Source: Akkermansia muciniphila
GTDB lineage: Bacteria; Verrucomicrobiota; Verrucomicrobiia; Verrucomicrobiales; Akkermansiaceae
Reading direction: 5' to 3'
NCBI GenBank assembly: GCA_947624785.1
Contig: CANQLV010000005.1
Coordinates: 1 to 64,000 of the forward strand
DNA length: 64,000 nt
The translations under genes were made by a program, and so were the position numbers. Shown piece by piece: positions 1 through 64,000 of this stretch. Below the pieces are notes generated by a model. That model ran no database searches and was not told the origin of the DNA. It was given only the letters and a program-made list of their open reading frames with translations. How positions within the stretch are numbered: the first letter of the stretch is position 1; each line of letters starts with the position of its first letter.

Positions 1-2360
1 TCCGGGTAGGCCCCGATCACCGGGGGCTTGCCCCATTTTACTGATACTCCGTAGTAGGCCACGAACGTGGAATCCTGGGCCGCAGTGCCGTATTTGCCGC
101 GGCGTTTCAGGTTGTCGTCCGGTCCTTCGTTGTCCAGGAACATGTCCGCAGGCAGTTTGACCTGGTCCAGCAGGGGTTTTTCCCAGGCGCCCCAGTTCAG
201 GTTCAGAATAGAGGGCATGGCTTTGGAGAAAACATTCATGTCCGCCCCGGTGTTCGCGGTTAAATTCCCTGCTTTGCCAATTTGCTTGGGATCCATGATG
301 CCGGAAACCATGACGATGGAGCCGAGTTTGTTGGAACTGGAGGAAAATTCGTCTGTATATTTGGTGCAGAGAACAACGCTTTTAGGCGTATAATTAAGAT
401 CGTCCAGCGTTTCCGCAAATTTGATGGACATCATGGCCGTTCCCCTGTCTTCATAACCGCTGCCGGAAAGATACTGGTACTGAATGCCGTCAGCCTGGTT
501 GATAGCATAGGAACTGACCTGCCCGGGGCTCTGGTCCCAGCCTTCCTTGAAGGCAAAGTTGTCCACGCGCACATCGTTCTTGTTCGCTTTGGACTGCGTG
601 ACCATGTTGCCGTGTTCGATCCGGTCGACGACGGGATGGGCGTAAATGACGATTTCGCCTGCCTTGAGCGTGGAGGTCTCACCGGCTTTTCCTACTCCTC
701 CCGACGTCAATTGCGACGTTTTCCGGAAGGAGGCCCCAAAATCGGCAATCTGGCGGTTGTTATAGCCGTCGTTGGGGGAGTATGGGGAAAAGGGTGATTC
801 TGAATAGGTGGCCGTAGAGGGATCCCAGTTTTCGATCAGATTGCCTTGCATGCGGCTGTAATTATTGGTCTGCATGAGCGGCATGTAGCGGTGCTCTCCG
901 AAGAAAGAGCCCCAGGGACCGCCTTCCGCTCCCTGGAATTTCATGTCCACGTTGTACGGGTTCCACCAGACATACACCGGGATTACGGAGACGCGCACGT
1001 CAATATGGCCGCCGCGGGCTCCGTGCTGGGCCTCGCGTTTGACGTACTGAATCCCGACGAAGGAGTAGAAACGCAGCAGGATGGGATGGCGCATGTACGT
1101 GTAGCGGTTGTCCATCATTTCCATATTCGCGGTGGCGTCGGACGCAATCAATGTACTGGGAGATGTTCCATTCCACTGCAATGTGGCGGAGGCGTCCTGG
1201 CCTTCCCTCTTCGTGGAGGAGTCCCACACGTTGGCCCACAGGTAGAGCTGGTTCCAGGAGCCGATGGGCCGGTTCTGCTCGGTCGGGCTGCCGTCCTCGG
1301 ACGTGTACGGGCGGAGGCCTATATCCGCGGTGTCTCCACGGAAATCTTCAGGCAGTTTTTCCTGTGAGAACATGATGTTCAGGTCTTTTTTCAATCCACC
1401 GAATTTAGAATCCGTCAAGAGGCTGGAAGAAACCAGGGAGATGTCGTGGTACACCTCTCCCAAGTCTTTCAGCCGGCCGTTTTTACTGTTCGCCAGTATC
1501 GTATCAAGGGAGATGAGTTTTCTGACGGTGGACATGTCGTTCCCAGAACCGGAAGCCATCATGGAAGAGAGGTTGAGAGGTTCCAAATCGGGGCCGGGCG
1601 TATCCCACGTGGAGCGCATCACCGTCAGGGCATCCGTGCTTTCTTCCGAGGCATGCGGCATCAGGTTGATGCGCGCCTTCTGGTTTTCTCCCGTTACCCA
1701 CCACGCAATGTATTTGCGCACGCTGGAATTTCTTTTAAGGCCAATGGTTTTGGAGGAATCGTCCACGCGCACCATGCGGGCGTAGATTTCCTTTTTGTCC
1801 TGGTTCTTGGCGCCTACGGGCGTTCCCACCGTACCGTGGTCCACCAAGGCGACACTGCGGAAATTCTGGTTGGAAAGGGAACGTTTGCCCAGCAGGTTCT
1901 TGCCCGCTTCCAGCGTGCTGAGCCTGCGCAGGTCCGGATCGGAAATGAGCCAGCGGCGGAACATGGACTTTCTTCCCGTATCGTAGGTGGAAGCGATGGT
2001 CATGCCCTGTGAGTTATTCTTGTTGAGCCAGGTATCCCAGCTGTTCCAGACGCCCAGGATGTACGGGGCGTTCCCTTCGCTGGTTCCGGAGGAAAGAATG
2101 CCCGAGTTGGCGGAAACGCGCTGGTCGGGCCCCAGCTCACACTGGAGCTGTCCCAGGGCCACTTCCAGGGAAAACCTGGCGAGGGATTTGGCCTCCGCGG
2201 CAAAGAGCTGTTTCTCGGAAATGCGAACCTGTGAGGATGCGATGGTAAGAAGGCCAACGCTGAGGAGGGCCAGGAGCATCATCAGGGTGATGGTGGCAAT
2301 CAGGGCGAAACCCTTGCTTATATGTTTAAATTTTTGATTCCGTGAAATTGTTTTCTTCAT
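1..2360 (-). CDS. Verru_Chthon cassette protein A-like surface protein (3' end outside window)
   Basis: The minus-strand frame is open from ATG at 2360 to the window edge, over 786 codons with no stop. The N-terminus is a short basic stretch (MKKTISRNQKFKHISK), then G-F-A-L-I and one hydrophobic helix of about 25 residues. This resembles a type IV prepilin or PilX-type N-terminus, but the usual Glu at +5 is absent. The rest looks like a large exported domain rich in Ser, Thr, Asn and Trp. The arrangement matches the Verru_Chthon cassette protein A family of Verrucomicrobiota, which sits in pilin-like gene cassettes; the function is unproven. Other cassette members would lie beyond the left edge. 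The family call is from memory of its N-terminus. Confidence 0.75.
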   Translation of the reverse strand, partial: MKKTISRNQKFKHISKGFALIATITLMMLLALLSVGLLTIASSQVRISEKQLFAAEAKSLARFSLEVALGQLQCELGPDQRVSANSGILSSGTSEGNAPYILGVWNSWDTWLNKNNSQGMTIASTYDTGRKSMFRRWLISDPDLRRLSTLEAGKNLLGKRSLSNQNFRSVALVDHGTVGTPVGAKNQDKKEIYARMVRVDDSSKTIGLKRNSSVRKYIAWWVTGENQKARINLMPHASEESTDALTVMRSTWDTPGPDLEPLNLSSMMASGSGNDMSTVRKLISLDTILANSKNGRLKDLGEVYHDISLVSSSLLTDSKFGGLKKDLNIMFSQEKLPEDFRGDTADIGLRPYTSEDGSPTEQNRPIGSWNQLYLWANVWDSSTKREGQDASATLQWNGTSPSTLIASDATANMEMMDNRYTYMRHPILLRFYSFVGIQYVKREAQHGARGGHIDVRVSVIPVYVWWNPYNVDMKFQGAEGGPWGSFFGEHRYMPLMQTNNYSRMQGNLIENWDPSTATYSESPFSPYSPNDGYNNRQIADFGASFRKTSQLTSGGVGKAGETSTLKAGEIVIYAHPVVDRIEHGNMVTQSKANKNDVRVDNFAFKEGWDQSPGQVSSYAINQADGIQYQYLSGSGYEDRGTAMMSIKFAETLDDLNYTPKSVVLCTKYTDEFSSSSNKLGSIVMVSGIMDPKQIGKAGNLTANTGADMNVFSKAMPSILNLNWGAWEKPLLDQVKLPADMFLDNEGPDDNLKRRGKYGTAAQDSTFVAYYGVSVKWGKPPVIGAYP

Positions 2361-2706
2361 AACATTTTTACTGAAAATTATTAAAATAAGAGACTCAAAG
2401 CTGCTGCCAATAGATTGTCCGGCATGTCGTATCAACATACAAAATAGTTCTTTCCGGGCAAGAAAAATAGTTCTCGTTTTGCAAGTAAAAACGTATCTCA
2501 AAAAAGAAAAGACCAAACGTGTTTTTGCGTTCACTCTCATTTAGTTTTATATTCAATTAAAAATAAACGGATTCTAAATCCGCTGCATGATTTTCTTTTT
2601 CTCAAAAAGCCAGGTTAAGAAATTGTCACAAACCCGTAGTAGACCCGGAGCTTCATTTTTGGGATACCATGCGGTCAACGGCGCAGAACGCGCCATTTGA
2701 CCGAAC
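2361..2706. other. Divergent intergenic region, AT-rich
   Basis: About 345 bases lie between the divergent Verru_Chthon gene and pstB. The part near 2370-2600 is clearly more AT-rich than its surroundings and must hold both promoters. TGTCACA near 2625 resembles half of a Pho box, but no second half is convincing. I see no gene here. Confidence 0.5.
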
Positions 2707-3489
2707 ATGACTCCGCATCCAGCCGCCGCCGACCAGACCGCCGTAGAGGTGGATTCCCTGGATTTTTGTTATGGAAGCAAGCAATCCCTGTTCCATGTCA
2801 CCATGAAGGTTCCCAGGAACCGGGTGACGGCGTTCATCGGCCCTTCCGGGTGCGGAAAGTCCACGCTGCTGCGCTGCATCAACCGGATGAATGACCGCAT
2901 TCCGGAAGCCCGCGTCACGGGCGGCTCCATCCGCATTGACGGGGTGGACGTGACTTCCCCGTCTCTGGACCCCATCCATTTGCGCCGGGAGGTGGGAATG
3001 GTTTTCCAGAAGTCCAACCCCTTTCCGATGACCATTTATGAGAACGTTTCCTACGGGTTGAAGCTGGCGGGGATAAGGAACCGCGGCATTCTGGATGAAG
3101 CGGTGGAGGAAAGCCTGAGGCATGCCGCCTTATGGGATGAAGTGAAGGACCGTCTCCATGCTTCCGCCAACGGCCTTTCCGGGGGCCAGCAGCAGCGCCT
3201 GTGCATTGCCCGTTCCATTGCCGTGAAGCCTCGCATCCTGCTGATGGACGAACCCTGTTCCGCCCTGGACCCCATCGCCACGGTGCGGGTGGAAGAGCTG
3301 ATGCACCGGCTCAAGGAGGAGTTCACCATCATCGTGGTCACCCACAACATGCAGCAGGCCACCCGCGTTTCCGACCTGACCGGTTTTTTCATGCTGGGAA
3401 GGCTGGTGGAGTTTGATTCCACGGAGAAGATTTTTTCCAATCCTTCCATGAAAGAAACGGAGGATTATATCACGGGAAGATTCAGTTAA
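2707..3489 (+). CDS. pstB: Phosphate ABC transporter ATP-binding protein PstB
   Basis: This is the ATPase that powers high-affinity phosphate import by the PstSCAB complex at the inner membrane. The 260-residue length is typical. It shows Walker [10 protein letters not shown] near residue 45, the PstB-type Q-loop [16 protein letters not shown], signature LSGGQQQR and Walker [14 protein letters not shown]. pstS, pstC and pstA are not in this window; upstream lies an unrelated divergent gene. phoU follows 182 bases later on the same strand, the usual pairing. The start at 2707 lacks a clear ribosome-binding site but leaves a normal N-terminus. Confidence 0.95.
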
Positions 3490-3671
3490 CAGAGAGTTGT
3501 TTATGGTTTTTTCAAAGTTTACTTCCAGAAGGGGCGGCGGCCATTTTTCCTTCTCCGGCGTTGCGCGGAAGCTGGCCGCATCCTCCGTCAAAAGAAGCAG
3601 CCTGCGCCGCCAGCACATTTTTTACCATGCCAGCAAAAGCGCCGCCAGTCATCAAGCCAATATTTCTAATC

Positions 3672-4319
3672 ATGAATCACGACGCGCACACCCTGAGGGA
3701 GTTTGACGCCGCCCTTTCCTCCCTGAATACGCATTTGCTCCAGATGGCCTACAAGGCGCAGAGCGCCCTTGACCTGGCTGCCGCCGGGCTGCTGCAGCAG
3801 AATGAATCCGCCTCCAACCAGGCCATTGCGGATGACGAGGAGCTGGACGAGCTGGAAATGACGGTGGACCGGGAAGGCCTGCATTTGCTGGCTTTTTTCA
3901 GTCCCGTAGCCTCCGATCTCAAGGTGGTGCTGGCGTCCATACGCATGTCTTCCATGTATGAACGGATCGGGGATGAGGCCGTGACGATCGCCAAGAGGGC
4001 CAACAAGCTCAGCAAGCGCCCCCGCATCCGGGAGGCTGCCCAGGCGGACCCCGTTTACCGGGAGATGGCGGAGCAGTTCAGGGCGGTGAACAAGGCCGTT
4101 TCCTCCTGGGACGGGAAGGCTCTGGCAGAGCTGGTTCCCGCGCTGGAGGCGCTGGCGGAGCATGCGGCGGCTCTGACGGATACGTTCACCCGCCTGCCGG
4201 AACAGTATCAGGATAATCTGATTTCCGTGGCGGACCTGATTTTTGTGGGCCGTTCCATGGAACGCATGGCGGAAGGCCTGCAAAAGGTGGTGGCGGAAGC
4301 CCTTTACGCGGCATCTTGA
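3672..4319 (+). CDS. phoU: Phosphate signalling regulator PhoU
   Basis: A 215-residue all-helical protein with two PhoU repeats; conserved features include ERIGDEAVTIAKRANKL in the first repeat and GRSMERMAEGLQ near the end. PhoU restrains Pst transport and links it to the phosphate-sensing histidine kinase. The frame stays open upstream to 3561, but that extension is Pro- and Arg-rich low-complexity sequence with no family similarity. ATG 3672 (MNHDAHTLREFDAAL) gives the family's normal length. It lies downstream of pstB and is probably co-regulated by phosphate. Confidence 0.92.
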   Translation: MNHDAHTLREFDAALSSLNTHLLQMAYKAQSALDLAAAGLLQQNESASNQAIADDEELDELEMTVDREGLHLLAFFSPVASDLKVVLASIRMSSMYERIGDEAVTIAKRANKLSKRPRIREAAQADPVYREMAEQFRAVNKAVSSWDGKALAELVPALEALAEHAAALTDTFTRLPEQYQDNLISVADLIFVGRSMERMAEGLQKVVAEALYAAS

Positions 4320-4416
4320 CGGCGCACGCCTGAAAGGCTGAAAAAACAGGGCTCCGGAGATTGGCGTGCTGGAATTTTTCCTGCCTTTCCCGGACAGGGG
4401 ATTGCGGATGTGCCTT

Positions 4417-5376
4417 TTACCTGACGGTCCAGGTGATATTGCGCGTGGCGGACTGCCCGGGACGCAGGATGACGCTGGGGAAGTGGGGCGTGTTGACGGC
4501 ATTGGGGAAGCCCTGGGCTTCCAGCGCGATTCCCTGGCGGGCCTGGGGCAGGTATTCCCCGGTATACACCTGGAGGCCGGGCGCGTCCGTCGCCACGATC
4601 AGGCGGTGGCGGGATTCCGGGTCCAGAAGGATGGCGGCGATCTTGTCGCCGGGTTCGGAATCCAGCACGTAGTTGTGGTCCAGTCCGGCGGCGGTGTTCG
4701 GATGGGCGCCGGAGTTGCGTTCTCCCAGCAGGGTTGCCTTCCGCAGGTCAAAGTCCGTTCCTTCCACGGGAAGGATGCGGCCGTCCGGAATGTTGGTGGC
4801 GTCCACCGGGGTATAGGCGGAAGCCCGCACCTCCAGCGTCATGGAGTCAATGGTGGGCTTGCCGGAAAGGTTCCAGTAGGCGTGGTTGGTAAGGTTGACG
4901 ATGGTGGCCGCGTCCGCGTACGCTTCCAGCCGGAGGTGGAGGGTTTCTTCCACCACGGTGTAGGTAGCTACCACTTCCAGATTGCCGGGGTAGTTTTCCT
5001 CCCCGTCTGCGGAGTGGAGGGTGAGCACCAGCGCGTTGCGCGTGGCTTCCTGCACCTGCCAGATTTTGCTGTCAAAGCCCTGCACGCCGCCGTGCAGGTG
5101 GTTGGGGCCGTTGTTGACGGCCACGGAATGGGAGTCTCCGTCAATGGAGAACCTGCCTTTTGCGATGCGATTCGCGACACGGCCGCAAATCGCACCGCAA
5201 TAACAGGTGTCTTTCAGCATGTCTTCAAAGTGCTTGGGCCCTACGATCATGTCCATGCCGTCCTTGACGACGGAGATGATGCGCCCTCCGTAGTTGCTGA
5301 TGCGTACCGTGAGCTTGTCGGAAGACAGTTCAAACAGTTCTACTGGAGCGCCGCCGGGTAAGGTGCCGAAGATCAT
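4417..5376 (-). CDS. galM: Aldose 1-epimerase (mutarotase)
   Basis: Interconverts alpha and beta anomers of hexoses such as galactose and glucose in the cytoplasm. The 319-residue length fits the family. Visible motifs are NNGPNHLHGG (substrate Asn and His), NLTNHAYWNLSG (catalytic His), GLDHNYVL (Asp) and, near the C-terminus, GIALEAQGFPNAVN with the catalytic Glu. There is no signal peptide. It ends an apparent minus-strand run whose upstream neighbour is a lipoprotein 34 bases away. In a mucin-degrading organism it would serve released galactose, which is an inference. Confidence 0.93.
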   Translation of the reverse strand: MIFGTLPGGAPVELFELSSDKLTVRISNYGGRIISVVKDGMDMIVGPKHFEDMLKDTCYCGAICGRVANRIAKGRFSIDGDSHSVAVNNGPNHLHGGVQGFDSKIWQVQEATRNALVLTLHSADGEENYPGNLEVVATYTVVEETLHLRLEAYADAATIVNLTNHAYWNLSGKPTIDSMTLEVRASAYTPVDATNIPDGRILPVEGTDFDLRKATLLGERNSGAHPNTAAGLDHNYVLDSEPGDKIAAILLDPESRHRLIVATDAPGLQVYTGEYLPQARQGIALEAQGFPNAVNTPHFPSVILRPGQSATRNITWTVR

Positions 5377-5410
5377 GCCGGTATGTAGCTGGTCAGTGAA
5401 GGAGGGCCAA

Positions 5411-5890
5411 TTAGTAGGCCAGCACGCGGGAACCGTTGTTGCCGATGATCACGCGCACGCGCTGCCCGACCTGGATCGGATTGTTCCTGCTGGCGACCTG
5501 GACGACCGTGTAGTTGCGGGTGCCGTTCCTTTTCTGGTCCAGACGCACGGTGATGCGTTCCCCGGTCGTGTTGTTCATGGCCTTGTCAATCTGGTTGCCG
5601 GCGATGCCGCCCAGAATGGCGCCGCCCGCCGCCGTGGCGTACTTGGCGTTGCCGCCGCCGAACATGGCGCCGGTCAGGCCGCCCGCCACTGCGCCGATGC
5701 CGGTGCCGGTATTGGCGTTATTGGCCTGGATTTTGACGTTTTCCACACTGGTGACCGTACCGGTGTAGGTTTCCTGTGCGCCGCCGATTTCGTTCAGGTT
5801 GTAGGTGTTCGGGGAACCGAAGTTGGTGCAGGAGGTGATGGACAGCGCGATGGCTGCACAGCCGATGGTAAGAATGGAAGTCGTTTTCAT
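5411..5890 (-). CDS. Glycine-zipper outer-membrane lipoprotein (SlyB/OsmB-like)
   Basis: 159 residues. The signal peptide ends in a lipobox (I-T-S-Cys21), so this is a lipoprotein. A glycine-zipper segment follows (GIGAVAGGLTGAMFGGG and later AGGAILGGIAGNQID), as in the 2TM glycine-zipper families SlyB and OsmB. A C-terminal beta-rich part with IQVGQRVRVIIG follows, typical of SlyB-like proteins. Its role is probably envelope integrity; no substrate can be inferred. It lies 34 bases upstream of galM on the same strand. Confidence 0.82.
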   Translation of the reverse strand: MKTTSILTIGCAAIALSITSCTNFGSPNTYNLNEIGGAQETYTGTVTSVENVKIQANNANTGTGIGAVAGGLTGAMFGGGNAKYATAAGGAILGGIAGNQIDKAMNNTTGERITVRLDQKRNGTRNYTVVQVASRNNPIQVGQRVRVIIGNNGSRVLAY

Positions 5891-5979
5891 GATGACAGTT
5901 TATAAAATGGGTTGAAGGTTCAAATCAAGTAATTTCATGGTCAACGGGACGGCCGGTTTTCCACCCTCCCGGTGGAGAA

Positions 5980-6009
5980 AACCCTTGCCGAAAAGGTTCG
6001 GCAAGGGTT
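5980..6009 (-). terminator. Rho-independent terminator after the Cys-rich peptide gene
   Basis: A perfect 13-bp stem (AACCCTTGCCGAA with TTCGGCAAGGGTT) with a 4-base loop. Read on the minus strand it ends in TTTTC. It lies 28 bases past the stop of the gene at 6038-6280. Confidence 0.85.
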
Positions 6010-6037
6010 CTTGTTCATTGTGATGGTTTCCGTGAGG

Positions 6038-6280
6038 TTAGGCCTTGGGAGCTTCTTCCTTTTTGGAGCAGCCGCAGGGCTTTTCACCTTTGCTGCAGGG
6101 CTTGTCGCATTTTTTGCCGCACTTGCCTTCCTTGTCGCATTTCTTGTCGCACTTTTTGTCTTTCTTGCAGCACTTCTGCGCAACGGGGGCGGAGGAATCT
6201 GCCGGAGCGGCGGCTTCCTGGGCGTAACCGTTGACACTGAAGGCGAAAGCAAATGCTGCTACAGCGAGGATCTTTTTCAT
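6038..6280 (-). CDS. Small exported Cys/Lys-rich protein, possibly metal-binding
   Basis: 80 residues starting at ATG 6280 (MKKILAVAAFAFAFSVNGYAQ), a clear signal peptide; an in-frame ATG 14 codons upstream adds only unlikely sequence. The mature part is dominated by Lys with nine Cys, mostly in KxxC or KKCDKKC-type repeats, and ends Lys/Glu-rich. The pattern suggests metal binding or a disulfide-rich periplasmic peptide; no named family is recognised. It has its own terminator and probably its own promoter in the gap to the divergent M16 peptidase. Confidence 0.7.
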   Translation of the reverse strand: MKKILAVAAFAFAFSVNGYAQEAAAPADSSAPVAQKCCKKDKKCDKKCDKEGKCGKKCDKPCSKGEKPCGCSKKEEAPKA

Positions 6281-6516
6281 ATGATGATGTGTGAGGTTGG
6301 TGTTGTTGATGATAAACGGCACATAATCCGCCGTTCTATGACTGATAGAGTAACAGAGTTTAAGATTTGTTCAAAAAAATGTGAAGTCAGCATGTTTTTT
6401 TTAGGGAGGTTTTCGATTCAACTGCGTTTTTTGAAACCGGAGTAATTCTGACAGTGCCGCGGCGCGTACGGAGCGGCGGCTTGCACGGCCTGCCGTCTTA
6501 AGGCACGCTAACACAC

Positions 6517-9036
6517 ATGAGTTCAGCCAAGGAACCTGTGACGCGCCGTTTCGGAAACGGTTTGACGGTTTTGATCAAGGAGGACAAGTCCCATCCCGTA
6601 GTGTCCCTTCAGTACTGGGTGGGCACCGGGTCCATGAATGAGGGCCACTGGCAGGGGAGCGGCCTTTCCCATTTGCTGGAACACCTGGTGTTCAAGGGAA
6701 CGGAGCACTATTCCGGGCAGGACCTGGCCCGCAAGGTCCAGGAACGCGGCGGCCACTGGAATGCCTATACCAGCGTGAACCGCACCGTGTATTATATAGA
6801 CGGCCCTGCGGATTCCTGGCAGATTTTCCTGAACCTTCTGACAGAGCTGGTGTTTTTCCCCACGTTCCCGGAGGATGAACTGGAGCGGGAGAAGGGGGTG
6901 GTGCGCCGGGAGATGGCCATGTACGCGGACGATCCCGATTCCGTAGCCTACCAGCTTCTGATGCAGACATTGTACCTCAAGCATCCGCGCCGCTGGCCCG
7001 TGCTGGGGGAACCCGCCGCGTTTGACTGCCTGACGCGCCAGGACGTGCTGGATTACCATGCCAGCCGCTATGTTCCGAACAACGTGGTGCTTTCCATCGC
7101 AGGGGATGTGGATGCCGCGGAGATTTTTTTCCATCTGGAATTGCTGGTGGAGGATTTGAAGTCCCGCCCGCTGAACCGGGAGCTTATTCCCCATGAACCG
7201 CACCAGTTCGGTTCCCGCAGGGTGCGCAAGGAATTTGCCGTGCCCTATTCCAAACTGAACCTTGCCTGGCGGCTGCCCTGTTCCGGCCATCCGGATACGC
7301 CGGCCCTTTCCGCCCTGGCCAGCATCCTGGGCGGGGGCCGTTCCGCGCGTTTTTATGAAAAGTTCCACGACCGCCTGGGCCTGGTGTACAGCATTGAGGT
7401 GCATTCCAACCAGTCCGAGACGGACGAAGGGGCGTTCACCATCAGCATTGACGTGGACCGCGCCCAGCGTGACAAGGTGCGGGACCTGGTGCTCCAGGAA
7501 CTCCGGAATCTGGCACAGGAGGATTTTACGGAGGATTTGAAGAGAGTTTGCAAGCAGACGCGGGTCAGCCGCCTGCGCCGCAGGAGTTCCGCCGCCGGGG
7601 TGGCCTCGGAAATGGGGGCGGACTGGTTCGGCGCCCGCAATTTGAACCTCTCTTCCGAATGGCAGGAAGCTATTGAACGGGTGACCACGGAAGACCTGCA
7701 CCGCGTGTGCTCCACCTGGCTGTCCTCCCCGAATGTGACGGAAGTCAGCCTGGATCCCGTGGGCAGCAACGCCGCGGAGGAAGGCGGCTCCGCCGCCGGA
7801 ACGGAAACGGCTCTGAGCGAGCATGTGCTTGGCAACGGAATGAAGGTAGTGATCCGTGAGGACCACCGCCTTCCGCTGGCCTATGCCTGCCTGGCCTTCA
7901 AGGCCGGCTGCCGGGCGGAGAATGAACATAACGCCGGAGTGACGGATTTGATGTCAGAATGCCTGCTGAAAGGGACCGCCACGCGTTCCGCAGGGGACAT
8001 AGCACGTTTTCTGGAGGACATCGGAGGGGCTATCAATACGTCCACAGGCAATAATTCCCTGAGCGTGGGATGCCAGATTCTGGCGGAAGACCTGGACGCC
8101 GGGCTGGAGCTGATGGCGGATGTGGTGATGAATCCCTCCTTCCCGGAGGACGCGTTCCTCCGGGAGAAGGAGTCCTTTGTGGCGGATGCGGAGGAGGATT
8201 TGGAAGATCCTCTTTCCGTGGCGTTCCGGCAGGAGAGGAAGGTGGCTTACGGCCATGTTTCCTACGGAAATTCCCCGTCCGGCACGCCGGAGAGCCTTTC
8301 TTCTCTGACGGTGCGGGACGTGAAGGAACAGTATGAGCGCATCATCTGCGCCTCCAATGCCGTGATATGCATTTCCGGAGATGTCAGGAAGGAGGAGGTC
8401 CTTCCTCTTCTGGAAAGGCGCCTCGGCGGAATGAGGGTCGGAACGCCGCCGGTCCTGACTCCCACGCCCGCGTTGCGCCCTGGCCGGGAAGTGTCCGTGC
8501 TGGACAAGCAGCAGGCCGTGCTGGTGGTGGGGATGCCGTGCGTGGACGTGGTTTCCCCGGAGATGGCGCAGGCGCTGCTGTTCCAGGCCTGGTGCAGCGA
8601 TATGGCCGGTCCCGTTTTCACCAACATCCGGGAGGAAGCCGGGCTGGCCTATTATGCCAGCTCCTCCCTGTTCATCGGCATGGACGCCGGGGGCATCTGC
8701 TTCTACCTGGGCACCTCCCCGGAACAACTGGAGGAAGCCGGGAGGCGGCTGGAAAAGACTCTTGAGATGATTCATGAACGCGGCATGACGGAAGAGGAGC
8801 TGGAACGCACCAAGGCGTCCGCCCTGTCCTCCCGCCTGCTGGCCATGCAGTCCAACGGAGCCCTGTGCCAGATGCTGGCTCTGGATATCCTGTTCGGGCT
8901 GCCCCTGGATGCGTTTGAACGGCAGACGGTCGCCATCAGGAATATGGAGCTGGACCAGGTGAACGCCTTTATCAAGAAGGTGCTGGACCCCGCGCAGCCG
9001 CGTTCCTGGTCCATCGTGCGTCCGCCCCTTTCCTGA
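6517..9036 (+). CDS. M16 family zinc metallopeptidase, two-unit
   Basis: 839 residues made of two M16 repeats. The N-terminal unit has the inverted zinc motif HLLEH (residues 52-56) with a downstream Glu region EREKGVVRREMAMY, so it should be catalytic. The second unit starts near residue 435; the position matching HxxEH reads DLMSECLLKG, so it is inactive, as usual in fused M16 proteins. There is no signal peptide, so a cytoplasmic or unconventional location is likely. It probably degrades peptides, like pitrilysin or PqqL-type enzymes. It is a stand-alone gene; a hairpin at 9156-9177 may end its transcript. Confidence 0.92.
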   Translation: MSSAKEPVTRRFGNGLTVLIKEDKSHPVVSLQYWVGTGSMNEGHWQGSGLSHLLEHLVFKGTEHYSGQDLARKVQERGGHWNAYTSVNRTVYYIDGPADSWQIFLNLLTELVFFPTFPEDELEREKGVVRREMAMYADDPDSVAYQLLMQTLYLKHPRRWPVLGEPAAFDCLTRQDVLDYHASRYVPNNVVLSIAGDVDAAEIFFHLELLVEDLKSRPLNRELIPHEPHQFGSRRVRKEFAVPYSKLNLAWRLPCSGHPDTPALSALASILGGGRSARFYEKFHDRLGLVYSIEVHSNQSETDEGAFTISIDVDRAQRDKVRDLVLQELRNLAQEDFTEDLKRVCKQTRVSRLRRRSSAAGVASEMGADWFGARNLNLSSEWQEAIERVTTEDLHRVCSTWLSSPNVTEVSLDPVGSNAAEEGGSAAGTETALSEHVLGNGMKVVIREDHRLPLAYACLAFKAGCRAENEHNAGVTDLMSECLLKGTATRSAGDIARFLEDIGGAINTSTGNNSLSVGCQILAEDLDAGLELMADVVMNPSFPEDAFLREKESFVADAEEDLEDPLSVAFRQERKVAYGHVSYGNSPSGTPESLSSLTVRDVKEQYERIICASNAVICISGDVRKEEVLPLLERRLGGMRVGTPPVLTPTPALRPGREVSVLDKQQAVLVVGMPCVDVVSPEMAQALLFQAWCSDMAGPVFTNIREEAGLAYYASSSLFIGMDAGGICFYLGTSPEQLEEAGRRLEKTLEMIHERGMTEEELERTKASALSSRLLAMQSNGALCQMLALDILFGLPLDAFERQTVAIRNMELDQVNAFIKKVLDPAQPRSWSIVRPPLS

Positions 9037-9155
9037 GGAAGCGGAGCAAGAGGGCGGCTTTCGTTCCGCTTCCGGTTTTTTGCCCTGTTGCCGGCCACGT
9101 TCTCCGGGGGCTTGTCCGGTTGCCACACAAGTTGAAACAAACGTCCCTCCTGGGA

Positions 9156-9177
9156 ATGAGGGCCTTCCGGCCCTCAT
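9156..9177 (+). terminator. Hairpin downstream of the M16 peptidase gene
   Basis: A 9-bp perfect stem, ATGAGGGCC with GGCCCTCAT, and a 4-base loop. There is no T-run after it, so termination is only a possibility. Confidence 0.4.
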
Positions 9178-9348
9178 GAAGTATGGCTGTGGGAGAAAGG
9201 AAAGAAAGCCTCCGCTTTGCTTCGGACAGGAGTAAATGCAAAAGGCGACCGCCCTCCGCTCCCGGGTGGGCGTTTTCCGTCCTTACCGGCTTTTCAAGCG
9301 GAGCAATTCCTCTTTTTCTGCCGGGCTGCCCTGCCGCCGGGCGTAAAA

Positions 9349-9380
9349 AAGCCGTTCCCTCGCGCTGGAAGGAACGGCTT
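9349..9380 (-). terminator. Terminator of the mscS-pyrH-frr-bactofilin operon
   Basis: A 10-bp stem AAGCCGTTCC/GGAACGGCTT with a 12-base loop. On the minus strand it is followed by a T-rich run (TTTTTTACGC). It lies 23 bases past the bactofilin stop. Confidence 0.85.
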
Positions 9381-9403
9381 GATAAAAAATGAGGTTCGCG
9401 GTT

Positions 9404-9724
9404 TTAACCGATTTCCGTGCGGCCCAGGAGGTGGGCGCCCTCTTCCATGGCGAGGCTGCGGGTTTTCATGTCCCCGACGACGCGGGCCTGCTGCTTGAGT
9501 TCGCAGCGGTCAGAGGTGACCTTGCCTTCTACGTTGCCGTAGATGCGCACGTCTCCGGCGGTGATGTCGCCCTTGATCTGGGCGGTTTCTCCGATGGTGA
9601 CTTTTCCCTTGTCGGAAATGATTTCACCTTCGATTTTGCCGTCGATGTGCATGTCGTTCTGGAAACGGATGGTTCCCTTGATTTCAATGCCGGAGGCGAG
9701 GAAGTTTGTTACGTTGTCTGTCAT
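9404..9724 (-). CDS. Bactofilin (polymer-forming cytoskeletal protein)
   Basis: 106 residues with the bactofilin beta-helix pattern of short repeated strands: GTIRFQNDMHIDGKIEGEI, then GKVTIGETAQIKGDI, then GDVRIYGNVEGKV. Bactofilins form nucleotide-independent filaments at the membrane that shape cells or recruit cell-wall enzymes. This is a minimal form with short tails. It is last in a run with frr (34 bases upstream), followed by a strong terminator. Confidence 0.9.
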   Translation of the reverse strand: MTDNVTNFLASGIEIKGTIRFQNDMHIDGKIEGEIISDKGKVTIGETAQIKGDITAGDVRIYGNVEGKVTSDRCELKQQARVVGDMKTRSLAMEEGAHLLGRTEIG

Positions 9725-9758
9725 TGTCGTAAAATGGTTGGGGATGGATGGTTCTGGC

Positions 9759-10325
9759 TCAGATGGTCATGATGTCCTTTTCCTTGGCGGCCACCAGCTC
9801 GTCAATGTCTTTCACGTACTTGTCCGTGAGCTTCTGGATCTGCGTTTCCAGATCGCGCTGGCCGTCTTCCGTGACGATGTTGTCCGCCTTGAGCTTTTTG
9901 GCGGAGTCCATGCCGGCCTTGCGGGCGCCGCGTACGCGCACGCGGGCTTCTTCCGCCTGGGATTTGACAAGCTTCACGAGGTCCTTGCGGCGTTCTTCCG
10001 TGAGGGCGGGAATGGGCAGGCGGATGGAACGGCCTTCCACCAGCGGGTTGAGGTTCAGCTTGCTTTCATTGATGGCGCGGCCGATGTCATGAACGGTGCT
10101 CGGGTCAAAGGGCTGGATGAGGATGAGGCGGGGCTCCGGCGTGCTGATGACGGCCAGGCCCTTCAGCTTCATGACGGAGCCGTAGCTGGAGACGTGCACG
10201 TCCAGGTTTTCAACGAGGCCGGGGGAGGCTTTTCCCGTGCGTACGCCGGAGAATTCCTGTTTGGCGAAGTCCACGGCCTTGAGCATGGATTCCTCCGTTT
10301 CCAATATTAATGTTTCTGCGTCCAT
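9759..10325 (-). CDS. frr: Ribosome recycling factor
   Basis: 188 residues, full length. It splits post-termination ribosomes together with EF-G. Recognised by the N-terminal segment EFSGVRTGKASPGLVENLDVHVSSYG, the middle LILIQPFDPSTVHDIGRAI, and TEERRKDLVKLVKSQAEEARVRVR. It lies 54 bases after pyrH, the conserved pyrH-frr order. Confidence 0.97.
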   Translation of the reverse strand: MDAETLILETEESMLKAVDFAKQEFSGVRTGKASPGLVENLDVHVSSYGSVMKLKGLAVISTPEPRLILIQPFDPSTVHDIGRAINESKLNLNPLVEGRSIRLPIPALTEERRKDLVKLVKSQAEEARVRVRGARKAGMDSAKKLKADNIVTEDGQRDLETQIQKLTDKYVKDIDELVAAKEKDIMTI

Positions 10326-10379
10326 GGTTGTGGTGGGTGCTAAGTGTTTTTTAGGTTGGGAAAAAATGGCGTGCGGAGT

Positions 10380-11105
10380 TCAGCTGATGGTGGTGCCGAT
10401 GGGTTCCCCGAGCAGGGCGCGCGTGATGTTGCCCGGCGTGTGCATGTCGAATACGATGATGGGCTTCTTGTTGTCCATGCACAGGGTGAAGGCCGTGGAG
10501 TCCATCACCTTGAGCTGGCGTTCCAGGCATTCCTGGTAGGAAATGGTGTCAAAGCGCTTGGCGTCGGAAACCTTCTTGGGGTCCGCATCATACACGCCGT
10601 CCACGGAGGTGGCCTTCATGACTACTTCCGCATTGATCTCGCTGGCGCGCAGGGCCGCCGTGGTGTCCGTGGAAAAGAACGGGTTGCCGGTGCCGGCGGC
10701 AAAGATGACGATTTTATTGTTGTCCAGGTAGGTGCGGGCTTTCAGGCGGATGAAGGATTCCGCCACGTTTTTCATTTCAATGGCGGACTGCACCACGCAG
10801 GGAACTCCCGCGCGTTCCAGCGCGCTTTGGAGGGCCAGGGCGTTCATCACCGTGGCGAGCATGCCTACGTAGTCCGCCGTGGCGCGGTCCATGCCGCGCA
10901 CGCTGGCTTTAGCCCCGCGCCAGAAGTTGCCGCCGCCCACGACCAGGCCTATCTGCACGCCGGCGCGGTGCGCCTGGGCGATTTCTTCAGCAATGCGGGC
11001 GACGATTTCCGGAGAAATGTTGTCCATGCTGCCGGGGCTGCGCAGGGCTTCTCCGCTGAGTTTCAGGAGGATTCTTTGATAGGCGGGTGCGGATGTGTCA
11101 GACAT
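10380..11105 (-). CDS. pyrH: UMP kinase
   Basis: 241 residues of the amino-acid kinase fold: [11 protein letters not shown] at the N-terminus, [10 protein letters not shown] (phosphate binding), [22 protein letters not shown], and [16 protein letters not shown]. It phosphorylates UMP to UDP with ATP, early in pyrimidine nucleotide supply. It is followed by frr. The start at 11105 ([11 protein letters not shown]) gives normal length. Confidence 0.97.
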
Positions 11106-11171
11106 AGATGCGGATTTTACGCAGACAAGATTGAAATTTCACGGGGCAAAAAGAAAGCAAAAAGAGAGCGC

Positions 11172-12080
11172 CTACTGATTTTTCTCCGCCGTGCCGGAGA
11201 TTTCCACCTGGATGGGGCTTCTGCTCTCCAGACTGCGGGTGGGGAAGGGGAAGGAAATGCCCTCTGCCGCAAAGCGGTGCTTGATGTCGTGGGCAAGAGT
11301 TTTCTGGCAGTCCAGAAAGTTGTCCTTCAGGCACCAGGCGCCGATTTTGAATCCCAGGGAGGAATCCTGGAATCCGGTGAACATGATGACGGGGGCCGGG
11401 TCGTCCAGGCAGAGCTTGTTCTGTTTGACCACTTCCTGCAATACGTTCACGACGTGTTCAATGTCGCAGTTGTAGTCCACGCCCAGGTCCAGGTCACAGC
11501 GGCGCGTGGAAAAGCGGGTGATGTTGCTCACCGGGTTTTTGATGATCATTTCATTGGGGATGCGGACCATGGTGTTGTTCGGCAGCCGGAGCTGGACGGA
11601 CATGAGGTTGATGGAGTCCACATTGCCGGTGATGCCGCCCACTTCAATCATGTCCCCCAGGTTGATTTGCTTTTCCCCCACCAGGAAGAGGCCGCTGATG
11701 ATGTTGGACAGGGAGGTCTGGGAGGCGAAGCCGACCGCCACGCCGATGATGCTGGCCGCGCCCAGCAGGGTGAGGATGTCAAACCCCATCAGGGCGAAGG
11801 CTTCCACGCCGATGATGATGTAGCCTGCCTCCTTGACGATTTTAACGGTCAGGCGGGACGCCTGGGGGGACATTTTCAGGGCGGTGATTTTCCGGAGCAC
11901 CTGGCAGAGCAGTTTCAGGAGAATCCAGCTGACCACCAGCCAGATCACCACATGCAGGATTTTGGCGCCCACGGACTGCACCATCTCCAGCTTGAGCCAG
12001 TCCGGCATGTTCAGAAAATCCATGGTTCTTGTCCAGATGTCTTCCCTGGAGGAGGTGGCTGCCATGAAATCCATATTCAT
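11172..12080 (-). CDS. Small-conductance mechanosensitive channel (MscS family)
   Basis: 302 residues: three N-terminal membrane helices, then the MscS pore-helix and beta domain (LTLLGAASIIGVAVGFASQTSLSNIISGLFL; NLGDMIEVGGITGNVDSINLMSVQLRLPNN). It opens under membrane tension to release osmolytes. It is the first gene of the minus-strand run ahead of pyrH (66-base gap). The start ATG 12080 is followed by an upstream divergent region of about 230 bases. Confidence 0.93.
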   Translation of the reverse strand: MNMDFMAATSSREDIWTRTMDFLNMPDWLKLEMVQSVGAKILHVVIWLVVSWILLKLLCQVLRKITALKMSPQASRLTVKIVKEAGYIIIGVEAFALMGFDILTLLGAASIIGVAVGFASQTSLSNIISGLFLVGEKQINLGDMIEVGGITGNVDSINLMSVQLRLPNNTMVRIPNEMIIKNPVSNITRFSTRRCDLDLGVDYNCDIEHVVNVLQEVVKQNKLCLDDPAPVIMFTGFQDSSLGFKIGAWCLKDNFLDCQKTLAHDIKHRFAAEGISFPFPTRSLESRSPIQVEISGTAEKNQ

Positions 12081-12313
12081 GCCAAGGATGTAGCAAACAC
12101 CCCTGTGCGGCTCAAGGGGCGTGCGCGTATTCCTCCTGATTTATGACAGTTCCGGCATTTCCCGAAAGGGAGAGGCCTCCTCTGCCGGCTGCCGCGCGGC
12201 GTTTGCGGAAAGGTTTTCCAAGCTCGCCGGGAAGTGTTTTTTCATCAGGGAGGGAAGATAGACAAATGCAGCCGTTTAAAACGCTTACAGGGAGAACAGC
12301 TTGTTGAATTGCC

Positions 12314-12883
12314 ATGAATAGAAATATTGTTGCCTTCTGGTGTATGGGAATATTCTCCCTGGTTCTTCCCGCAGACGCCGGAACCGGCCGTACCTTGGAA
12401 ACCGGACGCGCCGCCGGATATTATACCCATTCCGGGAAAGGGGAAAGAAGCGCCAGGGAGCGCTTTGAACGCTTCAAGTCGCGCAGCGCCTCAGCCGTCG
12501 TCAGGACTCCTGTTTCCGTGACAGGGGAAGACGGAAGAAGCTATGAGGCGGAAGTGGAGCTCGTGGACCCGGAGGCGAAGGCCAGGGCTGCGCGTGAAGC
12601 TTGGGAGAAGAGGCAGGGGGCCAAGGCCAGAACCTTTGTCAACCAGGCGGAACAGGAAGCCCGGTCCAAGGTAGTTTCACGGGAGGAGGCAAAGGCGCTG
12701 GCATCCTCCATGCAGAAGCTGAAGGCGGCTGTGCAGGCGGAAACGGTGGACAAGCTCCTGGCGGAAAAATTGGTGGACGTGCTGTCCCGGCGGGTGCGGG
12801 CGGGGACCATGAGCAGGCTGGAGGCCGCGAAGGCGATCAATTACCTGATTGCCAATAATAAGGTGAATGTGGCGATGGATTAG
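12314..12883 (+). CDS. Exported hypothetical protein with a long helical domain
   Basis: 189 residues. The N-terminal hydrophobic segment (IVAFWCMGIFSLVLPADAG) looks like a signal peptide. The rest is highly charged, rich in Ala, Glu, Lys and Arg, and strongly helical or coiled-coil, except for a short beta-like part (TPVSVTGEDGRSYEAEVELVDPEA). No family is recognised. It is transcribed alone and followed by a strong terminator. Confidence 0.7.
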   Translation: MNRNIVAFWCMGIFSLVLPADAGTGRTLETGRAAGYYTHSGKGERSARERFERFKSRSASAVVRTPVSVTGEDGRSYEAEVELVDPEAKARAAREAWEKRQGAKARTFVNQAEQEARSKVVSREEAKALASSMQKLKAAVQAETVDKLLAEKLVDVLSRRVRAGTMSRLEAAKAINYLIANNKVNVAMD

Positions 12884-12899
12884 AATTTTCCGGGGAATG

Positions 12900-12922
12900 A
12901 AGGCCCCCGCGGAAGGGGCCTT
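12900..12922 (+). terminator. Strong rho-independent terminator
   Basis: Stem AAGGCCCC/GGGGCCTT with a 7-base loop followed by a T-run, 16 bases after the stop of the gene at 12314-12883. Confidence 0.9.
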
Positions 12923-12991
12923 TTTCCGCTGGATTTCATGGATGGACGGCCAGGGAAGGGGGGAGCCGGAAATGTGCGCCTTGAAGGGACG

Positions 12992-14044
12992 TCACGAGCC
13001 GGATACGCGCGTCAAGATAGAGAAAAAGCGGGAAGGCCTGTTCGGGATGAGGTACAGTTTTTCTCCGGCGGAAAAGAAAATGACTTCCATGCCCTTTTCC
13101 GGGCCCCGGTCCACACGAGCCATTTTCCATTCCCCCGCGGGACTGGCGGACGTGTAAACCAGATAAAATTTCAGGGAACCGTCCGGGCTTTTCTTGGCCG
13201 CTTTTGATTTGTTGGAGAAGTCATACAGCTCGCCCGCCTGGTTTTTCCAGATTCCGTTTAGAATCTGGTCAACCGGCCTGCCCTCGGAATTGAATGGCTT
13301 CATGTAGTTGTGAATGGCGATCGCTTCCTCCATGTTCCCCTCCTGGGCCAGCTGCTTCTGCCTTTTTTCCACGGCGGCCAGATATTTCCGGGTTAACGGC
13401 TGGCACGCCCTGGAGTATTCCGTCAGGAATTCCTGGTGCAGGTTGTTCAATCCAGGTTCCGGTGATTTGATGATGTTTTGCCCGCCGTCTTGAAGAGTGA
13501 GCCAGTCAGTGCTGGAATCCTTGTAAATCTGAATGATGGTGGAGTCGTCTTTTTTAACCCAGATGCGCAGGGGCTCCCCGGTGAAGACAATTATTTCCCG
13601 GGAGGATTTTCCGGGGTCCGCCCACTGGTCCTGGGGCTGGAATGCTGTTTGTTTAACGTCTTTTGAGAACCGCCTCAGGCCGGCATCCAGGAACTGCGTG
13701 AATTCGTTGCTGTCTCCGTTCTTTTTCCACGCCTTTCCTATGAAGAACGGGTCGATGGTGTTGGAAGAAGGCGGAGAGAGAATATCTTTTTTGATGTTTT
13801 GAAGAACGGATTGTATCTGTTTGGCTTTTTCAAAGTCTGATTGATTGACCGCCTGCTGCTGGAGGGCGAGAAGTTTTTTGGAAAATGCGGGAAGAAGCGC
13901 TTCCCCGCGCCTGGTGCAGAATTTTTGATAGGCTGTTTCAAGGTCCCTGATGTTTTCAGGCGCTTGGACATTTGCGGCGCAGACGGAGCATGCAAGGGCA
14001 GAAATCAACAGGAAAGCCGGCATGAAGCAGTTCATTCCGGGCAA
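12992..14044 (-). CDS. Exported hypothetical protein
   Basis: 350 residues with a signal peptide ending near AVCAA (residues 1-24; a second ATG at codon 4 is an equally good start). It has a helical N-terminal half, with the segment QQAVNQSDFEKAKQIQSVLQNI resembling helical-repeat sequence. A C-terminal part from about residue 260 (GIWKNQAGELYDFSNKSKAAKKS, then VYTSASPAGEWKMARVDR) looks like a beta-rich module. No catalytic motif is visible and no family recognised. It is convergent with the gene at 12314-12883. Confidence 0.72.
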   Translation of the reverse strand: MPGMNCFMPAFLLISALACSVCAANVQAPENIRDLETAYQKFCTRRGEALLPAFSKKLLALQQQAVNQSDFEKAKQIQSVLQNIKKDILSPPSSNTIDPFFIGKAWKKNGDSNEFTQFLDAGLRRFSKDVKQTAFQPQDQWADPGKSSREIIVFTGEPLRIWVKKDDSTIIQIYKDSSTDWLTLQDGGQNIIKSPEPGLNNLHQEFLTEYSRACQPLTRKYLAAVEKRQKQLAQEGNMEEAIAIHNYMKPFNSEGRPVDQILNGIWKNQAGELYDFSNKSKAAKKSPDGSLKFYLVYTSASPAGEWKMARVDRGPEKGMEVIFFSAGEKLYLIPNRPSRFFSILTRVSGS

Positions 14045-14098
14045 ATTAGAACGGAAGGTTCCGTTGTCAATATTTATATGTTGGAGAAAAGCGGCAAA

Positions 14099-14129
14099 AA
14101 GGCCGTTCCCCGGAAGAGGGAACGGCCTT
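14099..14129 (-). terminator. Terminator of the peroxiredoxin gene
   Basis: A perfect 12-bp stem AAGGCCGTTCCC/GGGAACGGCCTT with a 7-base loop. On the minus strand a TTTTT run follows. It lies 21 bases past the peroxiredoxin stop. Confidence 0.9.
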
Positions 14130-14150
14130 GGAATATTGCCGGGGGGCAGC

Positions 14151-14774
14151 TTACTTGCTGAGGTAGGAGGCCACGCCTTCGTGGGAAGGAGTCATGGCCG
14201 CTTCACCCTTGTGCCAGCCCAGGGGGCATACTTCTCCGTACAGTTCGAAGTGCTGGAGGGCGTCTACCACGCGGATGGCTTCATCAATGGAGCGTCCCAG
14301 CGGGAAGTCGTTGATGAGCTGGTGGCGGACGATGCCGTCCTTGTCAATCAGGAAGAGGCCGCGGTAGGCGATCAGTTCCCCGTTGACTTCCACGTTGCCG
14401 TCTTCGTCAATTTCCTCGTCTCCGGCCAGAACGCCGTAGTCGGCGGAAATGGTCTTGTTGATGTCGGAAACGATGGGGTAGCTCACGCCCTGGATGCCGC
14501 CCTGGTCACGGGGTGTGTTCACCCAGGCCCAGTGGGAGAATTCGCTGTCCGTGGAGCAGCCGACGACGGCTACGTCACGCTTTTCGAATTCGCCCAGGGC
14601 TTCCTGGAAGCCGATCAATTCAGTGGGGCATACAAACGTGAAGTCCTTCGGGTAGAAGAACAGGATCACGTACTTTTTGCCCTTGAACTGGTCAAGACTG
14701 AAATCCGGTACGATGGTACCGTTTACAACTGCGTTTGCACTGAAATGAGGTGCCGGTTTTCCTATGAGGAGCAT
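14151..14774 (-). CDS. Typical 2-Cys peroxiredoxin (AhpC/Prx1 type)
   Basis: 207 residues. It has the peroxidatic motif FTFVCPTE (Cys49), the partner motif GCSTDSEFSHWAW, and the C-terminal resolving motif GEVCPLGWHKGE (Cys near 181). It reduces hydrogen peroxide and organic peroxides in the cytoplasm, fed by thioredoxin or AhpF. No ahpF is adjacent. It is monocistronic, with a strong terminator and divergent from the NSS transporter. Confidence 0.95.
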   Translation of the reverse strand: MLLIGKPAPHFSANAVVNGTIVPDFSLDQFKGKKYVILFFYPKDFTFVCPTELIGFQEALGEFEKRDVAVVGCSTDSEFSHWAWVNTPRDQGGIQGVSYPIVSDINKTISADYGVLAGDEEIDEDGNVEVNGELIAYRGLFLIDKDGIVRHQLINDFPLGRSIDEAIRVVDALQHFELYGEVCPLGWHKGEAAMTPSHEGVASYLSK

Positions 14775-14909
14775 GGTCGGTTTTTTGGTTTGGTTCTAAA
14801 AGAATGATTCCAAAAAACGAACGAAAGTCAAGTGGCAATGATGCCTTCTCCGTGACAAAAGGGCCTGTTTTCTCTTGAAAATGAAGCTTTTTTTGTCAGT
14901 ATTGCCTGC

Positions 14910-16619
14910 ATGTCATCCTCAAAGGCGCAACAAGACGAGTGGTCCGGCAAAATTGGCGTGATTCTTGCTGTGGCCGGAAGCGCCGTGGGGCTGGGCAACT
15001 TTCTGCGTTTTCCGGGGCTGGCGGCCCAGTACGGCGGGGGCGCCTTCATGGTGGCGTACGGCCTCATGCTGGTGCTGGTGGGCGTGCCCGTGGCATGGGC
15101 GGAGTGGTCCATCGGGCGGCGCGGCGGCCAGATGGGAGCCCACTGCGCCCCCGGCGTATTCTGGTACCTGACCAAGGGGTCCAGGCTGTGGAAGTTCCTG
15201 GGGGTGCTCGCGGTTCTGGGCCCTTCCTCCGTGGCCTTTTATTACATGGTGGTGGAGGCGTGGTGCTGCGGCTATTTCTGGAAGATGCTGACCCAGCCGG
15301 AAGTATTCGCCACGGCCGAGGGGACGGCGCAGACCTTTTTCAGCTTCACGGGGATGTACGGGGACGGGAGCGCCCTGTTGTCCGACAACGGGCTGCTCTG
15401 GATCGTCGGCGGGGTCATCCTGCTGAACCTGGGAATCATTTACCGGGGCATCAGCAAGGGAATCGAGATGTTTTCACGCTGGTTCATGCCGATACTCCTG
15501 CTGATTTCCCTGGTGCTGCTGGTGCGCATTCTGTGCATCGGCACGCCGGACCCCGCCTATCCGGACCGCAGCATTGAGCAGGGGCTGGGGTACATGTGGA
15601 ATCCCAGCAAGGTGCTGGTGGAGGAGCGGGACCGGGACAGCGGGGAGTGGAAAACGGTTTCCATGGTCTCCGCCTCCCACCAGGGGGCCATGGATGAAGC
15701 CGTGCGGCAGGCGGAAATGTCCGGCGGAACCCGCAGGCTGACCGAAGTGACGTTGTGGGACGGCCTGAAAAACATTGAACTTTGGATAGCGGCGGCCGGG
15801 CAGGTGTTCCTGAGCCTTTCCGTAGGGACGGGGCTGATCCTGACGTATGCGAGCTACGTCAGGAAGAAGGAGGATATCGCGTTGAGCGGCCTTTCCGCGG
15901 CCGCCTCCAACGAGGTGTGCGAGGTGGGCATTGCCGGCATGATGACGGTGCCCGCCGCCGTGGCGTTCCTGGGGGTGGCCGGAGCCGCCGGGCAGGGAAC
16001 TTTTGCGCTGGGGTTCATGGTGCTTCCGCAGGCCTTTGCCAAGATGGGCTCCAGCGTGATCTTCGGCAGCCTGTTTTTCCTGCTCCTGACCGTGGCTGCG
16101 GTGACCAGCTCCATTTCCATGATGCAGGTGGGCTTGTCCTTTATTGAAGAGTTCATGGGGTTGAAACGCAAGATGGCCGTGGTGGTGCAGGGTTTTTTTA
16201 CGGCCACGGGCACGCTGATCGTCGCCTGGTACAGCGGCAACCTGCTGGCGATGGATACGTATGATTTCTTCCTGGGTACCCTGTGTTTCTTTGTAAGCGC
16301 CATGGTGATGATGATTCTGTTCTCCTGGAAGCTGGGCGTGGACCGGGGGCTGATGGATCTGGAAGACGGTTCCGTCATCCGCATTCCCAGAATTTACCGA
16401 TTCATCATGAAGTTCGTGACGCCCACGCTGCTGCTGGCGATTTTCCTGGCCTGGCTGGCCCAGAACATCTGGGTGAAGCAGGCCGCCCCCATTGAAGCGC
16501 TGGGGCGCGGGGAGCATGGAGCGGTGATTCCGATGGGCTTTCTGGCGGCTTACACCCTGTTCCTGCTCTTTATCACCATGGCGTCCGGAAGGCACAAGGT
16601 GTACCACGGCCTGCGGTAA
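14910..16619 (+). CDS. Sodium-dependent transporter of the NSS/SNF (SLC6) family
   Basis: 569 residues with about 12 membrane helices. The N-terminal sodium and substrate site is clear: GVILAVAGSAVGLGNFLRFPGLAAQYGGGAF. Members co-transport amino acids or related amines with sodium across the inner membrane; the substrate cannot be read from sequence. Residues about 230-290 form an extra hydrophilic loop (VEERDRDSGEWK and onward) before the helix LWIAAAGQVFLSLSVGTG. It is a single gene, divergent from the peroxiredoxin. Confidence 0.93.
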   Translation: MSSSKAQQDEWSGKIGVILAVAGSAVGLGNFLRFPGLAAQYGGGAFMVAYGLMLVLVGVPVAWAEWSIGRRGGQMGAHCAPGVFWYLTKGSRLWKFLGVLAVLGPSSVAFYYMVVEAWCCGYFWKMLTQPEVFATAEGTAQTFFSFTGMYGDGSALLSDNGLLWIVGGVILLNLGIIYRGISKGIEMFSRWFMPILLLISLVLLVRILCIGTPDPAYPDRSIEQGLGYMWNPSKVLVEERDRDSGEWKTVSMVSASHQGAMDEAVRQAEMSGGTRRLTEVTLWDGLKNIELWIAAAGQVFLSLSVGTGLILTYASYVRKKEDIALSGLSAAASNEVCEVGIAGMMTVPAAVAFLGVAGAAGQGTFALGFMVLPQAFAKMGSSVIFGSLFFLLLTVAAVTSSISMMQVGLSFIEEFMGLKRKMAVVVQGFFTATGTLIVAWYSGNLLAMDTYDFFLGTLCFFVSAMVMMILFSWKLGVDRGLMDLEDGSVIRIPRIYRFIMKFVTPTLLLAIFLAWLAQNIWVKQAAPIEALGRGEHGAVIPMGFLAAYTLFLLFITMASGRHKVYHGLR

Positions 16620-16721
16620 GGGGGAGAAACCGGCGCGGATGCCCGTTTATCCATGGCTTGCGGCAGCCGGAGGTCCAATCCGGAGGCTTGACCGCCGCCG
16701 GATTTGATATAGTCTGTTACC

Positions 16722-18275
16722 ATGTCCAGAATGAGGAGGATACGCAGGAAAAAGCCCCGTGCCGGAGGCATTTGGAAAAAGCTGCTGCTGTGGGGCGTGC
16801 TGGGGGCGCTGGTGCTGGTTGCGGCGGCGGTGGCCGGCTCCTACCTGTATGTCAGGTCCTATTTGAAGAGTGACGATTTTTTAACCATGCTGGGGCAGTC
16901 CGCCGTTGACGACATGAATGTGGACGCCGCCAGGATAGCCCCGCTGGACTGGGACGGTTCCGGCATCCGGTGCGACGGCGTGACGATGGAGGGGCATGAG
17001 TTCCTAACCTCCCTCCAGGCAAAAAACATTGAAACGGAGTTCAGCCGCTGGGATTTGCTGAAGCGCGCCTTTGTGATTACCTCCGTGAATATTGCGGAGC
17101 TGAAGCTCCGGCTGGCTCCGGCGCCCTTCCGTTTCCGGGAGAGGGAGGAGGAGCCCAAGAGCTGGGTGGAAAAGAATATCCTGCCGGATACGTTCCGCCT
17201 GGAGAAGGGAAGCATTGATTCCCTGTCTGTCTCCTACGGTGTTCCCGGCAAGCTGTACGCCCTGAACGGAACCCGGGTGGAAAGCACCCATGATGCCGGG
17301 TCCAGCCAGTACAAGTTTGACGTGCAGGGCGGTCGGCTGCTCCTTCCCTTCAAGGGGTGTCCGGAGTTTTCCCTGATGTCCGGCGCGGCGCAGTTCAACC
17401 ATTCCAGCAGGCGGGTGAACGTTCCCTCCTGCCGCCTGACCACGGATGCCGGCGGCTATGTGGACATCAAGGGGGACTGGGACGGCCTTTCCTCCTCCTG
17501 GACGGCGAATATGGTGGTGAACAGCGTTCCCGCCTCTTCCATTCTGGAAAATGACTGGAAGAAGCATGTCCAGGGCAGTGTGAGCGGCGGGGTGGACCTG
17601 CGCGGCGGCCGGGACGGCGTGGCGCATGTGGCCGGGCTGGTGAGATTGCAGGACGGGATGCTGACCGGGCTTCCCGTCCTGGACAGGCTGGCCCTTTTCT
17701 GCGGTTCTTCCAGGTTCCGCCAGCTTCCCCTGCACAAGGCGTCCGCCCAGTTCCGCTATAAGGATGCCGCCTGGCATGTCTCCGACATTCTGGTGGAGAG
17801 CGAAAATCTGGTGAGGGTGGAAGGCTGGCTGGAAATCGGAAAAGGAGGCGAGCTTAACGGCAGGCTGCAGGTGGGCCTGCGGGCCGACGGGCTGTGGAGC
17901 GCCCTGCCGGGCTTTTCCGACGTGTTTTCCGCTTCCCGCCAGGGAGCGGGCGGCAATCTGGTGTGGGCCAATGTGAACATTGGGGGCACGCTGGACAACC
18001 CGTCGGAAGACTTGTCCGCGCGGCTCATCAAGGCGGCGGGAGACCGCCTGACGGAGATCGGCATGGGCAAGGTGGCGGAAGTGGCGGATGTAGCGGCGCG
18101 CCTGTTCCGCAAGGGAGAGGGGAAAGACAGGGATGCTCCGGAAAAAGGCGACGGCGGTTTCAAGATTCCGGCCGCAGACCAGGTTCCCGTTCCAGTCATG
18201 CCCCGGCTTCAGGATGCCGCGGAGAAGGGGCTCAAGACCGGAAGCGACCTGATGAACGGACTGATGAATTTGTAA
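16722..18275 (+). CDS. AsmA-like membrane-anchored protein
   Basis: 517 residues: a basic N-terminus (MSRMRRIRRKKPRAGG), one membrane helix near residues 22-45, then a long beta-rich periplasmic domain. The C-terminal region (GTLDNPSEDLSARLIKAAGDRL) resembles the end of AsmA/TamB-type envelope proteins, some of which form lipid-transfer bridges. The likeness is structural in feel rather than a firm motif match. It is followed 14 bases later by the IF-1-like gene. Confidence 0.65.
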   Translation: MSRMRRIRRKKPRAGGIWKKLLLWGVLGALVLVAAAVAGSYLYVRSYLKSDDFLTMLGQSAVDDMNVDAARIAPLDWDGSGIRCDGVTMEGHEFLTSLQAKNIETEFSRWDLLKRAFVITSVNIAELKLRLAPAPFRFREREEEPKSWVEKNILPDTFRLEKGSIDSLSVSYGVPGKLYALNGTRVESTHDAGSSQYKFDVQGGRLLLPFKGCPEFSLMSGAAQFNHSSRRVNVPSCRLTTDAGGYVDIKGDWDGLSSSWTANMVVNSVPASSILENDWKKHVQGSVSGGVDLRGGRDGVAHVAGLVRLQDGMLTGLPVLDRLALFCGSSRFRQLPLHKASAQFRYKDAAWHVSDILVESENLVRVEGWLEIGKGGELNGRLQVGLRADGLWSALPGFSDVFSASRQGAGGNLVWANVNIGGTLDNPSEDLSARLIKAAGDRLTEIGMGKVAEVADVAARLFRKGEGKDRDAPEKGDGGFKIPAADQVPVPVMPRLQDAAEKGLKTGSDLMNGLMNL

Positions 18276-18289
18276 CCGGAGTTTTCCAG

Positions 18290-18514
18290 ATGAAACTTTA
18301 TCCCTACCAGACAGTGCAGGCGGTGGCCGTTATTGCGGAGCGCATCGCGGATACGGCTTTCCGCGCCACCCTGCCGAACGGCAAGACTACTGTGGCTTTT
18401 GTGGAGAAAAAGAACGCTCCGTTAAGAGATCTGCTCAGGCCGGGCGACCGGGTGAACGTAACGATTTGCCCGGCGGATTTTGACCGCGCCCGCGTGGACG
18501 GACTGGCGGAGTAA
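18290..18514 (+). CDS. infA: Translation initiation factor IF-1-like protein
   Basis: 74 residues from ATG 18290, just after the AsmA-like stop. It is an S1-type OB fold matching IF-1: an initial strand VQAVAVIAERIADTAFRATLPNGK, then LRDLLRPGDRVNVTICPADFDRARV, aligning with the canonical LPNTMFRVELENGH and [20 protein letters not shown]. The frame is open upstream inside the preceding gene, but only this start gives an IF-1-sized protein. Verrucomicrobia can carry more than one IF-1 copy; whether this is the principal one is unknown. Confidence 0.75.
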   Translation: MKLYPYQTVQAVAVIAERIADTAFRATLPNGKTTVAFVEKKNAPLRDLLRPGDRVNVTICPADFDRARVDGLAE

Positions 18515-18875
18515 CGAAGGGATTCGGATTGAAATGGGGGGATTTCTTATGTCCCTCCGTGTTGGTTCAGACGCTGCTTGCAGCGCCATCCCCGGAATCC
18601 CGTGCGAATACGCTAAGGCAGGACGGGGAACGGATGGCGTAAGGAACAGGCTTCTTTAAATAGGCTGTTGCCTTGATCCGCCGATAGCCTTGTCCGTGGA
18701 GTTTTTCTCTCAATAAGGGCGGGAGCGGCCGTCTTTCTGCACGAATCATTTTTAACAGGCGGCGGAGGCATGCTTGTGCGGATTCCCTTTGTTTGCGGGG
18801 GATGGATTTTACCGCAGGGCTTCCGGGATGCTCTCTCCCTGATTTTTTATTTTGCTTTCAGTGATGATGGCATTT
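18515..18875. other. Intergenic region without recognisable content
   Basis: About 360 bases between the IF-1-like gene and the convergent acyltransferase gene. Only short overlapping frames with no family likeness are present; no hairpin with a T-run stands out. Confidence 0.4.
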
Positions 18876-19949
18876 TCATGTGGAGAGGCATATCCATTTC
18901 CCCACCGTTTTAAAGCGCCTGAGGATATTGAATGCAAAAACGGAAACGGCGAAAACGATCACTGGTTCAAACAACGTCAGGATGGAATGAAGCGCGGTAT
19001 TTTCAATGCTGGCGGGTATGCCGTGATAGAATAATTTCAGGCCTATGGGATGGAAGACATAGACGAAAAAGATGGAAGGCGCCAGGCCGGATACTTTATT
19101 GGCTGTTTCAGGAAATAGCCGGGTACAGGCTATGGCGCCTACTATTGGGCAAATAACCATGAAGATGTTTTGGAGGGATAAAAACATCAGGGCTGCATCC
19201 TGGCCGGCTCCGGCGTTTTGTATGGCGTGTTTCCCAACTGCGGCGCAAAGCGCTATTCCCAGCGTCACCAATGAAACAAGCGCAAGGTGCTCGTAAATCC
19301 ATGCGGAGAGATGGATGATGCGTTTTCTGCGTGCACAAAAAATACCGAGCAGGAACCAGGATACGCCATACGCTCCCTGTGCCTTGAATAAAAAAGGAAT
19401 GTCGTTTAAAACCGTATGGTAAATTAATTCCGGAGCAGCGCCCAGTACTTGAAAGACGAGGGTAAGAAACAACAGCGCTGTATCGTTCAATTTACTTAAT
19501 AGGGGGCTGGCAAGGCTTAACAGCAGCAGTTCCCTCAAGAACCACAACACTCCGTAGGCGGGAAAGGTGTCAAAGATATTGCTGCCGAAAACGGAAGGCA
19601 TGTTGGCATATATGGCGTGAAAATTGAATTTGAAATAAATCAATGCGCCGATCAAGCTCCAGAGAAGATAAGGAATGAATAGTTTGAAAAACCGACTGTA
19701 ATTAAGTATTTTTTTATGGTCCTGTTTAATAAACAGGGCGGAAATGAAGAAAAAAACGAAGACGGACCAGGCGCCTATGATATAACCGCTGAAATAGTTC
19801 CATACGTTCGCATGGGATGCGATAATGCCCAGCATCGTAAGTGCCCGGCAGACGTCAATCCAAACAATGCGTTGATGAAAGTTGCTCGCCTGCGGTATTT
19901 GGGAGTCAGCCGTCAGTATGTTATTAAGTGTACGGCTGGTCGTTTGCAC
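18876..19949 (-). CDS. Membrane acyltransferase 3 family protein
   Basis: 357 residues with about ten membrane helices. The N-terminal signature RIVWIDVCRALTMLGIIASHANVW holds the Arg and His conserved in acyltransferase-3 (OafA/WecH) proteins, which O-acetylate or O-acylate surface glycans. The DNA is visibly AT-richer than its neighbours and the gene stands alone, suggesting later acquisition. The substrate cannot be inferred. Confidence 0.85.
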   Translation of the reverse strand: MQTTSRTLNNILTADSQIPQASNFHQRIVWIDVCRALTMLGIIASHANVWNYFSGYIIGAWSVFVFFFISALFIKQDHKKILNYSRFFKLFIPYLLWSLIGALIYFKFNFHAIYANMPSVFGSNIFDTFPAYGVLWFLRELLLLSLASPLLSKLNDTALLFLTLVFQVLGAAPELIYHTVLNDIPFLFKAQGAYGVSWFLLGIFCARRKRIIHLSAWIYEHLALVSLVTLGIALCAAVGKHAIQNAGAGQDAALMFLSLQNIFMVICPIVGAIACTRLFPETANKVSGLAPSIFFVYVFHPIGLKLFYHGIPASIENTALHSILTLFEPVIVFAVSVFAFNILRRFKTVGKWICLST

Positions 19950-19980
19950 AAGGAATCCCCGGATTGTTTTTGAAGCGCTT

Positions 19981-20589
19981 TTAAAGAGCGGTCCTGCCTT
20001 CCAGCGCTTTCATCAGCGTCAGCGTGTCCGCGTGGCTGAGGCCGGAGCCGGCGGGCAGGCCCTGGGCGGGGCGGGAAATCTTGCAGTCCAGGTCCTTAAG
20101 CAGGTGGTGGAGGTAGGTGGCGGTGGCTTCCCCTTCCACGTCAGACCCCGTTGCCAGAATGACTTCACAGCCCGGCTGCCGGGTGACGCGTTCCACCAGG
20201 GGCTGGATATTGAGGTCTTCCGGCTCCACGTCGTCCAGCGGGGAGAGCTTGCCGCCCAGGCAATGGTACAGCCCGCGGTAGGCGCTGCTGCGCTCAATGG
20301 GGATGACGTCCGTGGCCTGTTCCACCACGCAGACGAGGCGGCTGTCCCGTTCTTCATCCCGGCAGGCGGCGCAGGATTCTCCCGCCGTGCTGAAAAAGCC
20401 GCAGACGGGGCATGGCGTGACGTGCTCCGCCGCCTGGCCGATGGTGCGGGCAATCGCCTCCGCTTCCCCCATGTGCCCCTGGAGCATCCACAGGGCCATG
20501 CGTTCCGCTCCGCGGGTGCCGATGCCCGGAAGCTGCTTGAGGGCGGTTACCAGTTCAAGCACGGGAAGGGGATAGTCCAGATTATTCAT
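19981..20589 (-). CDS. recR: Recombination mediator protein RecR
   Basis: 202 residues from ATG 20589 (MNNLDYPLPVLEL); longer starts add a Pro/Arg-rich tail. In order: helix-hairpin-helix LKQLPGIGTRGAERMALWML, a four-Cys zinc motif (CPVCG and CAAC), a Toprim domain (LVCVVEQATDVIPIERS, LSPLDDVEPEDLNI), and C-terminal SRPAQGLPAGSGLSHADTLTLMKALEGR. It loads RecA at gaps with RecO/RecF. Its start overlaps the stop of the upstream membrane-protein gene by 8 bases, suggesting translational coupling. Confidence 0.95.
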   Translation of the reverse strand: MNNLDYPLPVLELVTALKQLPGIGTRGAERMALWMLQGHMGEAEAIARTIGQAAEHVTPCPVCGFFSTAGESCAACRDEERDSRLVCVVEQATDVIPIERSSAYRGLYHCLGGKLSPLDDVEPEDLNIQPLVERVTRQPGCEVILATGSDVEGEATATYLHHLLKDLDCKISRPAQGLPAGSGLSHADTLTLMKALEGRTAL

Positions 20590-21031
20590 GAGCGGGAGGA
20601 GGTTCGGAATGATGCGGGCCGGGTGACGGCTGGGGCCACAGGATGGCGAGCGCACCCGCGCTCCCCGCGGAGAGCAGGCACGGAACGGCGTTGAAGAAGA
20701 GGCCCCACAGCCCCAGCACCGGGGTAAAGCAGGCCAGCAGAAGAAGGAAGGCGGCCAGAACGGCCGTTTTACGGAGTGTTCCGCGGATCAGGATCAGGTC
20801 GTAAACCAGGGCCAGCGTCAGCGCCATGCACAGCAGGAAGCCCATGCCGGGGGAAAGGGCCGGAGCATCCGGAGCCAGCAGAAACGGAGCGGCGGCCATG
20901 GCTCCCTTCAAGGCTTGCGCCCAGGCGGGGGTGACGCCCAGGGAATACAGCACCACGATCAGGATGATCCCCGCTACGGAGAACAGGGCCCACCGCATGA
21001 GCAGAATGTCCTGGTGCGTCTTGGAAGGCAT
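20582..21031 (-). CDS. Small integral membrane protein of unknown function
   Basis: 149 residues with about four or five hydrophobic helices (ALFSVAGIILIVVLYSLGV; GMGFLLCMALTLALVYDLILI; VLAAFLLLLACFTPVLGLWGLFF; the last near the C-terminus) and a Pro/His-rich cytoplasmic tail. No family is recognised. It overlaps the recR start by 8 bases, so the two are probably coupled in one transcript. Confidence 0.72.
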   Translation of the reverse strand: MPSKTHQDILLMRWALFSVAGIILIVVLYSLGVTPAWAQALKGAMAAAPFLLAPDAPALSPGMGFLLCMALTLALVYDLILIRGTLRKTAVLAAFLLLLACFTPVLGLWGLFFNAVPCLLSAGSAGALAILWPQPSPGPHHSEPPPAHE

Positions 21032-21118
21032 GGCTGTGAAATGAAGAAGGCGGAAGCGCGATGACTGCAGTGGACACGAGCATCAGCGCTTCCGCCGGGA
21101 AGGGGTTTCCTGAAAGGT

Positions 21119-22366
21119 TCAGGCGAATCTCTTCACGATGACGGAGGAGTTATGCCCCCCGAAACCGAAGGAGTTGCTCAGGACGGCGTCCACCCTGGCC
21201 TCGCGGGCCTTGTTGGGCACGCAGTCCAGGTCGCATTCCGGGTCCTGGTTGTCCACGTTGATGGTGGGCGGGATGATGTTTTCCTGCATGGCCATGAGGC
21301 AGGCTGCCAGTTCCACGCCGCCGGCGGCGCCCAGAAGGTGGCCGGTCATGGATTTGGTGGAACTGATGAGCAGCCCGTTTTTGGCGTGGTCGCCAAAGAC
21401 GGCCTTGATGGCCTTGATTTCGCAGATATCGCCCAGCGGGGTGGAGGTGCCGTGCGTGTTGATGTAGTCAATGTCCTCCGGCTTCATGCCCGCGTGTTCC
21501 AGGGCCATCTGCATGCAGCGGGCGGCGCCGCGGCCTTCCGGGTCCGGAGCGGTGAGGTGGTGGGCGTCCGCGGAGATGCCGTAGCCGACGAGTTCCCCGT
21601 AAATCCTGGCGCCGCGTTTCTGGGCGTGTTCCAGCGTTTCCAGAATGACGACGCCGGAGCCTTCGCCCATGACGAAGCCGTCGCGGTCCACATCATACGG
21701 GCGGGAGGCGCGCTGGGGTTCGTCATTGCGGGAGCTGAGGGCTTTCATGTTGCTGAACCCGGAGACGCCCGTAGGCAGGATGGTGGCTTCCGCGCCGCCG
21801 CAGACCATGACGTCCGCATCGCCGAATTTCATGATGCGCCAGGCTTCCCCGATGTTGTGGTTGGAGGTGGCGCAGGCCGTGACGATGGACATGTTCGGGC
21901 CGCCGAAGCCGTATTCCATGGAGATGAGGCCGGAGGCGATGTTGCTGATCATGTACGGGATCATGAAGGGGGACACGCGGGCCGGCCCCTTGGAAAGAAG
22001 CGTGGCGTGCTGGCTTTCCAGCGTGCCGAGGCCGCCGATGCCGCTGCCCACCATGACGCCGATGCGGGTTTTGTCCTCCGCTTCCAGGTCCATGCCGGAG
22101 TCCTTGAGAGCCATTCCGGCGGCGCCCATGGCAAAGTGCGTGAAGCGGTCCACGCGGCGTGCGTCCTTGGGCGTCTTGAAATACGGGGCGGGATCGAAAT
22201 CCTTGACTTCACCGGCGATTTTCGTGGAGTAGTCGGTGACATCCATGGACTTGATGGTGTCAATGCCGCTGCGGCCAGCCTTCATGGCTTCCCAGGTGGA
22301 TGCAAGATCATTGCCCAGGGGGCTGATCACTCCGATGCCGGTGATAACAATTCTGCGGTCGGTCAT
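21119..22366 (-). CDS. fabF: 3-oxoacyl-[acyl-carrier-protein] synthase II
   Basis: 415 residues from ATG 22366 (MTDRRIVITGIGVISPLGND). The Cys-His-His triad is complete: VTACATSNHN, INTHGTSTPLGD, and KSMTGHLLGAAGG. It extends acyl-ACP chains with malonyl-ACP in fatty acid elongation. No acpP is adjacent. It lies 64 bases downstream of the SGNH/hydrolase fusion on the same strand. Confidence 0.97.
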   Translation of the reverse strand: MTDRRIVITGIGVISPLGNDLASTWEAMKAGRSGIDTIKSMDVTDYSTKIAGEVKDFDPAPYFKTPKDARRVDRFTHFAMGAAGMALKDSGMDLEAEDKTRIGVMVGSGIGGLGTLESQHATLLSKGPARVSPFMIPYMISNIASGLISMEYGFGGPNMSIVTACATSNHNIGEAWRIMKFGDADVMVCGGAEATILPTGVSGFSNMKALSSRNDEPQRASRPYDVDRDGFVMGEGSGVVILETLEHAQKRGARIYGELVGYGISADAHHLTAPDPEGRGAARCMQMALEHAGMKPEDIDYINTHGTSTPLGDICEIKAIKAVFGDHAKNGLLISSTKSMTGHLLGAAGGVELAACLMAMQENIIPPTINVDNQDPECDLDCVPNKAREARVDAVLSNSFGFGGHNSSVIVKRFA

Positions 22367-22430
22367 AATAAGTGTGAGTGGTTGCAAATAATGCTTGAGT
22401 TAGAATAGGCGACATTACAGGAAAGTCAAG

Positions 22431-24140
22431 CTAATCCCCCCTGTTCCCCGGTGCGGGGTGAAGGGGGGATGGGGAAGGTTCCTTCCGGCTGGGGGACAGG
22501 GGCTTTCCGGATACGGGCGTTCCCTGTTGCGCCGCTGCGGCTCCGGTCCCGCGAACGGATTTCAGGATAAATTCCACAATGGGAGCCGGGTCCGGCAGGC
22601 TGTGGGGATGATGGCCCACTCCCGGTTTATGAATCACCCGGATGCTGCCGCCCAGGGCGCGGTATTTCCGTTCCACGAGGGCCATGTTCTCCTCCAGGGG
22701 AACCACGCCGTCCGCGTCCCCCACCACGGCGAGAATAGGGATGCGCGCCTTGGCCAGAGGCTCCAGCCTGTTGACGGGACTCAGCTTTCCACTCAGGGCT
22801 TCCTCTTCCGTAACGCCGTAGACGTCCAGCAGGCGGAGCCAGTCTTCCGGGGACCCTGTTCCCTTCCCCCTGCCGCCGGGCCAGCTCGCCACGTCGCAAA
22901 CGGGAGCGTCCACATAAATGGCGGCCACCCGGCCGGGGTGCAGGGCCGCCCAGTTGAAGGAAAAGAGGCCTCCGCGGCTGAATCCTTCCAGCACCGTTTT
23001 TGGGGAAAGGCGGTAATCCCGGACCAGGGTTTCATAAAACCGGTCCATGATGTTCATGGCTGCGGGCGCGCCGTACATGTTCTGCACGTCCACATAAGCC
23101 ACATGGAACCCTTCCTTGAGCAGGGCTATGTCCGCCTGCGGCTCGTTCCCGAAGAATTCCTGCCGCCAGATCCACGGCCTGTTTTCCGCCGGGGTTTTGG
23201 GGAGGACGAGAATGGCGTTCCTGCCCGCTGCCTTGAAGTGAAGGGCCGGGAAGCCCTGCCATTCCGAGACGGCCACCCCCTCCCGGACAAAGGGAAGAAC
23301 GGAGACCGGAACCCCCTTCGGGATGCCGGGGCGGCGGTGGCCCGTTTCCGTCAGCCACGCCAGCTTGTACAGGTTGTGGCGCTCCAGGGCTTTCCCGAAC
23401 TCGTCCCCTTCCGGGAAACGGACGCGGGCGGGCACGCGGAGGATGGAGGCGAGGGGAGGCCAAATGGCCCTGGCAATCATGAAGTGGCCCTCCTGCCCGG
23501 GATGGACGCCGTCCCCGGCGTAAACAAACCGGGGATTCCTTTTCTTCGCTTCCCGGATTTGGCGGCCAAGCTCCGGGCGCATGTCCACCACCTTCCAGCC
23601 GTCCTTTTTACGGCTGGCGAGCCATGCGGCATAAGTGTCCAGCACCTGGTTGTAACGGGCCGCATCCTTTTCCGGGGTATCCGCCATATAGAGGGGCGGC
23701 GTGACGGCGATGAATTGGGCCCCGGCGTCTTCCACTCTTTTTTTCAGCCGTTCCATGCCTTGTTGATAGGCCTGGAAGCCTGATTCGGAAAAGGGCTGCA
23801 TCATGCCGTCGTTCATCCCATAGCAGGCAATGACGAGGGTGGGCGCGTATTTGGTGAGGATGGAGTCCAGGCGGTCATGAAGGCAGGGGCGCGGGAAGGC
23901 GCCTCCGGCGTGGCCCGGTTCCGACAAGCCGGACACCGTTTCACTGGGGAGCGCCATGCTGACGATTTCCGCGTGCCGGTAGGCCGGAGTTTGCCGCAGG
24001 GCCGCTTCCACCAGGGCAGGCCATTGTCCGGAATAGGGGATGCTGTCCCCCAGAATGGCGATTCTGGGTTCCCCTCCCATGGCGTGCGACAGGAAAAGGG
24101 CCAGCAGGAAGGGGATGATGCGCAGGGTGGTCATTCTCAT
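22431..24140 (-). CDS. Exported SGNH esterase fused to an alpha/beta-hydrolase
   Basis: 569 residues. A signal peptide (LRIIPFLLALFLSHAMGG) is followed by an SGNH/GDSL hydrolase: block I AILGDSIPYSG, GMND near residue 110, and DGVHPG with the catalytic Asp and His near residue 210. From about residue 260 a second hydrolase follows with nucleophile elbow GFSRGG, acid region VGDADGVVP and catalytic His GVGHHPHS. Both halves look active. Two esterases in one secreted chain suit deacylation of complex host or microbial glycans, which is an inference. The C-terminus is Pro/Ser-rich. A hairpin of C and G runs at 22434-22470 overlaps the gene end. Confidence 0.87.
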   Translation of the reverse strand: MRMTTLRIIPFLLALFLSHAMGGEPRIAILGDSIPYSGQWPALVEAALRQTPAYRHAEIVSMALPSETVSGLSEPGHAGGAFPRPCLHDRLDSILTKYAPTLVIACYGMNDGMMQPFSESGFQAYQQGMERLKKRVEDAGAQFIAVTPPLYMADTPEKDAARYNQVLDTYAAWLASRKKDGWKVVDMRPELGRQIREAKKRNPRFVYAGDGVHPGQEGHFMIARAIWPPLASILRVPARVRFPEGDEFGKALERHNLYKLAWLTETGHRRPGIPKGVPVSVLPFVREGVAVSEWQGFPALHFKAAGRNAILVLPKTPAENRPWIWRQEFFGNEPQADIALLKEGFHVAYVDVQNMYGAPAAMNIMDRFYETLVRDYRLSPKTVLEGFSRGGLFSFNWAALHPGRVAAIYVDAPVCDVASWPGGRGKGTGSPEDWLRLLDVYGVTEEEALSGKLSPVNRLEPLAKARIPILAVVGDADGVVPLEENMALVERKYRALGGSIRVIHKPGVGHHPHSLPDPAPIVEFILKSVRGTGAAAAQQGTPVSGKPLSPSRKEPSPSPLHPAPGNRGD

Positions 24141-24269
24141 GATACCACATTACGCAGGCGCGGGAATGAATGTTTCAACGGCGCGTTTCTTCCGGGAAAT
24201 AGAATTTTCACGGAGCTTTTATCCGGTTCCCTGCTTTTTCGTCCGGTCCTTTTTCCCGTGCCGTGCGCG

Positions 24270-24785
24270 TTAATGGGGGCTGTTCGCCATGGCCGGCTGC
24301 GGCGCAGCCTGGAATTCCAGGGAAAGGGAATTGACGCAGTAGCGCGTGTTCTTCGGCGTCAGGCGTTCTCCGGTGAAGATGTGCCCCAGATGGGCTCCGC
24401 ACCGGGCGCATGTGATCTCCGTGCGGCGCCCCTGGCCGGCGTTGATGCTCCTGACGGCGTCCGGCAGGGAATCGTCAAAGCAGGGCCAGCCGCATCCGGC
24501 GTCGAATTTGTCTTCCGACCGGAACAGGGCTTCTCCGCACTTGCGGCAGCCATAGGTGCCCTGTTCAAAGAAGCTGACGAACTCCCCGGAAAAGGGCGGT
24601 TCCGTTCCCTGGTGCTCGATGATGCGCTTTTCCGTTTCCGTGAGGGGACGGCGCGTTCGGGATGGGCCGGGATCAGGCACGTCCTGGGAGGCGGGAATTC
24701 CGCCGTCCACGGCCATGACGCCTGCCACCCCTTCCGCAATCGTTCCTATCCATGATGCCCAGTGTCTGCGTTCTTCCTGATTCAT
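24270..24785 (-). CDS. msrB: Peptide methionine (R)-S-oxide reductase
   Basis: 171 residues; the MsrB domain starts near residue 46. Zinc ligands are Cys80/83 and Cys126/129, and the catalytic Cys150 sits in RYCVNSLSLEF. The usual GWPSF reads GWPCF here (Cys102), next to Cys98, so an extra resolving cysteine is possible. The first 45 residues are not part of the fold and are not a clear signal peptide. It repairs methionine-R-sulfoxide in proteins. It is a single gene. Confidence 0.93.
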   Translation of the reverse strand: MNQEERRHWASWIGTIAEGVAGVMAVDGGIPASQDVPDPGPSRTRRPLTETEKRIIEHQGTEPPFSGEFVSFFEQGTYGCRKCGEALFRSEDKFDAGCGWPCFDDSLPDAVRSINAGQGRRTEITCARCGAHLGHIFTGERLTPKNTRYCVNSLSLEFQAAPQPAMANSPH

Positions 24786-24896
24786 ACGTACCTATGACCA
24801 GGTTGGAGCGGATTTCGCTCATTCATACACCAATATCTTGTGGATAAGGTTGATTTTAAGGGGAGAATGCTAAAAATATGGGAGTCTGTGGGAGGA

Positions 24897-25976
24897 TTAG
24901 TACTCTAAATCCAGCCAAAGCTGCTCCCAGATTCCTTGCCGCTGTTCTTCCTGGGGGTGGGAGACGGACAGCCCCAGAAGGCGGAACGTGCGGTCCCCGG
25001 AGTCCAGGTCTTCCATCAGAGTCCGGGCCAGGGGCAGGATGTCCTCCTTCTCCGTCAGGGGATCCGGCACGGTCATGCAGCGTGACTTCTGGACGAAGTC
25101 CGGAAACTTGACCTTCAGGGTGAGCGTATTGCCCCGGAAGCCGGAGCGCGCCAGGCGCCCCGTGAGCTCTTCCACCAGCAGGGGAAGGTGCTGTTCCAGA
25201 GCCTCCGCCCTGGTGACATCTGCCCGGTAGGTTTCTTCACAACCCACGGATTTGCGGATGCGGGAAGGTTCCACGGGGCGGTCGTCCATGCCGCGGGCGA
25301 AGTTGTAGAAAACTCCCCCTATCTTTCCGAAATGGCGGAGCAGGAAATCCAGGCTCCTTTCCCGGAGCTGCGCCCCGTTGGTGATGGAGAGGGCGCGCAT
25401 GCGTTCGGCGGTGGCGTGGCCGACGCCCCAGAAGGCCTCAATGGGAAGCCGCGCGATGAATTCCTCCGCGCGGGAGGGATGAATGGTGAACAGGCCGTCC
25501 GGCTTGCGGTAGTCGGAAGCGATCTTTGCCAGGAATTTATTGTAGGAGACGCCCGCGGAGGCCGTCAGATGAAGCTCCTGCCTGATTTCCCTCTTGATGC
25601 GCCGTGCAATCTCGACGGCCAGCGGAATGCCCGGCTTGTTTTCCGTGACGTCCAGAAAGGCTTCATCCAGGGAAAGGGGTTCCACCAGGTCCGTATAGCG
25701 GTGGAAAATGGAGTGTATCTGCGCTGAAACGGATTTGTATACGTCCATGCGGTTGCTGGTGAAAATCAGCTTGGGGCAAAGCTTCATCGCCTTCATGGAA
25801 GGCATGGCGGAACGCACGCCGAAACGGCGCGCCTCATAACTGGCCGCCGCCACCACGCCGCGCATCTCCGGTCTTCCTACGGCGATGGGCTTGCCGCGGT
25901 ACTCGGGATGGTCGCGCTGTTCGATGGATGCGTAAAAGGCATCCATGTCCACATGGATGATTTTTCTCTGTTTCAT
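24897..25976 (-). CDS. dinB: DNA polymerase IV (Y family)
   Basis: 359 residues. Palm motifs are IIHVDMDAFYASIEQ at the N-terminus and SLDEAFLDVTE, followed by the finger and thumb region VSYNKFLAKIASDYRKPDG, helix-hairpin-helix IEAFWGVGHATAERM, and a little-finger domain. It performs error-prone translesion synthesis. The C-terminus has no clear clamp-binding motif beyond LWLDLEY. No LexA-type box is apparent upstream. Confidence 0.95.
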   Translation of the reverse strand: MKQRKIIHVDMDAFYASIEQRDHPEYRGKPIAVGRPEMRGVVAAASYEARRFGVRSAMPSMKAMKLCPKLIFTSNRMDVYKSVSAQIHSIFHRYTDLVEPLSLDEAFLDVTENKPGIPLAVEIARRIKREIRQELHLTASAGVSYNKFLAKIASDYRKPDGLFTIHPSRAEEFIARLPIEAFWGVGHATAERMRALSITNGAQLRERSLDFLLRHFGKIGGVFYNFARGMDDRPVEPSRIRKSVGCEETYRADVTRAEALEQHLPLLVEELTGRLARSGFRGNTLTLKVKFPDFVQKSRCMTVPDPLTEKEDILPLARTLMEDLDSGDRTFRLLGLSVSHPQEEQRQGIWEQLWLDLEY

Positions 25977-26360
25977 GGGTGCGCTTCATGATCCCTGTTG
26001 AAGGGGAATCATGAGAAAAAGGGCGGTGGCATCATAACCCAATTTGCCTGCCAAGTCCAGTTGGACAGGGCAAAGAAAGGCTTGAAAATGAAAGAAAGGG
26101 AGGTTTTTGGAAAACGCGGCGATTTTGAATGAAACGGTTTGAAGGAAGGTGGTTGAGCGCCGGAATTTCCAGAGGAAAATGGAGCGCCGTCAGCCGGGAG
26201 ACGAATAATAAGGAAAGTATCTCTTTCTCCAGTCGCGCCGTGCTGAAAGGAATTTCCCTTCCCCCTGGTTCCGGGGATTCGTTTTTTTTGCCGGGATGCC
26301 TGTAAAAGAGAGAGCGGCTGCGCTTGATAAGGAAGCGGAAAAATGGAGGGAGCGGCCGGG

Positions 26361-26550
26361 AGGGAAAAAACAACAGGCCGTTTCCCCTCTGCACGGAGGA
26401 AACGGCCTTGTTGGTGTTGGGGCGTGGAAAAGGCGAAGGATGCGGAGGCCTTTGCCTTTTCCCTTGATGGCAGTGCGACTTTCGCCACCGCTTGATGGCG
26501 GAGAGAGGAAAGAAACCGGAGGGCAGGAGACCGCTTCCTCCCAATCTCTA
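26361..26550 (-). ncRNA. Candidate structured small RNA
   Basis: On the minus strand a TATAAC box (26554-26559) precedes about 185 bases with no protein frame. In this stretch, 26531-26541 can pair with 26395-26405 over 11 bp (one G-U), closing the molecule. Inside are a hairpin at 26483-26500 (CGCCA/TGGCG) and a 9-bp hairpin at 26426-26462 (GGAAAAGGC/GCCTTTTCC). The 3' end forms a terminator (26375-26408) that competes for the same bases as the closing stem. Length and 5'-3' pairing recall 6S RNA, but no conserved 6S sequence is identified. An attenuator is the alternative. Confidence 0.4.
26375..26408 (-). terminator. Rho-independent terminator
   Basis: An 11-bp stem AGGCCGTTTCC/GGAAACGGCCT with a 12-base loop. 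On the minus strand TTGTTTTTT follows. No protein gene lies directly upstream on that strand, so it most likely ends a non-coding transcript. Confidence 0.75.
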
Positions 26551-26790
26551 AGTGTTATAACGGCTGACCGCTGCCATCGTCCGAGACAAGGGAGATTTTT
26601 TAAAAAAAGATCAGAGACTCTGGCCGCCCACGTTTTTTGATCACGGTCCATTTGGGGCGAAAGTGCTATGTCCGTAGCATGAAAGACCGGCATGCCCCGG
26701 ATTTTTTCCCTTAAGGAAAGAATTGCCGCGCACGGAACCAGTTGGAGAAATGATGGCTTCATGATAAAAACCAAACATCAGGAAGCGGCG

Positions 26791-27056
26791 ATGAAAAGGT
26801 ATTTTTCCGGAGAGAAAATTGAAATAGGCGACCATATCACCACGGACGGAGGCGAGGATCATAACGTGATTCTGAAAATCATCGATCATCCCGCAGTCAG
26901 GGACGCTTATGGCCTTGATTGTTCCGGCGCCCTGATGTCCAGCTCTCAAACGGGGGTATCATCTTCGTGCCTTTTGATGAAGTTTGTTCACCGGATACCA
27001 GGCCGCTTCACCGGAAAACGAGTGATGGCCATTTGACGGAGATAGGAGGGGCATGA
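26791..27056 (+). pseudogene. Frameshifted small hypothetical gene
   Basis: ATG 26791 follows an AGGAAG ribosome-binding site and opens MKRYFSGEKIEIGDHITTDG, a compact beta-rich start. The natural-looking frame breaks near 26920-26945. The other frame continues with NGGIIFVPFDEVCSPDTRPL to a stop at 27054-27056, while the original frame turns into Ser/Arg-rich sequence. A single-base deletion would explain this. The sequence resembles small proteins of unknown function with an IxxGDxI start that I associate with Akkermansia, but only loosely. Confidence 0.5.
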
Positions 27057-27128
27057 ATTTTTTGGACGGAGGAAGGGATAGCAGTCCTTCCTCCGGAATT
27101 GGCCGGGATGGGGGCACAGGGCGGCCCG

Positions 27129-28082
27129 TTACTGGAGCGCCAGTTCCATCTGGATATCCACCCTTTCATAGGAGGGATGATAAATCTCCACTTCCCTGAA
27201 TCCCGCCTTCCTGTAGAGATGGATGGCCGGGCGGAGCAGGGTATTGCTTTCCAGAAAGATTTTTTTGCAGCCCAGTTCTTTCGCCTTGGCGATGACGGTC
27301 CGGCACAGCAGCATGCCGATGCCTTTGCCCTGGGCGTTGGGACTGACGGCAAGTTTGGCCAGTTCATACTGATGAACGGGGTCTTTCTTCCTGCACAGGG
27401 CGCATACGCCGACAGGCTCTTCCTTGTAAAGCGCCACGAAAATGTGGCCGCCCTTGTCCAGAATGTGCTCCTGCGGGTGGTCCAGCGCGTGATGGTCCGG
27501 TTCTTCCATCTGCCAGTGCGCCGTAATCCATTCTTCATTGAGTGCTTTGAAAGCGGCCCGGTGGCGGGGTTCGTAGGGAACGATGGAGACATCCCTGCCT
27601 TCCCGTTCCTTTTTTGCTTCCTTCACCCGTTCCAGCAGCGTTTTTTCCGCCAGCAGCCCTTCCCATTCTTCAATGGCGCGCCACAGGTCGTTCCGGGTTT
27701 GGCGGGAAATTTGTTCCACGGCGGCTTCCACGTCGGGATATTGTTCCGCCATGATATCGGACATTTTCTTTCCCTTGGCGGACAGCATGACGAGGTTTCT
27801 CCGTCCGTCCGCTTTGTCCTTCTTTTCCTTCACCAGCCCCCTGGCGCCCATTTCCTTGACAATGTTGCTGACGGACGGGTGGGAATGCCCTATTTCCCTG
27901 GCAATGGAGGTGATGGTCTTGGCCTCCCCCTGTGACAGGACAAAGAATACGGGAAACCATTTGGGACGGATGTCCACGCCGTACATCCGGAAGATCTGGG
28001 CGGCGTCATTCGTTATTTTATCCGTCAGCATCCGCAGTCTGCTTCCAATGGCCATTTTGCCCGTCCGGTTGAAGAAATCCAT
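27129..28082 (-). CDS. MarR-type regulator fused to a GNAT acetyltransferase
   Basis: 317 residues. The first 150 form a MarR winged helix (ITSIAREIGHSHPSVSNIVKEMGARGLV, then KKDKADGRRNLVMLSAKGK as the wing). Residues about 155-317 form a GNAT domain with acetyl-CoA motif A (LAVSPNAQGKGIGMLLCRTVIAKAKELG). Such fusions are known and usually described as bifunctional; the substrate is unknown. The gene is divergent from the ada-alkA/ogt pair, and a repeat at 28111-28132 in the shared promoter region is a good operator candidate. Confidence 0.92.
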   Translation of the reverse strand: MDFFNRTGKMAIGSRLRMLTDKITNDAAQIFRMYGVDIRPKWFPVFFVLSQGEAKTITSIAREIGHSHPSVSNIVKEMGARGLVKEKKDKADGRRNLVMLSAKGKKMSDIMAEQYPDVEAAVEQISRQTRNDLWRAIEEWEGLLAEKTLLERVKEAKKEREGRDVSIVPYEPRHRAAFKALNEEWITAHWQMEEPDHHALDHPQEHILDKGGHIFVALYKEEPVGVCALCRKKDPVHQYELAKLAVSPNAQGKGIGMLLCRTVIAKAKELGCKKIFLESNTLLRPAIHLYRKAGFREVEIYHPSYERVDIQMELALQ

Positions 28083-28110
28083 ATTGCCGTCTCCTCTTGT
28101 ATTGTTAAAA

Positions 28111-28132
28111 TACGTAACTGATTACGTAACTG
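28111..28132. promoter_or_regulatory. Candidate operator for the MarR-GNAT regulator
   Basis: TACGTAACTG occurs twice, 12 bases apart, with the palindrome TTACGTAA inside the second copy. It lies 29-50 bases upstream of the regulator start and about 115 bases upstream of the divergent ada-alkA gene, where autoregulation or repression would act. Confidence 0.5.
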
Positions 28133-28247
28133 GTTATAGAATTGTTTTCCCGATGTCAAAATATTTTTTTGGATACATGTCCGAAAATGGCGGGAATCAT
28201 GCCAGCGGTTTGCTATCATGAGCCTCACCCGTGGAGTTTGTAAAACC

Positions 28248-29102
28248 ATGAAAGGAAATGAAAAGGCATGGTATGCCGCGTTTAAGTCCAAGGACGCCCG
28301 TTTTAACGGCCATTTCTTCGTGGGAGTTGCGTCTACGGGCATTTATTGCCGCACCGTACGCCTTGCAACCAGAAAGCGGAAAATGGTCTATGGCTGGATA
28401 CGGGTGCCCCATTGCCCCGTGAAAAATGCGCTGGTGGCGGTGATTGCGAGGTCTCTGCTTCCCGCCTTGTCCCAGGTGCTTGCAAGGGTGCGTCATTTGT
28501 TTGACTTGTACGATGACCCGCTGGCTTGCATGAACGGCTTGTCTCCGGGGCTGTATGTTCCGGGAACCCGTTTGCCCGGCTGCTTTGACCCTTACGAGCT
28601 GGCGGTGCGGACCGTGCCGGGACGGCAAATTTCCATGAAAGCCGCGAATGCTCTGGCTGGGAGGCTTGCGCGGAGTCATGGAGAGCCCGTCCGGACGGGG
28701 ATGGAGGGGCTGGCGCATGCGTTTCCTTCGCCGGGGAAGATTCTTTCCCTGAGCGGTACGGGGAGCTCCGGATGGGGCATTCCCGGAATGACCGCGTCCA
28801 GGGGCGGGGCGGTTGTCGAGCTGGCGCGCGCGTTTGAAGAAGGGACCATTGATTTCAGTTTCCGGGCCGATCCTGAGGCGGAAATGAAAAAGCTGAGGGA
28901 GCTCCCCGGCATTGAAGCATGGACGGCGCAATATATCGCCATGCGGGTCCTTGGGTGGACGGATGCCTTTCCTTCAACGGATGACGGCATTAGAGAGGCG
29001 CTCTCCCCTCGCACGCAGAAGGAAATTCTTGCTCTGGCGGAAGGCTGGAGGCCGTGGCGCGGCTATGCTGCCGTTAATTTATGGAATTCACTGAAACAAT
29101 AG
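28248..29102 (+). CDS. Shortened Ada-AlkA type DNA-3-methyladenine glycosylase
   Basis: 284 residues from ATG 28248; an ATG at 28218 would add ten. Residues about 7-36 match the start of an Ada methyl-acceptor domain (DARFNGHFFVGVASTGIYCR), but the zinc site is lost (the second Cys is Arg) and the AraC helix-turn-helix is missing. The chain then joins the second half of an AlkA N-domain (NALVAVIARSLLPALSQVLARVRHLFDL). A full HhH-GPD domain follows with LPGIEAWTAQYIAMRVLGW and the catalytic Asp in FPSTDD. It probably excises alkylated bases. ogt follows after 4 bases. Confidence 0.82.
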   Translation: MKGNEKAWYAAFKSKDARFNGHFFVGVASTGIYCRTVRLATRKRKMVYGWIRVPHCPVKNALVAVIARSLLPALSQVLARVRHLFDLYDDPLACMNGLSPGLYVPGTRLPGCFDPYELAVRTVPGRQISMKAANALAGRLARSHGEPVRTGMEGLAHAFPSPGKILSLSGTGSSGWGIPGMTASRGGAVVELARAFEEGTIDFSFRADPEAEMKKLRELPGIEAWTAQYIAMRVLGWTDAFPSTDDGIREALSPRTQKEILALAEGWRPWRGYAAVNLWNSLKQ

Positions 29103-29106
29103 AAAG

Positions 29107-29709
29107 ATGATGTATTACTTAACACGCTATTCGTCACCCCTCGGGCCGCTTATGCTGGCGAGCGGCGGGGTCCGTCTCGCAGGCTTGTGGCTGGAGGGGC
29201 AGAAGTATGTTGGAGATACTATCAGCGGGGACATGGAGGAAAGGGACGGGCTGCCGGTATTTGCCGCGGCAAGAGACTGGCTGGACAGGTATTTTGCAGG
29301 CGGCAAGCCTCCGATAGCCGAATTGCCTCTGGCTCCCGCAGGGGGAAAGTTCCGCCAGGCCGTATGGAAGATTCTCTGCGGCATTCCCTACGGAGAAGTT
29401 GCCACTTACGGGGAGATCGCCCGGAAGATGGCTGCGTGCGGGAATAAAAGGAGCATGTCTGCTCAAGCGGTGGGAGGAGCGGTGGCGCATAACCCCGTCT
29501 CCATCATCATCCCGTGCCACCGGGTGGTGGGCTCGGGCGGGAGCCTGACGGGCTATGCCGGCGGAATTGACGCGAAAATCAGGCTTCTGGAGCTTGAGGG
29601 AGCGGGCATGTCCCGTCTTTTCATGCCGAGGAAAGGGACCGCCCCTTTAAAGAAGTGCGGGGAAGGTTCTGCGGTTGATCGGCTCATCGCCAGACGATTT
29701 TGGAGTTGA
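29107..29709 (+). CDS. ogt: Methylated-DNA-protein-cysteine methyltransferase
   Basis: 200 residues. It has the active site IIPCHRVVG, a preceding AVGGAVAHNP, and the following GSLTGYAGGIDAKIRLLELEG. It removes O6-methyl groups from guanine by suicidal transfer to Cys. About 30 extra residues follow the usual end (SRLFMPRKGTAPLKK and onward), with no recognisable role. It is co-transcribed with the AlkA-type glycosylase, so the pair forms an alkylation-repair operon. Confidence 0.95.
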   Translation: MMYYLTRYSSPLGPLMLASGGVRLAGLWLEGQKYVGDTISGDMEERDGLPVFAAARDWLDRYFAGGKPPIAELPLAPAGGKFRQAVWKILCGIPYGEVATYGEIARKMAACGNKRSMSAQAVGGAVAHNPVSIIIPCHRVVGSGGSLTGYAGGIDAKIRLLELEGAGMSRLFMPRKGTAPLKKCGEGSAVDRLIARRFWS

Positions 29710-29784
29710 CGTCAAATAATAATAAAAAGTAGCATAAAACTTATAGTCTTGTTGCGTTTTCTCTCAGATGGTAAATGATGACTC

Positions 29785-30876
29785 ATGGCATGTGTAGTTT
29801 ATAGCCGCCCGCATTTTACGGTAGTCATTCTGGGTTCCCTCAATGTTTCAGATTTTCCTCAGGCAAGAGTCAATCAGGAAGATGAAAAAACATTCGAGTG
29901 TGGAGAAGTGGAAGATTCAGAGCATGCTGGAGAAAAATGGAAGGTCTGGTCTGAAGAACTTGTTTTGGAAGTATTGCTTCCTTTGCTCAGGGAGATGACG
30001 GAAAAGGCAATGATGTTTAATGGAGTTGATGATTGGGAAAACTCTTCTGTCATGAAATATGCAATGGCTGCTGTGGACTGCTGGGAGAAAAGATCAATGG
30101 AAAAACGGGAAAAGCCTCGCTATCTTTTAAAATGTTTTTCCCTGAAAGCTGCCAAGGCTACCTTGGAGTCTGGAAGGATCAGGTTTTCTCATCCTGATGT
30201 TTACAATGATCTTCTGGAGGGACGGTGTGTGTGGGATGGTTCGTTTGATAATAATGACGAGTTTCAAAAATGTGATGCAGAAAAAAGGGAGAAGCTAAAG
30301 AATGTCCGGATCTGTTGTTTTTCCGAAAAAAGTTCGAAAGGCCTGCTACCGCACCAAGCTTATTATGCAGACGAAGGAAAAGGTGTCGTGATATTTTTTA
30401 ATACTGATTCTCTTCTGAAAAAGTATGCTCCCAGAGAACCGGAACAGGATGCCATCAGCAAACGGCGGATGTGGTACGTGTATCGTGTCCCTAGAGAAGA
30501 ACAATTGAAAGGCAATCTGCTCGATGTATATTATACTAAGTTTTGTTCATGGCGTCATGAATATGAATGGCGTGTCGTCTTGGATGTGGAAAAGAATGTG
30601 GAACAACTTGGTCTGGATGTGTTGCCTGATAAAGATGGGAAACTATTCATGGATGTCTCCTTTAAACGTGAGGAGATCAATAGTATCATGTTGGGACCAA
30701 AGATGGGTTTCGCTGATGCTAAAGATATCTTTGAAAAGATATTGAAGCTATTTGGTGACATAAAGGTTATTGCTGCTGGAGAGTTTGAATATGGAAGTTA
30801 CACTCGAAGAAGATACCATGTTATCCAGACATTGAAGGATTTGGAAGAGTTTTACAAAGGGAGAATTCACCTTTGA
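29785..30876 (+). CDS. DUF2971 family protein
   Basis: 363 residues, AT-rich compared with its neighbours. The region from about residue 110 fits DUF2971: RYLLKCFSLKAAKATLESGRIRFSHPDVYNDLLEG, then RICCFSEKSSKGLLPHQAYYADEGKGVVIFF, then YTKFCSWRHEYEWRVV. DUF2971 proteins are common in accessory regions and some defence islands; their activity is not established. The N-terminal 100 residues are acidic and not part of the domain, and the true start may be a later ATG such as 29995. It stands alone next to a transposase remnant and a tRNA. Confidence 0.75.
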   Translation: MACVVYSRPHFTVVILGSLNVSDFPQARVNQEDEKTFECGEVEDSEHAGEKWKVWSEELVLEVLLPLLREMTEKAMMFNGVDDWENSSVMKYAMAAVDCWEKRSMEKREKPRYLLKCFSLKAAKATLESGRIRFSHPDVYNDLLEGRCVWDGSFDNNDEFQKCDAEKREKLKNVRICCFSEKSSKGLLPHQAYYADEGKGVVIFFNTDSLLKKYAPREPEQDAISKRRMWYVYRVPREEQLKGNLLDVYYTKFCSWRHEYEWRVVLDVEKNVEQLGLDVLPDKDGKLFMDVSFKREEINSIMLGPKMGFADAKDIFEKILKLFGDIKVIAAGEFEYGSYTRRRYHVIQTLKDLEEFYKGRIHL

Positions 30877-31242
30877 CGCCTGGAATAAAACTGCTATGGA
30901 GGAAAAAAGCTCCTTCACCAGTGGTGTGTGGATGTTATCAATGAAACCTTGGATGAAAACGGGGAAAACTAAAACGAATAGCTTGCGGTTGTACATTGTC
31001 CATGTACACATATGGTGATGAATATTATTTCAAACACTGTTACGCTCCAGTTCATGTCAAAGATGCCTCTTCTATTGTAACTCGTCCGGAATCGCCAACA
31101 AATGCCTTGGTACGGTTGCTGCCAAGCCGAGGGATGGATTCAACATCTTGACCTAATCGGCGCAAAAACAACGCATAAGAATCCGGCGTAATTACGCAAA
31201 ATAGGGGTGATGATCAGGAAATGATTCGCCCCGATCATTCGA
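30877..31242. other. Accessory intergenic region next to the transposase remnant
   Basis: About 365 bases with no credible gene. Base composition is mixed and short frames are broken, consistent with decayed mobile DNA, but no further fragment can be named. Confidence 0.4.
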
Positions 31243-31386
31243 ATGTGGAGGTACAGAAAGAACAATGGAATCACGGAAGGGTTCCACCGGAAGATGAAGC
31301 TCATCCAAAGGAGAGCCTACGGGCATCGAAACTTTGAGAATTATCGTTTGAGAGTACTGGTGGAATGCGGAGGGTTCAATCTATGA
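31243..31386 (+). pseudogene. ISL3-type transposase, C-terminal remnant
   Basis: A 47-codon frame whose sequence (NNGITEGFHRKMKLIQRRAY, then GHRNFENYRLRVLVECGG) matches the extreme C-terminus of ISL3-family (IS204/IS1001/IS1096/IS1165) transposases. The N-terminal 90 percent and the catalytic DDE part are absent, so it is a relic. It lies between the DUF2971 gene and tRNA-Arg and marks a past mobile element. No intact terminal inverted repeats were found. Confidence 0.8.
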
Positions 31387-31493
31387 AAAACTACCTCAAA
31401 TACCTCTTCCCTCTGATTTTGGTATTGCCCCTTTTTGTTCTCCAAACAAGGGAATGGACATTTAGAATGTTGCTTTCCGGCAGGAAATGAAAA

Positions 31494-31524
31494 ACCCTTG
31501 CAAAATCAAGGTTTTTGCAAGGGT
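31494..31524 (-). terminator. Terminator of tRNA-Arg
   Basis: A 12-bp stem ACCCTTGCAAAA/TTTTGCAAGGGT with a 7-base loop, followed on the minus strand by TTTTTCAT. It lies 15 bases past the tRNA end. Confidence 0.85.
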
Positions 31525-31539
31525 CTGAAATTGAAAATC

Positions 31540-31614
31540 TGGTAGGCCCGGTAGGAATCGAACCTACATCGTCGGTACCGGAAACCGATGTCCTATCCAT
31601 TGAACGACGAGCCC
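31540..31614 (-). tRNA. tRNA-Arg (anticodon CCG)
   Basis: The minus strand folds as a full tRNA. The acceptor GGGCTCG pairs with CGGGCCT (two G-U pairs), and the D-arm is GTTC/GGAC. The anticodon stem TCGGT/ACCGA has loop TTCCGGT, giving anticodon CCG (reads CGG). The T-arm is GTAGG-TTCGATT-CCTAC. The terminal CCA is encoded at 31540-31542. Confidence 0.93.
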
Positions 31615-31775
31615 ATGTTCTCAAGGAGAACGAAGGAGATAGAATAGAAAAACCGGGCCGGATGCAAGTATTTTTATACGGGTGACGGGATTGGCGTGAT
31701 GAAAATATTAAAGGCGAACGGCTCATGGCAAAGGGGCGCCAGGATGTTCCGGGGCCGGGAAGATAGAGTTTTCCG

Positions 31776-32888
31776 TCAGGAGATTTTATGGTGGAAGGAA
31801 AAGATGGCCGCCAGAACGGCCACCACCGTAACGGTCATGATGGCCGCGAAGAGGGGCCAGAGGTCCAGGAAACCGGCTCCTTCCAGAAAGATGCGCTGGA
31901 TGAGCTCCAGGCCGTACCTCATGGGGTTGAGCAGAGTGAGGTCCTGGAAGATTTCCGGCATGCTGGAGATGGGCGTGGCGAAGCCGGAGAGCATGACCAT
32001 GGGCACCAGCAGCAGGAAGGTTCCCACAATGGCCTGCTGGAGGGACTGGGCGAAGGAAGAGATGCACAGCCCGATGGCCGCCGCCGTGACGATGAAGAGC
32101 AGGAGGGCGGCGGAGAGCAGCCAGATGGAGCCCTGGAAGGGGATGCGGAACCAGAACATGGCTACCAGCACCACGAAGACGGCCTGCATGATTCCGGTGA
32201 TGACGGAGGCTATCCCCTTGCCGAGCAGGATTTCTCCGGGGGTGTACGGGGCGACCAGGAGCTGGTCGAAGGTGCCTTCCTCCCGTTCGCGGGCGATGGA
32301 GAGCGCCCCGGAGAGGATGGAGTTGATCAGCACGAGCACGGCAATGAGGCCGGGGACGATGAACCAGCGGGTGATGAGGTTGGGGTTGAACCAGGCGCGG
32401 GATTCTATTTCCACCGGGGAGGAGCCGCCGCTTTTGGCAAGCAGGTCCGCTCCGTAGGCGGAGGCGATTTGCTGGCCGTAGCTGAGGGCGATGGCCGCCG
32501 TGTTCGTGTTGCGGCCGTCCGCAATGAGCTGGAGGGAGGCGGTGCGCCCGGTCTGGAGGTTGCGGGAGAAGTCCGGGGGGATGGTGAGCCCCACGACGAT
32601 TTCCCGGTTGTCGATCATGCGGTCGATGTCTTTTTCCGTGGCCGCCGTGGCCTGCCGCCGGAAGATGCCCGTGCCTTCCAGATCCGCGATGTACTGGGCG
32701 GCCGTTTCTCCGCCGTCCTTGTCCAGCACGGCGTACGGCACGCGGGTGACGTTCATGGTGGCGGCATAGCCGAAGATGGCTATCTGGAGGATGGGCGGGA
32801 TGATGAGGGCCATCCGGCTTTTTTTGTCCCTGAGCACGGCCAGCAGTTCCTTTTTGACGAGGGAGGCTATTCTGACGAGGAAGTCCAT
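31776..32888 (-). CDS. ABC-2 type efflux transporter permease (second)
   Basis: 370 residues: one N-terminal membrane helix, a large extracytoplasmic loop (about residues 45-170), then five to six helices, with the ABC-2 motif EREEGTFDQLLVAPYTPGEILLGKGIA. This is the YhhJ/YbhR-type layout. It is last in a four-gene operon with the adaptor, the double ATPase and a paralogous permease (4 bases between permeases). Together they should form a tripartite-style pump; the substrate is unknown. Confidence 0.92.
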   Translation of the reverse strand: MDFLVRIASLVKKELLAVLRDKKSRMALIIPPILQIAIFGYAATMNVTRVPYAVLDKDGGETAAQYIADLEGTGIFRRQATAATEKDIDRMIDNREIVVGLTIPPDFSRNLQTGRTASLQLIADGRNTNTAAIALSYGQQIASAYGADLLAKSGGSSPVEIESRAWFNPNLITRWFIVPGLIAVLVLINSILSGALSIAREREEGTFDQLLVAPYTPGEILLGKGIASVITGIMQAVFVVLVAMFWFRIPFQGSIWLLSAALLLFIVTAAAIGLCISSFAQSLQQAIVGTFLLLVPMVMLSGFATPISSMPEIFQDLTLLNPMRYGLELIQRIFLEGAGFLDLWPLFAAIMTVTVVAVLAAIFSFHHKIS

Positions 32889-32892
32889 GGCG

Positions 32893-33999
32893 TTATTCGA
32901 GGGATTTGGGGGCTTTCAGCCGGGCGATGCCCATGAGCACCACGGCAAAGACGCCCAGCGTGATGCAGCACGGAATGATGACGGAGGGGATGTCTCCGGC
33001 CAGGAAGAGGGTCTGGAGCAGGGTGACGTAGTAGCGGGCCGGGATGATGTAGGTGATGGCCCGGACGGCGGGGGGCATGTTGAGGATGTCGTACAGGAAA
33101 CCGGAGAGCATGAGCGCCGGCATGAAGGTGCCCATGATGGCGAACTGGCAGGCCAGGAACTGGTTTTTGGTGGCGGTGGAGATGACCAACCCCAGCCCCA
33201 GGGCCACGATCAGGAACAGGGCGGAGACTGCCAGCAGCAGGATGAGGGAGCCGCGGATGGGGATGTCAAAGACGAAGGCGGCGAAGATCATGGAGATGGC
33301 TAGGCTGACCATGCCCAGCAGGAAGTTGGTGGCGGCCTTGGCCGTCAGGATTTCCCCGCTGCCCACGGGCGTGACGAAGAGGCTTTCCAGCGTGCCCCGT
33401 TCATATTCCCGCGCCATGACCAGGGAGGTGAGCAATGCGCCGATCATGGTCATGATGGTGACGATGACGCCGGGGACCAGGTAGTAGTGGCTGTCGTTGG
33501 CTTCATTGAAGCGGGTGCGCGTCTGCACGTCCAGCACGGGGGCGGCCTGGCCATTCAGGGAGGCTGCCCAGGATCCCACGACGGCCTGGAGGTAGTTGCG
33601 GATGAGGGTGGCCTGGTTGGCGTTGACGCCGTTGACCACGATCTGGACTTTCGTGATTCCGTTGTTGAGCGTGTCCGGAGCGTCGCTTTGCAGGGCGATG
33701 AAGGCGTCCGCCTCATGGGTGCGCAGCTTTTCTTCCGCCTCCCGGGTGGAGAAGACGCGCGCGGTCTGGAAGTACCTGGAGAGGGTGAGCCGCGTTTCCA
33801 GGTCCGTGGACCGGCTGGAGGCGGGAACGGCCAGGTACGCGATGCGCACGTTTTTGATGTCCATGCTCATTCCGTAGCCGAAGAGGAGCAGGAGCACGGC
33901 CGGCAGGATGACCGCAATGCCCACGTTGCCGGGGTCCCGGACCACCTGGTGGAGTTCCTTGACGATGAGGGCCCCGATTCTTTTGAGGGAGGCGGTCAT
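32893..33999 (-). CDS. ABC-2 type efflux transporter permease (first)
   Basis: 368 residues from ATG 33999, which overlaps the ATPase stop by 4 bases (ATGA). It has the same layout as its neighbour: an N-terminal helix (GIAVILPAVLLLLFGYGMSM), a long loop, the motif EYERGTLESLFVTPVGSGEIL, then a helix bundle. The frame extends upstream to 35046, but that part is an Arg/His-rich artefact antisense-like in character. It probably forms a heterodimer with the second permease. Confidence 0.92.
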   Translation of the reverse strand: MTASLKRIGALIVKELHQVVRDPGNVGIAVILPAVLLLLFGYGMSMDIKNVRIAYLAVPASSRSTDLETRLTLSRYFQTARVFSTREAEEKLRTHEADAFIALQSDAPDTLNNGITKVQIVVNGVNANQATLIRNYLQAVVGSWAASLNGQAAPVLDVQTRTRFNEANDSHYYLVPGVIVTIMTMIGALLTSLVMAREYERGTLESLFVTPVGSGEILTAKAATNFLLGMVSLAISMIFAAFVFDIPIRGSLILLLAVSALFLIVALGLGLVISTATKNQFLACQFAIMGTFMPALMLSGFLYDILNMPPAVRAITYIIPARYYVTLLQTLFLAGDIPSVIIPCCITLGVFAVVLMGIARLKAPKSLE

Positions 34000-35759
34000 G
34001 CTTCTTCCCCTCCTTTCTTCATGTGTTCCTCCGTGATGGCCAGGAAGGCGTCTTCCAGCGAAGCGGGCGCCCCGTCCCCCCGCGGGGGGGCGTGTTTGCG
34101 GATGTCGTCCGGGGAGCCTTCCGCCAGCGTGGTCCCGTCCATCATGATGAGCATGTTGTCGCAGAATTCCGCTTCTCCCAGGAAATGCGTGGTGATGATG
34201 ATGGTGACGCCTTTTTCCGCCAAGGCGTTGATGCGCAGCCAGAAGTCGCGCCGGGCCAGGGGGTCCGCGCCGGAAGTGGGTTCGTCCAGAAAGAGGATGT
34301 CCGGGGAGTGGAGGAGGGCGCACGCCATGCTGAGACGCTGCTTGTAGCCGCCGGGCAGGTGCGCGGCGGGGGCGTTCATGTACGGGGTCAGGTGGAATTC
34401 CTCTTCCATGGAACGGATGGCTTCCTGCCGTTCCTTTCCGGCCATGCCGTAGGCCCCGGCGAAGAATTCCAGGTTCTGCCGCGTAGTGAGCATGCCGTAC
34501 ATGGAGAATTTCTGGGCCACGTACCCCACTTTTCTGCGCGCCCGCGCGGCGGCGGTCCTCAGGTCCGCCCCGGCTACGTTGAGCGTGCCGCCGCTGGCGG
34601 GCAGCAGCCCGCAGAGCATGCGAAAGGTGGTGCTTTTTCCGGCCCCGTTGGGACCCAGCAGCCCGAAGACCTGTCCCCTGCGGACGGAGAAGCTGACGTG
34701 GTTGACGGCAATGAAGCTGCCGAATTTCCTCACCAGGTCCGTTACCTGGATGACGGTGTCCCCTTTTTCCGCCTGTTCCGGTTCCGGCGGTCCGGCGGGG
34801 ACGGGGATGTCCTGCGGAGCGAGGTCCATTTGATCGGCCAGCAGAGTCATGAAGCCGTCGGAGAAGTCCGGCTGCGCGGGTTCGGGGCGGTATTCCTCCA
34901 GCTTTTCCCGCGCGGGGTGGCCGGCGGGAACGATGATGCGGACGGTGTTGCCCTGCGGGGTGGCGTTGATGATGCCGGGCACGGCGGCCAGCCTGCTCTG
35001 GAACTGGCGCGCATGCAGCCCCTCCGGCGTGCGCACCGTGACGCACATGCCTTCCGCCCGGGCAATGACGTCGGAGGGCGGGGCGTCCATGAGCAGGCGC
35101 CCTTCATACATGATGAGGGTTCTGTTGCAGTAGGCGGATTCGTCCATGTAGGAGGTGCTGACCAGCACTCCCACGCCTTCCTCCCCGGAGAATTGCTTCA
35201 GGATGTTCCACAGTTCCCGGCGGGAGAGCGGGTCCACGCCCACGGTGGGCTCGTCCAACAGGATGAGGGGCGGGGAGGAGACCAGGGAGCAGCACAGGCC
35301 CAGCTTCTGTTTCATGCCACCGGAGAGCTTGCCCGCCAGGCGCGTGGTGAAGCGTTCCAGATTGGTCATGGAGAGCAGGCTGCGGAAGCGTTTTTCCCTG
35401 TCCTGGCCGTAGACGCCGTGCATGCGGGCGTAAAGCTCCATGTTTTCCTGCACGGTGAGATCCTCGTAAAGCCCGAATTTCTGCGGCATGTAGCCTATGG
35501 AGGCCTGGATGGCCCGGCTTTTTTTCACGGAGTCCAGGTTCAGCACGGAGATGGAGCCGCCGTGCGGTTTCATCAGTCCCGTGATGAGGCGGATGAGGGT
35601 GGTTTTTCCCGCGCCGTCCGGCCCCAGCAGTCCCACGATTTCCCCGGCGGAGAGGCGGAAGGAAACGCCGTCCACCGCCGCGAAGGGAACGCCGGCGGGG
35701 TCCGGAAACATTTTCCGGACGTTCCGGCAGTCAATCAGGGGCTGGGAGTCCGTAGTCAT
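33996..35759 (-). CDS. ABC transporter with two fused ATPase domains
   Basis: 587 residues carrying two complete nucleotide-binding domains. The first has Walker A LLGPDGAGKTT, signature LSGGMKQ and Walker B LILLDEPTVGVD. The second (from about residue 330) has LLGPNGAGKST, signature LPGGYKQ (a Pro replaces Ser) and ILFLDEPTSGAD. The layout matches RbbA/YhiH- and YbhF-type proteins that drive ABC-2 permease pairs. It overlaps the adaptor stop by 4 bases (35756-35759) and the next permease start by 4 bases, a tightly coupled operon. Confidence 0.95.
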   Translation of the reverse strand: MTTDSQPLIDCRNVRKMFPDPAGVPFAAVDGVSFRLSAGEIVGLLGPDGAGKTTLIRLITGLMKPHGGSISVLNLDSVKKSRAIQASIGYMPQKFGLYEDLTVQENMELYARMHGVYGQDREKRFRSLLSMTNLERFTTRLAGKLSGGMKQKLGLCCSLVSSPPLILLDEPTVGVDPLSRRELWNILKQFSGEEGVGVLVSTSYMDESAYCNRTLIMYEGRLLMDAPPSDVIARAEGMCVTVRTPEGLHARQFQSRLAAVPGIINATPQGNTVRIIVPAGHPAREKLEEYRPEPAQPDFSDGFMTLLADQMDLAPQDIPVPAGPPEPEQAEKGDTVIQVTDLVRKFGSFIAVNHVSFSVRRGQVFGLLGPNGAGKSTTFRMLCGLLPASGGTLNVAGADLRTAAARARRKVGYVAQKFSMYGMLTTRQNLEFFAGAYGMAGKERQEAIRSMEEEFHLTPYMNAPAAHLPGGYKQRLSMACALLHSPDILFLDEPTSGADPLARRDFWLRINALAEKGVTIIITTHFLGEAEFCDNMLIMMDGTTLAEGSPDDIRKHAPPRGDGAPASLEDAFLAITEEHMKKGGEEA

Positions 35760-36778
35760 GGCCTGGGCTGTTCCGGAGGCTGCGTTCCGGCGTTCTGGTC
35801 CAGGGGGATGGTGACGGTAGCGGGGGCGCCCAGGCGCAGCCGGTTGTCCGGGTCGTCCACGATGATGCGCACTTCATAGACCAGGGCTGTTCTGAGGTCC
35901 GGCGTTTCCACGTTTTTAGGGGTGAATTCCGCCACGGAGGAGATGAAGCCCACCGTTCCCTTGAAGTCCGTATCCGGGAAGCTGTCGTTGTGCACGGTGG
36001 CGGAGAAGCCGGGCTTCACTTTGCCGAGCTGGGATTCCGTGAGGTAGGCCCGCACCCATTTGGCATGGTTCAGGGAAAGGTTGTAAACGGGTTTCTGCGG
36101 GGAGGCCATGTCCCCCTTTTCCAGAATGCGGTTGCGCACCACGGCATTGCTGGGGGCGTAAAGCACGGCGTCTTTCAGGTTCTGTTCCCTGATGGTCAGG
36201 TTGGCTTTGGCCTGGTTGTACTGGGCCAGGGCCTGGGCGATGTCTTCCACGCGGGAACCGGCCAGCAGCAGCTCCAGTTGTTTTCTGGCTACGTCCAGAT
36301 TGGCGGCGGCCACCTGCTGGGAGGCGATGGCGTCGTCCGCCTCCTGGCGGGAGATGGATTTGGTTTCAGCCAGAGCCACCAGCCTCTTGCTGCGCACCCC
36401 GGCGTTGTTCAGCGTGGCTTCCGCCGCCTGCACGTTCGCCCTTGCCTGGGCTATTTCTTCCGCGCGCGGTCCGTTTTTAACGCGCAGGTAGTTCTGGCGG
36501 GCGGCCTCCGCGGTCTGCCGGGCCTCGTCCGCGGCCTGTTGCAGCCGCACCGTTTCCAGCGTGGCGAGTTTCTGGCCGGGAACAACCGTATCTCCCTCGT
36601 CCACCAGTACGGAATCAATGCGTTCGGAAATCAGGAAGGCCAGGTCCACCTGGCGCAGGTCCACATTGCCGTAAAGAACGGCCTTGTCCTCGGGCCCGGA
36701 CGGAGCTTCCCGGTAGATGAACCAGGCTGCCGCTCCTGCCGCCGCAAGAAGAATCAGGAGGATCACCAGCTTTTTCAT
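35756..36778 (-). CDS. HlyD-type periplasmic adaptor subunit of the ABC efflux pump
   Basis: 340 residues from ATG 36778 (MKKLVILLILLAAAGAAAWF, a membrane anchor); an ATG at 36796 would add six. It has a biotinyl-lipoyl half near SVLVDEGDTVVPGQKLATLE, a long coiled-coil hairpin (about residues 75-185), and a beta-barrel with WVRAYLTESQLGKVKPGFSATV. It links the inner-membrane pump to an outer-membrane channel. It is first in the operon, so the promoter should lie in 36779-36910, shared with divergent alaS. Confidence 0.92.
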   Translation of the reverse strand: MKKLVILLILLAAAGAAAWFIYREAPSGPEDKAVLYGNVDLRQVDLAFLISERIDSVLVDEGDTVVPGQKLATLETVRLQQAADEARQTAEAARQNYLRVKNGPRAEEIAQARANVQAAEATLNNAGVRSKRLVALAETKSISRQEADDAIASQQVAAANLDVARKQLELLLAGSRVEDIAQALAQYNQAKANLTIREQNLKDAVLYAPSNAVVRNRILEKGDMASPQKPVYNLSLNHAKWVRAYLTESQLGKVKPGFSATVHNDSFPDTDFKGTVGFISSVAEFTPKNVETPDLRTALVYEVRIIVDDPDNRLRLGAPATVTIPLDQNAGTQPPEQPRP

Positions 36779-36910
36779 GTCTTTATTTATACGCATGTAT
36801 AATTTATTACAAGCAAAAATGCGGCCGTCATGACGGAGAAGGAATTAGCGGTTTACTAACGGGGGCGGAACAGGCATAATCCGGCGACTTTTACTTTTCC
36901 TATTATTGAT

Positions 36911-39739
36911 ATGATGACCGCCACCGAGATACGCCAAAGCTTTCTGGACTTTTTCCGCGAGAAACAGCACACGGTCGTGCCCTCCGCTTCTTTGATGCCC
37001 CAAAGCCCCGGTTTGTTGTTCACAAATGCCGGCATGAACCAGTTTGTTCCGTATTTCCTGGGCGTATGGACTCCCCCCTGGACGCCCGCCCGCGCCACGG
37101 ACACCCAGAAGTGCATCCGCGCCGGGGGCAAGCACAACGACCTGGAGGATGTGGGTTATGACTCCTACCACCACACGTTTTTTGAAATGCTGGGGAACTG
37201 GTCCTTCGGGGATTATTTCAAGAAGGAAGCCATCCGCTGGGCCTGGGAACTGGTGGTGGAACGCTGGGGATTCCCCGCGGAACGCCTGTACGCCACCGTG
37301 TACGCCCCGGACAAGACCAAGGGCGACCCCGGGGAGTTTGACCAGGAGGCATGGGATTACTGGGCGGAGCTGTTCCGTTCCCGCGGGCTGGACCCGGACG
37401 TGCAGATCGTGCACGGGAACGTGAAGGATAATTTCTGGATGATGGGGGAAACCGGCCCCTGCGGCCCGTGTTCCGAGCTGCACGTGGACCTGACCCCGGA
37501 GGGGAATACGAAGGGCAGCCTGGTGAACAGGGATTCCGACCAGTGCATTGAAATCTGGAACCTGGTGTTTATCCAGTATAATGCGGAGAGCGACGGCTCC
37601 ATGCGCAATCTGCCGGCGTGCCACGTGGATACGGGCATGGGTTTTGAACGCGCGTGCTCCATCATGCAGTGCACGGACGGGTTCAAGGATTTTTCCCGCA
37701 AGCCTTCCAATTACGCCACGGACGTGTTCCGCCCCCTGTTCGACCGCCTGGAGGCATTGAGCGGCCGGAAGTACGCGGACGTGTATCCGGCGCCCGGTTC
37801 CAAGAGAGTGGAGGCGGGGGACGACACCCTTCAGGAGGCGATTGCCTTTCGCGTGATTGCCGACCATCTGCGCACGCTCAGTTTTTCCATAGCGGACGGC
37901 ATTCTTCCCGGCAACAATGGCCGTAATTACGTGCTGCGCCGCATTCTGCGCCGCGCCGTGCGCTACGGGCGCCGCCTGGGCTTCACCCAGCCGTTCCTGG
38001 CGGAACTGGTGGATACGCTGGTGGAATCCTTCGGCCAGGTATTCCCTGAGCTGTCCGCCCGCGCCGCCGCCGTGAAGGAAGTTCTGAACCGTGAGGAGGC
38101 CAGCTTCAATGAAACGCTGGACCGCGGCCTGGAGCTGTTTGACGCTGAGACGGCTTCCGCCGGAAAGGTGAGCGGCGAGTTCGCCTTCAAGCTGTATGAT
38201 ACGTACGGCTTCCCCATTGACCTGACCGCGCTGCTGGCGGAGGAACGCGGCCTGGACATCGACATGGAACGGTTCAACAGGCTGATGGAGGAGCAGCGGG
38301 AACGCGCCCGCGCCGCCCGCAAGAGCGAGGTGGTGCGCGCCCTGGATTTGAAGACGGATGCCGTGACGGAATTTACGGGATACGATGTGGACGAATGCGC
38401 CGCCACGGTGCTGGAGGTGAGCCGCCAGGGGGATTCCCTGTTCATCATTACAGACAAGACTCCGTTTTATGCGGAGATGGGCGGCCAGGTGTCTGACGCA
38501 GGGTTGATTGAAATCGGCGGGGACAGCTACCATGTGATGGCCGTCCAGCAGATCGGCAATGCCCGTGCCCATGTGGTGGAAGCCCGCGAAGGGCTGGACG
38601 TGAAACCCGGCGACCGCGTGCATTTGAGCATTGACGCGGAACGCCGCCGCCGCATTGAGGCGCACCATACCGCCACCCACCTTCTTCACTGCGCCCTGCA
38701 CCAGGTAGTCAGCCCGGATGCGGCCCAGCAGGGTTCCTTCGTTTCGGAAGACCGCCTGCGTTTTGACTTTAACAGCGCCGCCGTGGCGCCGGACCAGCTC
38801 CGCCTGATTGAAGAGAAGGTGAACGGCTGGATTGAGGCGGCTCTCCCGGTGCACTGCACGGAACGCGCCTATGCGGACGTAAAGGGCAATGCTGCGATTG
38901 CCCAGTTCTTCGGCGACAAGTACGGGGACGTGGTGCGCGTGGTCCAGGTGGGCGGCTGCAGGAATGAACTGGACGGCGTTTCCATGGAATTCTGCGGCGG
39001 AACGCATATGGCCAATACGAAGGATATAGGCCTGTTCAAGATCAAGAGCGAGGGGGCCATCGCCTCCGGCGTGCGCCGCATAGAGGCCATGACGGGGGAC
39101 GCCGCCCTGGAAATGATCCGCCAGCACGTCGTCGCCAGGAGCCTGGAAATCGCCAAGGCGGTGGAAAAAATCAAGGAAGTCAATTATGAGCTGGAGGACA
39201 TGGGGCTGGAACAGGTGCCCGTCCCCACGATTGAAGACAAGCCGGGGCTGACCGCCCTGGGGGCCTCCGACATCCGGACGGTGAATGATTCCCTGGCGCG
39301 TTTCGACGCCTCCGTGGAGCATTTCAAGCAGACCGCGCTGGAGGCGGAAAAGAAGCTTAGGAAGGCCCGCGCCGGGCAGTCCGCCGCCAGGGCTGACGCC
39401 CTGCTGAATGAATGGCTTTCCGATGACCCCGCCTCCCTGATCCAGGTGGCGGAAGGGGCCGGGGAATTGCTTCAGGAATTGCTGAACGGCCTGAAAAAAC
39501 GCCAGTATACGGGCGCCGCCTTCCTGCTGTGCGTGGACAGTTCTTCCTTGCTCCTGGGCGCTTATTGTGGCAAAGATGCCATTGCGGACGGATTGTCCGC
39601 CGGGGATATGATCCGCGAGGTTTCCGCTCTTGCCGGAGGCAAGGGGGGCGGCCGTCCGGACCAGGCCCGCGGTTCCGCCCCGCAGGATGCCGATCCCCAG
39701 GCCCTGGCCGCGGCGGCCCGCAACATCATTAACGGGTAG
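36911..39739 (+). CDS. alaS: Alanyl-tRNA synthetase
   Basis: 942 residues. Catalytic core: TNAGMNQFVPYFLG, ATDTQKCIRAGGKHNDLEDVG, FFEMLGNWSFGDYFK and ETGPCGPCSELH. Editing domain: HHTATHLLHCALHQVV and EFCGGTHMANT zinc motifs. C-Ala domain ends with GKGGGRPDQARGS. It charges tRNA-Ala and clears mischarged Ser and Gly. A long Arg/Lys-rich stretch near residue 470 is normal family variation. It is followed 33 bases later by pssA. Confidence 0.97.
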   Translation: MMTATEIRQSFLDFFREKQHTVVPSASLMPQSPGLLFTNAGMNQFVPYFLGVWTPPWTPARATDTQKCIRAGGKHNDLEDVGYDSYHHTFFEMLGNWSFGDYFKKEAIRWAWELVVERWGFPAERLYATVYAPDKTKGDPGEFDQEAWDYWAELFRSRGLDPDVQIVHGNVKDNFWMMGETGPCGPCSELHVDLTPEGNTKGSLVNRDSDQCIEIWNLVFIQYNAESDGSMRNLPACHVDTGMGFERACSIMQCTDGFKDFSRKPSNYATDVFRPLFDRLEALSGRKYADVYPAPGSKRVEAGDDTLQEAIAFRVIADHLRTLSFSIADGILPGNNGRNYVLRRILRRAVRYGRRLGFTQPFLAELVDTLVESFGQVFPELSARAAAVKEVLNREEASFNETLDRGLELFDAETASAGKVSGEFAFKLYDTYGFPIDLTALLAEERGLDIDMERFNRLMEEQRERARAARKSEVVRALDLKTDAVTEFTGYDVDECAATVLEVSRQGDSLFIITDKTPFYAEMGGQVSDAGLIEIGGDSYHVMAVQQIGNARAHVVEAREGLDVKPGDRVHLSIDAERRRRIEAHHTATHLLHCALHQVVSPDAAQQGSFVSEDRLRFDFNSAAVAPDQLRLIEEKVNGWIEAALPVHCTERAYADVKGNAAIAQFFGDKYGDVVRVVQVGGCRNELDGVSMEFCGGTHMANTKDIGLFKIKSEGAIASGVRRIEAMTGDAALEMIRQHVVARSLEIAKAVEKIKEVNYELEDMGLEQVPVPTIEDKPGLTALGASDIRTVNDSLARFDASVEHFKQTALEAEKKLRKARAGQSAARADALLNEWLSDDPASLIQVAEGAGELLQELLNGLKKRQYTGAAFLLCVDSSSLLLGAYCGKDAIADGLSAGDMIREVSALAGGKGGGRPDQARGSAPQDADPQALAAAARNIING

Positions 39740-39772
39740 GCCTTTCACGGGGCGCCCCACTGGAGACCGATC

Positions 39773-40597
39773 ATGGACAAGAAGATTTTTCCGGACGAAC
39801 CTGAGATTCCCATTCTGCCGAACCTGTTTACGGCAGGGAACCTGGTGTGCGGGTTTTTCGCCATTCTGACGATTTTTGAAGGGATCAACCAGGCGGACAG
39901 CGATGCCGTGGCGGCCTTCTCCTATTACCAGAATGCCACCTTCCTGATTTTCGCGGCATGCCTGTTTGATTTGTTTGACGGCCGCATTGCCCGCATGCGC
40001 GGGCAGGACGGCCCCTTTGGCCGGGAATTCGATTCCCTGGCGGACATCGTCTCCTTTGGCATTGCCCCGGCGCTTCTGGTGGCCAAGGCCGTCCTGTTCC
40101 AGCTTTCTCCGCCGGAGGTAGGCTGGGGCATAGGCATCCTGTACCTGCTGTGCGCCGCCCTGCGCCTGGCGCGGTTCAACTGCATGGCCTCCGCTCCCCG
40201 CAAGGAAGGGCAGAGCAGCGACTTTGTGGGGCTGCCTGTTCCGATGGCGGCGGGAGCCGTGGTTTCCACCATGTACCTGGTGATGTACCTGGCGGGCAGG
40301 GCTCCGAACGGGGCCATGGACCTGGGCGTCTTCAAGTACGTGATTGCCCTGGCGATGGCGGGGGTGTCCGTCCTGATGATGAGCCGGGTGGTTTATCCCA
40401 GCTTCAAGCACATCAACATGCGCACTCGGGGGACCATGTACGCGATCGTGCTCATTGTGCTGACGGTCATCTGCATCTTCAAATTCCCGTGGGTGATGCC
40501 CGCGGTCATTTTCTCCATTTACCTGCTCTACGGGCTGGTGCGCCCCTGGGTGGCCCGCCGCTGGCGGAACAGGCTGGAAGCCAGCGATGGAGAATAA
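39773..40597 (+). CDS. pssA: CDP-diacylglycerol-serine O-phosphatidyltransferase
   Basis: 274 residues with several membrane helices. The CDP-alcohol phosphatidyltransferase signature is intact: DGRIARMRG, then GREFDSLADIVSFG, giving D-G-x2-A-R-x8-G-x3-D-x3-D. The N-terminus LPNLFTAGNLVCGFFAI is typical of PssA. It makes phosphatidylserine, precursor of phosphatidylethanolamine; no psd is adjacent. It is probably co-transcribed with alaS. Confidence 0.93.
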   Translation: MDKKIFPDEPEIPILPNLFTAGNLVCGFFAILTIFEGINQADSDAVAAFSYYQNATFLIFAACLFDLFDGRIARMRGQDGPFGREFDSLADIVSFGIAPALLVAKAVLFQLSPPEVGWGIGILYLLCAALRLARFNCMASAPRKEGQSSDFVGLPVPMAAGAVVSTMYLVMYLAGRAPNGAMDLGVFKYVIALAMAGVSVLMMSRVVYPSFKHINMRTRGTMYAIVLIVLTVICIFKFPWVMPAVIFSIYLLYGLVRPWVARRWRNRLEASDGE

Positions 40598-40882
40598 AAG
40601 GGCTTTTAGAAGGCTGTTCCCTTTTTCCCCCTTAAATGAGCCGTCGTGCGCCGGGTCAGGGGCGGTTCGCGCGGATTTGCCGTGTTTCAAGCCTCGGGCA
40701 TGCTTTTGAACATGGTTTTTATGGGGAAAGAGAACATCCGTCTCCGGAACCCGCCGCGATTTTTCCGCACGGCGGTACAACGTCAAACCGGCCGCGCGTC
40801 ACAGGGACGGCAGCCGGTTGAAAGGCGGAGAAAACGGGAGGCAGGCGCGAAGGGTGGAATCATTGCCCCGTGGTTCCGGCGC

Positions 40883-41398
40883 TTACTTGTTCTTCTTTTT
40901 AAAATCGTCGGCAAAGGGGTCCTTTTCCGGAGCGGTGGGAACGGCGTGCGTCTCGATGTCCTTGGTGCTCTTGACCAGCGTGATGCACACGGGCTTGCTG
41001 CGGTTGCCCATGTCGTCATACGTGTAAAGGAAGCGGCGCACGAGTTCCTTGCTCTTGGAATCGAACATTTGCTCTTCCCTCAGGTTGGCGTTGCTGTCAT
41101 AGCCGTAGCGTACGAAAAAGAGTTCGTTCTTCTGCCCGTCAAAGATCAGGCAGGAGCGCAGTTCTCCAAAGGGGCCTCTTTTGTAGAGGGTTACGGAGAC
41201 GAGGACATTATGGATGTTGTAAGTGGTTTTTTTCATCCCCTTGCCGTCCCCGGTCTTTTCAAAGTAGCTGCGCGACCCGTCTTCATGCTTGACCATGCGG
41301 GAGGAAGCGGTCTGGACGTTGAAATCATCCTGGCTGGCCGCCAGGGCTCCGGCCGTCATGAGCAGGGGAATGATGAGAAGCAGGGGCGTTGTTTTCAT
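40883..41398 (-). CDS. Exported hypothetical protein
   Basis: 171 residues. The signal peptide MKTTPLLLIIPLLMTAGALA is cut before ASQDD. The mature part is beta-strand rich (LVSVTLYKRGPFGELRSCLIFDGQKNELFFVRYGYDS), resembling generic antitoxin-repeat or RHS-like short strands but too short to assign. The C-terminus is charged (FADDFKKKNK). It is divergent from folP. Confidence 0.7.
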   Translation of the reverse strand: MKTTPLLLIIPLLMTAGALAASQDDFNVQTASSRMVKHEDGSRSYFEKTGDGKGMKKTTYNIHNVLVSVTLYKRGPFGELRSCLIFDGQKNELFFVRYGYDSNANLREEQMFDSKSKELVRRFLYTYDDMGNRSKPVCITLVKSTKDIETHAVPTAPEKDPFADDFKKKNK

Positions 41399-41462
41399 GG
41401 TGAAAAAAGTGTTTCTGACTTATTAAAGTGATGTATAGTGCCTTTGACAAGAACGTAATTAA

Positions 41463-42302
41463 ATGAACTGGCTTGTAAGGCGAGACATATTGAATGTGGC
41501 GCGCGGCGGCGTGCTGATGGGAATTGTAAACGTCACTCCGGATTCCTTTTCCGACGGGGGGCGTTTCCATACGACGGAACGCGCCGTTTCCCATGCGAAA
41601 GAGCTTGAGCGGCAGGGAGCCCTTATTCTGGACATTGGGGGGGAATCCACCAGGCCGGGGGCGGCGGAGGTCTCCGTGGAGGAAGAACTGGACCGGGTGC
41701 TTCCCGTGGTGCGGGAACTCCGCCCATGCACGGACGCCGTAATTTCCGTGGATACGCGCCATGCTGCCGTGGCGGCGGCTGTACTGGAAGCGGGGGCGGA
41801 CGTGATCAATGATATTTCCGGATTGCAGGAGGAGGGAATGGCGGAACTGTGTGCGGAGGCGCGCTGCGGCGTGGTGGTGATGCACATGCAGGGACGGCCT
41901 GAAACGATGCAGAACGCGCCTTTTTATGAAGACGTGGTGCGGGAGGTGCGCGGCTATTTTGAGAAGCGTTATGATTTTCTGCTGGGTCGCGGCCTGGCCC
42001 CGGAGCAGATTTGCTGGGATCCCGGCATTGGCTTCGGCAAGACGCTGGAACACAATCTGGCCCTGCTGTCCAATATGGACAAACTGGGGGTGGCGGGACG
42101 TCCCGTATTGCTGGGCCTTTCCCGCAAGCGCATGCTGGGGGCCGTTCTGGGTGATGCGGAGCAGGGGCGGGCGCCGCTGAGCACCGCCGTGATGACGGTA
42201 TGGGGACATTTGCACGGCGCCCGTATTCACCGTGTTCATGATGTGGAGGAATGCGCCCGCGCCCTGCGCCTGGTCCAGGCCGCCGAACCGTTTGTCCGCT
42301 GA
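41463..42302 (+). CDS. folP: Dihydropteroate synthase
   Basis: 279 residues with the pterin-binding TIM-barrel signatures LMGIVNVTPDSFSDGG and LILDIGGESTRPGA, then VISVDTRHAAVAAAVLEAGADVINDISG, CGVVVMHMQG, and ICWDPGIGFGKTLEHNLALL. It condenses 4-aminobenzoate with the hydroxymethylpterin diphosphate in folate synthesis and is the sulfonamide target. It lies 7 bases ahead of the YfhO-like gene. Confidence 0.97.
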   Translation: MNWLVRRDILNVARGGVLMGIVNVTPDSFSDGGRFHTTERAVSHAKELERQGALILDIGGESTRPGAAEVSVEEELDRVLPVVRELRPCTDAVISVDTRHAAVAAAVLEAGADVINDISGLQEEGMAELCAEARCGVVVMHMQGRPETMQNAPFYEDVVREVRGYFEKRYDFLLGRGLAPEQICWDPGIGFGKTLEHNLALLSNMDKLGVAGRPVLLGLSRKRMLGAVLGDAEQGRAPLSTAVMTVWGHLHGARIHRVHDVEECARALRLVQAAEPFVR

Positions 42303-42309
42303 GTGAGCC

Positions 42310-44898
42310 ATGGAACCCGCTTCTTCCCGCCCGGTATTGACGTCTCTGGCGTCCGTTGCGTTCGCCCTGGCCGTTCTGTTCCTGTTCCTGGCGGTGCGCG
42401 GAATTTGGCCGCTTGGCGGCCATTACCTGGAATACATGGATAACGGGCAGATGGTGTATCCCACCTTGAAATATTATGCCTCAGCCCTGGTGACCGGAGC
42501 GTTTGACGGGTCCTTCTTTTACGATGTCAATGGAGGAGCGGGCATCCGCGTGAGCCCCTCCCTGCCGCACCAGCTGCTGGTTCCCTCCGCCTGGATTGCG
42601 GTGGCGATGGGAGACTCCTTCCTGTTGAAGGACATGGTCTGGGTGATGCTGGCGGATGTGGTCTGCATCTGCCTCACGGCTTCCTGGTTCCTGAGACGCG
42701 TCTTTACCTCCCTGCCCGTATGCTGGACCGTGCTGCTGACGGCGGGTTATGCCCTGGGGGGATTTTTTCAGACCAAGTACGGGTTCATGCAGTTCCTGGA
42801 CCACGCCGCCATGTTCCCCCTGTTTGCCCTGGGCCTTTACCGGCTGGTGAACGGAGGGAGGGGGTGGCTGTATGCCGTCGGCCTCTTCCTGCTGGCTACC
42901 TCCATGTACAGCGCTTTCATGGCTGTCGTGACCGGCTGGCTGTTCGCGTGGGCCTTCACGCTTCCCCTGAAAGGGACGGTGGAACGCCGCGTCCGGCTGG
43001 CCCGTGTGTTCTGGTACACGGCGGCGGTGACGCTGGCGACCTGCTATTACTGGCTGCCGATGATGGAGATGAGCCGGGATTCCATGCGTTCCCTGTTCAT
43101 GACACCACCCACCTTTTTTGAACTGTCCTGGCCGTTTGACCCTCCCAAATTCCTGGAACGCCTGTATGCCTGCCTGCCGGGAATGGCGTGCGCCGCTTTG
43201 GCTGCCGTCTATCTGGTTTACGGGAGGAAGGAGGCTCCGCCGGCGAACAGGGGGAGGCGGCTGTTTCTTCTCCTGCTGGCGGCGTCCGTGCTCCCTGCGT
43301 TCATTGAACCCCTTCACCGTGCCGCCCATCTGTGGAGCTACGTGGATTTTCCCGTCCGGTTCGGGTTCATTCCCAATCTGGTGGTGGTTTCGTTCTGCGC
43401 CTGGATACTGTCCGGCGGAAGGCTGCCGGAGCCGGTGGGGCGACGCTGGGGCTGGGGATGGAGCGTTGGCCTTCCCGTAGCGGCGTTTGCCGTCTCCCTG
43501 CTTGTCCTTCACGTGACGGACACGGACCTGGCGGTGCGCCTCCTGCCTCTGCTGTTTTTTGCATGCGCGTGGCTGTGCTGGAGGCATGCGGAAGGCAAAA
43601 GGCTGGTGTGCTCCATAGCCGCCGTGATGCTGCTGGGGCTGCCTGTGGGGGCTGCCGCGTTCTGGAAGCAGGGAGAAGAGGAAAAGGCCGCTGTCCTGGC
43701 CCTGAATGCGGAATGGCTGGCGCGCGGCATGGACGGGTACGCCGGGCTTCTGCGTGTGAAGGACAGGGACCGCCTGCTGGTGGACAACGCGGATTGCCTG
43801 GGGCCTGTCCCGGGCATCGGCAATTTCCGGCATACCACGAGCATCAGCCATTTCCGGTTTTTGAAAAACCTGGGGTACCGGGATGAATTCACGCGCACGT
43901 ACGGTCAGGGGGGCACCCTGTTTTCCGATCTGCTGCTGGGCCATGGCTTTGTGCTGGCGTCCCGACCCATGGAGGGAATGGAGTGTGTGCTTTCCCGGGA
44001 AGGCATGTATTTATACAGGCTTCCGGGCGCCCGCTGGGGGCTGGTAGTCCCCCAGGGCGCTCTGGGGCTGCGTCTGGATGAGAACGCTGATGTGTTCAGC
44101 AATCTTAATGCCCTGCACGCCGCGCTCTGCCCATCGGCGGAAGGCCCCCTTTATGAGGCCTTAACAGTGAGGACGGAGATGAGCGGTCCCTTTTACCGGG
44201 CGGGCATTCCGGAATATCCCGGCGCGGTGTACGGGTTCCCGCAGACGGATACGGCGGAACTCCGTGTCAATGGATGTGCGGTGCCCGTCATGGCGGAGGC
44301 GCAGAAGACCCCCGGCGGGACGTGCCGCACCTATAACGGGGTTTTGGAATTGAAGCGTGCGGCCGTTGCCGGGGAAACCGTGGTGGAGGGGAGGATGCTG
44401 CGGACTGTGGAGACGCCCCTTCTGGCGGCTGCGGCGCGTACGCCGGAGCAGGATGTTCCGGTTCTGGGGAAAGAGCAGGATAAGTACGGGATAGAGGCGA
44501 AAGGAAGCGGCGGCCATGTGGAGGTGGCGCTGACTGCCGGAGAAGGGGAGGCTCTCCTGGTTCCGGTCGTGTATGAGCGGGGATGGAGGGCCCGGCGGAA
44601 CGGGATGGAGGCGTCTGTGGAAAAGGTGGGGGAATTGATGGCGGTGCGCCTTCTGGAAGGGCAAAACCGGGTGGTGTTTGATTATTATCCGCCTTTACTG
44701 AAAGGTTCCCTGCTGTTTTCCTCTGGAGCGGCCGCCATCTTCCTGCTGTATGCATGGTGGGCGCGGCGGCATCCGGAATCCACGCTCAGGAGGATTGTTC
44801 TGGCCTGCGGATACAGGCTGTTTCAGTGCTGCGCCGCCGTGGTGTTGGCGGCTGTTTATATGGGGTCAATCGTGTTGTTTATTATACAATCGATGTAA
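42310..44898 (+). CDS. YfhO-like polytopic membrane protein
   Basis: 862 residues with at least a dozen membrane helices in the first half, a large soluble domain (about residues 455-775), and two C-terminal helices (LLFSSGAAAIFLLYAWWARR; CAAVVLAAVYMGSIVLFII). The N-terminal loop YMDNGQMVYPTLKYYASALVTGAFDGSFFYDV is characteristic of YfhO (GT-C-like) proteins, implicated in lipid-linked sugar transfer. Its last 84 codons are repeated nearly identically at 49598-49868; the final few codons here (IIQSM) differ from the copy (IVQSVL), so an AT-rich island was inserted at this 3' end. Confidence 0.85.
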   Translation: MEPASSRPVLTSLASVAFALAVLFLFLAVRGIWPLGGHYLEYMDNGQMVYPTLKYYASALVTGAFDGSFFYDVNGGAGIRVSPSLPHQLLVPSAWIAVAMGDSFLLKDMVWVMLADVVCICLTASWFLRRVFTSLPVCWTVLLTAGYALGGFFQTKYGFMQFLDHAAMFPLFALGLYRLVNGGRGWLYAVGLFLLATSMYSAFMAVVTGWLFAWAFTLPLKGTVERRVRLARVFWYTAAVTLATCYYWLPMMEMSRDSMRSLFMTPPTFFELSWPFDPPKFLERLYACLPGMACAALAAVYLVYGRKEAPPANRGRRLFLLLLAASVLPAFIEPLHRAAHLWSYVDFPVRFGFIPNLVVVSFCAWILSGGRLPEPVGRRWGWGWSVGLPVAAFAVSLLVLHVTDTDLAVRLLPLLFFACAWLCWRHAEGKRLVCSIAAVMLLGLPVGAAAFWKQGEEEKAAVLALNAEWLARGMDGYAGLLRVKDRDRLLVDNADCLGPVPGIGNFRHTTSISHFRFLKNLGYRDEFTRTYGQGGTLFSDLLLGHGFVLASRPMEGMECVLSREGMYLYRLPGARWGLVVPQGALGLRLDENADVFSNLNALHAALCPSAEGPLYEALTVRTEMSGPFYRAGIPEYPGAVYGFPQTDTAELRVNGCAVPVMAEAQKTPGGTCRTYNGVLELKRAAVAGETVVEGRMLRTVETPLLAAAARTPEQDVPVLGKEQDKYGIEAKGSGGHVEVALTAGEGEALLVPVVYERGWRARRNGMEASVEKVGELMAVRLLEGQNRVVFDYYPPLLKGSLLFSSGAAAIFLLYAWWARRHPESTLRRIVLACGYRLFQCCAAVVLAAVYMGSIVLFIIQSM
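44631..44882 (+). repeat. Left direct repeat: 3' part of the YfhO-like gene
   Basis: Matches 49598-49849 without gaps (constant offset 4967) with about six mismatches in 252 bases by eye. Weaker similarity begins near 44612. The repeats bracket the AT-rich RiPP island. Confidence 0.92.
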
Positions 44899-45281
44899 TA
44901 TCTTCGGCAGCTTTTAGAAATGTATGATCAGTATATGGAAGATATTTGTGTTTTTTATGAAATATTGATTTTTGGAATCATTTATTTTAGTCTTGTCTCT
45001 GTCATTTTTTTCTACCTTTCTCCGAGTATTTTACTGAATACCAGCATCCGAATTATGTTGAAAATCTTTCGGCAAGAATATTCTACATAGTTCTATATTT
45101 TTTTGATTCAGGGGAAGACAGGATGTATTTCCTTTGAGGGTTGTTTTTATAAAATTCCTGTTCGCGAATGGATGTGATATGATGTTACAAGATGGAGGGG
45201 AGGTATGAAAATATCATCTAATGATATCTTTATATAAATGGTATATTTAAAAAAAGGATGAATTTGATGATTGTTTATCAA
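44899..45281. other. AT-rich left flank of the island
   Basis: About 380 strongly AT-rich bases between the YfhO-like stop and the convergent ClpP-like gene. Apart from the doubtful frame at 44920-45090 no gene and no strong terminator hairpin are seen. Confidence 0.5.
44920..45090 (+). CDS. Possible small membrane protein at the island edge
   Basis: A 56-codon frame on the plus strand, opposite to the island genes: MYDQYMEDICVFYEILIFG, then one strongly hydrophobic helix, then a basic tail (IRIMLKIFRQEYST). It starts 21 bases after the YfhO-like stop. No ribosome-binding site is visible. A single-helix peptide could be an immunity protein, but an AT-rich chance frame is just as possible. 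Confidence 0.25.
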   Translation: MYDQYMEDICVFYEILIFGIIYFSLVSVIFFYLSPSILLNTSIRIMLKIFRQEYST

Positions 45282-45854
45282 TTATGAATTGATGTAGCAT
45301 GGTGAAAAATCTGAAATATCAGCACAAATATCCGTAGATATATTTTGTTTAATGGATTCGATTCCTGAAAAGGCGATTGTGTGATTAAACCAAGATTCTA
45401 GCGTGCTCGTTTCTATATGAGTTCGTTCGTGATAAAAATTGAGCATGGATTTTGTATCGGAACGAATGAGCGTTATATTTTCCTGTAACTGATTCTGAGT
45501 TAAATGATCATTTAATGAAATACTTGGAGGGTGCAGGAAAAAGCGTGAGTTGGGGAAACAGCATCGTTTATTTCCTGTTAAATACAGGCAGATTGCACTG
45601 GAATCTACCGTTGCCAGATTATAAGTTTCAATGTAATCAAACAGATTCAGTAAAAGGCGGGATATGGATAAGGCCAAGGGGATGCTGCCCCCCGGTGAAT
45701 TGATGAAAAGGCGTAAGGGGATGTTTCTTTGATAACGATCTTTTTGAATTTCACGGATAAGTTTTTCTATAAGATCGTCGGAGATGCCTCCCATGATTAC
45801 CAGATCAGAATGTTCATTTTGCATGATAATTTGATTCCATGATGTTAAAGGCAT
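45282..45854 (-). CDS. ClpP-fold serine protease-like protein of the RiPP island
   Basis: 190 residues with the ClpP/crotonase fold: INSPGGS (51-57, oxyanion loop), TVDSSAICLYLTG with the nucleophile position Ser85 or Ser86, and PNSRFFLHPPS with His108. At the catalytic Asp position (ERDTERD in ClpP) it reads SWFNHTIAF, so the acid is replaced. The N-terminal axial loops are short. The 3' end lies at the island edge. A start at ATG 45854 overlaps the ABC exporter by 41 bases; ATG 45824 would overlap by 11. With no other protease in the cluster it is the best candidate for leader removal, but it may be inactive or regulatory. Confidence 0.8.
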   Translation of the reverse strand: MPLTSWNQIIMQNEHSDLVIMGGISDDLIEKLIREIQKDRYQRNIPLRLFINSPGGSIPLALSISRLLLNLFDYIETYNLATVDSSAICLYLTGNKRCCFPNSRFFLHPPSISLNDHLTQNQLQENITLIRSDTKSMLNFYHERTHIETSTLESWFNHTIAFSGIESIKQNISTDICADISDFSPCYINS

Positions 45855-47502
45855 AATGTTGTTTTTGTTCGGGAGTGTCGCCCGGAATATATTTCAGTTC
45901 TCCTTTGTGTAGTATCCAGCAATAGTCGGAGTCAGTAAATATTTCCATATCATGAGAAATAGAAATAATGGTACAGTTGCGTTTCAATTCGCGAAGCATT
46001 TGAAAAATAATAGACTTGTTGAAAATATCTAAATTGTTCGTAATTTCATCTACAATCAATAAATCCGGGTTAATGGCAAGAGCTCTGGCGATGCCGATAC
46101 GTTGTATTTCTCCTCCGGACAGGTTTCTTTGTGATATTGTGGCGTCTAATCCGCCAAGACGGTCAAGTAGATGGTCCAAACGACAAAGTCTGATTATTTC
46201 TTCTATTTGTTCCCGTTTAATTTGATGATTGAAAAGAGTGATATTGTCCAAAAAACTGCTTTGAAAAATAGCTGTAGTTTGAGGGACATACCCGGGACGG
46301 GAAAAGTATCGACATATCCTTCCTTCGTCTTCTCGTAATGTTCCCAAGATGATTCGAATCAGTGTGCTCTTACCTTCTCCGTTATTTCCTAGTATGGAGT
46401 GGTATTCCCCCGTATGTATTTTCCAGTTTAGCTTTTTGAGAATGCGAGGGCCATTGCGATAGGTAAATGAAACATTTTGTAGGGATAGGAGCATGGTTCC
46501 TCTTTGTTTTTCTGAAAACAAATATTCTGAATCACTTGTCTTCAAAATATTATGATTAGATAATATCCCGAAAGTTTTTTCTAATGCCCGGGCACTTTCA
46601 GCACCCCTCGTTAAAGTCGGAACAGAGAAAACCATCTGCCCCATCTGCCCGGAAATCTGTCCTACTAACATTGTATAAGCCACGATCGTCCCCACTTCCA
46701 GTATTCCTCTCTGGAACATAATGACTGTCAGAGCTAGACAGCCTATTTGCCCTAATACCATGATTAATCGGATTTGGGTTGTATAAATGGAGGAGCGTTT
46801 ACCTGCCTCAATGGAACATTGTTCAAGATGACGTGTTACTACGGAGAAGCGAAATATTAAATTTTTGGTGACCCGGAAGAGTCTCATGATAGGCGTCAAA
46901 GCGAGAAAATCAATGAATGTAGTTCCTTCTTCGTAATTTGTGGTACGTACATTTTGTGAGCTGAGTATCAGTCGTTTTTTATTTAGATGAAAAATGAATA
47001 AAAAACAAATTGCTATTGCCACAATAAGAATTAAGAATATAGGGTGTTTTTTCACCATCACAAAGCAGACTAGAGCAAAGGTAATGACTGCCCCTGCAAT
47101 TTCTCCAAGAGTAGGACATATGCTTTCTGCAACAATTTGAGTATCCATGCAAATACGTCGTTCCCATGTCCCGACGGCTTCTCTCTCCCTTTGTTCCGTA
47201 TCTAACTGCATGAATCGATTTATGACATCCTCCTTCATTTTTCTAGCCATAGAGGCTGTTTCTTTGATAATACAGTAGTTAAATCGGTATTGGCTGAATA
47301 AAGAAATAATATCCAGAAGAGCGATGACAGATATTCCTCCCCATAGATAATAAGAAGAAATATTTTTACAGCTCAGGAGTGTAATAAGATATCCGAACAA
47401 CAGTGTTGATCCTATAGCTGCCAGTTCCTGAACGATAAGTAAGCATATTCCCCAAAATTTACTTTGAGCGTAATATCGGTAGATGGAGAAAAGTTCACTC
47501 AT
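45814..47502 (-). CDS. ABC exporter (fused permease and ATPase), no peptidase domain
   Basis: 562 residues: six membrane helices in the first 300 residues, then an ATPase with Walker A GNNGEGKST (372-380), signature LSGGE (461-465) and Walker B LLIVDE (481-486). There is no N-terminal C39 peptidase, so the cargo's leader must be removed by another enzyme. It starts 176 bases past the precursor peptide gene, after a strong hairpin, and overlaps the ClpP-like gene. It probably exports the modified peptide. AT-rich codon use sets it apart from the rest of the window. Confidence 0.93.
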   Translation of the reverse strand: MSELFSIYRYYAQSKFWGICLLIVQELAAIGSTLLFGYLITLLSCKNISSYYLWGGISVIALLDIISLFSQYRFNYCIIKETASMARKMKEDVINRFMQLDTEQREREAVGTWERRICMDTQIVAESICPTLGEIAGAVITFALVCFVMVKKHPIFLILIVAIAICFLFIFHLNKKRLILSSQNVRTTNYEEGTTFIDFLALTPIMRLFRVTKNLIFRFSVVTRHLEQCSIEAGKRSSIYTTQIRLIMVLGQIGCLALTVIMFQRGILEVGTIVAYTMLVGQISGQMGQMVFSVPTLTRGAESARALEKTFGILSNHNILKTSDSEYLFSEKQRGTMLLSLQNVSFTYRNGPRILKKLNWKIHTGEYHSILGNNGEGKSTLIRIILGTLREDEGRICRYFSRPGYVPQTTAIFQSSFLDNITLFNHQIKREQIEEIIRLCRLDHLLDRLGGLDATISQRNLSGGEIQRIGIARALAINPDLLIVDEITNNLDIFNKSIIFQMLRELKRNCTIISISHDMEIFTDSDYCWILHKGELKYIPGDTPEQKQHYAFNIMESNYHAK

Positions 47503-47637
47503 GTTGTATTTCTTTGATTGTAAGACTTAAAGTGAGAGAACTCTAGTGTCCTTGCGTTTCGTTTTTAGCGAATTGATAAGATGAGGAAGAGTGTAAAAAA
47601 TCAGCAAATGTGACAATATTCGTTTTCTGTATTTATA

Positions 47638-47669
47638 CTATGCCTCTGTTATTTGTAACAGAGGCATAG
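47638..47669 (-). terminator. Hairpin between precursor peptide and exporter genes
   Basis: A perfect 14-bp stem CTATGCCTCTGTTA/TAACAGAGGCATAG with loop TTTG, 10 bases past the precursor stop. No long T-run follows on the minus strand; instead TATAAATAC follows immediately, which could be a -10 box for the exporter. Such attenuators commonly keep precursor expression above that of the downstream genes. Confidence 0.75.
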
Positions 47670-47678
47670 GCTATTTAT

Positions 47679-47855
47679 TTATCGATTATGTGCCGAATTG
47701 GCACACATGGTGTAGCAAGACCCCATGCATGTTCCAGCACAACTATGACTGCAATTGGTGGACGTTCTGCTAACAGCGTGGATAGATACGTTTTTTTTCT
47801 TATATGAATTAATAATGGCATTAAGCTTTTGGAGCTTTTCGGTTGATATATTCAT
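47679..47855 (-). CDS. RiPP precursor peptide with five Cys at CXXX spacing
   Basis: 58 residues from ATG 47855 to TAA 47679. The leader (residues 1-33) is MNISTEKLQKLNAIINSYKK with a Lys-rich end and VSIHAVSRTST. The core holds CSHSCAGTCMGSCYTMC, five Cys (35, 39, 43, 47, 51) each exactly four residues apart, then ANSAHNR. There is no Gly-Gly cleavage site. This CXXX repeat, next to a radical SAM/SPASM enzyme, marks a sactipeptide- or ranthipeptide-like precursor. NCBI names I recall include radical SAM maturases of a CXXX-repeat target family, which fits but is unchecked. It lies 70 bases after the enzyme's stop; a tandem 14-base repeat (CAACAATAACAAAA) fills the leader region before the ATG. 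Confidence 0.85.
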   Translation of the reverse strand: MNISTEKLQKLNAIINSYKKKNVSIHAVSRTSTNCSHSCAGTCMGSCYTMCANSAHNR

Positions 47856-47882
47856 TTTGTTATTGTTGTTTTGTTATTGTTG
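47855..47882 (-). repeat. Tandem 14-base repeat before the precursor start codon
   Basis: On the minus strand CAACAATAACAAAA occurs twice back to back, the last A being the first base of the ATG. No Shine-Dalgarno sequence is present. An unstructured A/C-rich leader could favour strong initiation. Confidence 0.7.
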
Positions 47883-47925
47883 TTTTTCTTTTCCTATTTT
47901 AAATTAGGAAGAGAAATGGTTTCTT

Positions 47926-49284
47926 CTATTGAGGAAATTCTTTTTGAATATCGATAGATGAAAGGTATCTATAAGCATTTAGTGCATCGTTGAGTACGAA
48001 AATTTCATGGTCGTTTAAAGTTCTGTAATTTATTTCTTTCAGAAAATATTCTAATTGATACTGGCATGCAGCCATGGCCTCCGCAGCATTCATTGCACAC
48101 CAGCGCCGATCGCGTTTATTAATGGAATTTCTATCCAGCATGTTAAAACCAATACAGGTCGGACACCAATTTAGCAGCCCACAGCCTCGACAATCATTAT
48201 CGGTCATTTGTTGTTCATCTTCCCAGCCATTAAAATCCTGATGCTTCATGGCGCGGTTTCCAAGAACCAGAGGAGTAAACATATGGCATCCGTACATGGA
48301 GCCGTCTGTATCATAGGTTGCCATATAAGTGCCACTACCGCAGAATTTGCTTTGCAATATTTTTGGGGACCCAATAAAAGTAAGTGGTCTTGTTAAAAAA
48401 TTACAGGGATGGTGCTCCGGATTTTCTAGGTAATAGTTTTTCAAGAGGCATAATTGTTCATAAAAGATTTTTGCGTCTGCATTATTCCATTCTTCGCCTT
48501 GCGCTAGGCTTGCAATAACTTTGTATCCATTTTTATGTGCAAAAAAAAAGGAATCATAAAGATGATGAAGGCTATTTTTTGATATGGTCATCTTGAAACC
48601 TTGAAACGGCCATGTCTTGCAGAAAAAATCTAAATCTATGTTTTTAGCCTGTTCTCCTCGATTGATATTTTGAGCATTTTCAATGCCATCGTAACTAATC
48701 CCTAAAACCATAGTTTTTCTATGATTTCGGAACCAAGTCTTCATTTCTTCTGAAATAAGGGTTCCATTGGTGGATGCAAAACAAATGAAAGGTATATTAT
48801 GATTACTAGTTTCCATCCATTCTACAATTTCTTTGATGAGGTCGAAGCGCAGCAATGGTTCTCCCCCCATAAAGTCAATTTCCAATTCCTTGAAACGTTT
48901 ATCATTTTTAACAATTTCTATTTCTTCATGGATAATTTTTTTGGCGAGAGATATATCCATTTTTTTTGAGCCATTCTTAAATTTTTCATAACAATAGGTG
49001 CAGTTCAAATTACACCCGTGTGTGATCAGGAGCATACAGGTGCGTCGTTCAAAGTATTCGTGACAAGAAGAGAAAGGGTAGACTGGTTCGGAAGCTGCGA
49101 GATTCATAACCAAACATATAACGGATTCCCAATCCGATATGCCCTGAAAACAGTGCATGAGTTTCTTTTTCTGTAGGGGACGGCCCTGTTTTTCTGCGCT
49201 GTTGAAACGGACATGGCCGGCAGATGTACTGGCTTTCAGGAAAAAGAGTTCTCCGGTTTTCAGATTTATCTTGAGCAGTTTCAA
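47926..49284 (-). CDS. Radical SAM/SPASM peptide maturase
   Basis: 452 residues. The radical SAM cluster motif is CNLNCTYC (Cys91, 95, 98), with GGEP at 140-143. The C-terminal SPASM domain has the seven-Cys order: Cys315, Cys333 (GSMYGC), Cys365/368/374/377 and Cys396, for two auxiliary clusters. The first 80 residues could hold a leader-recognition domain, though no PqqD-like pattern is clear. It should install thioether or similar crosslinks on the adjacent CXXX-repeat peptide. The start is TTG 49284, with an in-frame stop just upstream; the next in-frame ATG is codon 43. It is first in the island operon. Confidence 0.92.
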   Translation of the reverse strand: MKLLKINLKTGELFFLKASTSAGHVRFNSAEKQGRPLQKKKLMHCFQGISDWESVICLVMNLAASEPVYPFSSCHEYFERRTCMLLITHGCNLNCTYCYEKFKNGSKKMDISLAKKIIHEEIEIVKNDKRFKELEIDFMGGEPLLRFDLIKEIVEWMETSNHNIPFICFASTNGTLISEEMKTWFRNHRKTMVLGISYDGIENAQNINRGEQAKNIDLDFFCKTWPFQGFKMTISKNSLHHLYDSFFFAHKNGYKVIASLAQGEEWNNADAKIFYEQLCLLKNYYLENPEHHPCNFLTRPLTFIGSPKILQSKFCGSGTYMATYDTDGSMYGCHMFTPLVLGNRAMKHQDFNGWEDEQQMTDNDCRGCGLLNWCPTCIGFNMLDRNSINKRDRRWCAMNAAEAMAACQYQLEYFLKEINYRTLNDHEIFVLNDALNAYRYLSSIDIQKEFPQ

Positions 49285-49597
49285 AAGCTGGCGGCGGGTT
49301 CAGGATGGGTGGATATTTCTGAAGGTTTTCCGGCTGCAGAAAAAAGTTTTCAATGATGCAACAAAGTTTGTCACAAATTTCTGGTTCTCAAAATTCACAC
49401 TTGACTTTCGGATTGGGAATCCGCTGTTACATCCAAACAGATTTATAGCTAATCTATTATATGGTTGATAAGTACTGTATTTCCTGGTTGGTGAAAATGA
49501 AGAGGAATAGAATGAATTAGATCAAAATTCTCTGTTGCCATAAGAAAAATTGATGATTCTGATGAGTTTTGGGCGGGTGTGTTTGTGGAGAAGGGAA
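49285..49597. other. Upstream region of the RiPP operon
   Basis: About 310 AT-rich bases. It should hold the operon promoter. A palindrome CGGATTGGGAATCCG lies at 49409-49423, and the same 15 bases (opposite orientation) recur inside the radical SAM gene at 49122-49136. No gene is seen. Confidence 0.5.
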
Positions 49598-49868
49598 GGA
49601 ATTGATGGCGGTGCGCCTTCTGAAAGGGCAAAACCGGGTGGTGTTTGATTATTATCCGCCTTTATTGAAAGGTTCCCTGCTGTTTTCCTCCGGAGCGGCC
49701 GCCATCTTCCTGCTGTATGCATGGTGGGCGCGGCGGCATCCGGAATCCACGCTCAGGAGGATTGTTCTGGCCTGTGGATACTGGCTGTTTCAGTGCTGCG
49801 CCGCTGTGGTGTTGGCGGCTGTTTATATGGGGTCAATCGTGTTGTTTATCGTGCAGTCCGTGCTGTGA
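49598..49868 (+). pseudogene. Duplicated C-terminal fragment of the YfhO-like gene (right direct repeat)
   Basis: The fragment keeps the reading frame of the last 84 codons of the gene at 42310-44898 (MAVRLLKGQNRVVFDYYPPL, two membrane helices) and ends in IVQSVL-TGA. About six mismatches in 252 bases separate the copies. What follows is GC-rich chromosomal sequence, so this is probably the original 3' end of the gene, displaced by the island; the left copy then carries a replacement end. Confidence 0.88.
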
Positions 49869-49971
49869 CAGTTTCCGGGGAATGGAGAAAACCGCCTTCA
49901 GCCAGTTCATGTACAGGATTTGACCGCTCCTGGCGGTTCGGGAAGCGTTGCGGGAAGGCGGGTAAAACAGT

Positions 49972-50205
49972 GTGATTGAAGCGGTGGGACCGGAAACGTA
50001 TACGTTCCGCGGATTGTTTTCCATACTGGGAAAGGTGACGGGGCGCCGTCGTCCGGTACTGTCCGTTCCTCCGTGGTCCGCCTATGCCGCCGCCGGTATC
50101 ATGGGGATGTTTCATCGTGATGTGATGCTGGCCCGGGATGAAATCCGCGGGCTGATGGAGGACAGGCCCTGCGTTGAAGGCGCTCCGCCTGCCTGCTCCA
50201 TCTGA
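49972..50205 (+). pseudogene. C-terminal fragment of an NAD(P)-binding (NmrA/NDUFA9-type) protein
   Basis: A 77-codon frame from GTG 49972 with no Rossmann start. It shows AVGPETYTFRGLFSILGKV, then RPVLSVPPWSAYAAAGIMG and DVMLARDEIRGLMED, typical of the C-terminus of atypical SDRs of the NmrA/complex-I-subunit type. The N-terminal 200 residues are missing. Its end abuts the next gene, as if several events happened at the right flank of the island. Confidence 0.65.
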
Positions 50206-51515
50206 TGCCGTTACACGCGGCGGAGGATTACAAGTGCGAAGTAAAAATAACTCCTGGCGAGAATGTCGCCATGTCCGAAGATGGGGATAAAGCCATACTG
50301 GACAAGCAGGAAGGCAAAGTTTACAAATTTAAAGCCGTTGCCAAATTTACTCCTGACTCAGAACAGGAATGGGTAGAATACCGAGGTGGGAAAACAAGAA
50401 AGTATATACGGGAACCTGCGCCAATCATGACGAGCGACCCTCCCAGGGGAAAGGGAGGATTTTCTTCTACGGGAATTTGCTCTCCCAGTGAAGAATATTG
50501 GGGAACTGAATTCAAGGTCAAAGTTAAGGTTAACATGGGGTTGGTCGGTCCAAAGAAAAAAAGAGAGGTGGCCGAAGCCGAAATGGATACTATGGCTCCA
50601 TTAATCCAAATACAGTTCGCCAAGTTCAGGGAAAATGCCGGGGGCAATGGTTTCACCATTCACGACCAATTCAGAGGGAAGCCTGTTCCGGTTCCGGAAT
50701 TCAAAAGGGAGGATAAAACACCGGATGACGATAAATCACCCGTAGGGTACTATGCAGGGGATATTCCTTCCTTTACTGTCACCTTCAAGGCGCTGCCGGA
50801 CTCCATGAAAACAATCAAGGCAACGTGCACCGACGGAATATTCGCCTCTGAAGCGACTGAATTGTCCATTGCCAATGGAAAAGCCGAGGGGGTCGTCACC
50901 GCCAAGGAAGCCGTGGAGAGAAAATGCCGGGGACGCGCAGAAGTTGCGTCCTGGAGTTTCTCTGTTCTGGGAGTGAAGTTATCCGCCAAGGGACAAATGA
51001 CCATCAGCAAATGCTATGTTCTTCTTGACAGGGGTAATCTGGACAAGCTTAGTTTCGGCATATCCAGCAGTGCTTCTTATTACGATGAATGGAAACCGGA
51101 AGAGGGAAAAACCGGCTCCCTGTATGTGGATCAGAAACAAAACCCCATGCCCTTGTCGGTAGCCGGAATGGTAGATGCCATCGACAAAGGAACGGCAAAA
51201 ATCATCTGTGAGGAAGCTGCCGGTCTTATGGAATATTCTGCAGCGGTTCTCGGCTCGGGCGGAGTCAGTTCCAGAGGAGTCGGGTGGACGGAAACTAGAA
51301 AAACAACAAACGCACAAGGACAGGAGGAGATAAAATCATGGCGCTCCGGCCATGCCTGGTGCCTCTATGGAGGTAAAGTACATAACCCTGTTCCCTACAA
51401 TGCGGGTCCTACCAACAAATCGGAAAGTGATTACATAAAAGACGATTTGAAATCCGATGAAAGCAGGAGTAATTTTACCGAACCTGGCGGCCGCCACTTT
51501 TCATTTAACAAATAA
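50205..51515 (+). CDS. Hypothetical protein, probably exported, with disturbed start
   Basis: 436 residues from ATG 50205. The start MPLHAAEDYKCE looks like the end of a signal peptide. In the same frame upstream come ACLLHL and then a stop, while a shifted frame offers TTG-KAL. Removing one C in the run near 50185 would join them as a normal signal peptide, so the gene may be frameshifted or use an unusual start. The body has repeated Lys-rich beta-like segments and Cys pairs; the end GGRHFSFNK has no known match. The next gene follows after 5 bases. Confidence 0.55.
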   Translation: MPLHAAEDYKCEVKITPGENVAMSEDGDKAILDKQEGKVYKFKAVAKFTPDSEQEWVEYRGGKTRKYIREPAPIMTSDPPRGKGGFSSTGICSPSEEYWGTEFKVKVKVNMGLVGPKKKREVAEAEMDTMAPLIQIQFAKFRENAGGNGFTIHDQFRGKPVPVPEFKREDKTPDDDKSPVGYYAGDIPSFTVTFKALPDSMKTIKATCTDGIFASEATELSIANGKAEGVVTAKEAVERKCRGRAEVASWSFSVLGVKLSAKGQMTISKCYVLLDRGNLDKLSFGISSSASYYDEWKPEEGKTGSLYVDQKQNPMPLSVAGMVDAIDKGTAKIICEEAAGLMEYSAAVLGSGGVSSRGVGWTETRKTTNAQGQEEIKSWRSGHAWCLYGGKVHNPVPYNAGPTNKSESDYIKDDLKSDESRSNFTEPGGRHFSFNK

Positions 51516-51538
51516 CCATCATGACTTGCACGCACAGT

Positions 51539-52948
51539 ATGAAAATTCTCCCCTTTTTCTTCATTGCCCTAACCCTCATAGGGCAGATCCTTCATGGGGC
51601 GCCTGTTGCAGGGAATGGCCTGTATCCCGGCCAAACAGTCTGGGAAATAAAACCGGCCGCAGTATGGAACCAGACCACCATAAAATCCAATCCTGCCGAA
51701 CGCAAGGCCCGTCTGTATAACCTGTATGAGGAAATTAAACCAGGCGGGAATCCTGTTCCTGGACAGTCCGAGGCGGCAAAAGACATGGAAGGGCTCAATA
51801 TATCTCAGTACTACCTGGGATGGGACCATGAGAAGAATTACTGGGTCATTGTCGATATCATGGGAAATGTCTACATGGCCGTCAAAATGTTCTACTCCCC
51901 AAACCCCGTCTACAGTCGTCAGAAAGCAGTAGATGAAATGCTTGTCTCACAAAAACAGGGGCCTCCGGTCAACCGTAACCGTGAATACCGATGGACCATG
52001 TTTGGTGACGGCATAAAAATGGCATTTCTGCAAGTCCCGTTTATTTTAGACGAAGATAAAAAATTATGTGGGGAATTCTTTGCAGAACAGGAGGGGTTTT
52101 CCCTTATTGCCGCTGACCACTGGTTCTTTCCGCTTATTAGAAAAGAGCTTAAGGATAAAGAACTGTTTGAAATATCAGAGACCATACTCGCCGCACTCAA
52201 TGGGAAACGCCAATTCGGGTATTTTCCGAAAAGGACGCGGCAGGCGGTGAAAAAGTGGAAGGATATTTCAAAGATGCCTTATCAAAAGAGGACCAGGCGT
52301 GAAGAAGAATTAAGGAAATTAACAAAAGGCATGCCCGAGGGCTTATACGACAGGATTGATCGGCATGCTCGTGAGCTGCAACGGAATGATAAAATTCTCA
52401 ACCTGAATATGCCGGACGGGGACGAAGACAAGGGGCCTGAAATGATACCCAATATTAATAGCGGCATTGGAACGGTGAACTGGCTCAAGAAGCACGTAAA
52501 TATCCCTTTTATTGCGGAAAAAGGTCATGACGAATCTCACATCAACGGATGTTCCGGTACTTTTAGCGTGAATAAGAATGGACGGGATTATCCCGTCACC
52601 TACACGATTCTGCATCTTCATACGAAAAACCAGGCTTTGAGAGCGATGTTCGCGATGCAGGCGGAGCAATCAAAACAACTTATCAAGCCGGATATTCTGA
52701 AAAAAATCCTGCAGGTACATCCCGGTCTGGTGGGAGATTACGATGTCTGCCTCAAACCGGTAATCAATGAATTGGGAGTTCCCGTACCCCATGGAGAATA
52801 TTCCTCAATTAGTTTCATACGGGGAAATACGGCCGTTATGCTGAAAAACGAGACGATGGATATTTCCGTTTTGCCATTGGCAAAACAAATTGACGAGGCT
52901 TTGCTTAAGAATATGCAGGTGTTCATGAAGCCCGAAGAAACACGGTAG
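51539..52948 (+). CDS. Exported hypothetical protein
   Basis: 469 residues from ATG 51539 (MKILPFFFIALTLIGQILHG, a signal peptide); an ATG at 51521 would add six. The protein is rich in Lys and aromatic residues with no repeat or catalytic motif; one region (LKKHVNIPFIAEKGHDESHINGC) has spaced His and Cys. It lies just downstream of the previous hypothetical gene, so the two are probably co-transcribed and may act together outside the cytoplasm. Base composition is AT-richer than the core genes. Confidence 0.7.
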   Translation: MKILPFFFIALTLIGQILHGAPVAGNGLYPGQTVWEIKPAAVWNQTTIKSNPAERKARLYNLYEEIKPGGNPVPGQSEAAKDMEGLNISQYYLGWDHEKNYWVIVDIMGNVYMAVKMFYSPNPVYSRQKAVDEMLVSQKQGPPVNRNREYRWTMFGDGIKMAFLQVPFILDEDKKLCGEFFAEQEGFSLIAADHWFFPLIRKELKDKELFEISETILAALNGKRQFGYFPKRTRQAVKKWKDISKMPYQKRTRREEELRKLTKGMPEGLYDRIDRHARELQRNDKILNLNMPDGDEDKGPEMIPNINSGIGTVNWLKKHVNIPFIAEKGHDESHINGCSGTFSVNKNGRDYPVTYTILHLHTKNQALRAMFAMQAEQSKQLIKPDILKKILQVHPGLVGDYDVCLKPVINELGVPVPHGEYSSISFIRGNTAVMLKNETMDISVLPLAKQIDEALLKNMQVFMKPEETR

Positions 52949-53628
52949 GTTTCCTGTGATTGAAATTTAATTGCTTAGCGAATATTGGCAAAGTAGCTCA
53001 AGTTTGGAAGTGCGTCGATTGGTGATTCGAGTCCGGGCAATGGGAAGAAGCGCCAAAGAAATAACGCAACCCTGTGATGTTAAAAGGAACCACTTTATAT
53101 AATCTGCCCAAACGACGCGGGGAAATGGGGAAGTGTAACCGCATTTCCCAGGCTGTAACCCGGTTCCGGATTCAGAAGGGCTTTTAGTCGCGGAAAAACT
53201 TGTCTGATACCCGCTCTTTTTCCTGACGCCATTGCCGTTATGGGTAACTTGAGAAGTTGCAGGGATTGATGAAATGATGCGATTAGTGGGAACCGGCAGT
53301 GTTTTATCTTTTTCTACAGTCCTGGCTTGACTCCTATGGAGGAAATGTGGCTCAAGATAAAAGTTTTTTGTGTAAAACCAAAGCTTGTTCCCGGTGCTGT
53401 TGCTGGGAGTTTTACCTGCTCTTTTGCTGCTATTCGCATGAAGACATTCCTGAGTGGTTCAAACATGATGGTTATTCCTGGTTATAGTTAATTTGCTGTA
53501 AAGCGTATCAAGTCTTCGTGCAGCGGAGACGGCTCCGTTCCCTTTTCAATGTTGATGGGTTGACGTGAAAAGGCTTTCCGTTTTTGAAGGATGGTTGACA
53601 GGGGAATCTGGCGCGGTAGAGTGGTTTC
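52949..53628. other. Intergenic region with decayed tRNA
   Basis: About 680 bases without a credible gene. It holds a tRNA relic (52989-53040) and a hairpin (53120-53149, stem GGGAAATG/CATTTCCC). Short frames near 53300-53490 contain Cys-rich but family-less sequence. Confidence 0.5.
52989..53040 (+). pseudogene. Decayed tRNA fragment
   Basis: GTAGCTCAAGTTTGGAAGTGCG resembles a tRNA D-arm (box A), and GATTCGAGTCC resembles a T-arm (box B). They are only about 8 bases apart, so the anticodon arm is lost and no cloverleaf forms. Confidence 0.5.
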
Positions 53629-55389
53629 ATGCAGTCTTCCTATTGTCCGAGTCCTTATCGTTATACGCGCCGCGTGACCCGTGAAGTCATGGTGGGGAAT
53701 GTGGGGGTGGGCGGCTCCAATCCCATCCGGGTCCAGTCCATGCTGACGTCTGATACGCGGGATACGGATGCCTGCGTGAAGGAGGCTCTGGAATTGGCCG
53801 CGGCGGGGTGCGAGATTATCCGCCTGACAGCCCAGACCAAGGTGTATGCGGCCAATCTGGAGAATATTTCCCGTGAATTGCGCGCGGCGGGCTGCCATGT
53901 GCCGCTGGTGGCTGATATTCATTTCAAGCCGGACGCCGCCATGGAGGCCGCCAAGTGGGTGGAGAAGATACGCGTTAATCCGGGCAATTTCATCGACAAG
54001 AAGAAGTTTGAAGTGAGGGAGTATTCGGACGCCGAATACCGTGAGGAGCTGGACCGCCTGCGGGAGGAATTTACGCCCCTGGTGCTGTTTTGCCGGGAGC
54101 ATGGCCGCGCGATGCGCATCGGGTCCAACCACGGCTCCCTGTCCGACCGCATTCTGAACCGCTTTGGCGATACGCCGGAGGGGATGGTGGAGAGCGCGAT
54201 TGAGTTTGCTCAGATTGCCCGGGACCTGGATTACCATTCCCTGGTGTTTTCCATGAAGGCTTCCGACGTGAAGGTGATGGTGGCCGCCTACCGCCTGCTG
54301 GTGGAACGCATGAACGCCCTGGGGCCGGACTGGAATTATCCCATCCATCTGGGGGTGACGGAAGCCGGAGGCGGAGAGGACGGCCGCATCAAGAGCGCGG
54401 TGGGCATCGGTTCCCTGCTGACGGACGGCATTGGGGATACCTTGCGCGTTTCCCTGACGGAGGACGCCGTGCGGGAAGTGCCCGTGGCCTACCGCCTGTC
54501 CAATCCGTTCCAGCCGTCGGAACGTTCCGATGATCCCGTTTCTTCCTTTCCCGAGCCGGAGTTGAGTTATGATCCCCTGAAGTTTTCCAAAAGGCAGGGA
54601 GGGCTGGCGATGTGTTACGGGGTGCGCCTGGGCTGGGAGCAGCCCGTGCGCGTAGTGGTGCCGGATGCGGGGTTTTACGCCCTCCAGACGGAACGGGATG
54701 CGATGGGGGACATGATGCCGGAGCTGGCCTTCGGCCAACTGGAGGCCATTGAGGTGGACCCCCGTTGCGCTGACGAGCTGGAGCCGTTGAAAGAACTGGC
54801 CGAACCGTCCGTTGTCACTGTGAAGAATGGTCTGGACATGGAACCCGTGTATGCGTTCCGTCTTCTGGCTTCCCGCATGGAAGACAGGCACCTGATTCTG
54901 CTGAAGGATACGCTGGTGCCCGGTTCCGTTTCCGATGAGGACGTGCCGCTGGTGGCCGCCCGCAATATCGGTTCCCTGCTGAGCGACGGCATTGGGGATG
55001 CCGTGCTGATTCAGGGGGAATCGGATCCCCGGCTGGCTTCCTTCCTGGGATTCAATATTTTGCAGGCTACGGGAACGCGCCTGACGCGTGCGGATTACGT
55101 TTCCTGCCCGTCCTGCGGACGCACCCTGTACAATATTCAGGAGGCGACGGCCCGCATTCGGAAGGCCACGGAGCATTTGAAGGGCGTGAGGATTGCCGTG
55201 ATGGGGTGCATCGTGAACGGTCCCGGCGAGATGGCGGACGCCGATTTCGGCTATGTGGGAGGCGCGCCGAACAAGATCAACCTGTACGTGAAGCACACGC
55301 CCGTCAAGTTCAACATTCCCCAGGAGGAGGCCGTGGAGCGGCTGGTGGACCTGATCAAGGAGTACGGCCGCTGGGTGGACCCCAAGTGA
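53629..55389 (+). CDS. ispG: (E)-4-hydroxy-3-methylbut-2-enyl-diphosphate synthase
   Basis: 586 residues, the long form with an insert domain between the TIM barrel and the iron-sulfur domain. Barrel motifs are GGSNPIRVQSMLTSDTRD and VPLVADIHFKPDAA. The cluster domain has CPSCGRTLYNIQE and GCIVNGPGEMADADFGYVGG with its third Cys. It makes HMBPP in the MEP isoprenoid pathway. It is followed 30 bases later by an SDR gene. Confidence 0.96.
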   Translation: MQSSYCPSPYRYTRRVTREVMVGNVGVGGSNPIRVQSMLTSDTRDTDACVKEALELAAAGCEIIRLTAQTKVYAANLENISRELRAAGCHVPLVADIHFKPDAAMEAAKWVEKIRVNPGNFIDKKKFEVREYSDAEYREELDRLREEFTPLVLFCREHGRAMRIGSNHGSLSDRILNRFGDTPEGMVESAIEFAQIARDLDYHSLVFSMKASDVKVMVAAYRLLVERMNALGPDWNYPIHLGVTEAGGGEDGRIKSAVGIGSLLTDGIGDTLRVSLTEDAVREVPVAYRLSNPFQPSERSDDPVSSFPEPELSYDPLKFSKRQGGLAMCYGVRLGWEQPVRVVVPDAGFYALQTERDAMGDMMPELAFGQLEAIEVDPRCADELEPLKELAEPSVVTVKNGLDMEPVYAFRLLASRMEDRHLILLKDTLVPGSVSDEDVPLVAARNIGSLLSDGIGDAVLIQGESDPRLASFLGFNILQATGTRLTRADYVSCPSCGRTLYNIQEATARIRKATEHLKGVRIAVMGCIVNGPGEMADADFGYVGGAPNKINLYVKHTPVKFNIPQEEAVERLVDLIKEYGRWVDPK

Positions 55390-55419
55390 GGCTTTTAACG
55401 ATTCCGGAGAGGTTTCAGC

Positions 55420-56070
55420 ATGGGAAGGATGTTCATCAGCGGCGGCCGCGGCGGTTTGGCGCGGGCTGCCGTGGAGTGTTTTACCACCGCAGGATGGGAG
55501 GCGGATGCTCCGTCCCGCGCTGAACTGGACGTAGGGGACCGTTCAGCCGTGCGCCGCTGGTTTGACGGCCATGCCGCGTATGACCTGGTGGTGTGTGCCG
55601 CCGGAATTACCAGAGACAGGCCATTCCTGAAACAGACGGAGAAGGAGTGGGACGAGGTGATGAACGTGAATGTGACGGGAGCCGCCTGGTGTGCCCGCTG
55701 CGCCGCCGAGGCCATGGCGAGGGAGAAGCGGGAGGGGCAGGTGGTGATGGTCGGTTCTTATGCGGCGCTTCGCCCGGCTCCGTCCCAGGCGGCCTATGCC
55801 GCTTCCAAGTCTGCGCTGGAAGGGCTGGTGAAGAGCCTGGCGCGGGAATGGGGAGGGGAGGGAATCCGCGTTAATCTGGTGCTGCCGGGGTTTATGCTGA
55901 CGGAGATGACGGCCGGGTTGAGGGAGAGCGTGAAGGAGTCTGCTTTATCTAGGCATGTTCTGGGCAGGTTTAATACGCCGGAGCGGGCCGCGGCGTTTAT
56001 TCTGTTTTTGCAGGAAGTCCTCACGGCTGCCTCCGGGCAGGTGTTTGATTTGGACAGCCGGATTGCCTGA
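55420..56070 (+). CDS. Short-chain dehydrogenase/reductase (FabG-like)
   Basis: 216 residues, short for the family. The cofactor loop is atypical (SGGRGGLAR in place of TGxxxGIG). The rest is normal: VCAAGITRDRPF, NVNVTGA, catalytic VGSYAAL and YAASKSALEGLVKSLA. It resembles FabG in overall pattern and may reduce an oxoacyl substrate. It lies after ispG on the same strand, with the ketosynthase and BioF-type genes a few kilobases on, a possible functional link. Confidence 0.85.
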   Translation: MGRMFISGGRGGLARAAVECFTTAGWEADAPSRAELDVGDRSAVRRWFDGHAAYDLVVCAAGITRDRPFLKQTEKEWDEVMNVNVTGAAWCARCAAEAMAREKREGQVVMVGSYAALRPAPSQAAYAASKSALEGLVKSLAREWGGEGIRVNLVLPGFMLTEMTAGLRESVKESALSRHVLGRFNTPERAAAFILFLQEVLTAASGQVFDLDSRIA

Positions 56071-56398
56071 TCATGGGCAGCGGATTTCTTATCCGCGGTC
56101 AAGTTCCAAGCTTGAGGGAAAAGTATTTGAGAAAAAACCTCCGCTGGTTTAAGGACATCCCGCCGGGAACGGAAAGCTTCCGGCTTTCGTGTAAAACATA
56201 AAATCCCAGGAGGAGGAAAGAGGCATATCCTCCTGTTCATGTATCTTTTCAAGGGCCGGGAGGCCCTTGTTCCCAGGACTTTCCTATTCTTTTATTCATG
56301 GCGGATCATGCTGCCTCCCTGTGGAGAAAGGCTTTTCTTTCGGAAAACCTTTCCATCATTGATGAAAACGCGGATAAGAAATCCGTTGAAATGCCCCC
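56071..56398. other. Intergenic region
   Basis: About 330 bases. It contains a perfect 7-bp hairpin at 56251-56268 (AAGGGCC/GGCCCTT) and an AGGAGGA/TCCTCCT pairing near 56210-56235. No gene is seen. Confidence 0.4.
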
Positions 56399-57583
56399 AT
56401 GAGCTTGTTGCCGGCTGGTGATCAGGGAAGAGGAAAACCTTCTTCCGATAGTGGTCTGGATATTCCCCTGTCGCGGAATTATGGAATCGATGCCTTGCGC
56501 ATTGTGGCCATGATGCTGGTTTTGGTTCTTCATCTTTTGGCCGCCACTCATGTATTGCCGCTGGACAATCATGATTCCGCTTCCTACAGGGTGGGATGGC
56601 TGCTGGAGATCGCCTCCTATTGCGGGGTGAATTGCTATGCGCTGATTACGGGGTATGTATGCTGTGACGGGACATTCAAGTATGAACGCGTGGTCACTTT
56701 ATGGTTCCAGGTGATTTTTTATACGGTGGGCAGCCTGCTGCTGGTGCTGCTGTTTTCCCCCCAGGTGGTTCATTTTAATAACGTCCTGAATTCGTTGTTT
56801 CCCGTTTTAACCGTCCAGTATTGGTATGTGACGGCGTATGTAGGGCTGTTTTTCTTCATTCCGTTCCTTAATGTCCTGGGGCACCGGCTTACCAGATCAC
56901 AGTTCCAGTATCTTCTGGTTACCGTTTTTGTTCTGTTTTCCGTGGTTCCCACCTTGCTTCACAGGGATGTGTTTCCTGTGGAGGGAGGGTATTCCGTCTG
57001 GTGGCTGGGCGTTCTCTACATGCTGGGAATGTATATTAAAAAGCATGGCCTGTTGACTGGAATGAGGACGGGCGCCTTGTGGATGCTTTATGCCGGGTGT
57101 GTATGTTTTGTCTGGGCGTTCAAAATGGTTCTTGACGTAGTGTCCCCGTACCTGATTGGCCAGATAAGGGGCGGCGGAACGTTTATTGCCTATAATTCTC
57201 CGTTCATTGTAGGAACGGCGGTTGCCCTGTTCCTGATTTTTTCCCGCATGCGTTTTTCATCCCGCAGGGCGGTTGCCTGCGTTTCGTGGCTGGCGGCAGC
57301 TTCGTTCAGTGTTTATGTGCTGCATTGCAATGTTCTGATAGGCAAATGGTTTTTATGGGATGTCTTTGAATGGGCCGCATCTTCTTCCCCTGCGTTGATG
57401 GTCGTGAAGGTACTGGCAATGGCTGTTGCGGTGTATGCAGGCTGTTCCCTGGTGGATGCCGTACGGCGTTATTTGTTCAAAGCTATGGACGTTAACAGAG
57501 GTGCCCGCGCAGTGGCCGGCTTTTTCGGAAAGCTGGGCCTTGCCTGCCGGAAAGCGTATCGCAGAATGTTTCTGCATTCCTGA
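56399..57583 (+). CDS. Membrane acyltransferase 3 family protein
   Basis: 394 residues with about ten membrane helices. The N-terminal signature YGIDALRIVAMMLVLVLHLLAATHVL carries the Arg and His of the family. It probably acetylates or acylates a surface glycan. It ends in a basic tail (ACRKAYRRMFLHS). It is convergent with the esterase at 57652-58923. Confidence 0.87.
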   Translation: MSLLPAGDQGRGKPSSDSGLDIPLSRNYGIDALRIVAMMLVLVLHLLAATHVLPLDNHDSASYRVGWLLEIASYCGVNCYALITGYVCCDGTFKYERVVTLWFQVIFYTVGSLLLVLLFSPQVVHFNNVLNSLFPVLTVQYWYVTAYVGLFFFIPFLNVLGHRLTRSQFQYLLVTVFVLFSVVPTLLHRDVFPVEGGYSVWWLGVLYMLGMYIKKHGLLTGMRTGALWMLYAGCVCFVWAFKMVLDVVSPYLIGQIRGGGTFIAYNSPFIVGTAVALFLIFSRMRFSSRRAVACVSWLAAASFSVYVLHCNVLIGKWFLWDVFEWAASSSPALMVVKVLAMAVAVYAGCSLVDAVRRYLFKAMDVNRGARAVAGFFGKLGLACRKAYRRMFLHS

Positions 57584-57651
57584 AGGCAGGGGGAACGCCC
57601 TGTTCCGTTATGCCGCGCAATTCGTATTTGAGAACGGGATGGTTTTCCCGC

Positions 57652-58923
57652 TTATTGCTGTCCCCTGCCTAAAAGGCCCTTGAGCCAGGGAATGACCAGG
57701 TCTTTTTTGAAGAAGTGGTTGCGCGGGTCCACATTGGCGAGGCGGAAAAAGGCGTCTCTGTCCAGCCCCGCGGGCAAATGTTCGCCGTGCCAGCGTTGGG
57801 CCGGGTCTGCAAAGCGGGGCTGGTGGCGGTACTGGAAATGGTCCGGCGCTCCGGCTGTTCGGTAGGCCGCGGAGATGAGTTGGAAGTCCCTGTCCAGGCC
57901 TCCTTCCGTACAGATTACGGGGCGCGGAGCCAGGGCGGCCACAATGTCTGGAAAGTCAAACTGTTTCCAGAAACCCGGAATGAGGTGGCGGATGGAGGTG
58001 GGCGCGGAGCGCACGCCCCTGCCGCTGGGCATGGTCATGACTTTGGCTCGTTCCAGGGTGCGGCACAGGAAGTCATTGTACACAAAGGCAAAGATGTCCG
58101 GATTCAGGACGCCCAGCACCATCATGGGTTCCGTTCCCAGGGAGAACCCGCTCAGGATGATGCGGTTTTTCTGCACCCAGGGGCGTGTTTTTACCCAGTC
58201 CAGAACGCATTGGTCCGCGTAGGAGGTGTAGCCCAGCCAGCTCCAGTCCATTTCCAGCAGGAAACGGGCCAGGTTTTCATAGTCGTGGGAAGAGCGGCCG
58301 GCGGCGTGTTCGGCGTCGCCCTCCTCTCCCGTTCCGGCATTATCCACGACAACGGCGGCCCAGCCCTGTTTGACGTAATGGCGGGCCATGGCGTTGCTGC
58401 CCGGCTGCGGTACGGGGGGCTGGGCCAGGTCCGGCGACGTTTCCGCCGCCAGTTCTTCCTTGGTTTGATCAGAACCAGGGATGCAGAATAGCACGGGAAC
58501 CGGATTTTTTTCTGAAGCGGTATCCGGAATGAGTACCAGAAACGGTACGGCAGCGCCCGGGAGGGGATAGGCTTCCCATTTTTCTACCCGGTAGTGATCC
58601 CTCTGCACGGTTTTCACCAGGACGGGTGCGGGAAGGTCGTCATGAAGGGGGAATTTCATCAGTTTTTTCATGGTTTCCCGGACTTTCTTCTGCCAGGCGG
58701 GGAAGTCTTCCGGTCTCATGTCCGGAGAGAATGCGCATGCCGGCTGAATGTTTTCCAGCATTGTTTGCACGACGCCGCGGGAGGAGACGTGCCGCTGGTC
58801 GTTCCGGGAGGAATGGAGTACCGCCCAGTCAGCCGCCTGGAATTTTCCTTGCGGTGAGGAAAGGGAGGGAAGGCAAATGGCCATGAAGAGAAGAGATAAA
58901 AATCCGGCGATCCGAATGGTCAT
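57652..58923 (-). CDS. Exported alpha/beta-hydrolase (acetyl xylan esterase-like)
   Basis: 423 residues from ATG 58923 (MTIRIAGFLSLLFMAICLP, a signal peptide); longer frames add 72 residues of low-complexity sequence. It has the nucleophile elbow LSGFSLGTEPMM, Asp in EGGLDRDFQ and His in QRWHGEHLP, so the triad is complete. The overall arrangement recalls the Abhydrolase_7 group of exported esterases. The substrate is unknown; deacetylation of host glycans is plausible. It is divergent from the ketosynthase gene. Confidence 0.85.
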   Translation of the reverse strand: MTIRIAGFLSLLFMAICLPSLSSPQGKFQAADWAVLHSSRNDQRHVSSRGVVQTMLENIQPACAFSPDMRPEDFPAWQKKVRETMKKLMKFPLHDDLPAPVLVKTVQRDHYRVEKWEAYPLPGAAVPFLVLIPDTASEKNPVPVLFCIPGSDQTKEELAAETSPDLAQPPVPQPGSNAMARHYVKQGWAAVVVDNAGTGEEGDAEHAAGRSSHDYENLARFLLEMDWSWLGYTSYADQCVLDWVKTRPWVQKNRIILSGFSLGTEPMMVLGVLNPDIFAFVYNDFLCRTLERAKVMTMPSGRGVRSAPTSIRHLIPGFWKQFDFPDIVAALAPRPVICTEGGLDRDFQLISAAYRTAGAPDHFQYRHQPRFADPAQRWHGEHLPAGLDRDAFFRLANVDPRNHFFKKDLVIPWLKGLLGRGQQ

Positions 58924-59007
58924 GGGATGATGATTGCCATAAAAGGGAGCCCGTTGCAAGACGGCAGCGGTACCGTTTTTCCTGGCTGTTCCTGACGTAC
59001 CGGGAGC

Positions 59008-60222
59008 TTGAGTTTTTCCGGGTGCGGCAGTAGTCTGGCCGCCGTCATGATTGCGGGGGGAAAAAGTCACGGAAGACCGGAGCCGCGGGTATGCGGGCTG
59101 GGGCTGGCTTCCGGCTTTGGCATGGGGGCGGCGGCCCATCTCTCCGGAGTGAGGGAAGGGCGCCGCGTGTTGAAGCCGTTGAGGGAACTGTGGGGAGAGG
59201 GATATCCGTGGGGCGATGTTTTGAGCGGGTGGATTCCGGACAGGAAGCTTTTATGCAGCCGCAGGAACGGCCCTGCCTCCCAGCTGGCGCTGCTGCTGGC
59301 GCGGCAGGCCGTGGAGGAAGCCGGGTGGGGAGAGGAAGAGTTGAAGGATGCGGCCCTGATTGTGGGCAGTTCCCGCGGGAACGCCTCCGGCTGGCTGAGC
59401 CCGTGGCCCGGACGGCGGTCCATGAAGATTCTGGCCGTTCCCAATTCCCTGCACAGCGAGCTTGCCTCCTGCGTCAGCATTGAATTGGGGATTCGCGGCC
59501 CTTACCATGTGCTGGCGAGCGGCTGCGCCGCCGGTCTGGATGCCGTGGGCATGGCGGCCATGCTGATGCGCCAGGGGATCGTCGGGAGGGCCTTGGCTAT
59601 CGGGCTGGATTTGCCCTTGTGCCGGGAGCTGCTGGGGACGTACTGGGCTTCCGGGATGCTTTCCCGCAACGGCGTGAATGATCCCTACGGTCCCCATGCC
59701 GACGGCATGTGCATTTCCGAGGGAGGGGCGGCCATGGCGCTGGAGTTGTCTTCCGGGCCCGGCATTTACGTGAAGGATTATCTGGTGAATTCAGATGCCT
59801 ACAGTCCGCTGGGAATGCCGGAGGATGGAAAGAGCATTGCCGCCCTGCTGGATGCCGCCCTGCGGAATTGGGATGGGAAGATTCCTTTGACCGTCTGCCC
59901 CCATGCCAGCGGCACGGCGGGCAATGCCGCTTCCGAGCGGGCCGCTTTAAAACGGGTTTTTGGAACCGGCCTACCGGATTTAAGGATGATGAAGCCCTGG
60001 ACGGGCCATGCCATTGGCGGCAGCGGCATTCTGGAGCTGGCCCTGATGCTGGCTTTTATCAGAGAGGGGGCCCTGCCTCCTAATCCTTTCTGGGTAAGTT
60101 CCCCGGCAGGCGCGGCTTGTGTGGCGGAGGAACTGCCTTTGGATGGAAGGCGCATGCTGGTCAAGTCCGCCGCTTCCATGGGCGGCCATAATGTAGTGCT
60201 GAGCCTTGACGTGGACGGCTGA
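59008..60222 (+). CDS. Beta-ketoacyl synthase family protein
   Basis: 404 residues; a start at ATG 59047 is possible. It keeps the thiolase-fold triad: LASGCAAGLDAVG (Cys), VCPHASGTAGN (His, in place of HGTGT) and WTGHAIGGSGILEL (His). It is more divergent than FabF and has an atypical N-terminus (GLASGFGMGAAAHL). A BioF-type gene follows 24 bases later, so it probably supplies or matches an acyl chain for it. Confidence 0.87.
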   Translation: MSFSGCGSSLAAVMIAGGKSHGRPEPRVCGLGLASGFGMGAAAHLSGVREGRRVLKPLRELWGEGYPWGDVLSGWIPDRKLLCSRRNGPASQLALLLARQAVEEAGWGEEELKDAALIVGSSRGNASGWLSPWPGRRSMKILAVPNSLHSELASCVSIELGIRGPYHVLASGCAAGLDAVGMAAMLMRQGIVGRALAIGLDLPLCRELLGTYWASGMLSRNGVNDPYGPHADGMCISEGGAAMALELSSGPGIYVKDYLVNSDAYSPLGMPEDGKSIAALLDAALRNWDGKIPLTVCPHASGTAGNAASERAALKRVFGTGLPDLRMMKPWTGHAIGGSGILELALMLAFIREGALPPNPFWVSSPAGAACVAEELPLDGRRMLVKSAASMGGHNVVLSLDVDG

Positions 60223-60246
60223 CATGTTTCTGGAGCAAGAACGCTT

Positions 60247-61407
60247 ATGAAGAATCCTGAACAGTTTTTATCAGAGTTGAAGTCCGCGGGGTTGCTGCGC
60301 GTTCTGCGGAATGTGGATTGCCTGCCCGGCGGCATGGCCCGCATGGAGGACGGCCGGGAGGTAGTCAACCTGGCAAGTAATGATTATCTGGGACTGGCTC
60401 ATCATCCGGCCCTGGCGGAGGCATTTTCCCGTGCGGCGCGTGATGGCGGGGCCGGGGCCATGGCTTCCCGCCTGGTCACGGGGACGCGCCGGGCGCATTC
60501 CGGTCTGGAGGAGGCCCTGGCTGAGCTGAAGGGGACTGAAGCGGCGGTCAGCTTTTCCTCCGGTTACGCAACCTCCCTGGGGGTGATTGCCTCCATTGCG
60601 GACCGGGAGGATACGGTGCTGATGGACAAGTTGTCCCATGCCAGCCTGATTGACGGGGCGCGGCTGTCCGGTGCCCGCTTGTCCACGTTCCTGCATAACG
60701 ACATGGAATCACTGAGAAAAAAGCTGGAGCATTTGCGGAGCGCGAATCCTTCCGGAGGAATCCTGGTGGTGACGGAATCCGTTTTCAGCATGGACGGGGA
60801 CCGCGCGCCTCTTCGGGAAATCGTGCGCCTGAAGGATGAATTCGGCGCTCTGCTGCTGGTGGATGAAGCACACGGATTCGGTGTGCTGGGAGAACACGGG
60901 GCGGGATTGGCGGAGGAACTGGGCGTCTCCTCCCGCATAGATTTTCAGATGGGAACCTTGAGCAAGGCTGCCGGGGTGAGCGGCGGTTATGTAGCCTGTT
61001 CCCGCGCCTGGGCGGATGTGATGATCAATTCCGCGCGGTCCCTGATTTATTCCACGGCTCCGCCTCCCGCTCTGGCGGCCGCCGCCCTGGCCGCGGTGGA
61101 AGTGATCCGGAGCGCAGAGGGGCGGGAACTGCGCCGTCATGTTTCCGTGCTGGCGGATGCCTTGTCCTCCGCGCTGGGAATGCCCGGCAGGCCCGTTTCC
61201 TCCATTTTCCCCGTGGTAATGGGAGAGAATGATGCCGCCCTGGCCGCGGCGGATACGTTGCTGGAACGTGGTTTTCTGGCTCCCGCCATACGTTATCCTA
61301 CGGTCCCCCGCGGGACGGCCCGCCTGCGCGTTACGGTGACGGCGGCCCATCGGGCCGTCCAGATCGGGCGGCTGGGAAAAGCGTTGGCGGAGTTGCTCCA
61401 TGGATAA
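60247..61407 (+). CDS. bioF: BioF/KBL-type alpha-oxoamine synthase
   Basis: 386 residues of the PLP-dependent fold type I family: NLASNDYLGLAHHPAL, TGTRRAHSGLEEALAELKG, LLLVDEAHGFGVLGEHGAG, and the PLP Lys in MGTLSKAAGVSGGYVAC. Members condense an acyl thioester with an amino acid; BioF makes 8-amino-7-oxononanoate from pimeloyl-ACP and alanine. No other biotin gene is in the window, so an acyl-amine product other than biotin cannot be excluded. It is in an operon with the ketosynthase. Confidence 0.85.
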   Translation: MKNPEQFLSELKSAGLLRVLRNVDCLPGGMARMEDGREVVNLASNDYLGLAHHPALAEAFSRAARDGGAGAMASRLVTGTRRAHSGLEEALAELKGTEAAVSFSSGYATSLGVIASIADREDTVLMDKLSHASLIDGARLSGARLSTFLHNDMESLRKKLEHLRSANPSGGILVVTESVFSMDGDRAPLREIVRLKDEFGALLLVDEAHGFGVLGEHGAGLAEELGVSSRIDFQMGTLSKAAGVSGGYVACSRAWADVMINSARSLIYSTAPPPALAAAALAAVEVIRSAEGRELRRHVSVLADALSSALGMPGRPVSSIFPVVMGENDAALAAADTLLERGFLAPAIRYPTVPRGTARLRVTVTAAHRAVQIGRLGKALAELLHG

Positions 61408-61426
61408 TAACATAATTACTTGAATA

Positions 61427-61960
61427 ATGATGAAAGCGTTGTCTTCCCATTCCCTACATTTGGTCCTGAGCCTGTTTTTCCTGCCGATGATCGTGGTGTA
61501 TGCCGTGACCGGCCTGCTGTACATGGGCGGCGTGGACCAGCACTTCACTTCCCATGTGGCGGTGCACGAGCTGAATGCTGCCGACCACCCGCCCTATGAG
61601 GATTCCTGCAGGGAACTGGAGCGCCGCGGAGTGGCATTGCCGGAAGGGAAGGTAAGGCCGTTCAAAGGGAATCATATCCTGGGGCCTATGACGGATACGC
61701 ATGTGCTGTTCCTGAGGAAAGGCCATACCCTCCGGGCGGAAGTGGTGGAGCCCGGCATTTACCCCAATCTGATGCTGGCCCACAAGGGGAAGGCGGGATG
61801 GTGGTTTACTGCGTTGGGATACGGAGCGGCTCTTTCCCTGATTATACTGTATGTTACCGGGATTCTGCTGATGTGGAAAAACCGCGGGAAGCGGAAATTG
61901 ATGCTGGTCAGCGCCGCCCTGGGAACAGCCGCTGTGGTGGCGGGGTATCTGATGCTTTGA
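61427..61960 (+). CDS. PepSY-associated membrane protein
   Basis: 177 residues: an N-terminal helix (LHLVLSLFFLPMIVVYAVTGLLYM), a periplasmic segment of about 80 residues, and two C-terminal helices (GAALSLIILYVTGILLMWK and GTAAVVAGYLML). The helix-then-loop start resembles PepSY_TM proteins, which often accompany heme, iron or redox proteins. It lies 19 bases downstream of the BioF-type gene. Confidence 0.7.
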   Translation: MMKALSSHSLHLVLSLFFLPMIVVYAVTGLLYMGGVDQHFTSHVAVHELNAADHPPYEDSCRELERRGVALPEGKVRPFKGNHILGPMTDTHVLFLRKGHTLRAEVVEPGIYPNLMLAHKGKAGWWFTALGYGAALSLIILYVTGILLMWKNRGKRKLMLVSAALGTAAVVAGYLML

Positions 61961-62090
61961 GGCATGGAATGACAACGGCATGTCCGGAATGGCAGAGCTT
62001 GCATCTTGACAGGAATGCGCTCTTCCAGTAAGGGGAAGGGATGAAGGTTCCAAAGGGAATTTTCATTGAACTCCATAGAATAACACGATC

Positions 62091-62543
62091 ATGAATGCTC
62101 CTGATTCTTCCCCCCCTCCGTCCTGTTGCAGTGGTTCCCCTTCCTGCACGGCTGCTTTGGTCCTCGGCATTATTGCCCTGGTGCTGGCGCTGATCGGATT
62201 TTTCCCGTGCCTGGGCTGGATTACCCTGATTCCCGCGGCTCTGCTTGCCATTATTGCGCTCATCATGAGTATTGTGGCTGTGAGCAAGGGCTCTCCCAAG
62301 GGCGCCCTTGTCATCGCCATTATTGCGTTGGCGGCATCTGCCGCGGCAGGCATTGTCCAGGCGTGGATGGCCAGCGCAACCGTGACTTACATGGAGCAGC
62401 ATCAGGATTATGTGGAAAAGAAGGCGCAGGAGATCCAGAAGGAGCTTCAACAGATGGAGCAGCAGAACCAGGAGCAATTGAAGAGGCTCAGGGATGCGGA
62501 GGATTCCTCCCCCGCTGATGAAACGGGTTCCCGTGATCTGTAG
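62091..62543 (+). CDS. DUF4190-type small membrane protein
   Basis: 150 residues: a Cys/Ser/Pro-rich N-terminus, two or three closely packed hydrophobic segments (ALVLGIIALVLALIGFFPCLGW; ALLAIIALIMSIVAV; GALVIAIIALAASAAAG) and a coiled-coil acidic tail (QEIQKELQQMEQQNQEQLKR). It matches the DUF4190 pattern. The DUF2752 gene follows 30 bases later. Confidence 0.75.
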   Translation: MNAPDSSPPPSCCSGSPSCTAALVLGIIALVLALIGFFPCLGWITLIPAALLAIIALIMSIVAVSKGSPKGALVIAIIALAASAAAGIVQAWMASATVTYMEQHQDYVEKKAQEIQKELQQMEQQNQEQLKRLRDAEDSSPADETGSRDL

Positions 62544-62573
62544 TTCCTGGAACGCTTTCAAGGGAGCACGGCG

Positions 62574-62978
62574 ATGAATTGCATGCGCTCTGCGTGGCGT
62601 TCATGCCGCAATGGCTGGATGATCAGGAAAGTGTGGCTGCCCGCATGGGCCATCCTGTCCTGCCTGTTGTTGGCGCCGTCCCTCATGGCCCTGGTAGTCA
62701 GCCCTGCCGGGATGAATTCACTGGCGGCTTCCGTGGCCGTGCCGCACCGGGAATGTCCTTTGTGCGGAATGACGCGAGGGTATGTGGAAATGGCCCATGG
62801 AAATATACGCGCCGCATGGGAGCTGAACCGGGGCGCTCCGGTCTGGTTTATGGCAGGGCTGCTCAATGCAGGAGCTGCCCTGTTTTATCTGGCATGGTGC
62901 TGGCGGAGGAGGGCAGGCCTGAGGAAGGAAAACAGGTCTTCCGGGATGAAAAATCAGCAGGTGGAAAGGGAAAAATAA
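62574..62978 (+). CDS. DUF2752 family membrane protein
   Basis: 134 residues. It shows the DUF2752 hallmark CPLCGMTRGYVEMAHGNIRAAWELN (CPxCGxTR) between two hydrophobic helices. The function is unknown. It lies between two DUF4190-type genes, a combination also seen elsewhere. Confidence 0.85.
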   Translation: MNCMRSAWRSCRNGWMIRKVWLPAWAILSCLLLAPSLMALVVSPAGMNSLAASVAVPHRECPLCGMTRGYVEMAHGNIRAAWELNRGAPVWFMAGLLNAGAALFYLAWCWRRRAGLRKENRSSGMKNQQVEREK

Positions 62979-63263
62979 CTTCCTGGCTGATGTAGGGCCA
63001 GGGAGGTGTCATGCGTTTTTTGTCATAATGGCGATGTCCTGAAGAAGGTATGCAGCCAGGAAGGCAATATGTTTGACCATGCAATCATGATATTTATTTT
63101 TAGCGCATTGAGAAGCGTTCGACCTTTGTTTTGACATGAGCCGGGGATGATGGAACGGGAGAGCGCCATCAAGGGACAACAGGGAGGTTCCTTGACAGAT
63201 TTTATACGCTTTCTTTAACATTGGAATGTTTCCGTGCCTGGAGATCCAATGAAAAAATGAAAG

Positions 63264-63815
63264 ATGAACAAAATAAACTACTCGGATACCCGCCGTTCCG
63301 TCCCCGATACCGTTTCAACCATTCTTGCATTGGTTCTGGGTATTGTAGGATTGATTCTAGCGTTGCTCGCCTTTCTTCCATGTCTGGGGTGGGTAGCAAT
63401 TGTCCCCGGCCTTCTCTGCGCCATTCTGGCTATTATTCTGGGAGCGGTAGCGGTAAAGCGGAGTGATGACAATACGTATGGTTCTGCCAGGGGCGCGCTG
63501 ACTTGCGGGTGTGTCGCCCTGGTGATCATTATCGGAGCGATCATTTATCAGGGCATGATTCTGGCGCCTGTGATGAAACAGGCTGATGCCCATACGGAGG
63601 AATTCACGTGGACGGCTTGCAGCGCTGTGAGGGAGGCGCGGAAGGAAATGCACCCCAACGCATGCGAGGCGGTGGACCGTGTTATCTCTTTGATCGACCA
63701 TCCGGAGGAAAGAAGGGAGACGGTGACGGAGAGGTTTCTGGAAGTAGCGCCACCGGCTCAAAGGGGCGCTACTGCCGTACTGGAAGGTCCCGTCCCCCCT
63801 GTTTCCGGTAAATGA
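63264..63815 (+). CDS. DUF4190-type membrane protein
   Basis: 183 residues, a paralogue of the gene at 62091. It has helices TILALVLGIVGLILALLAFLPCLGW and AIVPGLLCAILAIILGAVAV, then a third near residue 85, and a longer C-terminal domain with VREARKEMHPNACEAVDRV. It is separated from the DUF2752 gene by about 285 bases and followed by a strong terminator. Confidence 0.75.
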   Translation: MNKINYSDTRRSVPDTVSTILALVLGIVGLILALLAFLPCLGWVAIVPGLLCAILAIILGAVAVKRSDDNTYGSARGALTCGCVALVIIIGAIIYQGMILAPVMKQADAHTEEFTWTACSAVREARKEMHPNACEAVDRVISLIDHPEERRETVTERFLEVAPPAQRGATAVLEGPVPPVSGK

Positions 63816-63893
63816 AGCGGTAAAAATCCTTGAAGGCGGGTAAAGGGGTGTTCGTTTACCTGCTGTTTCCTCTGTCATGGAAATCCTGCCGGC

Positions 63894-63935
63894 AGGGCGG
63901 TTTGAAGGGTATTGTGCGCCCATTCAAACCGCCCT
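63894..63935 (+). terminator. Rho-independent terminator after the DUF4190 gene
   Basis: A perfect 13-bp stem AGGGCGGTTTGAA/TTCAAACCGCCCT with a 16-base loop, followed by TCTTTT. Confidence 0.85.
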
Positions 63936-64000
63936 TCTTTTAGGCACTCGGCAAGGAGGTTTTGGCTGGCGGAAACGTCCCGGAAGGAGAAAGCCTTTTT

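Follow-up and report, generated by a model that had tools for sequence, protein, structure and literature searches.

A putative horizontally acquired RiPP cassette of Akkermansia muciniphila with a ClpP-fold partner that may act in leader removal

The window analyzed here, a 64,000-nucleotide stretch of Akkermansia muciniphila DNA, carries a cassette of four genes, all on the (-) strand at 45282–49107, which is very likely a RiPP maturation cassette. It encodes a radical SAM/SPASM maturase, a precursor peptide with a Cys ladder, an ABC exporter and a ClpP-fold protein, and it probably makes, cross-links and exports a Cys-rich peptide. Taken as a whole, we somewhat favor a horizontally acquired RiPP cassette in which the ClpP-fold partner acts at the leader-cutting step. 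In RiPP pathways the step often left unsolved is the removal of the leader; if true, a conserved ClpP-fold protein that accompanies the exporter would solve it in a new way and provide a new handle for genome mining. The cassette would also give Akkermansia a peptide product open to testing. With BAGEL4, a sactipeptide has been predicted in A. muciniphila (PMC9315967), and sactipeptides are also listed in PMC12105293; no characterized sactipeptide from Akkermansia was found in the literature.

Organization and acquisition of the cassette

The four same-strand genes are AT-rich, as noted in a preliminary description of this DNA, with a GC content of about 37–39% against 56% across the window. 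The cassette is flanked by two 261-nt copies of the 3' end of a neighboring gene, in direct (+) orientation. The left copy (44631–44891) is the intact 3' end of the gene at 42310–44898, and the right copy (49598–49858) is a duplicate with 96% identity to it. In four other Akkermansia (G108, G111, G390 and G024) the corresponding site is free of the cassette. Because of the duplication, the low GC content and these cassette-free sites, the cassette appears to have been acquired horizontally as an island. A further element of about 310 bp (49116–49425) lies directly upstream of the maturase gene and is 86% identical to an unrelated genomic place in another Akkermansia (L043:9577–9886); its copy number was judged by DNA search alone. 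Two putatively functional hairpins come from a consensus scan, one with a 12-bp stem between the maturase and peptide genes (47885–47916) and one with a 14-bp stem between the peptide and ABC genes (47638–47669).

The preliminary description extended the system to 49284, the TTG start of a 452-aa frame, and this limit had to be revised. Residues 1–59 of that frame fall mostly within the 310-bp stretch that is repeated at the unrelated L043 site, so the start at 49284 is wrong, and the N-terminal 60 or so residues were rejected as a maturase region, such as an RRE, since they are upstream DNA. The true start, MNLAASEP at 49107, aligns with the maturase starts in L032 and L033.

Radical SAM/SPASM maturase

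The maturase (47926–49107, (-) strand) has 393 residues. It contains the CX3CX2C motif and the seven-Cys SPASM domain that define the radical SAM/SPASM superfamily, both of which had been read from the sequence earlier. The radical SAM motif C32-x3-C36-x2-C39 and the SPASM cysteines C256, C274, C306, C309, C315, C318 and C337, ten Cys in all, are invariant in 14 aligned maturases. The best NCBIfam match is PapB (NF047865) with 122.1 bits, short of the cut-off of 340, and TIGR04115 follows with 114.7 bits against a curated cut-off of 350. Together with CcpM these are the best-scoring families, the SCIFF maturase is also among the nearest, and the enzyme reaches the cut-off of none of the NCBIfam families listed. 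CteB (PDB entries 5wgg and 5why) is the best solved match by both sequence profile and fold. The profiles, which place the enzyme with peptide-type families, and the model thus support its prediction as a peptide-type SPASM enzyme. In the model, residues 1–11 are disordered and the radical SAM core begins with strand E21–29. As the core starts about 20 residues from the N-terminus, there is no room for an N-terminal RRE, and none of the four cassette proteins, the maturase included, matches an RRE family. The maturase would cleave SAM at one [4Fe-4S] cluster, with the SPASM domain carrying auxiliary clusters, and would install thioether links from the ladder Cys of the precursor.

Precursor peptide and predicted cross-links

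The precursor (47679–47855, (-) strand) is the 58-residue peptide expected from the preliminary description, with a leader of about residues 1–34 and a Cys ladder at 35–51 (CSHSCAGTCMGSCYTMC). Its five Cys at positions 35, 39, 43, 47 and 51 are spaced by exactly four residues, and four CX3C pairs were reached by only 29 of 200,000 shuffles of the peptide core. A CXXX-repeat peptide is encoded next to the maturase in the window and in related loci (L032, L033, L036–L042 and L065), and both leader and ladder are conserved in the relatives. Of the 96 Cys gaps in 13 ladder peptides, 75 measure four residues; within these units Gly occupies position 2 in 41/75 and Ser/Thr position 3 in 45/75. The window ladder is of CX3C type and the i+4 residue is never Asp or Glu, so it departs from the CX3D/CX3E motif of PapB precursors. 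No double-Gly leader site is seen. The peptide matches TIGR04117 weakly (17.5 bits). NCBIfam already holds families with CXXX targets (TIGR04114, TIGR04115 and TIGR04117), so a ladder of this type is no novelty in itself.

A thioether-linked peptide is the likely product, the sequence being compatible with links from Cys S to an alpha carbon (sactipeptide) as well as to a beta/gamma carbon (ranthipeptide). Judging from the enzyme family and the repeat grammar, the most plausible acceptor within a C-x-G-[S/T] unit would be Ser/Thr (or else Gly), and the long ladder of L033 would yield a strongly cross-linked scaffold. SPASM enzymes also form C–C, ether and other links. The ladder might then carry another modification, or bind metal or Fe–S as a cofactor- or metal-carrying peptide, a reading to which the lack of a known product for the clade of the window maturase and its sub-threshold NCBIfam scores lend some weight. 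We consider this rather improbable: the nearest families (PapB, CcpM and the SCIFF maturase) and the fold match CteB all act on peptides, with PapB and CteB forming thioethers, and Ser/Thr is enriched within the ladder units.

Recurrence of the four-gene set

The maturase, ladder peptide, exporter and ClpP-like gene occur together in five loci from three lineages. Besides the window, the full set is found in two further Akkermansia, in a distant Verrucomicrobiota class and on a human-gut contig resembling Bacteroidota. These five are all the ClpP-bearing loci known, some in MAGs or on an unannotated metagenomic contig, and the whole-genome searches were confined to centers within the phylum of the window. 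In all five the ClpP and ABC genes are neighbors, in either order, and in the window, L033 and L037 they overlap. One could suppose that an unrelated ClpP remnant, such as a phage head-maturation protease, came to lie beside a RiPP operon by accident, and the protein does match an NCBIfam model of ClpP-related head maturation protease weakly (35 bits, cut-off 120). But the same ClpP clade stands beside ABC and radical SAM genes in all five loci and three lineages; since the set recurs in four further loci, the grouping is not due to chance, an explanation now of negligible probability. The ClpP-like gene is a recurrent partner. A phage head-maturation origin was likewise rejected. A five-member profile of the RiPP ClpP proteins gives about 41–56 bits for housekeeping ClpP and for ClpP-fold proteins on viral contigs, with no radical SAM gene seen near them, and 294 for the window member, itself in the profile. 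No phage genes were recognized at the five loci, and the L065 radical SAM gene has no match in viral contigs. Plasmid carriage was rejected as well, the window protein having no match among 72,556 plasmids. Within the class of G378 the sole strong ClpP-profile match is the RiPP-linked protein (E 6e-88, itself in the profile); of the four remaining matches, with E 1e-12 to 1e-15, three correspond to ordinary ClpP and the fourth to a long ClpP-fold protein.

In six related maturase–peptide loci neither a ClpP nor an ABC gene is adjacent, so neither is needed everywhere. The term 'complete' used in the preliminary description is doubtful: all four genes are present, but the window lacks the second radical SAM gene of three of the five ClpP-bearing loci (L032, L037 and L065), an RRE and any recognizable immunity gene in the cassette.

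ABC exporter and ClpP-fold protein

The exporter (45814–47502, (-) strand) is a fused permease–ATPase of 562 residues, with ABC_membrane and ABC_tran over the Pfam cut-offs. As described before, it has no C39 peptidase domain, to which no match was obtained in Pfam. From its family, it would export the modified peptide. The end of the ABC gene is overlapped by the gene for the ClpP-fold protein (45282–45854, (-) strand), whose product has 190 residues, or 180 if translation begins at the second ATG (45824). The earlier fold assignment is confirmed by Pfam CLP_protease (47.4 bits, cut-off 20.2) and by the model (mean pLDDT 82), whose ClpP match, among the families listed by VIA-align or Foldseek, has a Z of 21.6 over 173 residues. 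Ser85 and His108 are kept, and this Ser and His are invariant in the five ClpP-bearing loci. The triad Asp is absent from all five, being replaced by T, P, Q, G and G, whereas the housekeeping ClpP in the same genome keeps it. The N-terminal axial region of ClpP is also missing, which makes docking to an AAA+ partner unlikely.

We tentatively regard the ClpP-like protein, at close to but under even confidence, as a peptidase devoted to leader removal in concert with the exporter. Together they would free the peptide of its leader ahead of export or in its course, in place of a C39 domain, with Ser and His acting in the absence of the usual Asp. Loss of this Asp in every member means that the protein is possibly not a protease, and the 'cleave' of the modify–cleave–export scheme proposed earlier stays conjectural. 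The protein could have little or no catalytic activity and serve the exporter or the maturase as a scaffold or chaperone, in which case some ordinary protease, cellular or extracellular, would cut the leader. The missing Asp and axial region are consistent with this role, and the six loci without a ClpP-like protein manage without it; but Ser and His are invariant even though identity to the window protein drops to 23–27% in the distant loci, which argues for retained chemistry, and we hold the scaffold role to be unlikely, if appreciable. A self-resistance ClpP is still less probable. Here the peptide would attack the housekeeping ClpP and the cassette copy would protect the producer, as ClpP_ADEP, a ClpP homolog, is reported to do in an acyldepsipeptide producer (PMC12607617); Streptomyces hawaiiensis ClpP (8xn4) is among the best fold matches. 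However, the cassette protein has no N-terminal axial region and differs greatly from the genome's own ClpP, its gene is coupled to that of the exporter, and nothing points to an action of the peptide on ClpP.

Comparison with known systems

The claim of novelty made earlier holds in part. Maturases with CXXX targets are a known kind and the ladder is already represented in NCBIfam, but the ClpP partner appears undescribed. No literature was found that connects radical SAM RiPPs to CXXX-repeat or ClpP-like proteins, which is weak evidence given the slight coverage of subscription journals, and Clp is not mentioned in the literature examined on such RiPP clusters. The TIGR04115 family (for example on Anaerococcus prevotii pAPRE01, with targets TIGR04114/TIGR04117) likewise combines a SPASM maturase, a CXXX-repeat peptide and an ABC transporter. 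However, the pAPRE01 protein has 728 residues rather than 393, falls outside the clade of the window maturase in the tree (99/97) and, unlike the window enzyme, has no ClpP neighbor in the stretch examined.

PapB/PapA resembles the window system in its many Cys, each paired with a position four residues further. The PapA motifs are CX3D/CX3E (PMC9413430), whereas the window ladder follows CX3C and features Gly and Ser/Thr. The CteB/SCIFF maturase is a thioether-forming SPASM enzyme with about 19% identity to the window maturase, and both CteB and Tte1186 form links from Cys to Thr (PMC10352776); the CteB substrate is a SCIFF motif and that of the window a long ladder. Thuricin CD shares the four-residue Cys spacing, and its arrangement of two radical SAM enzymes resembles L032, L037 and L065. 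TrnC and TrnD bear RREs and act together (PMC12093266), while the window has one radical SAM enzyme and no RRE.

C39 exporters (PCATs) would join leader removal to export. The window exporter is without C39, and a separate ClpP-fold gene is coupled to it instead. With ClpP/S14 peptidases the window protein has the fold and the equivalents of Ser97 and His122 in common, but the Asp171 equivalent and the N-terminal axial region are missing. We advance as a possibility, with less confidence than the leader-peptidase role itself, an Asp-less, non-AAA+-docking ClpP-fold Ser/His leader peptidase that, with a C39-less exporter, would serve thioether ladder peptides and pass by horizontal transfer between the Verrucomicrobiota and Bacteroidota of animal guts.

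Organization of the cassette

The window comes from a genome of the genus Akkermansia, and its relatives are also titled Akkermansia. The four cassette genes (45282–49107) all lie on the minus strand at about 37–39% GC against 56% for the whole window, bearing out the AT-rich, same-strand set of the preliminary description. Downwards from 49107 come the maturase (393 aa), the precursor peptide (58 aa, MNISTEKLQKLNAIINSYKKKNVSIHAVSRTSTNCSHSCAGTCMGSCYTMCANSAHNR), the ABC exporter and the ClpP-fold gene, the start of the last overlapping the ABC gene end. A hairpin with a 12-bp stem lies in the short gap between maturase and peptide, and one with a 14-bp stem separates peptide from exporter. The earlier maturase start at 49284 is wrong. 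That 452-aa frame begins at a TTG inside a stretch of about 310 bp (49116–49425), and 49107 aligns with the starts in two other Akkermansia loci, L032 and L033. In the maturase model residues 1–11 are disordered and the radical SAM (rSAM) core begins at residue 21; because the start moves to 49107, there is no space for an N-terminal RRE. The 310-bp stretch is 86% identical to an unrelated intergenic site in another Akkermansia (G111, L043:9577–9886) and may be a small mobile element or a palindromic one. It carries the inverted repeat CGGATTgggAATCCG close to both ends.

Conservation and mobility

Ladder peptide, maturase, ABC and ClpP genes also occur together in L032, L033, L037 and L065, so the cassette holds up in genome-neighbourhood comparison. 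The order is rSAM1, peptide, rSAM2, ABC, ClpP in L032 (Ca. Akkermansia intestinigallinarum); rSAM1, a long-ladder Cys peptide of 81 aa, ABC, ClpP in L033 (Akkermansia RGIG199); rSAM1, three ladder peptides, rSAM2, ClpP, ABC in L037 (G378, a distant Verrucomicrobiota genome); and rSAM1, peptide, rSAM2, ClpP, ABC in L065, a human-gut contig (MT836223.1). GenBank labels the last 'Bacteriophage sp.' from human faeces; it is probably a piece of Bacteroidota chromosome, because SusC-like and SusD genes follow the cassette. Six loci (L036, L038–L042) have maturase and ladder peptide with neither ClpP nor ABC adjoining; the ladder of L038 is short and weak. In L039 the precursor next to the maturase (6866–7276, 136 aa) has two Cys-ladder blocks (13 CX3C steps), and 3' of it a Sel1-repeat protein stands in place of the exporter. 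The class of G378 has the maturase in 9/346 genomes (E up to 1e-70) and the ClpP-like gene in G378 only, among 288 searched.

At E up to 1e-20, a maturase of this clade is found in 4 of 76 genomes of the genus: the window's, G389 (match position identical to that of L032), G397 (57% identity, covering the same residues as L033, and probably one MAG with it) and G404. Among these, the complete set was seen in the window, L032 and L033. G404 has two divergent maturases, in tandem at L055 5603–8606 and surrounded by ankyrin-repeat genes; nearby are two near-identical small Cys peptides with ends SGCIGCCDSYKC.

The 261-nt 3' end of gene 42310–44898 (44631–44891) is repeated at 49598–49858 with 96% identity, and the copies frame the island on both sides. 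In G108 the end of that gene continues directly into sequence matching the window past the right copy, and G111, G390 and G024 each have one gene end with no cassette adjoining. Both copies are closest to G111 (about 97%, versus 84% to G108), although immediately upstream, and again some way downstream, the window is more closely related to G108; this suggests a recombination tract. The island looks like a recombination-mediated integration of DNA bearing that gene end, a mechanism that we infer. A tyrosine-recombinase gene (2689–3762) adjoins the cassette in L032. The cassette is real, conserved and horizontally moved.

Maturase and Cys-ladder peptides

Three rSAM and seven SPASM cysteines, ten in all, are unchanged across 14 aligned maturases. 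The proposed peptide-modifying role is upheld: the closest solved relative by profile and fold alike is a peptide enzyme, CteB (5wgg/5why). Scores fall below the NCBIfam cut-offs for PapB (122/340 bits) and TIGR04115 (115/350 bits). An Anaerococcus TIGR04115 member falls outside the window maturase clade (99/97), and three rSAM2 proteins form a putative group (94/94). On the conjugative plasmid pAPRE01 of Anaerococcus prevotii (L064, 44–9203), a TIGR04115 CXXX-target maturase lies near the genes for a class III lanthipeptide synthetase and the corresponding peptide.

Of the 96 gaps between successive Cys in 13 precursors, 75 are exactly four; among these 75 CX3C units, 41 have Gly at position 2 and 45 have Ser or Thr at position 3. 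When the window peptide core was shuffled 200,000 times, 29 of the shuffles reached four CX3C pairs. Since CteB and Tte1186 link Cys to Thr (PMC10352776), the Ser/Thr of the unit are plausible thioether acceptors.

The ClpP-like protein and a model for the locus

The ClpP-like fold model has a mean pLDDT of 82 (four-row alignment; two of five models poor) and matches ClpP with Z 21.6 across 173 residues. The proteins were aligned with E. coli ClpP and with the housekeeping ClpP encoded in the same genome. All five ClpP-like proteins retain the nucleophile Ser and the His, have another residue (T, P, Q, G, G) in place of the triad Asp, and lack the N-terminal axial region. The ABC gene always adjoins the ClpP-like gene, in varying order.

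The maturase would modify the precursor, and the ClpP-like protein and ABC exporter would then remove the leader and export the product. This reading best accounts for the ClpP–ABC coupling, the exporter's lack of a C39 domain and the retention of Ser/His; the chief point against it is the loss of Asp. A serious rival is that the protein is a ClpP homologue for self-resistance, as conferred by one in the acyldepsipeptide producer (PMC12607617); we consider it less likely than leader cutting. The claim of novelty may hold for the ClpP–exporter pairing, of which we found no description, but not for the CXXX-target SPASM RiPP system itself, already a known type. The cassette belongs among such systems, as a variant with a ClpP–exporter pairing.

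Follow-up and report, generated by a model that had tools for sequence, protein, structure and literature searches.

The last gene of a four-gene RiPP cassette in Akkermansia muciniphila encodes a protein of ClpP fold that, judging from its sequence and its gene neighbourhood, would serve as a dedicated leader peptidase, independent of any ATPase and working together with the exporter of the cassette; we give this reading a probability of roughly 0.55. A fuller version, which we advance tentatively, describes the protein as an ATPase-free Ser-His enzyme that is specialised for a radical-SAM-modified peptide and coupled to the exporter, and in which Asp84 may replace the catalytic acid. The cassette lies in a window of 64,000 nucleotides (positions 1 to 64,000 of contig CANQLV010000005.1), by which we mean the whole stretch of DNA that was analysed; residue numbers throughout refer to the 190-aa version of the ClpP-like protein.

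All four genes lie on the minus strand, in the order radical SAM enzyme, precursor, ABC exporter and ClpP-like gene, and together would make and export a Cys-rich modified peptide. The cassette was probably imported, because its G+C content is low (38% versus 56% for the window) and ~270-bp direct repeats stand on either side of it. The cysteines of the precursor core (35, 39, 43, 47 and 51) show perfect CXXX spacing, and in none of the four exporter-bearing clusters described below does a precursor carry a Gly-Gly cleavage motif where leader and core meet. ABC_membrane and ABC_tran are the sole domain matches of the exporter, which agrees with the statement of a first-pass annotation that it has no peptidase domain; Peptidase_C39 is likewise absent from 4/4 exporters of clusters with a ClpP-like gene. 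The same annotation held that no other protease was encoded, and no further peptidase besides the ClpP-like protein was seen in these four clusters. Within the cassette we saw no immunity gene other than the candidate ClpP-like gene, the cassette region has no Rfam match, and the window contains no integrase related to those found beside other cassettes.

Table. Features of the cassette and its borders in the window.
Feature	Coordinates	Strand	Remarks
Radical SAM maturase	47926..49284	(-)	Relative of PapB and of CXXX-repeat maturases; listed start codon TTG; homologues suggest start at Met60 (~49107)
Precursor peptide, 58 aa	47679..47855	(-)	Leader ~33 aa; TNC at leader/core boundary
ABC exporter, 562 aa	45814..47502	(-)	Membrane and ATPase domains; 3' end overlaps ClpP-like gene
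ClpP-like protein, 190 aa as listed	45282..45854	(-)	Ser85, His108, Gly55-Gly56 oxyanion loop, family-specific Asp84, Thr159 at catalytic-Asp position
Direct repeat, left copy (~270 bp)	44613..44891		3' end of YfhO-like membrane gene
Direct repeat, right copy	49581..49858		96% identical to left copy

The true start of the ClpP-like reading frame is probably Met11 (ATG at 45824). This start is likelier than Met1 because a homologue in one related genome (G039b, discussed below) begins there and because the cluster of Akkermansia sp. RGIG199 (G018, contig JAFNWZ010000429.1), of the same genus as the window's genome, has an equal 11-nt overlap with its exporter gene. With Met11 as the start, the protein has 180 aa and the exporter overlap is 11 nt (ATGCAAAATGA) rather than 41 nt.

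The first-pass annotation had called this reading frame a ClpP-fold protein, and it is a real one: it matches Pfam PF00574 (CLP_protease) with 47.4 bits against a gathering cut-off of 20.2 (E = 2.7e-12), the other family members score 45.7-58.8 bits with the same profile, and solved ClpPs are matched from sequence alone with E values down to 4e-8. The predicted model (pLDDT 89.8, pTM 0.86) has ClpP as its best solved match (Z 21.6, rmsd 2.5, 170 residues aligned), and all 1000 PDB chains re-aligned to it reach a Z of at least 8; the input alignment of this confident model included true ClpPs, and its support for the fold is hence not independent of them. Structure prediction from two family sequences alone gave a pLDDT of 42.9. 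The Pfam and phmmer scores are evidence for the fold that is independent of the ClpP-containing alignment. The N-terminal axial segment of ClpP (VPMVVEQ..RGER.YDIYSRLL) is absent from 5/5 family members, which argues against a role as a standard Clp subunit.

The Ser-His-Asp triad of ClpP is incomplete in this protein: ClpP Ser98 and His123 have their counterparts in Ser85 and His108, but Thr159 stands where ClpP has the catalytic Asp172. The structural register (model residues 8-179 on S. aureus ClpP 21-192) agrees with the sequence alignment. The His is preceded by a 2-residue deletion and followed by an insertion of equal length that offsets it, which makes Ser98/His123/Asp172 correspond to 85/108/159 and places Ser85 and His108 on the ClpP active-site positions. 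The first-pass annotation was right about the SPGG loop, Ser85 and His108, whereas Ser86, which it had named together with Ser85, is Ala in the four other members and is not the nucleophile; Asn157-His158, which had been put at the catalytic-Asp region, are neighbours of the actual position. When the protein was aligned with a homologue 37% identical to it (L028), 12 ClpPs and 21 phage ClpP-like proteases, the only invariant columns were G55, G56, I64, S85 and H108. The acid column holds Asp in all ClpPs, Glu in 20/21 phage proteases (Gly in one), Thr159 here and Gln in the L028 homologue.

Conservation within the family follows the same pattern. Ser, His and the GG loop are kept by homologues in similar clusters at 26-60% identity, and they are among 22 residues invariant in all five members, as is Asp84; the acid position reads T/P/P/Q/G, four states with Pro in two members, and is therefore free to drift. 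Asp84 stands just before the nucleophile, a place occupied by Ala, Cys or Ser in all compared ClpP and phage proteins, and it may replace the acid that the family has lost. Catalysis by a Ser-His dyad is plausible by analogy, because published Ser-His-Pro ClpPs keep activity: ClpP1 of Pseudomonas plecoglossicida, N-terminally truncated and with Ser-His-Pro, is a weak but real peptidase that is inactive after Ser to Ala or His to Ala changes and retains ~60% when the Pro is changed, and P. plecoglossicida ClpP2 whose Asp is replaced by Ala or Pro has 13-16% of its activity left (PMC12900304). Listeria ClpP1, with Ser-His-Asn and no chaperone-binding motif, is active only with ClpP2 (PMC5361862). 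With the acid missing from every family member, the activity of the ClpP-like protein is possibly low or conditional.

Five members of the family were found, including the window's, all in Verrucomicrobiota, a range to be read within the reach of a single GTDB contig scan, which picks up close relatives only. Identity to the window protein is 60% and 53% for the two members in genome G039, 37-38% for that in G018 and 26% for that in G440, a genome of a different family in the same phylum as the window's. In the tree, the five members form one clade (support 100/99) on long branches, apart from ClpP and the phage proteases; profile scores lean slightly toward phage head maturation proteases, whereas the tree groups the family with neither. 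No true family member was found among the viral contigs or plasmids searched.

As would be expected of a RiPP leader peptidase, the ClpP-like gene is encoded together with precursor, maturase and exporter in 4/4 exporter clusters; these complete clusters, each with a radical SAM enzyme, a CXXX-repeat precursor, a C39-less ABC exporter and an overlapping ClpP-like gene, account for 4/5 family members. Gene order in G018 and G039 is that of the window (with a second radical SAM gene before the exporter in G039), whereas in G440 the ClpP-like gene comes after two genes for radical SAM enzymes and three for precursors, and is itself followed by a different exporter. The overlap with the exporter, from which the first-pass annotation had suggested coupled function, is present in all four (11 nt in the window, 50 nt in G039, 11 nt in G018 and 4 nt in G440), even with the order reversed. 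The G440 exporter aligns with the window exporter over the ATPase domain only (33%), and the pairing is therefore with 'an exporter', not just one inherited block. Across 76 genomes of the genus Akkermansia, the exporter and the ClpP-like gene were found in exactly the same three. Among related radical SAM clusters, the ClpP-like gene is present in 4/4 with an exporter and 0/7 without (Fisher P = 0.003), although the counts are small and the clusters related by descent, three of the four complete ones lying in one genus, such that we take the P value as an indication only. In the seven clusters without a ClpP-like gene, leaders would therefore be cut by something else or remain uncut.

The surroundings of these clusters vary. 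The exporter-less clusters (L064-L070) occur in Verrucomicrobiota, both in the window's genus and elsewhere; most have a Cys-rich CXXX-type precursor beside the enzyme, and some adjoin ankyrin- or Sel1-repeat proteins. The three CXXX-type precursors of G440 stand in a row (L026:11443-12228, minus strand). The remaining family member, G039b (L025:9524-10117), lies beside an integrase without precursor, maturase or exporter, and may be an orphan immunity-like gene or else a decayed cassette or deletion remnant. This integrase (L025:8075-9136) is full length and directly precedes the lone gene, and an orthologue of it also adjoins the complete G039 cluster. Together with L024:2689-3762 and L064:13824-14966 it makes up a set of tyrosine-recombinase-like integrases that are 53-78% identical and lie next to RiPP cassettes in two genomes of the genus Akkermansia, which suggests an integrative carrier for such cassettes.

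We infer that the ClpP-like protein is an active enzyme, that its substrate is the leader, and that it works ahead of export and needs no Clp ATPase. The radical SAM enzyme would modify the CXXX repeats in the precursor core. The cytosolic ClpP-like protein would cut off the ~33-residue leader, with His108 activating Ser85 and the GG loop forming the oxyanion hole in the absence of a canonical Asp, and the adjacent C39-less exporter would then carry the core out; the gene overlap would lead to matched synthesis of cutter and exporter. Given a 58-residue substrate and the missing axial segment, an unfoldase should be unnecessary. The protein may form ClpP-like rings.

The main rival to this leader-peptidase reading is that the protein serves immunity or clearance, destroying, within the producer, free leader or any peptide that fails to be exported or comes back in. 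The conserved active site would suit any protease role, the lone G039 copy beside its integrase resembles orphan immunity genes, and the cassette shows no other immunity gene; we nevertheless consider this reading unlikely because the ClpP-like gene is coupled to the exporter gene and because the leader-cutting step would be left without an enzyme. Moreover, exporters often give immunity by themselves. It is less likely again that the protein is a pseudo-enzyme, or serves the exporter as a structural adaptor, its ClpP fold being retained for ring assembly or docking and its Ser and His being relics. The loss of the catalytic acid in all members and the long family branches are consistent with such decay, but just 22 residues are invariant in five sequences of 26-60% identity, Ser, His and the two oxyanion Gly being four of them, while the acid column has four states, and a relic is unlikely to retain precisely the residues found essential in published work.

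We regard as improbable a role as partner subunit of the housekeeping ClpP, in which mixed rings would turn the host's Clp protease on the precursor. Such a role has a model in Listeria ClpP1, which combines an altered acid and a missing chaperone-binding motif with activity only in the company of ClpP2 (PMC5361862), and the genome does encode a housekeeping ClpP of its own; however, identity to that protein is low (~30% over a fragment), changes have affected the conserved Arg-Asp pair, the GQ loop that follows the His, and the N-terminal segment alike, and the cassette is present in unlike hosts. Least probable is that the gene is an unrelated passenger on a mobile cassette: the G+C difference (38% versus 56%) and the flanking direct repeats do indicate import, and integrases adjoin related cassettes, but adjacency to and overlap with an exporter gene are seen repeatedly, in two families of the phylum, and in one case the exporter is non-orthologous and the gene order reversed. 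A dedicated leader peptidase acting with the exporter is therefore the reading that we prefer.

In many radical SAM RiPP clusters, the enzyme that removes the leader is not assigned. No report of a ClpP-fold protease in RiPP leader removal was found in the literature searched, in which subscription journals were thinly covered; the accessible parts of the literature joining ClpP, RiPPs and precursor peptides deal mostly with lasso peptides, foremost lasso-based ClpP binders. The ClpP fold and CXXX-repeat chemistry are already known, whereas a ClpP fold in a RiPP cassette, lacking both the acid and the ATPase interface, has no precedent in the literature searched. If the leader-peptidase reading is true, the ClpP fold joins the RiPP proteases and could guide searches in clusters that have no C39, M16 or subtilisin partner, and the protein would be a natural case of a ClpP fold that works apart from Clp ATPases, has lost the catalytic acid and now serves a single small substrate. 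Being small and mobile, the cassette should be simple to reconstruct in a laboratory host for testing.

Among known systems, ClpP itself (MEROPS S14, PF00574) shares with the ClpP-like protein the fold, the SPGG loop, the nucleophilic Ser and the His, but the latter lacks the catalytic Asp, the Arg-Asp pair and the axial segment, falls in a separate clade and scores 24 bits with the NCBIfam ClpP equivalog TIGR00493, below the cut-off of 308.6. Pseudomonas ClpP1 (PMC12900304) and Listeria ClpP1 (PMC5361862) have an altered acid as well; the shortened N-terminus recalls the former and the lost chaperone-binding motif the latter, although both are ClpP paralogues of general proteolysis, whereas the protein of the RiPP cassette is much more divergent. 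Phage head maturation proteases (NF045542, PHROG 94, PHROG 2976) likewise have a compact ClpP domain with Ser-His and no axial segment, but at the acid position 20/21 of those aligned have Glu, unlike the cassette protein. Assignment to that group was rejected: NF045542 gives 35 bits (range of scores 35-54) against a cut-off of 120, and the neighbouring genes are RiPP genes, with no capsid genes.

The cassette as a whole resembles the CXXX-repeat radical SAM systems (TIGR04114/04115/04117/04119) and those of the PapB ranthipeptide maturases in having a CXXX-repeat precursor beside a radical SAM maturase, although scores for all CXXX and PapB models lie below their cut-offs (TIGR04115, 113.8 versus 350 bits; TIGR04117, 17.5 versus 50). 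No ClpP-like partner of these CXXX-repeat/PapB systems is described in the literature searched. The closest parallels in supposed function are the C39 bacteriocin exporters and the stand-alone leader peptidases (LanP, M16 and others); although the ClpP-like protein is of an unrelated fold and its cassette has neither a C39 domain nor a Gly-Gly motif, its job would be like theirs, the removal of a leader beside an exporter.
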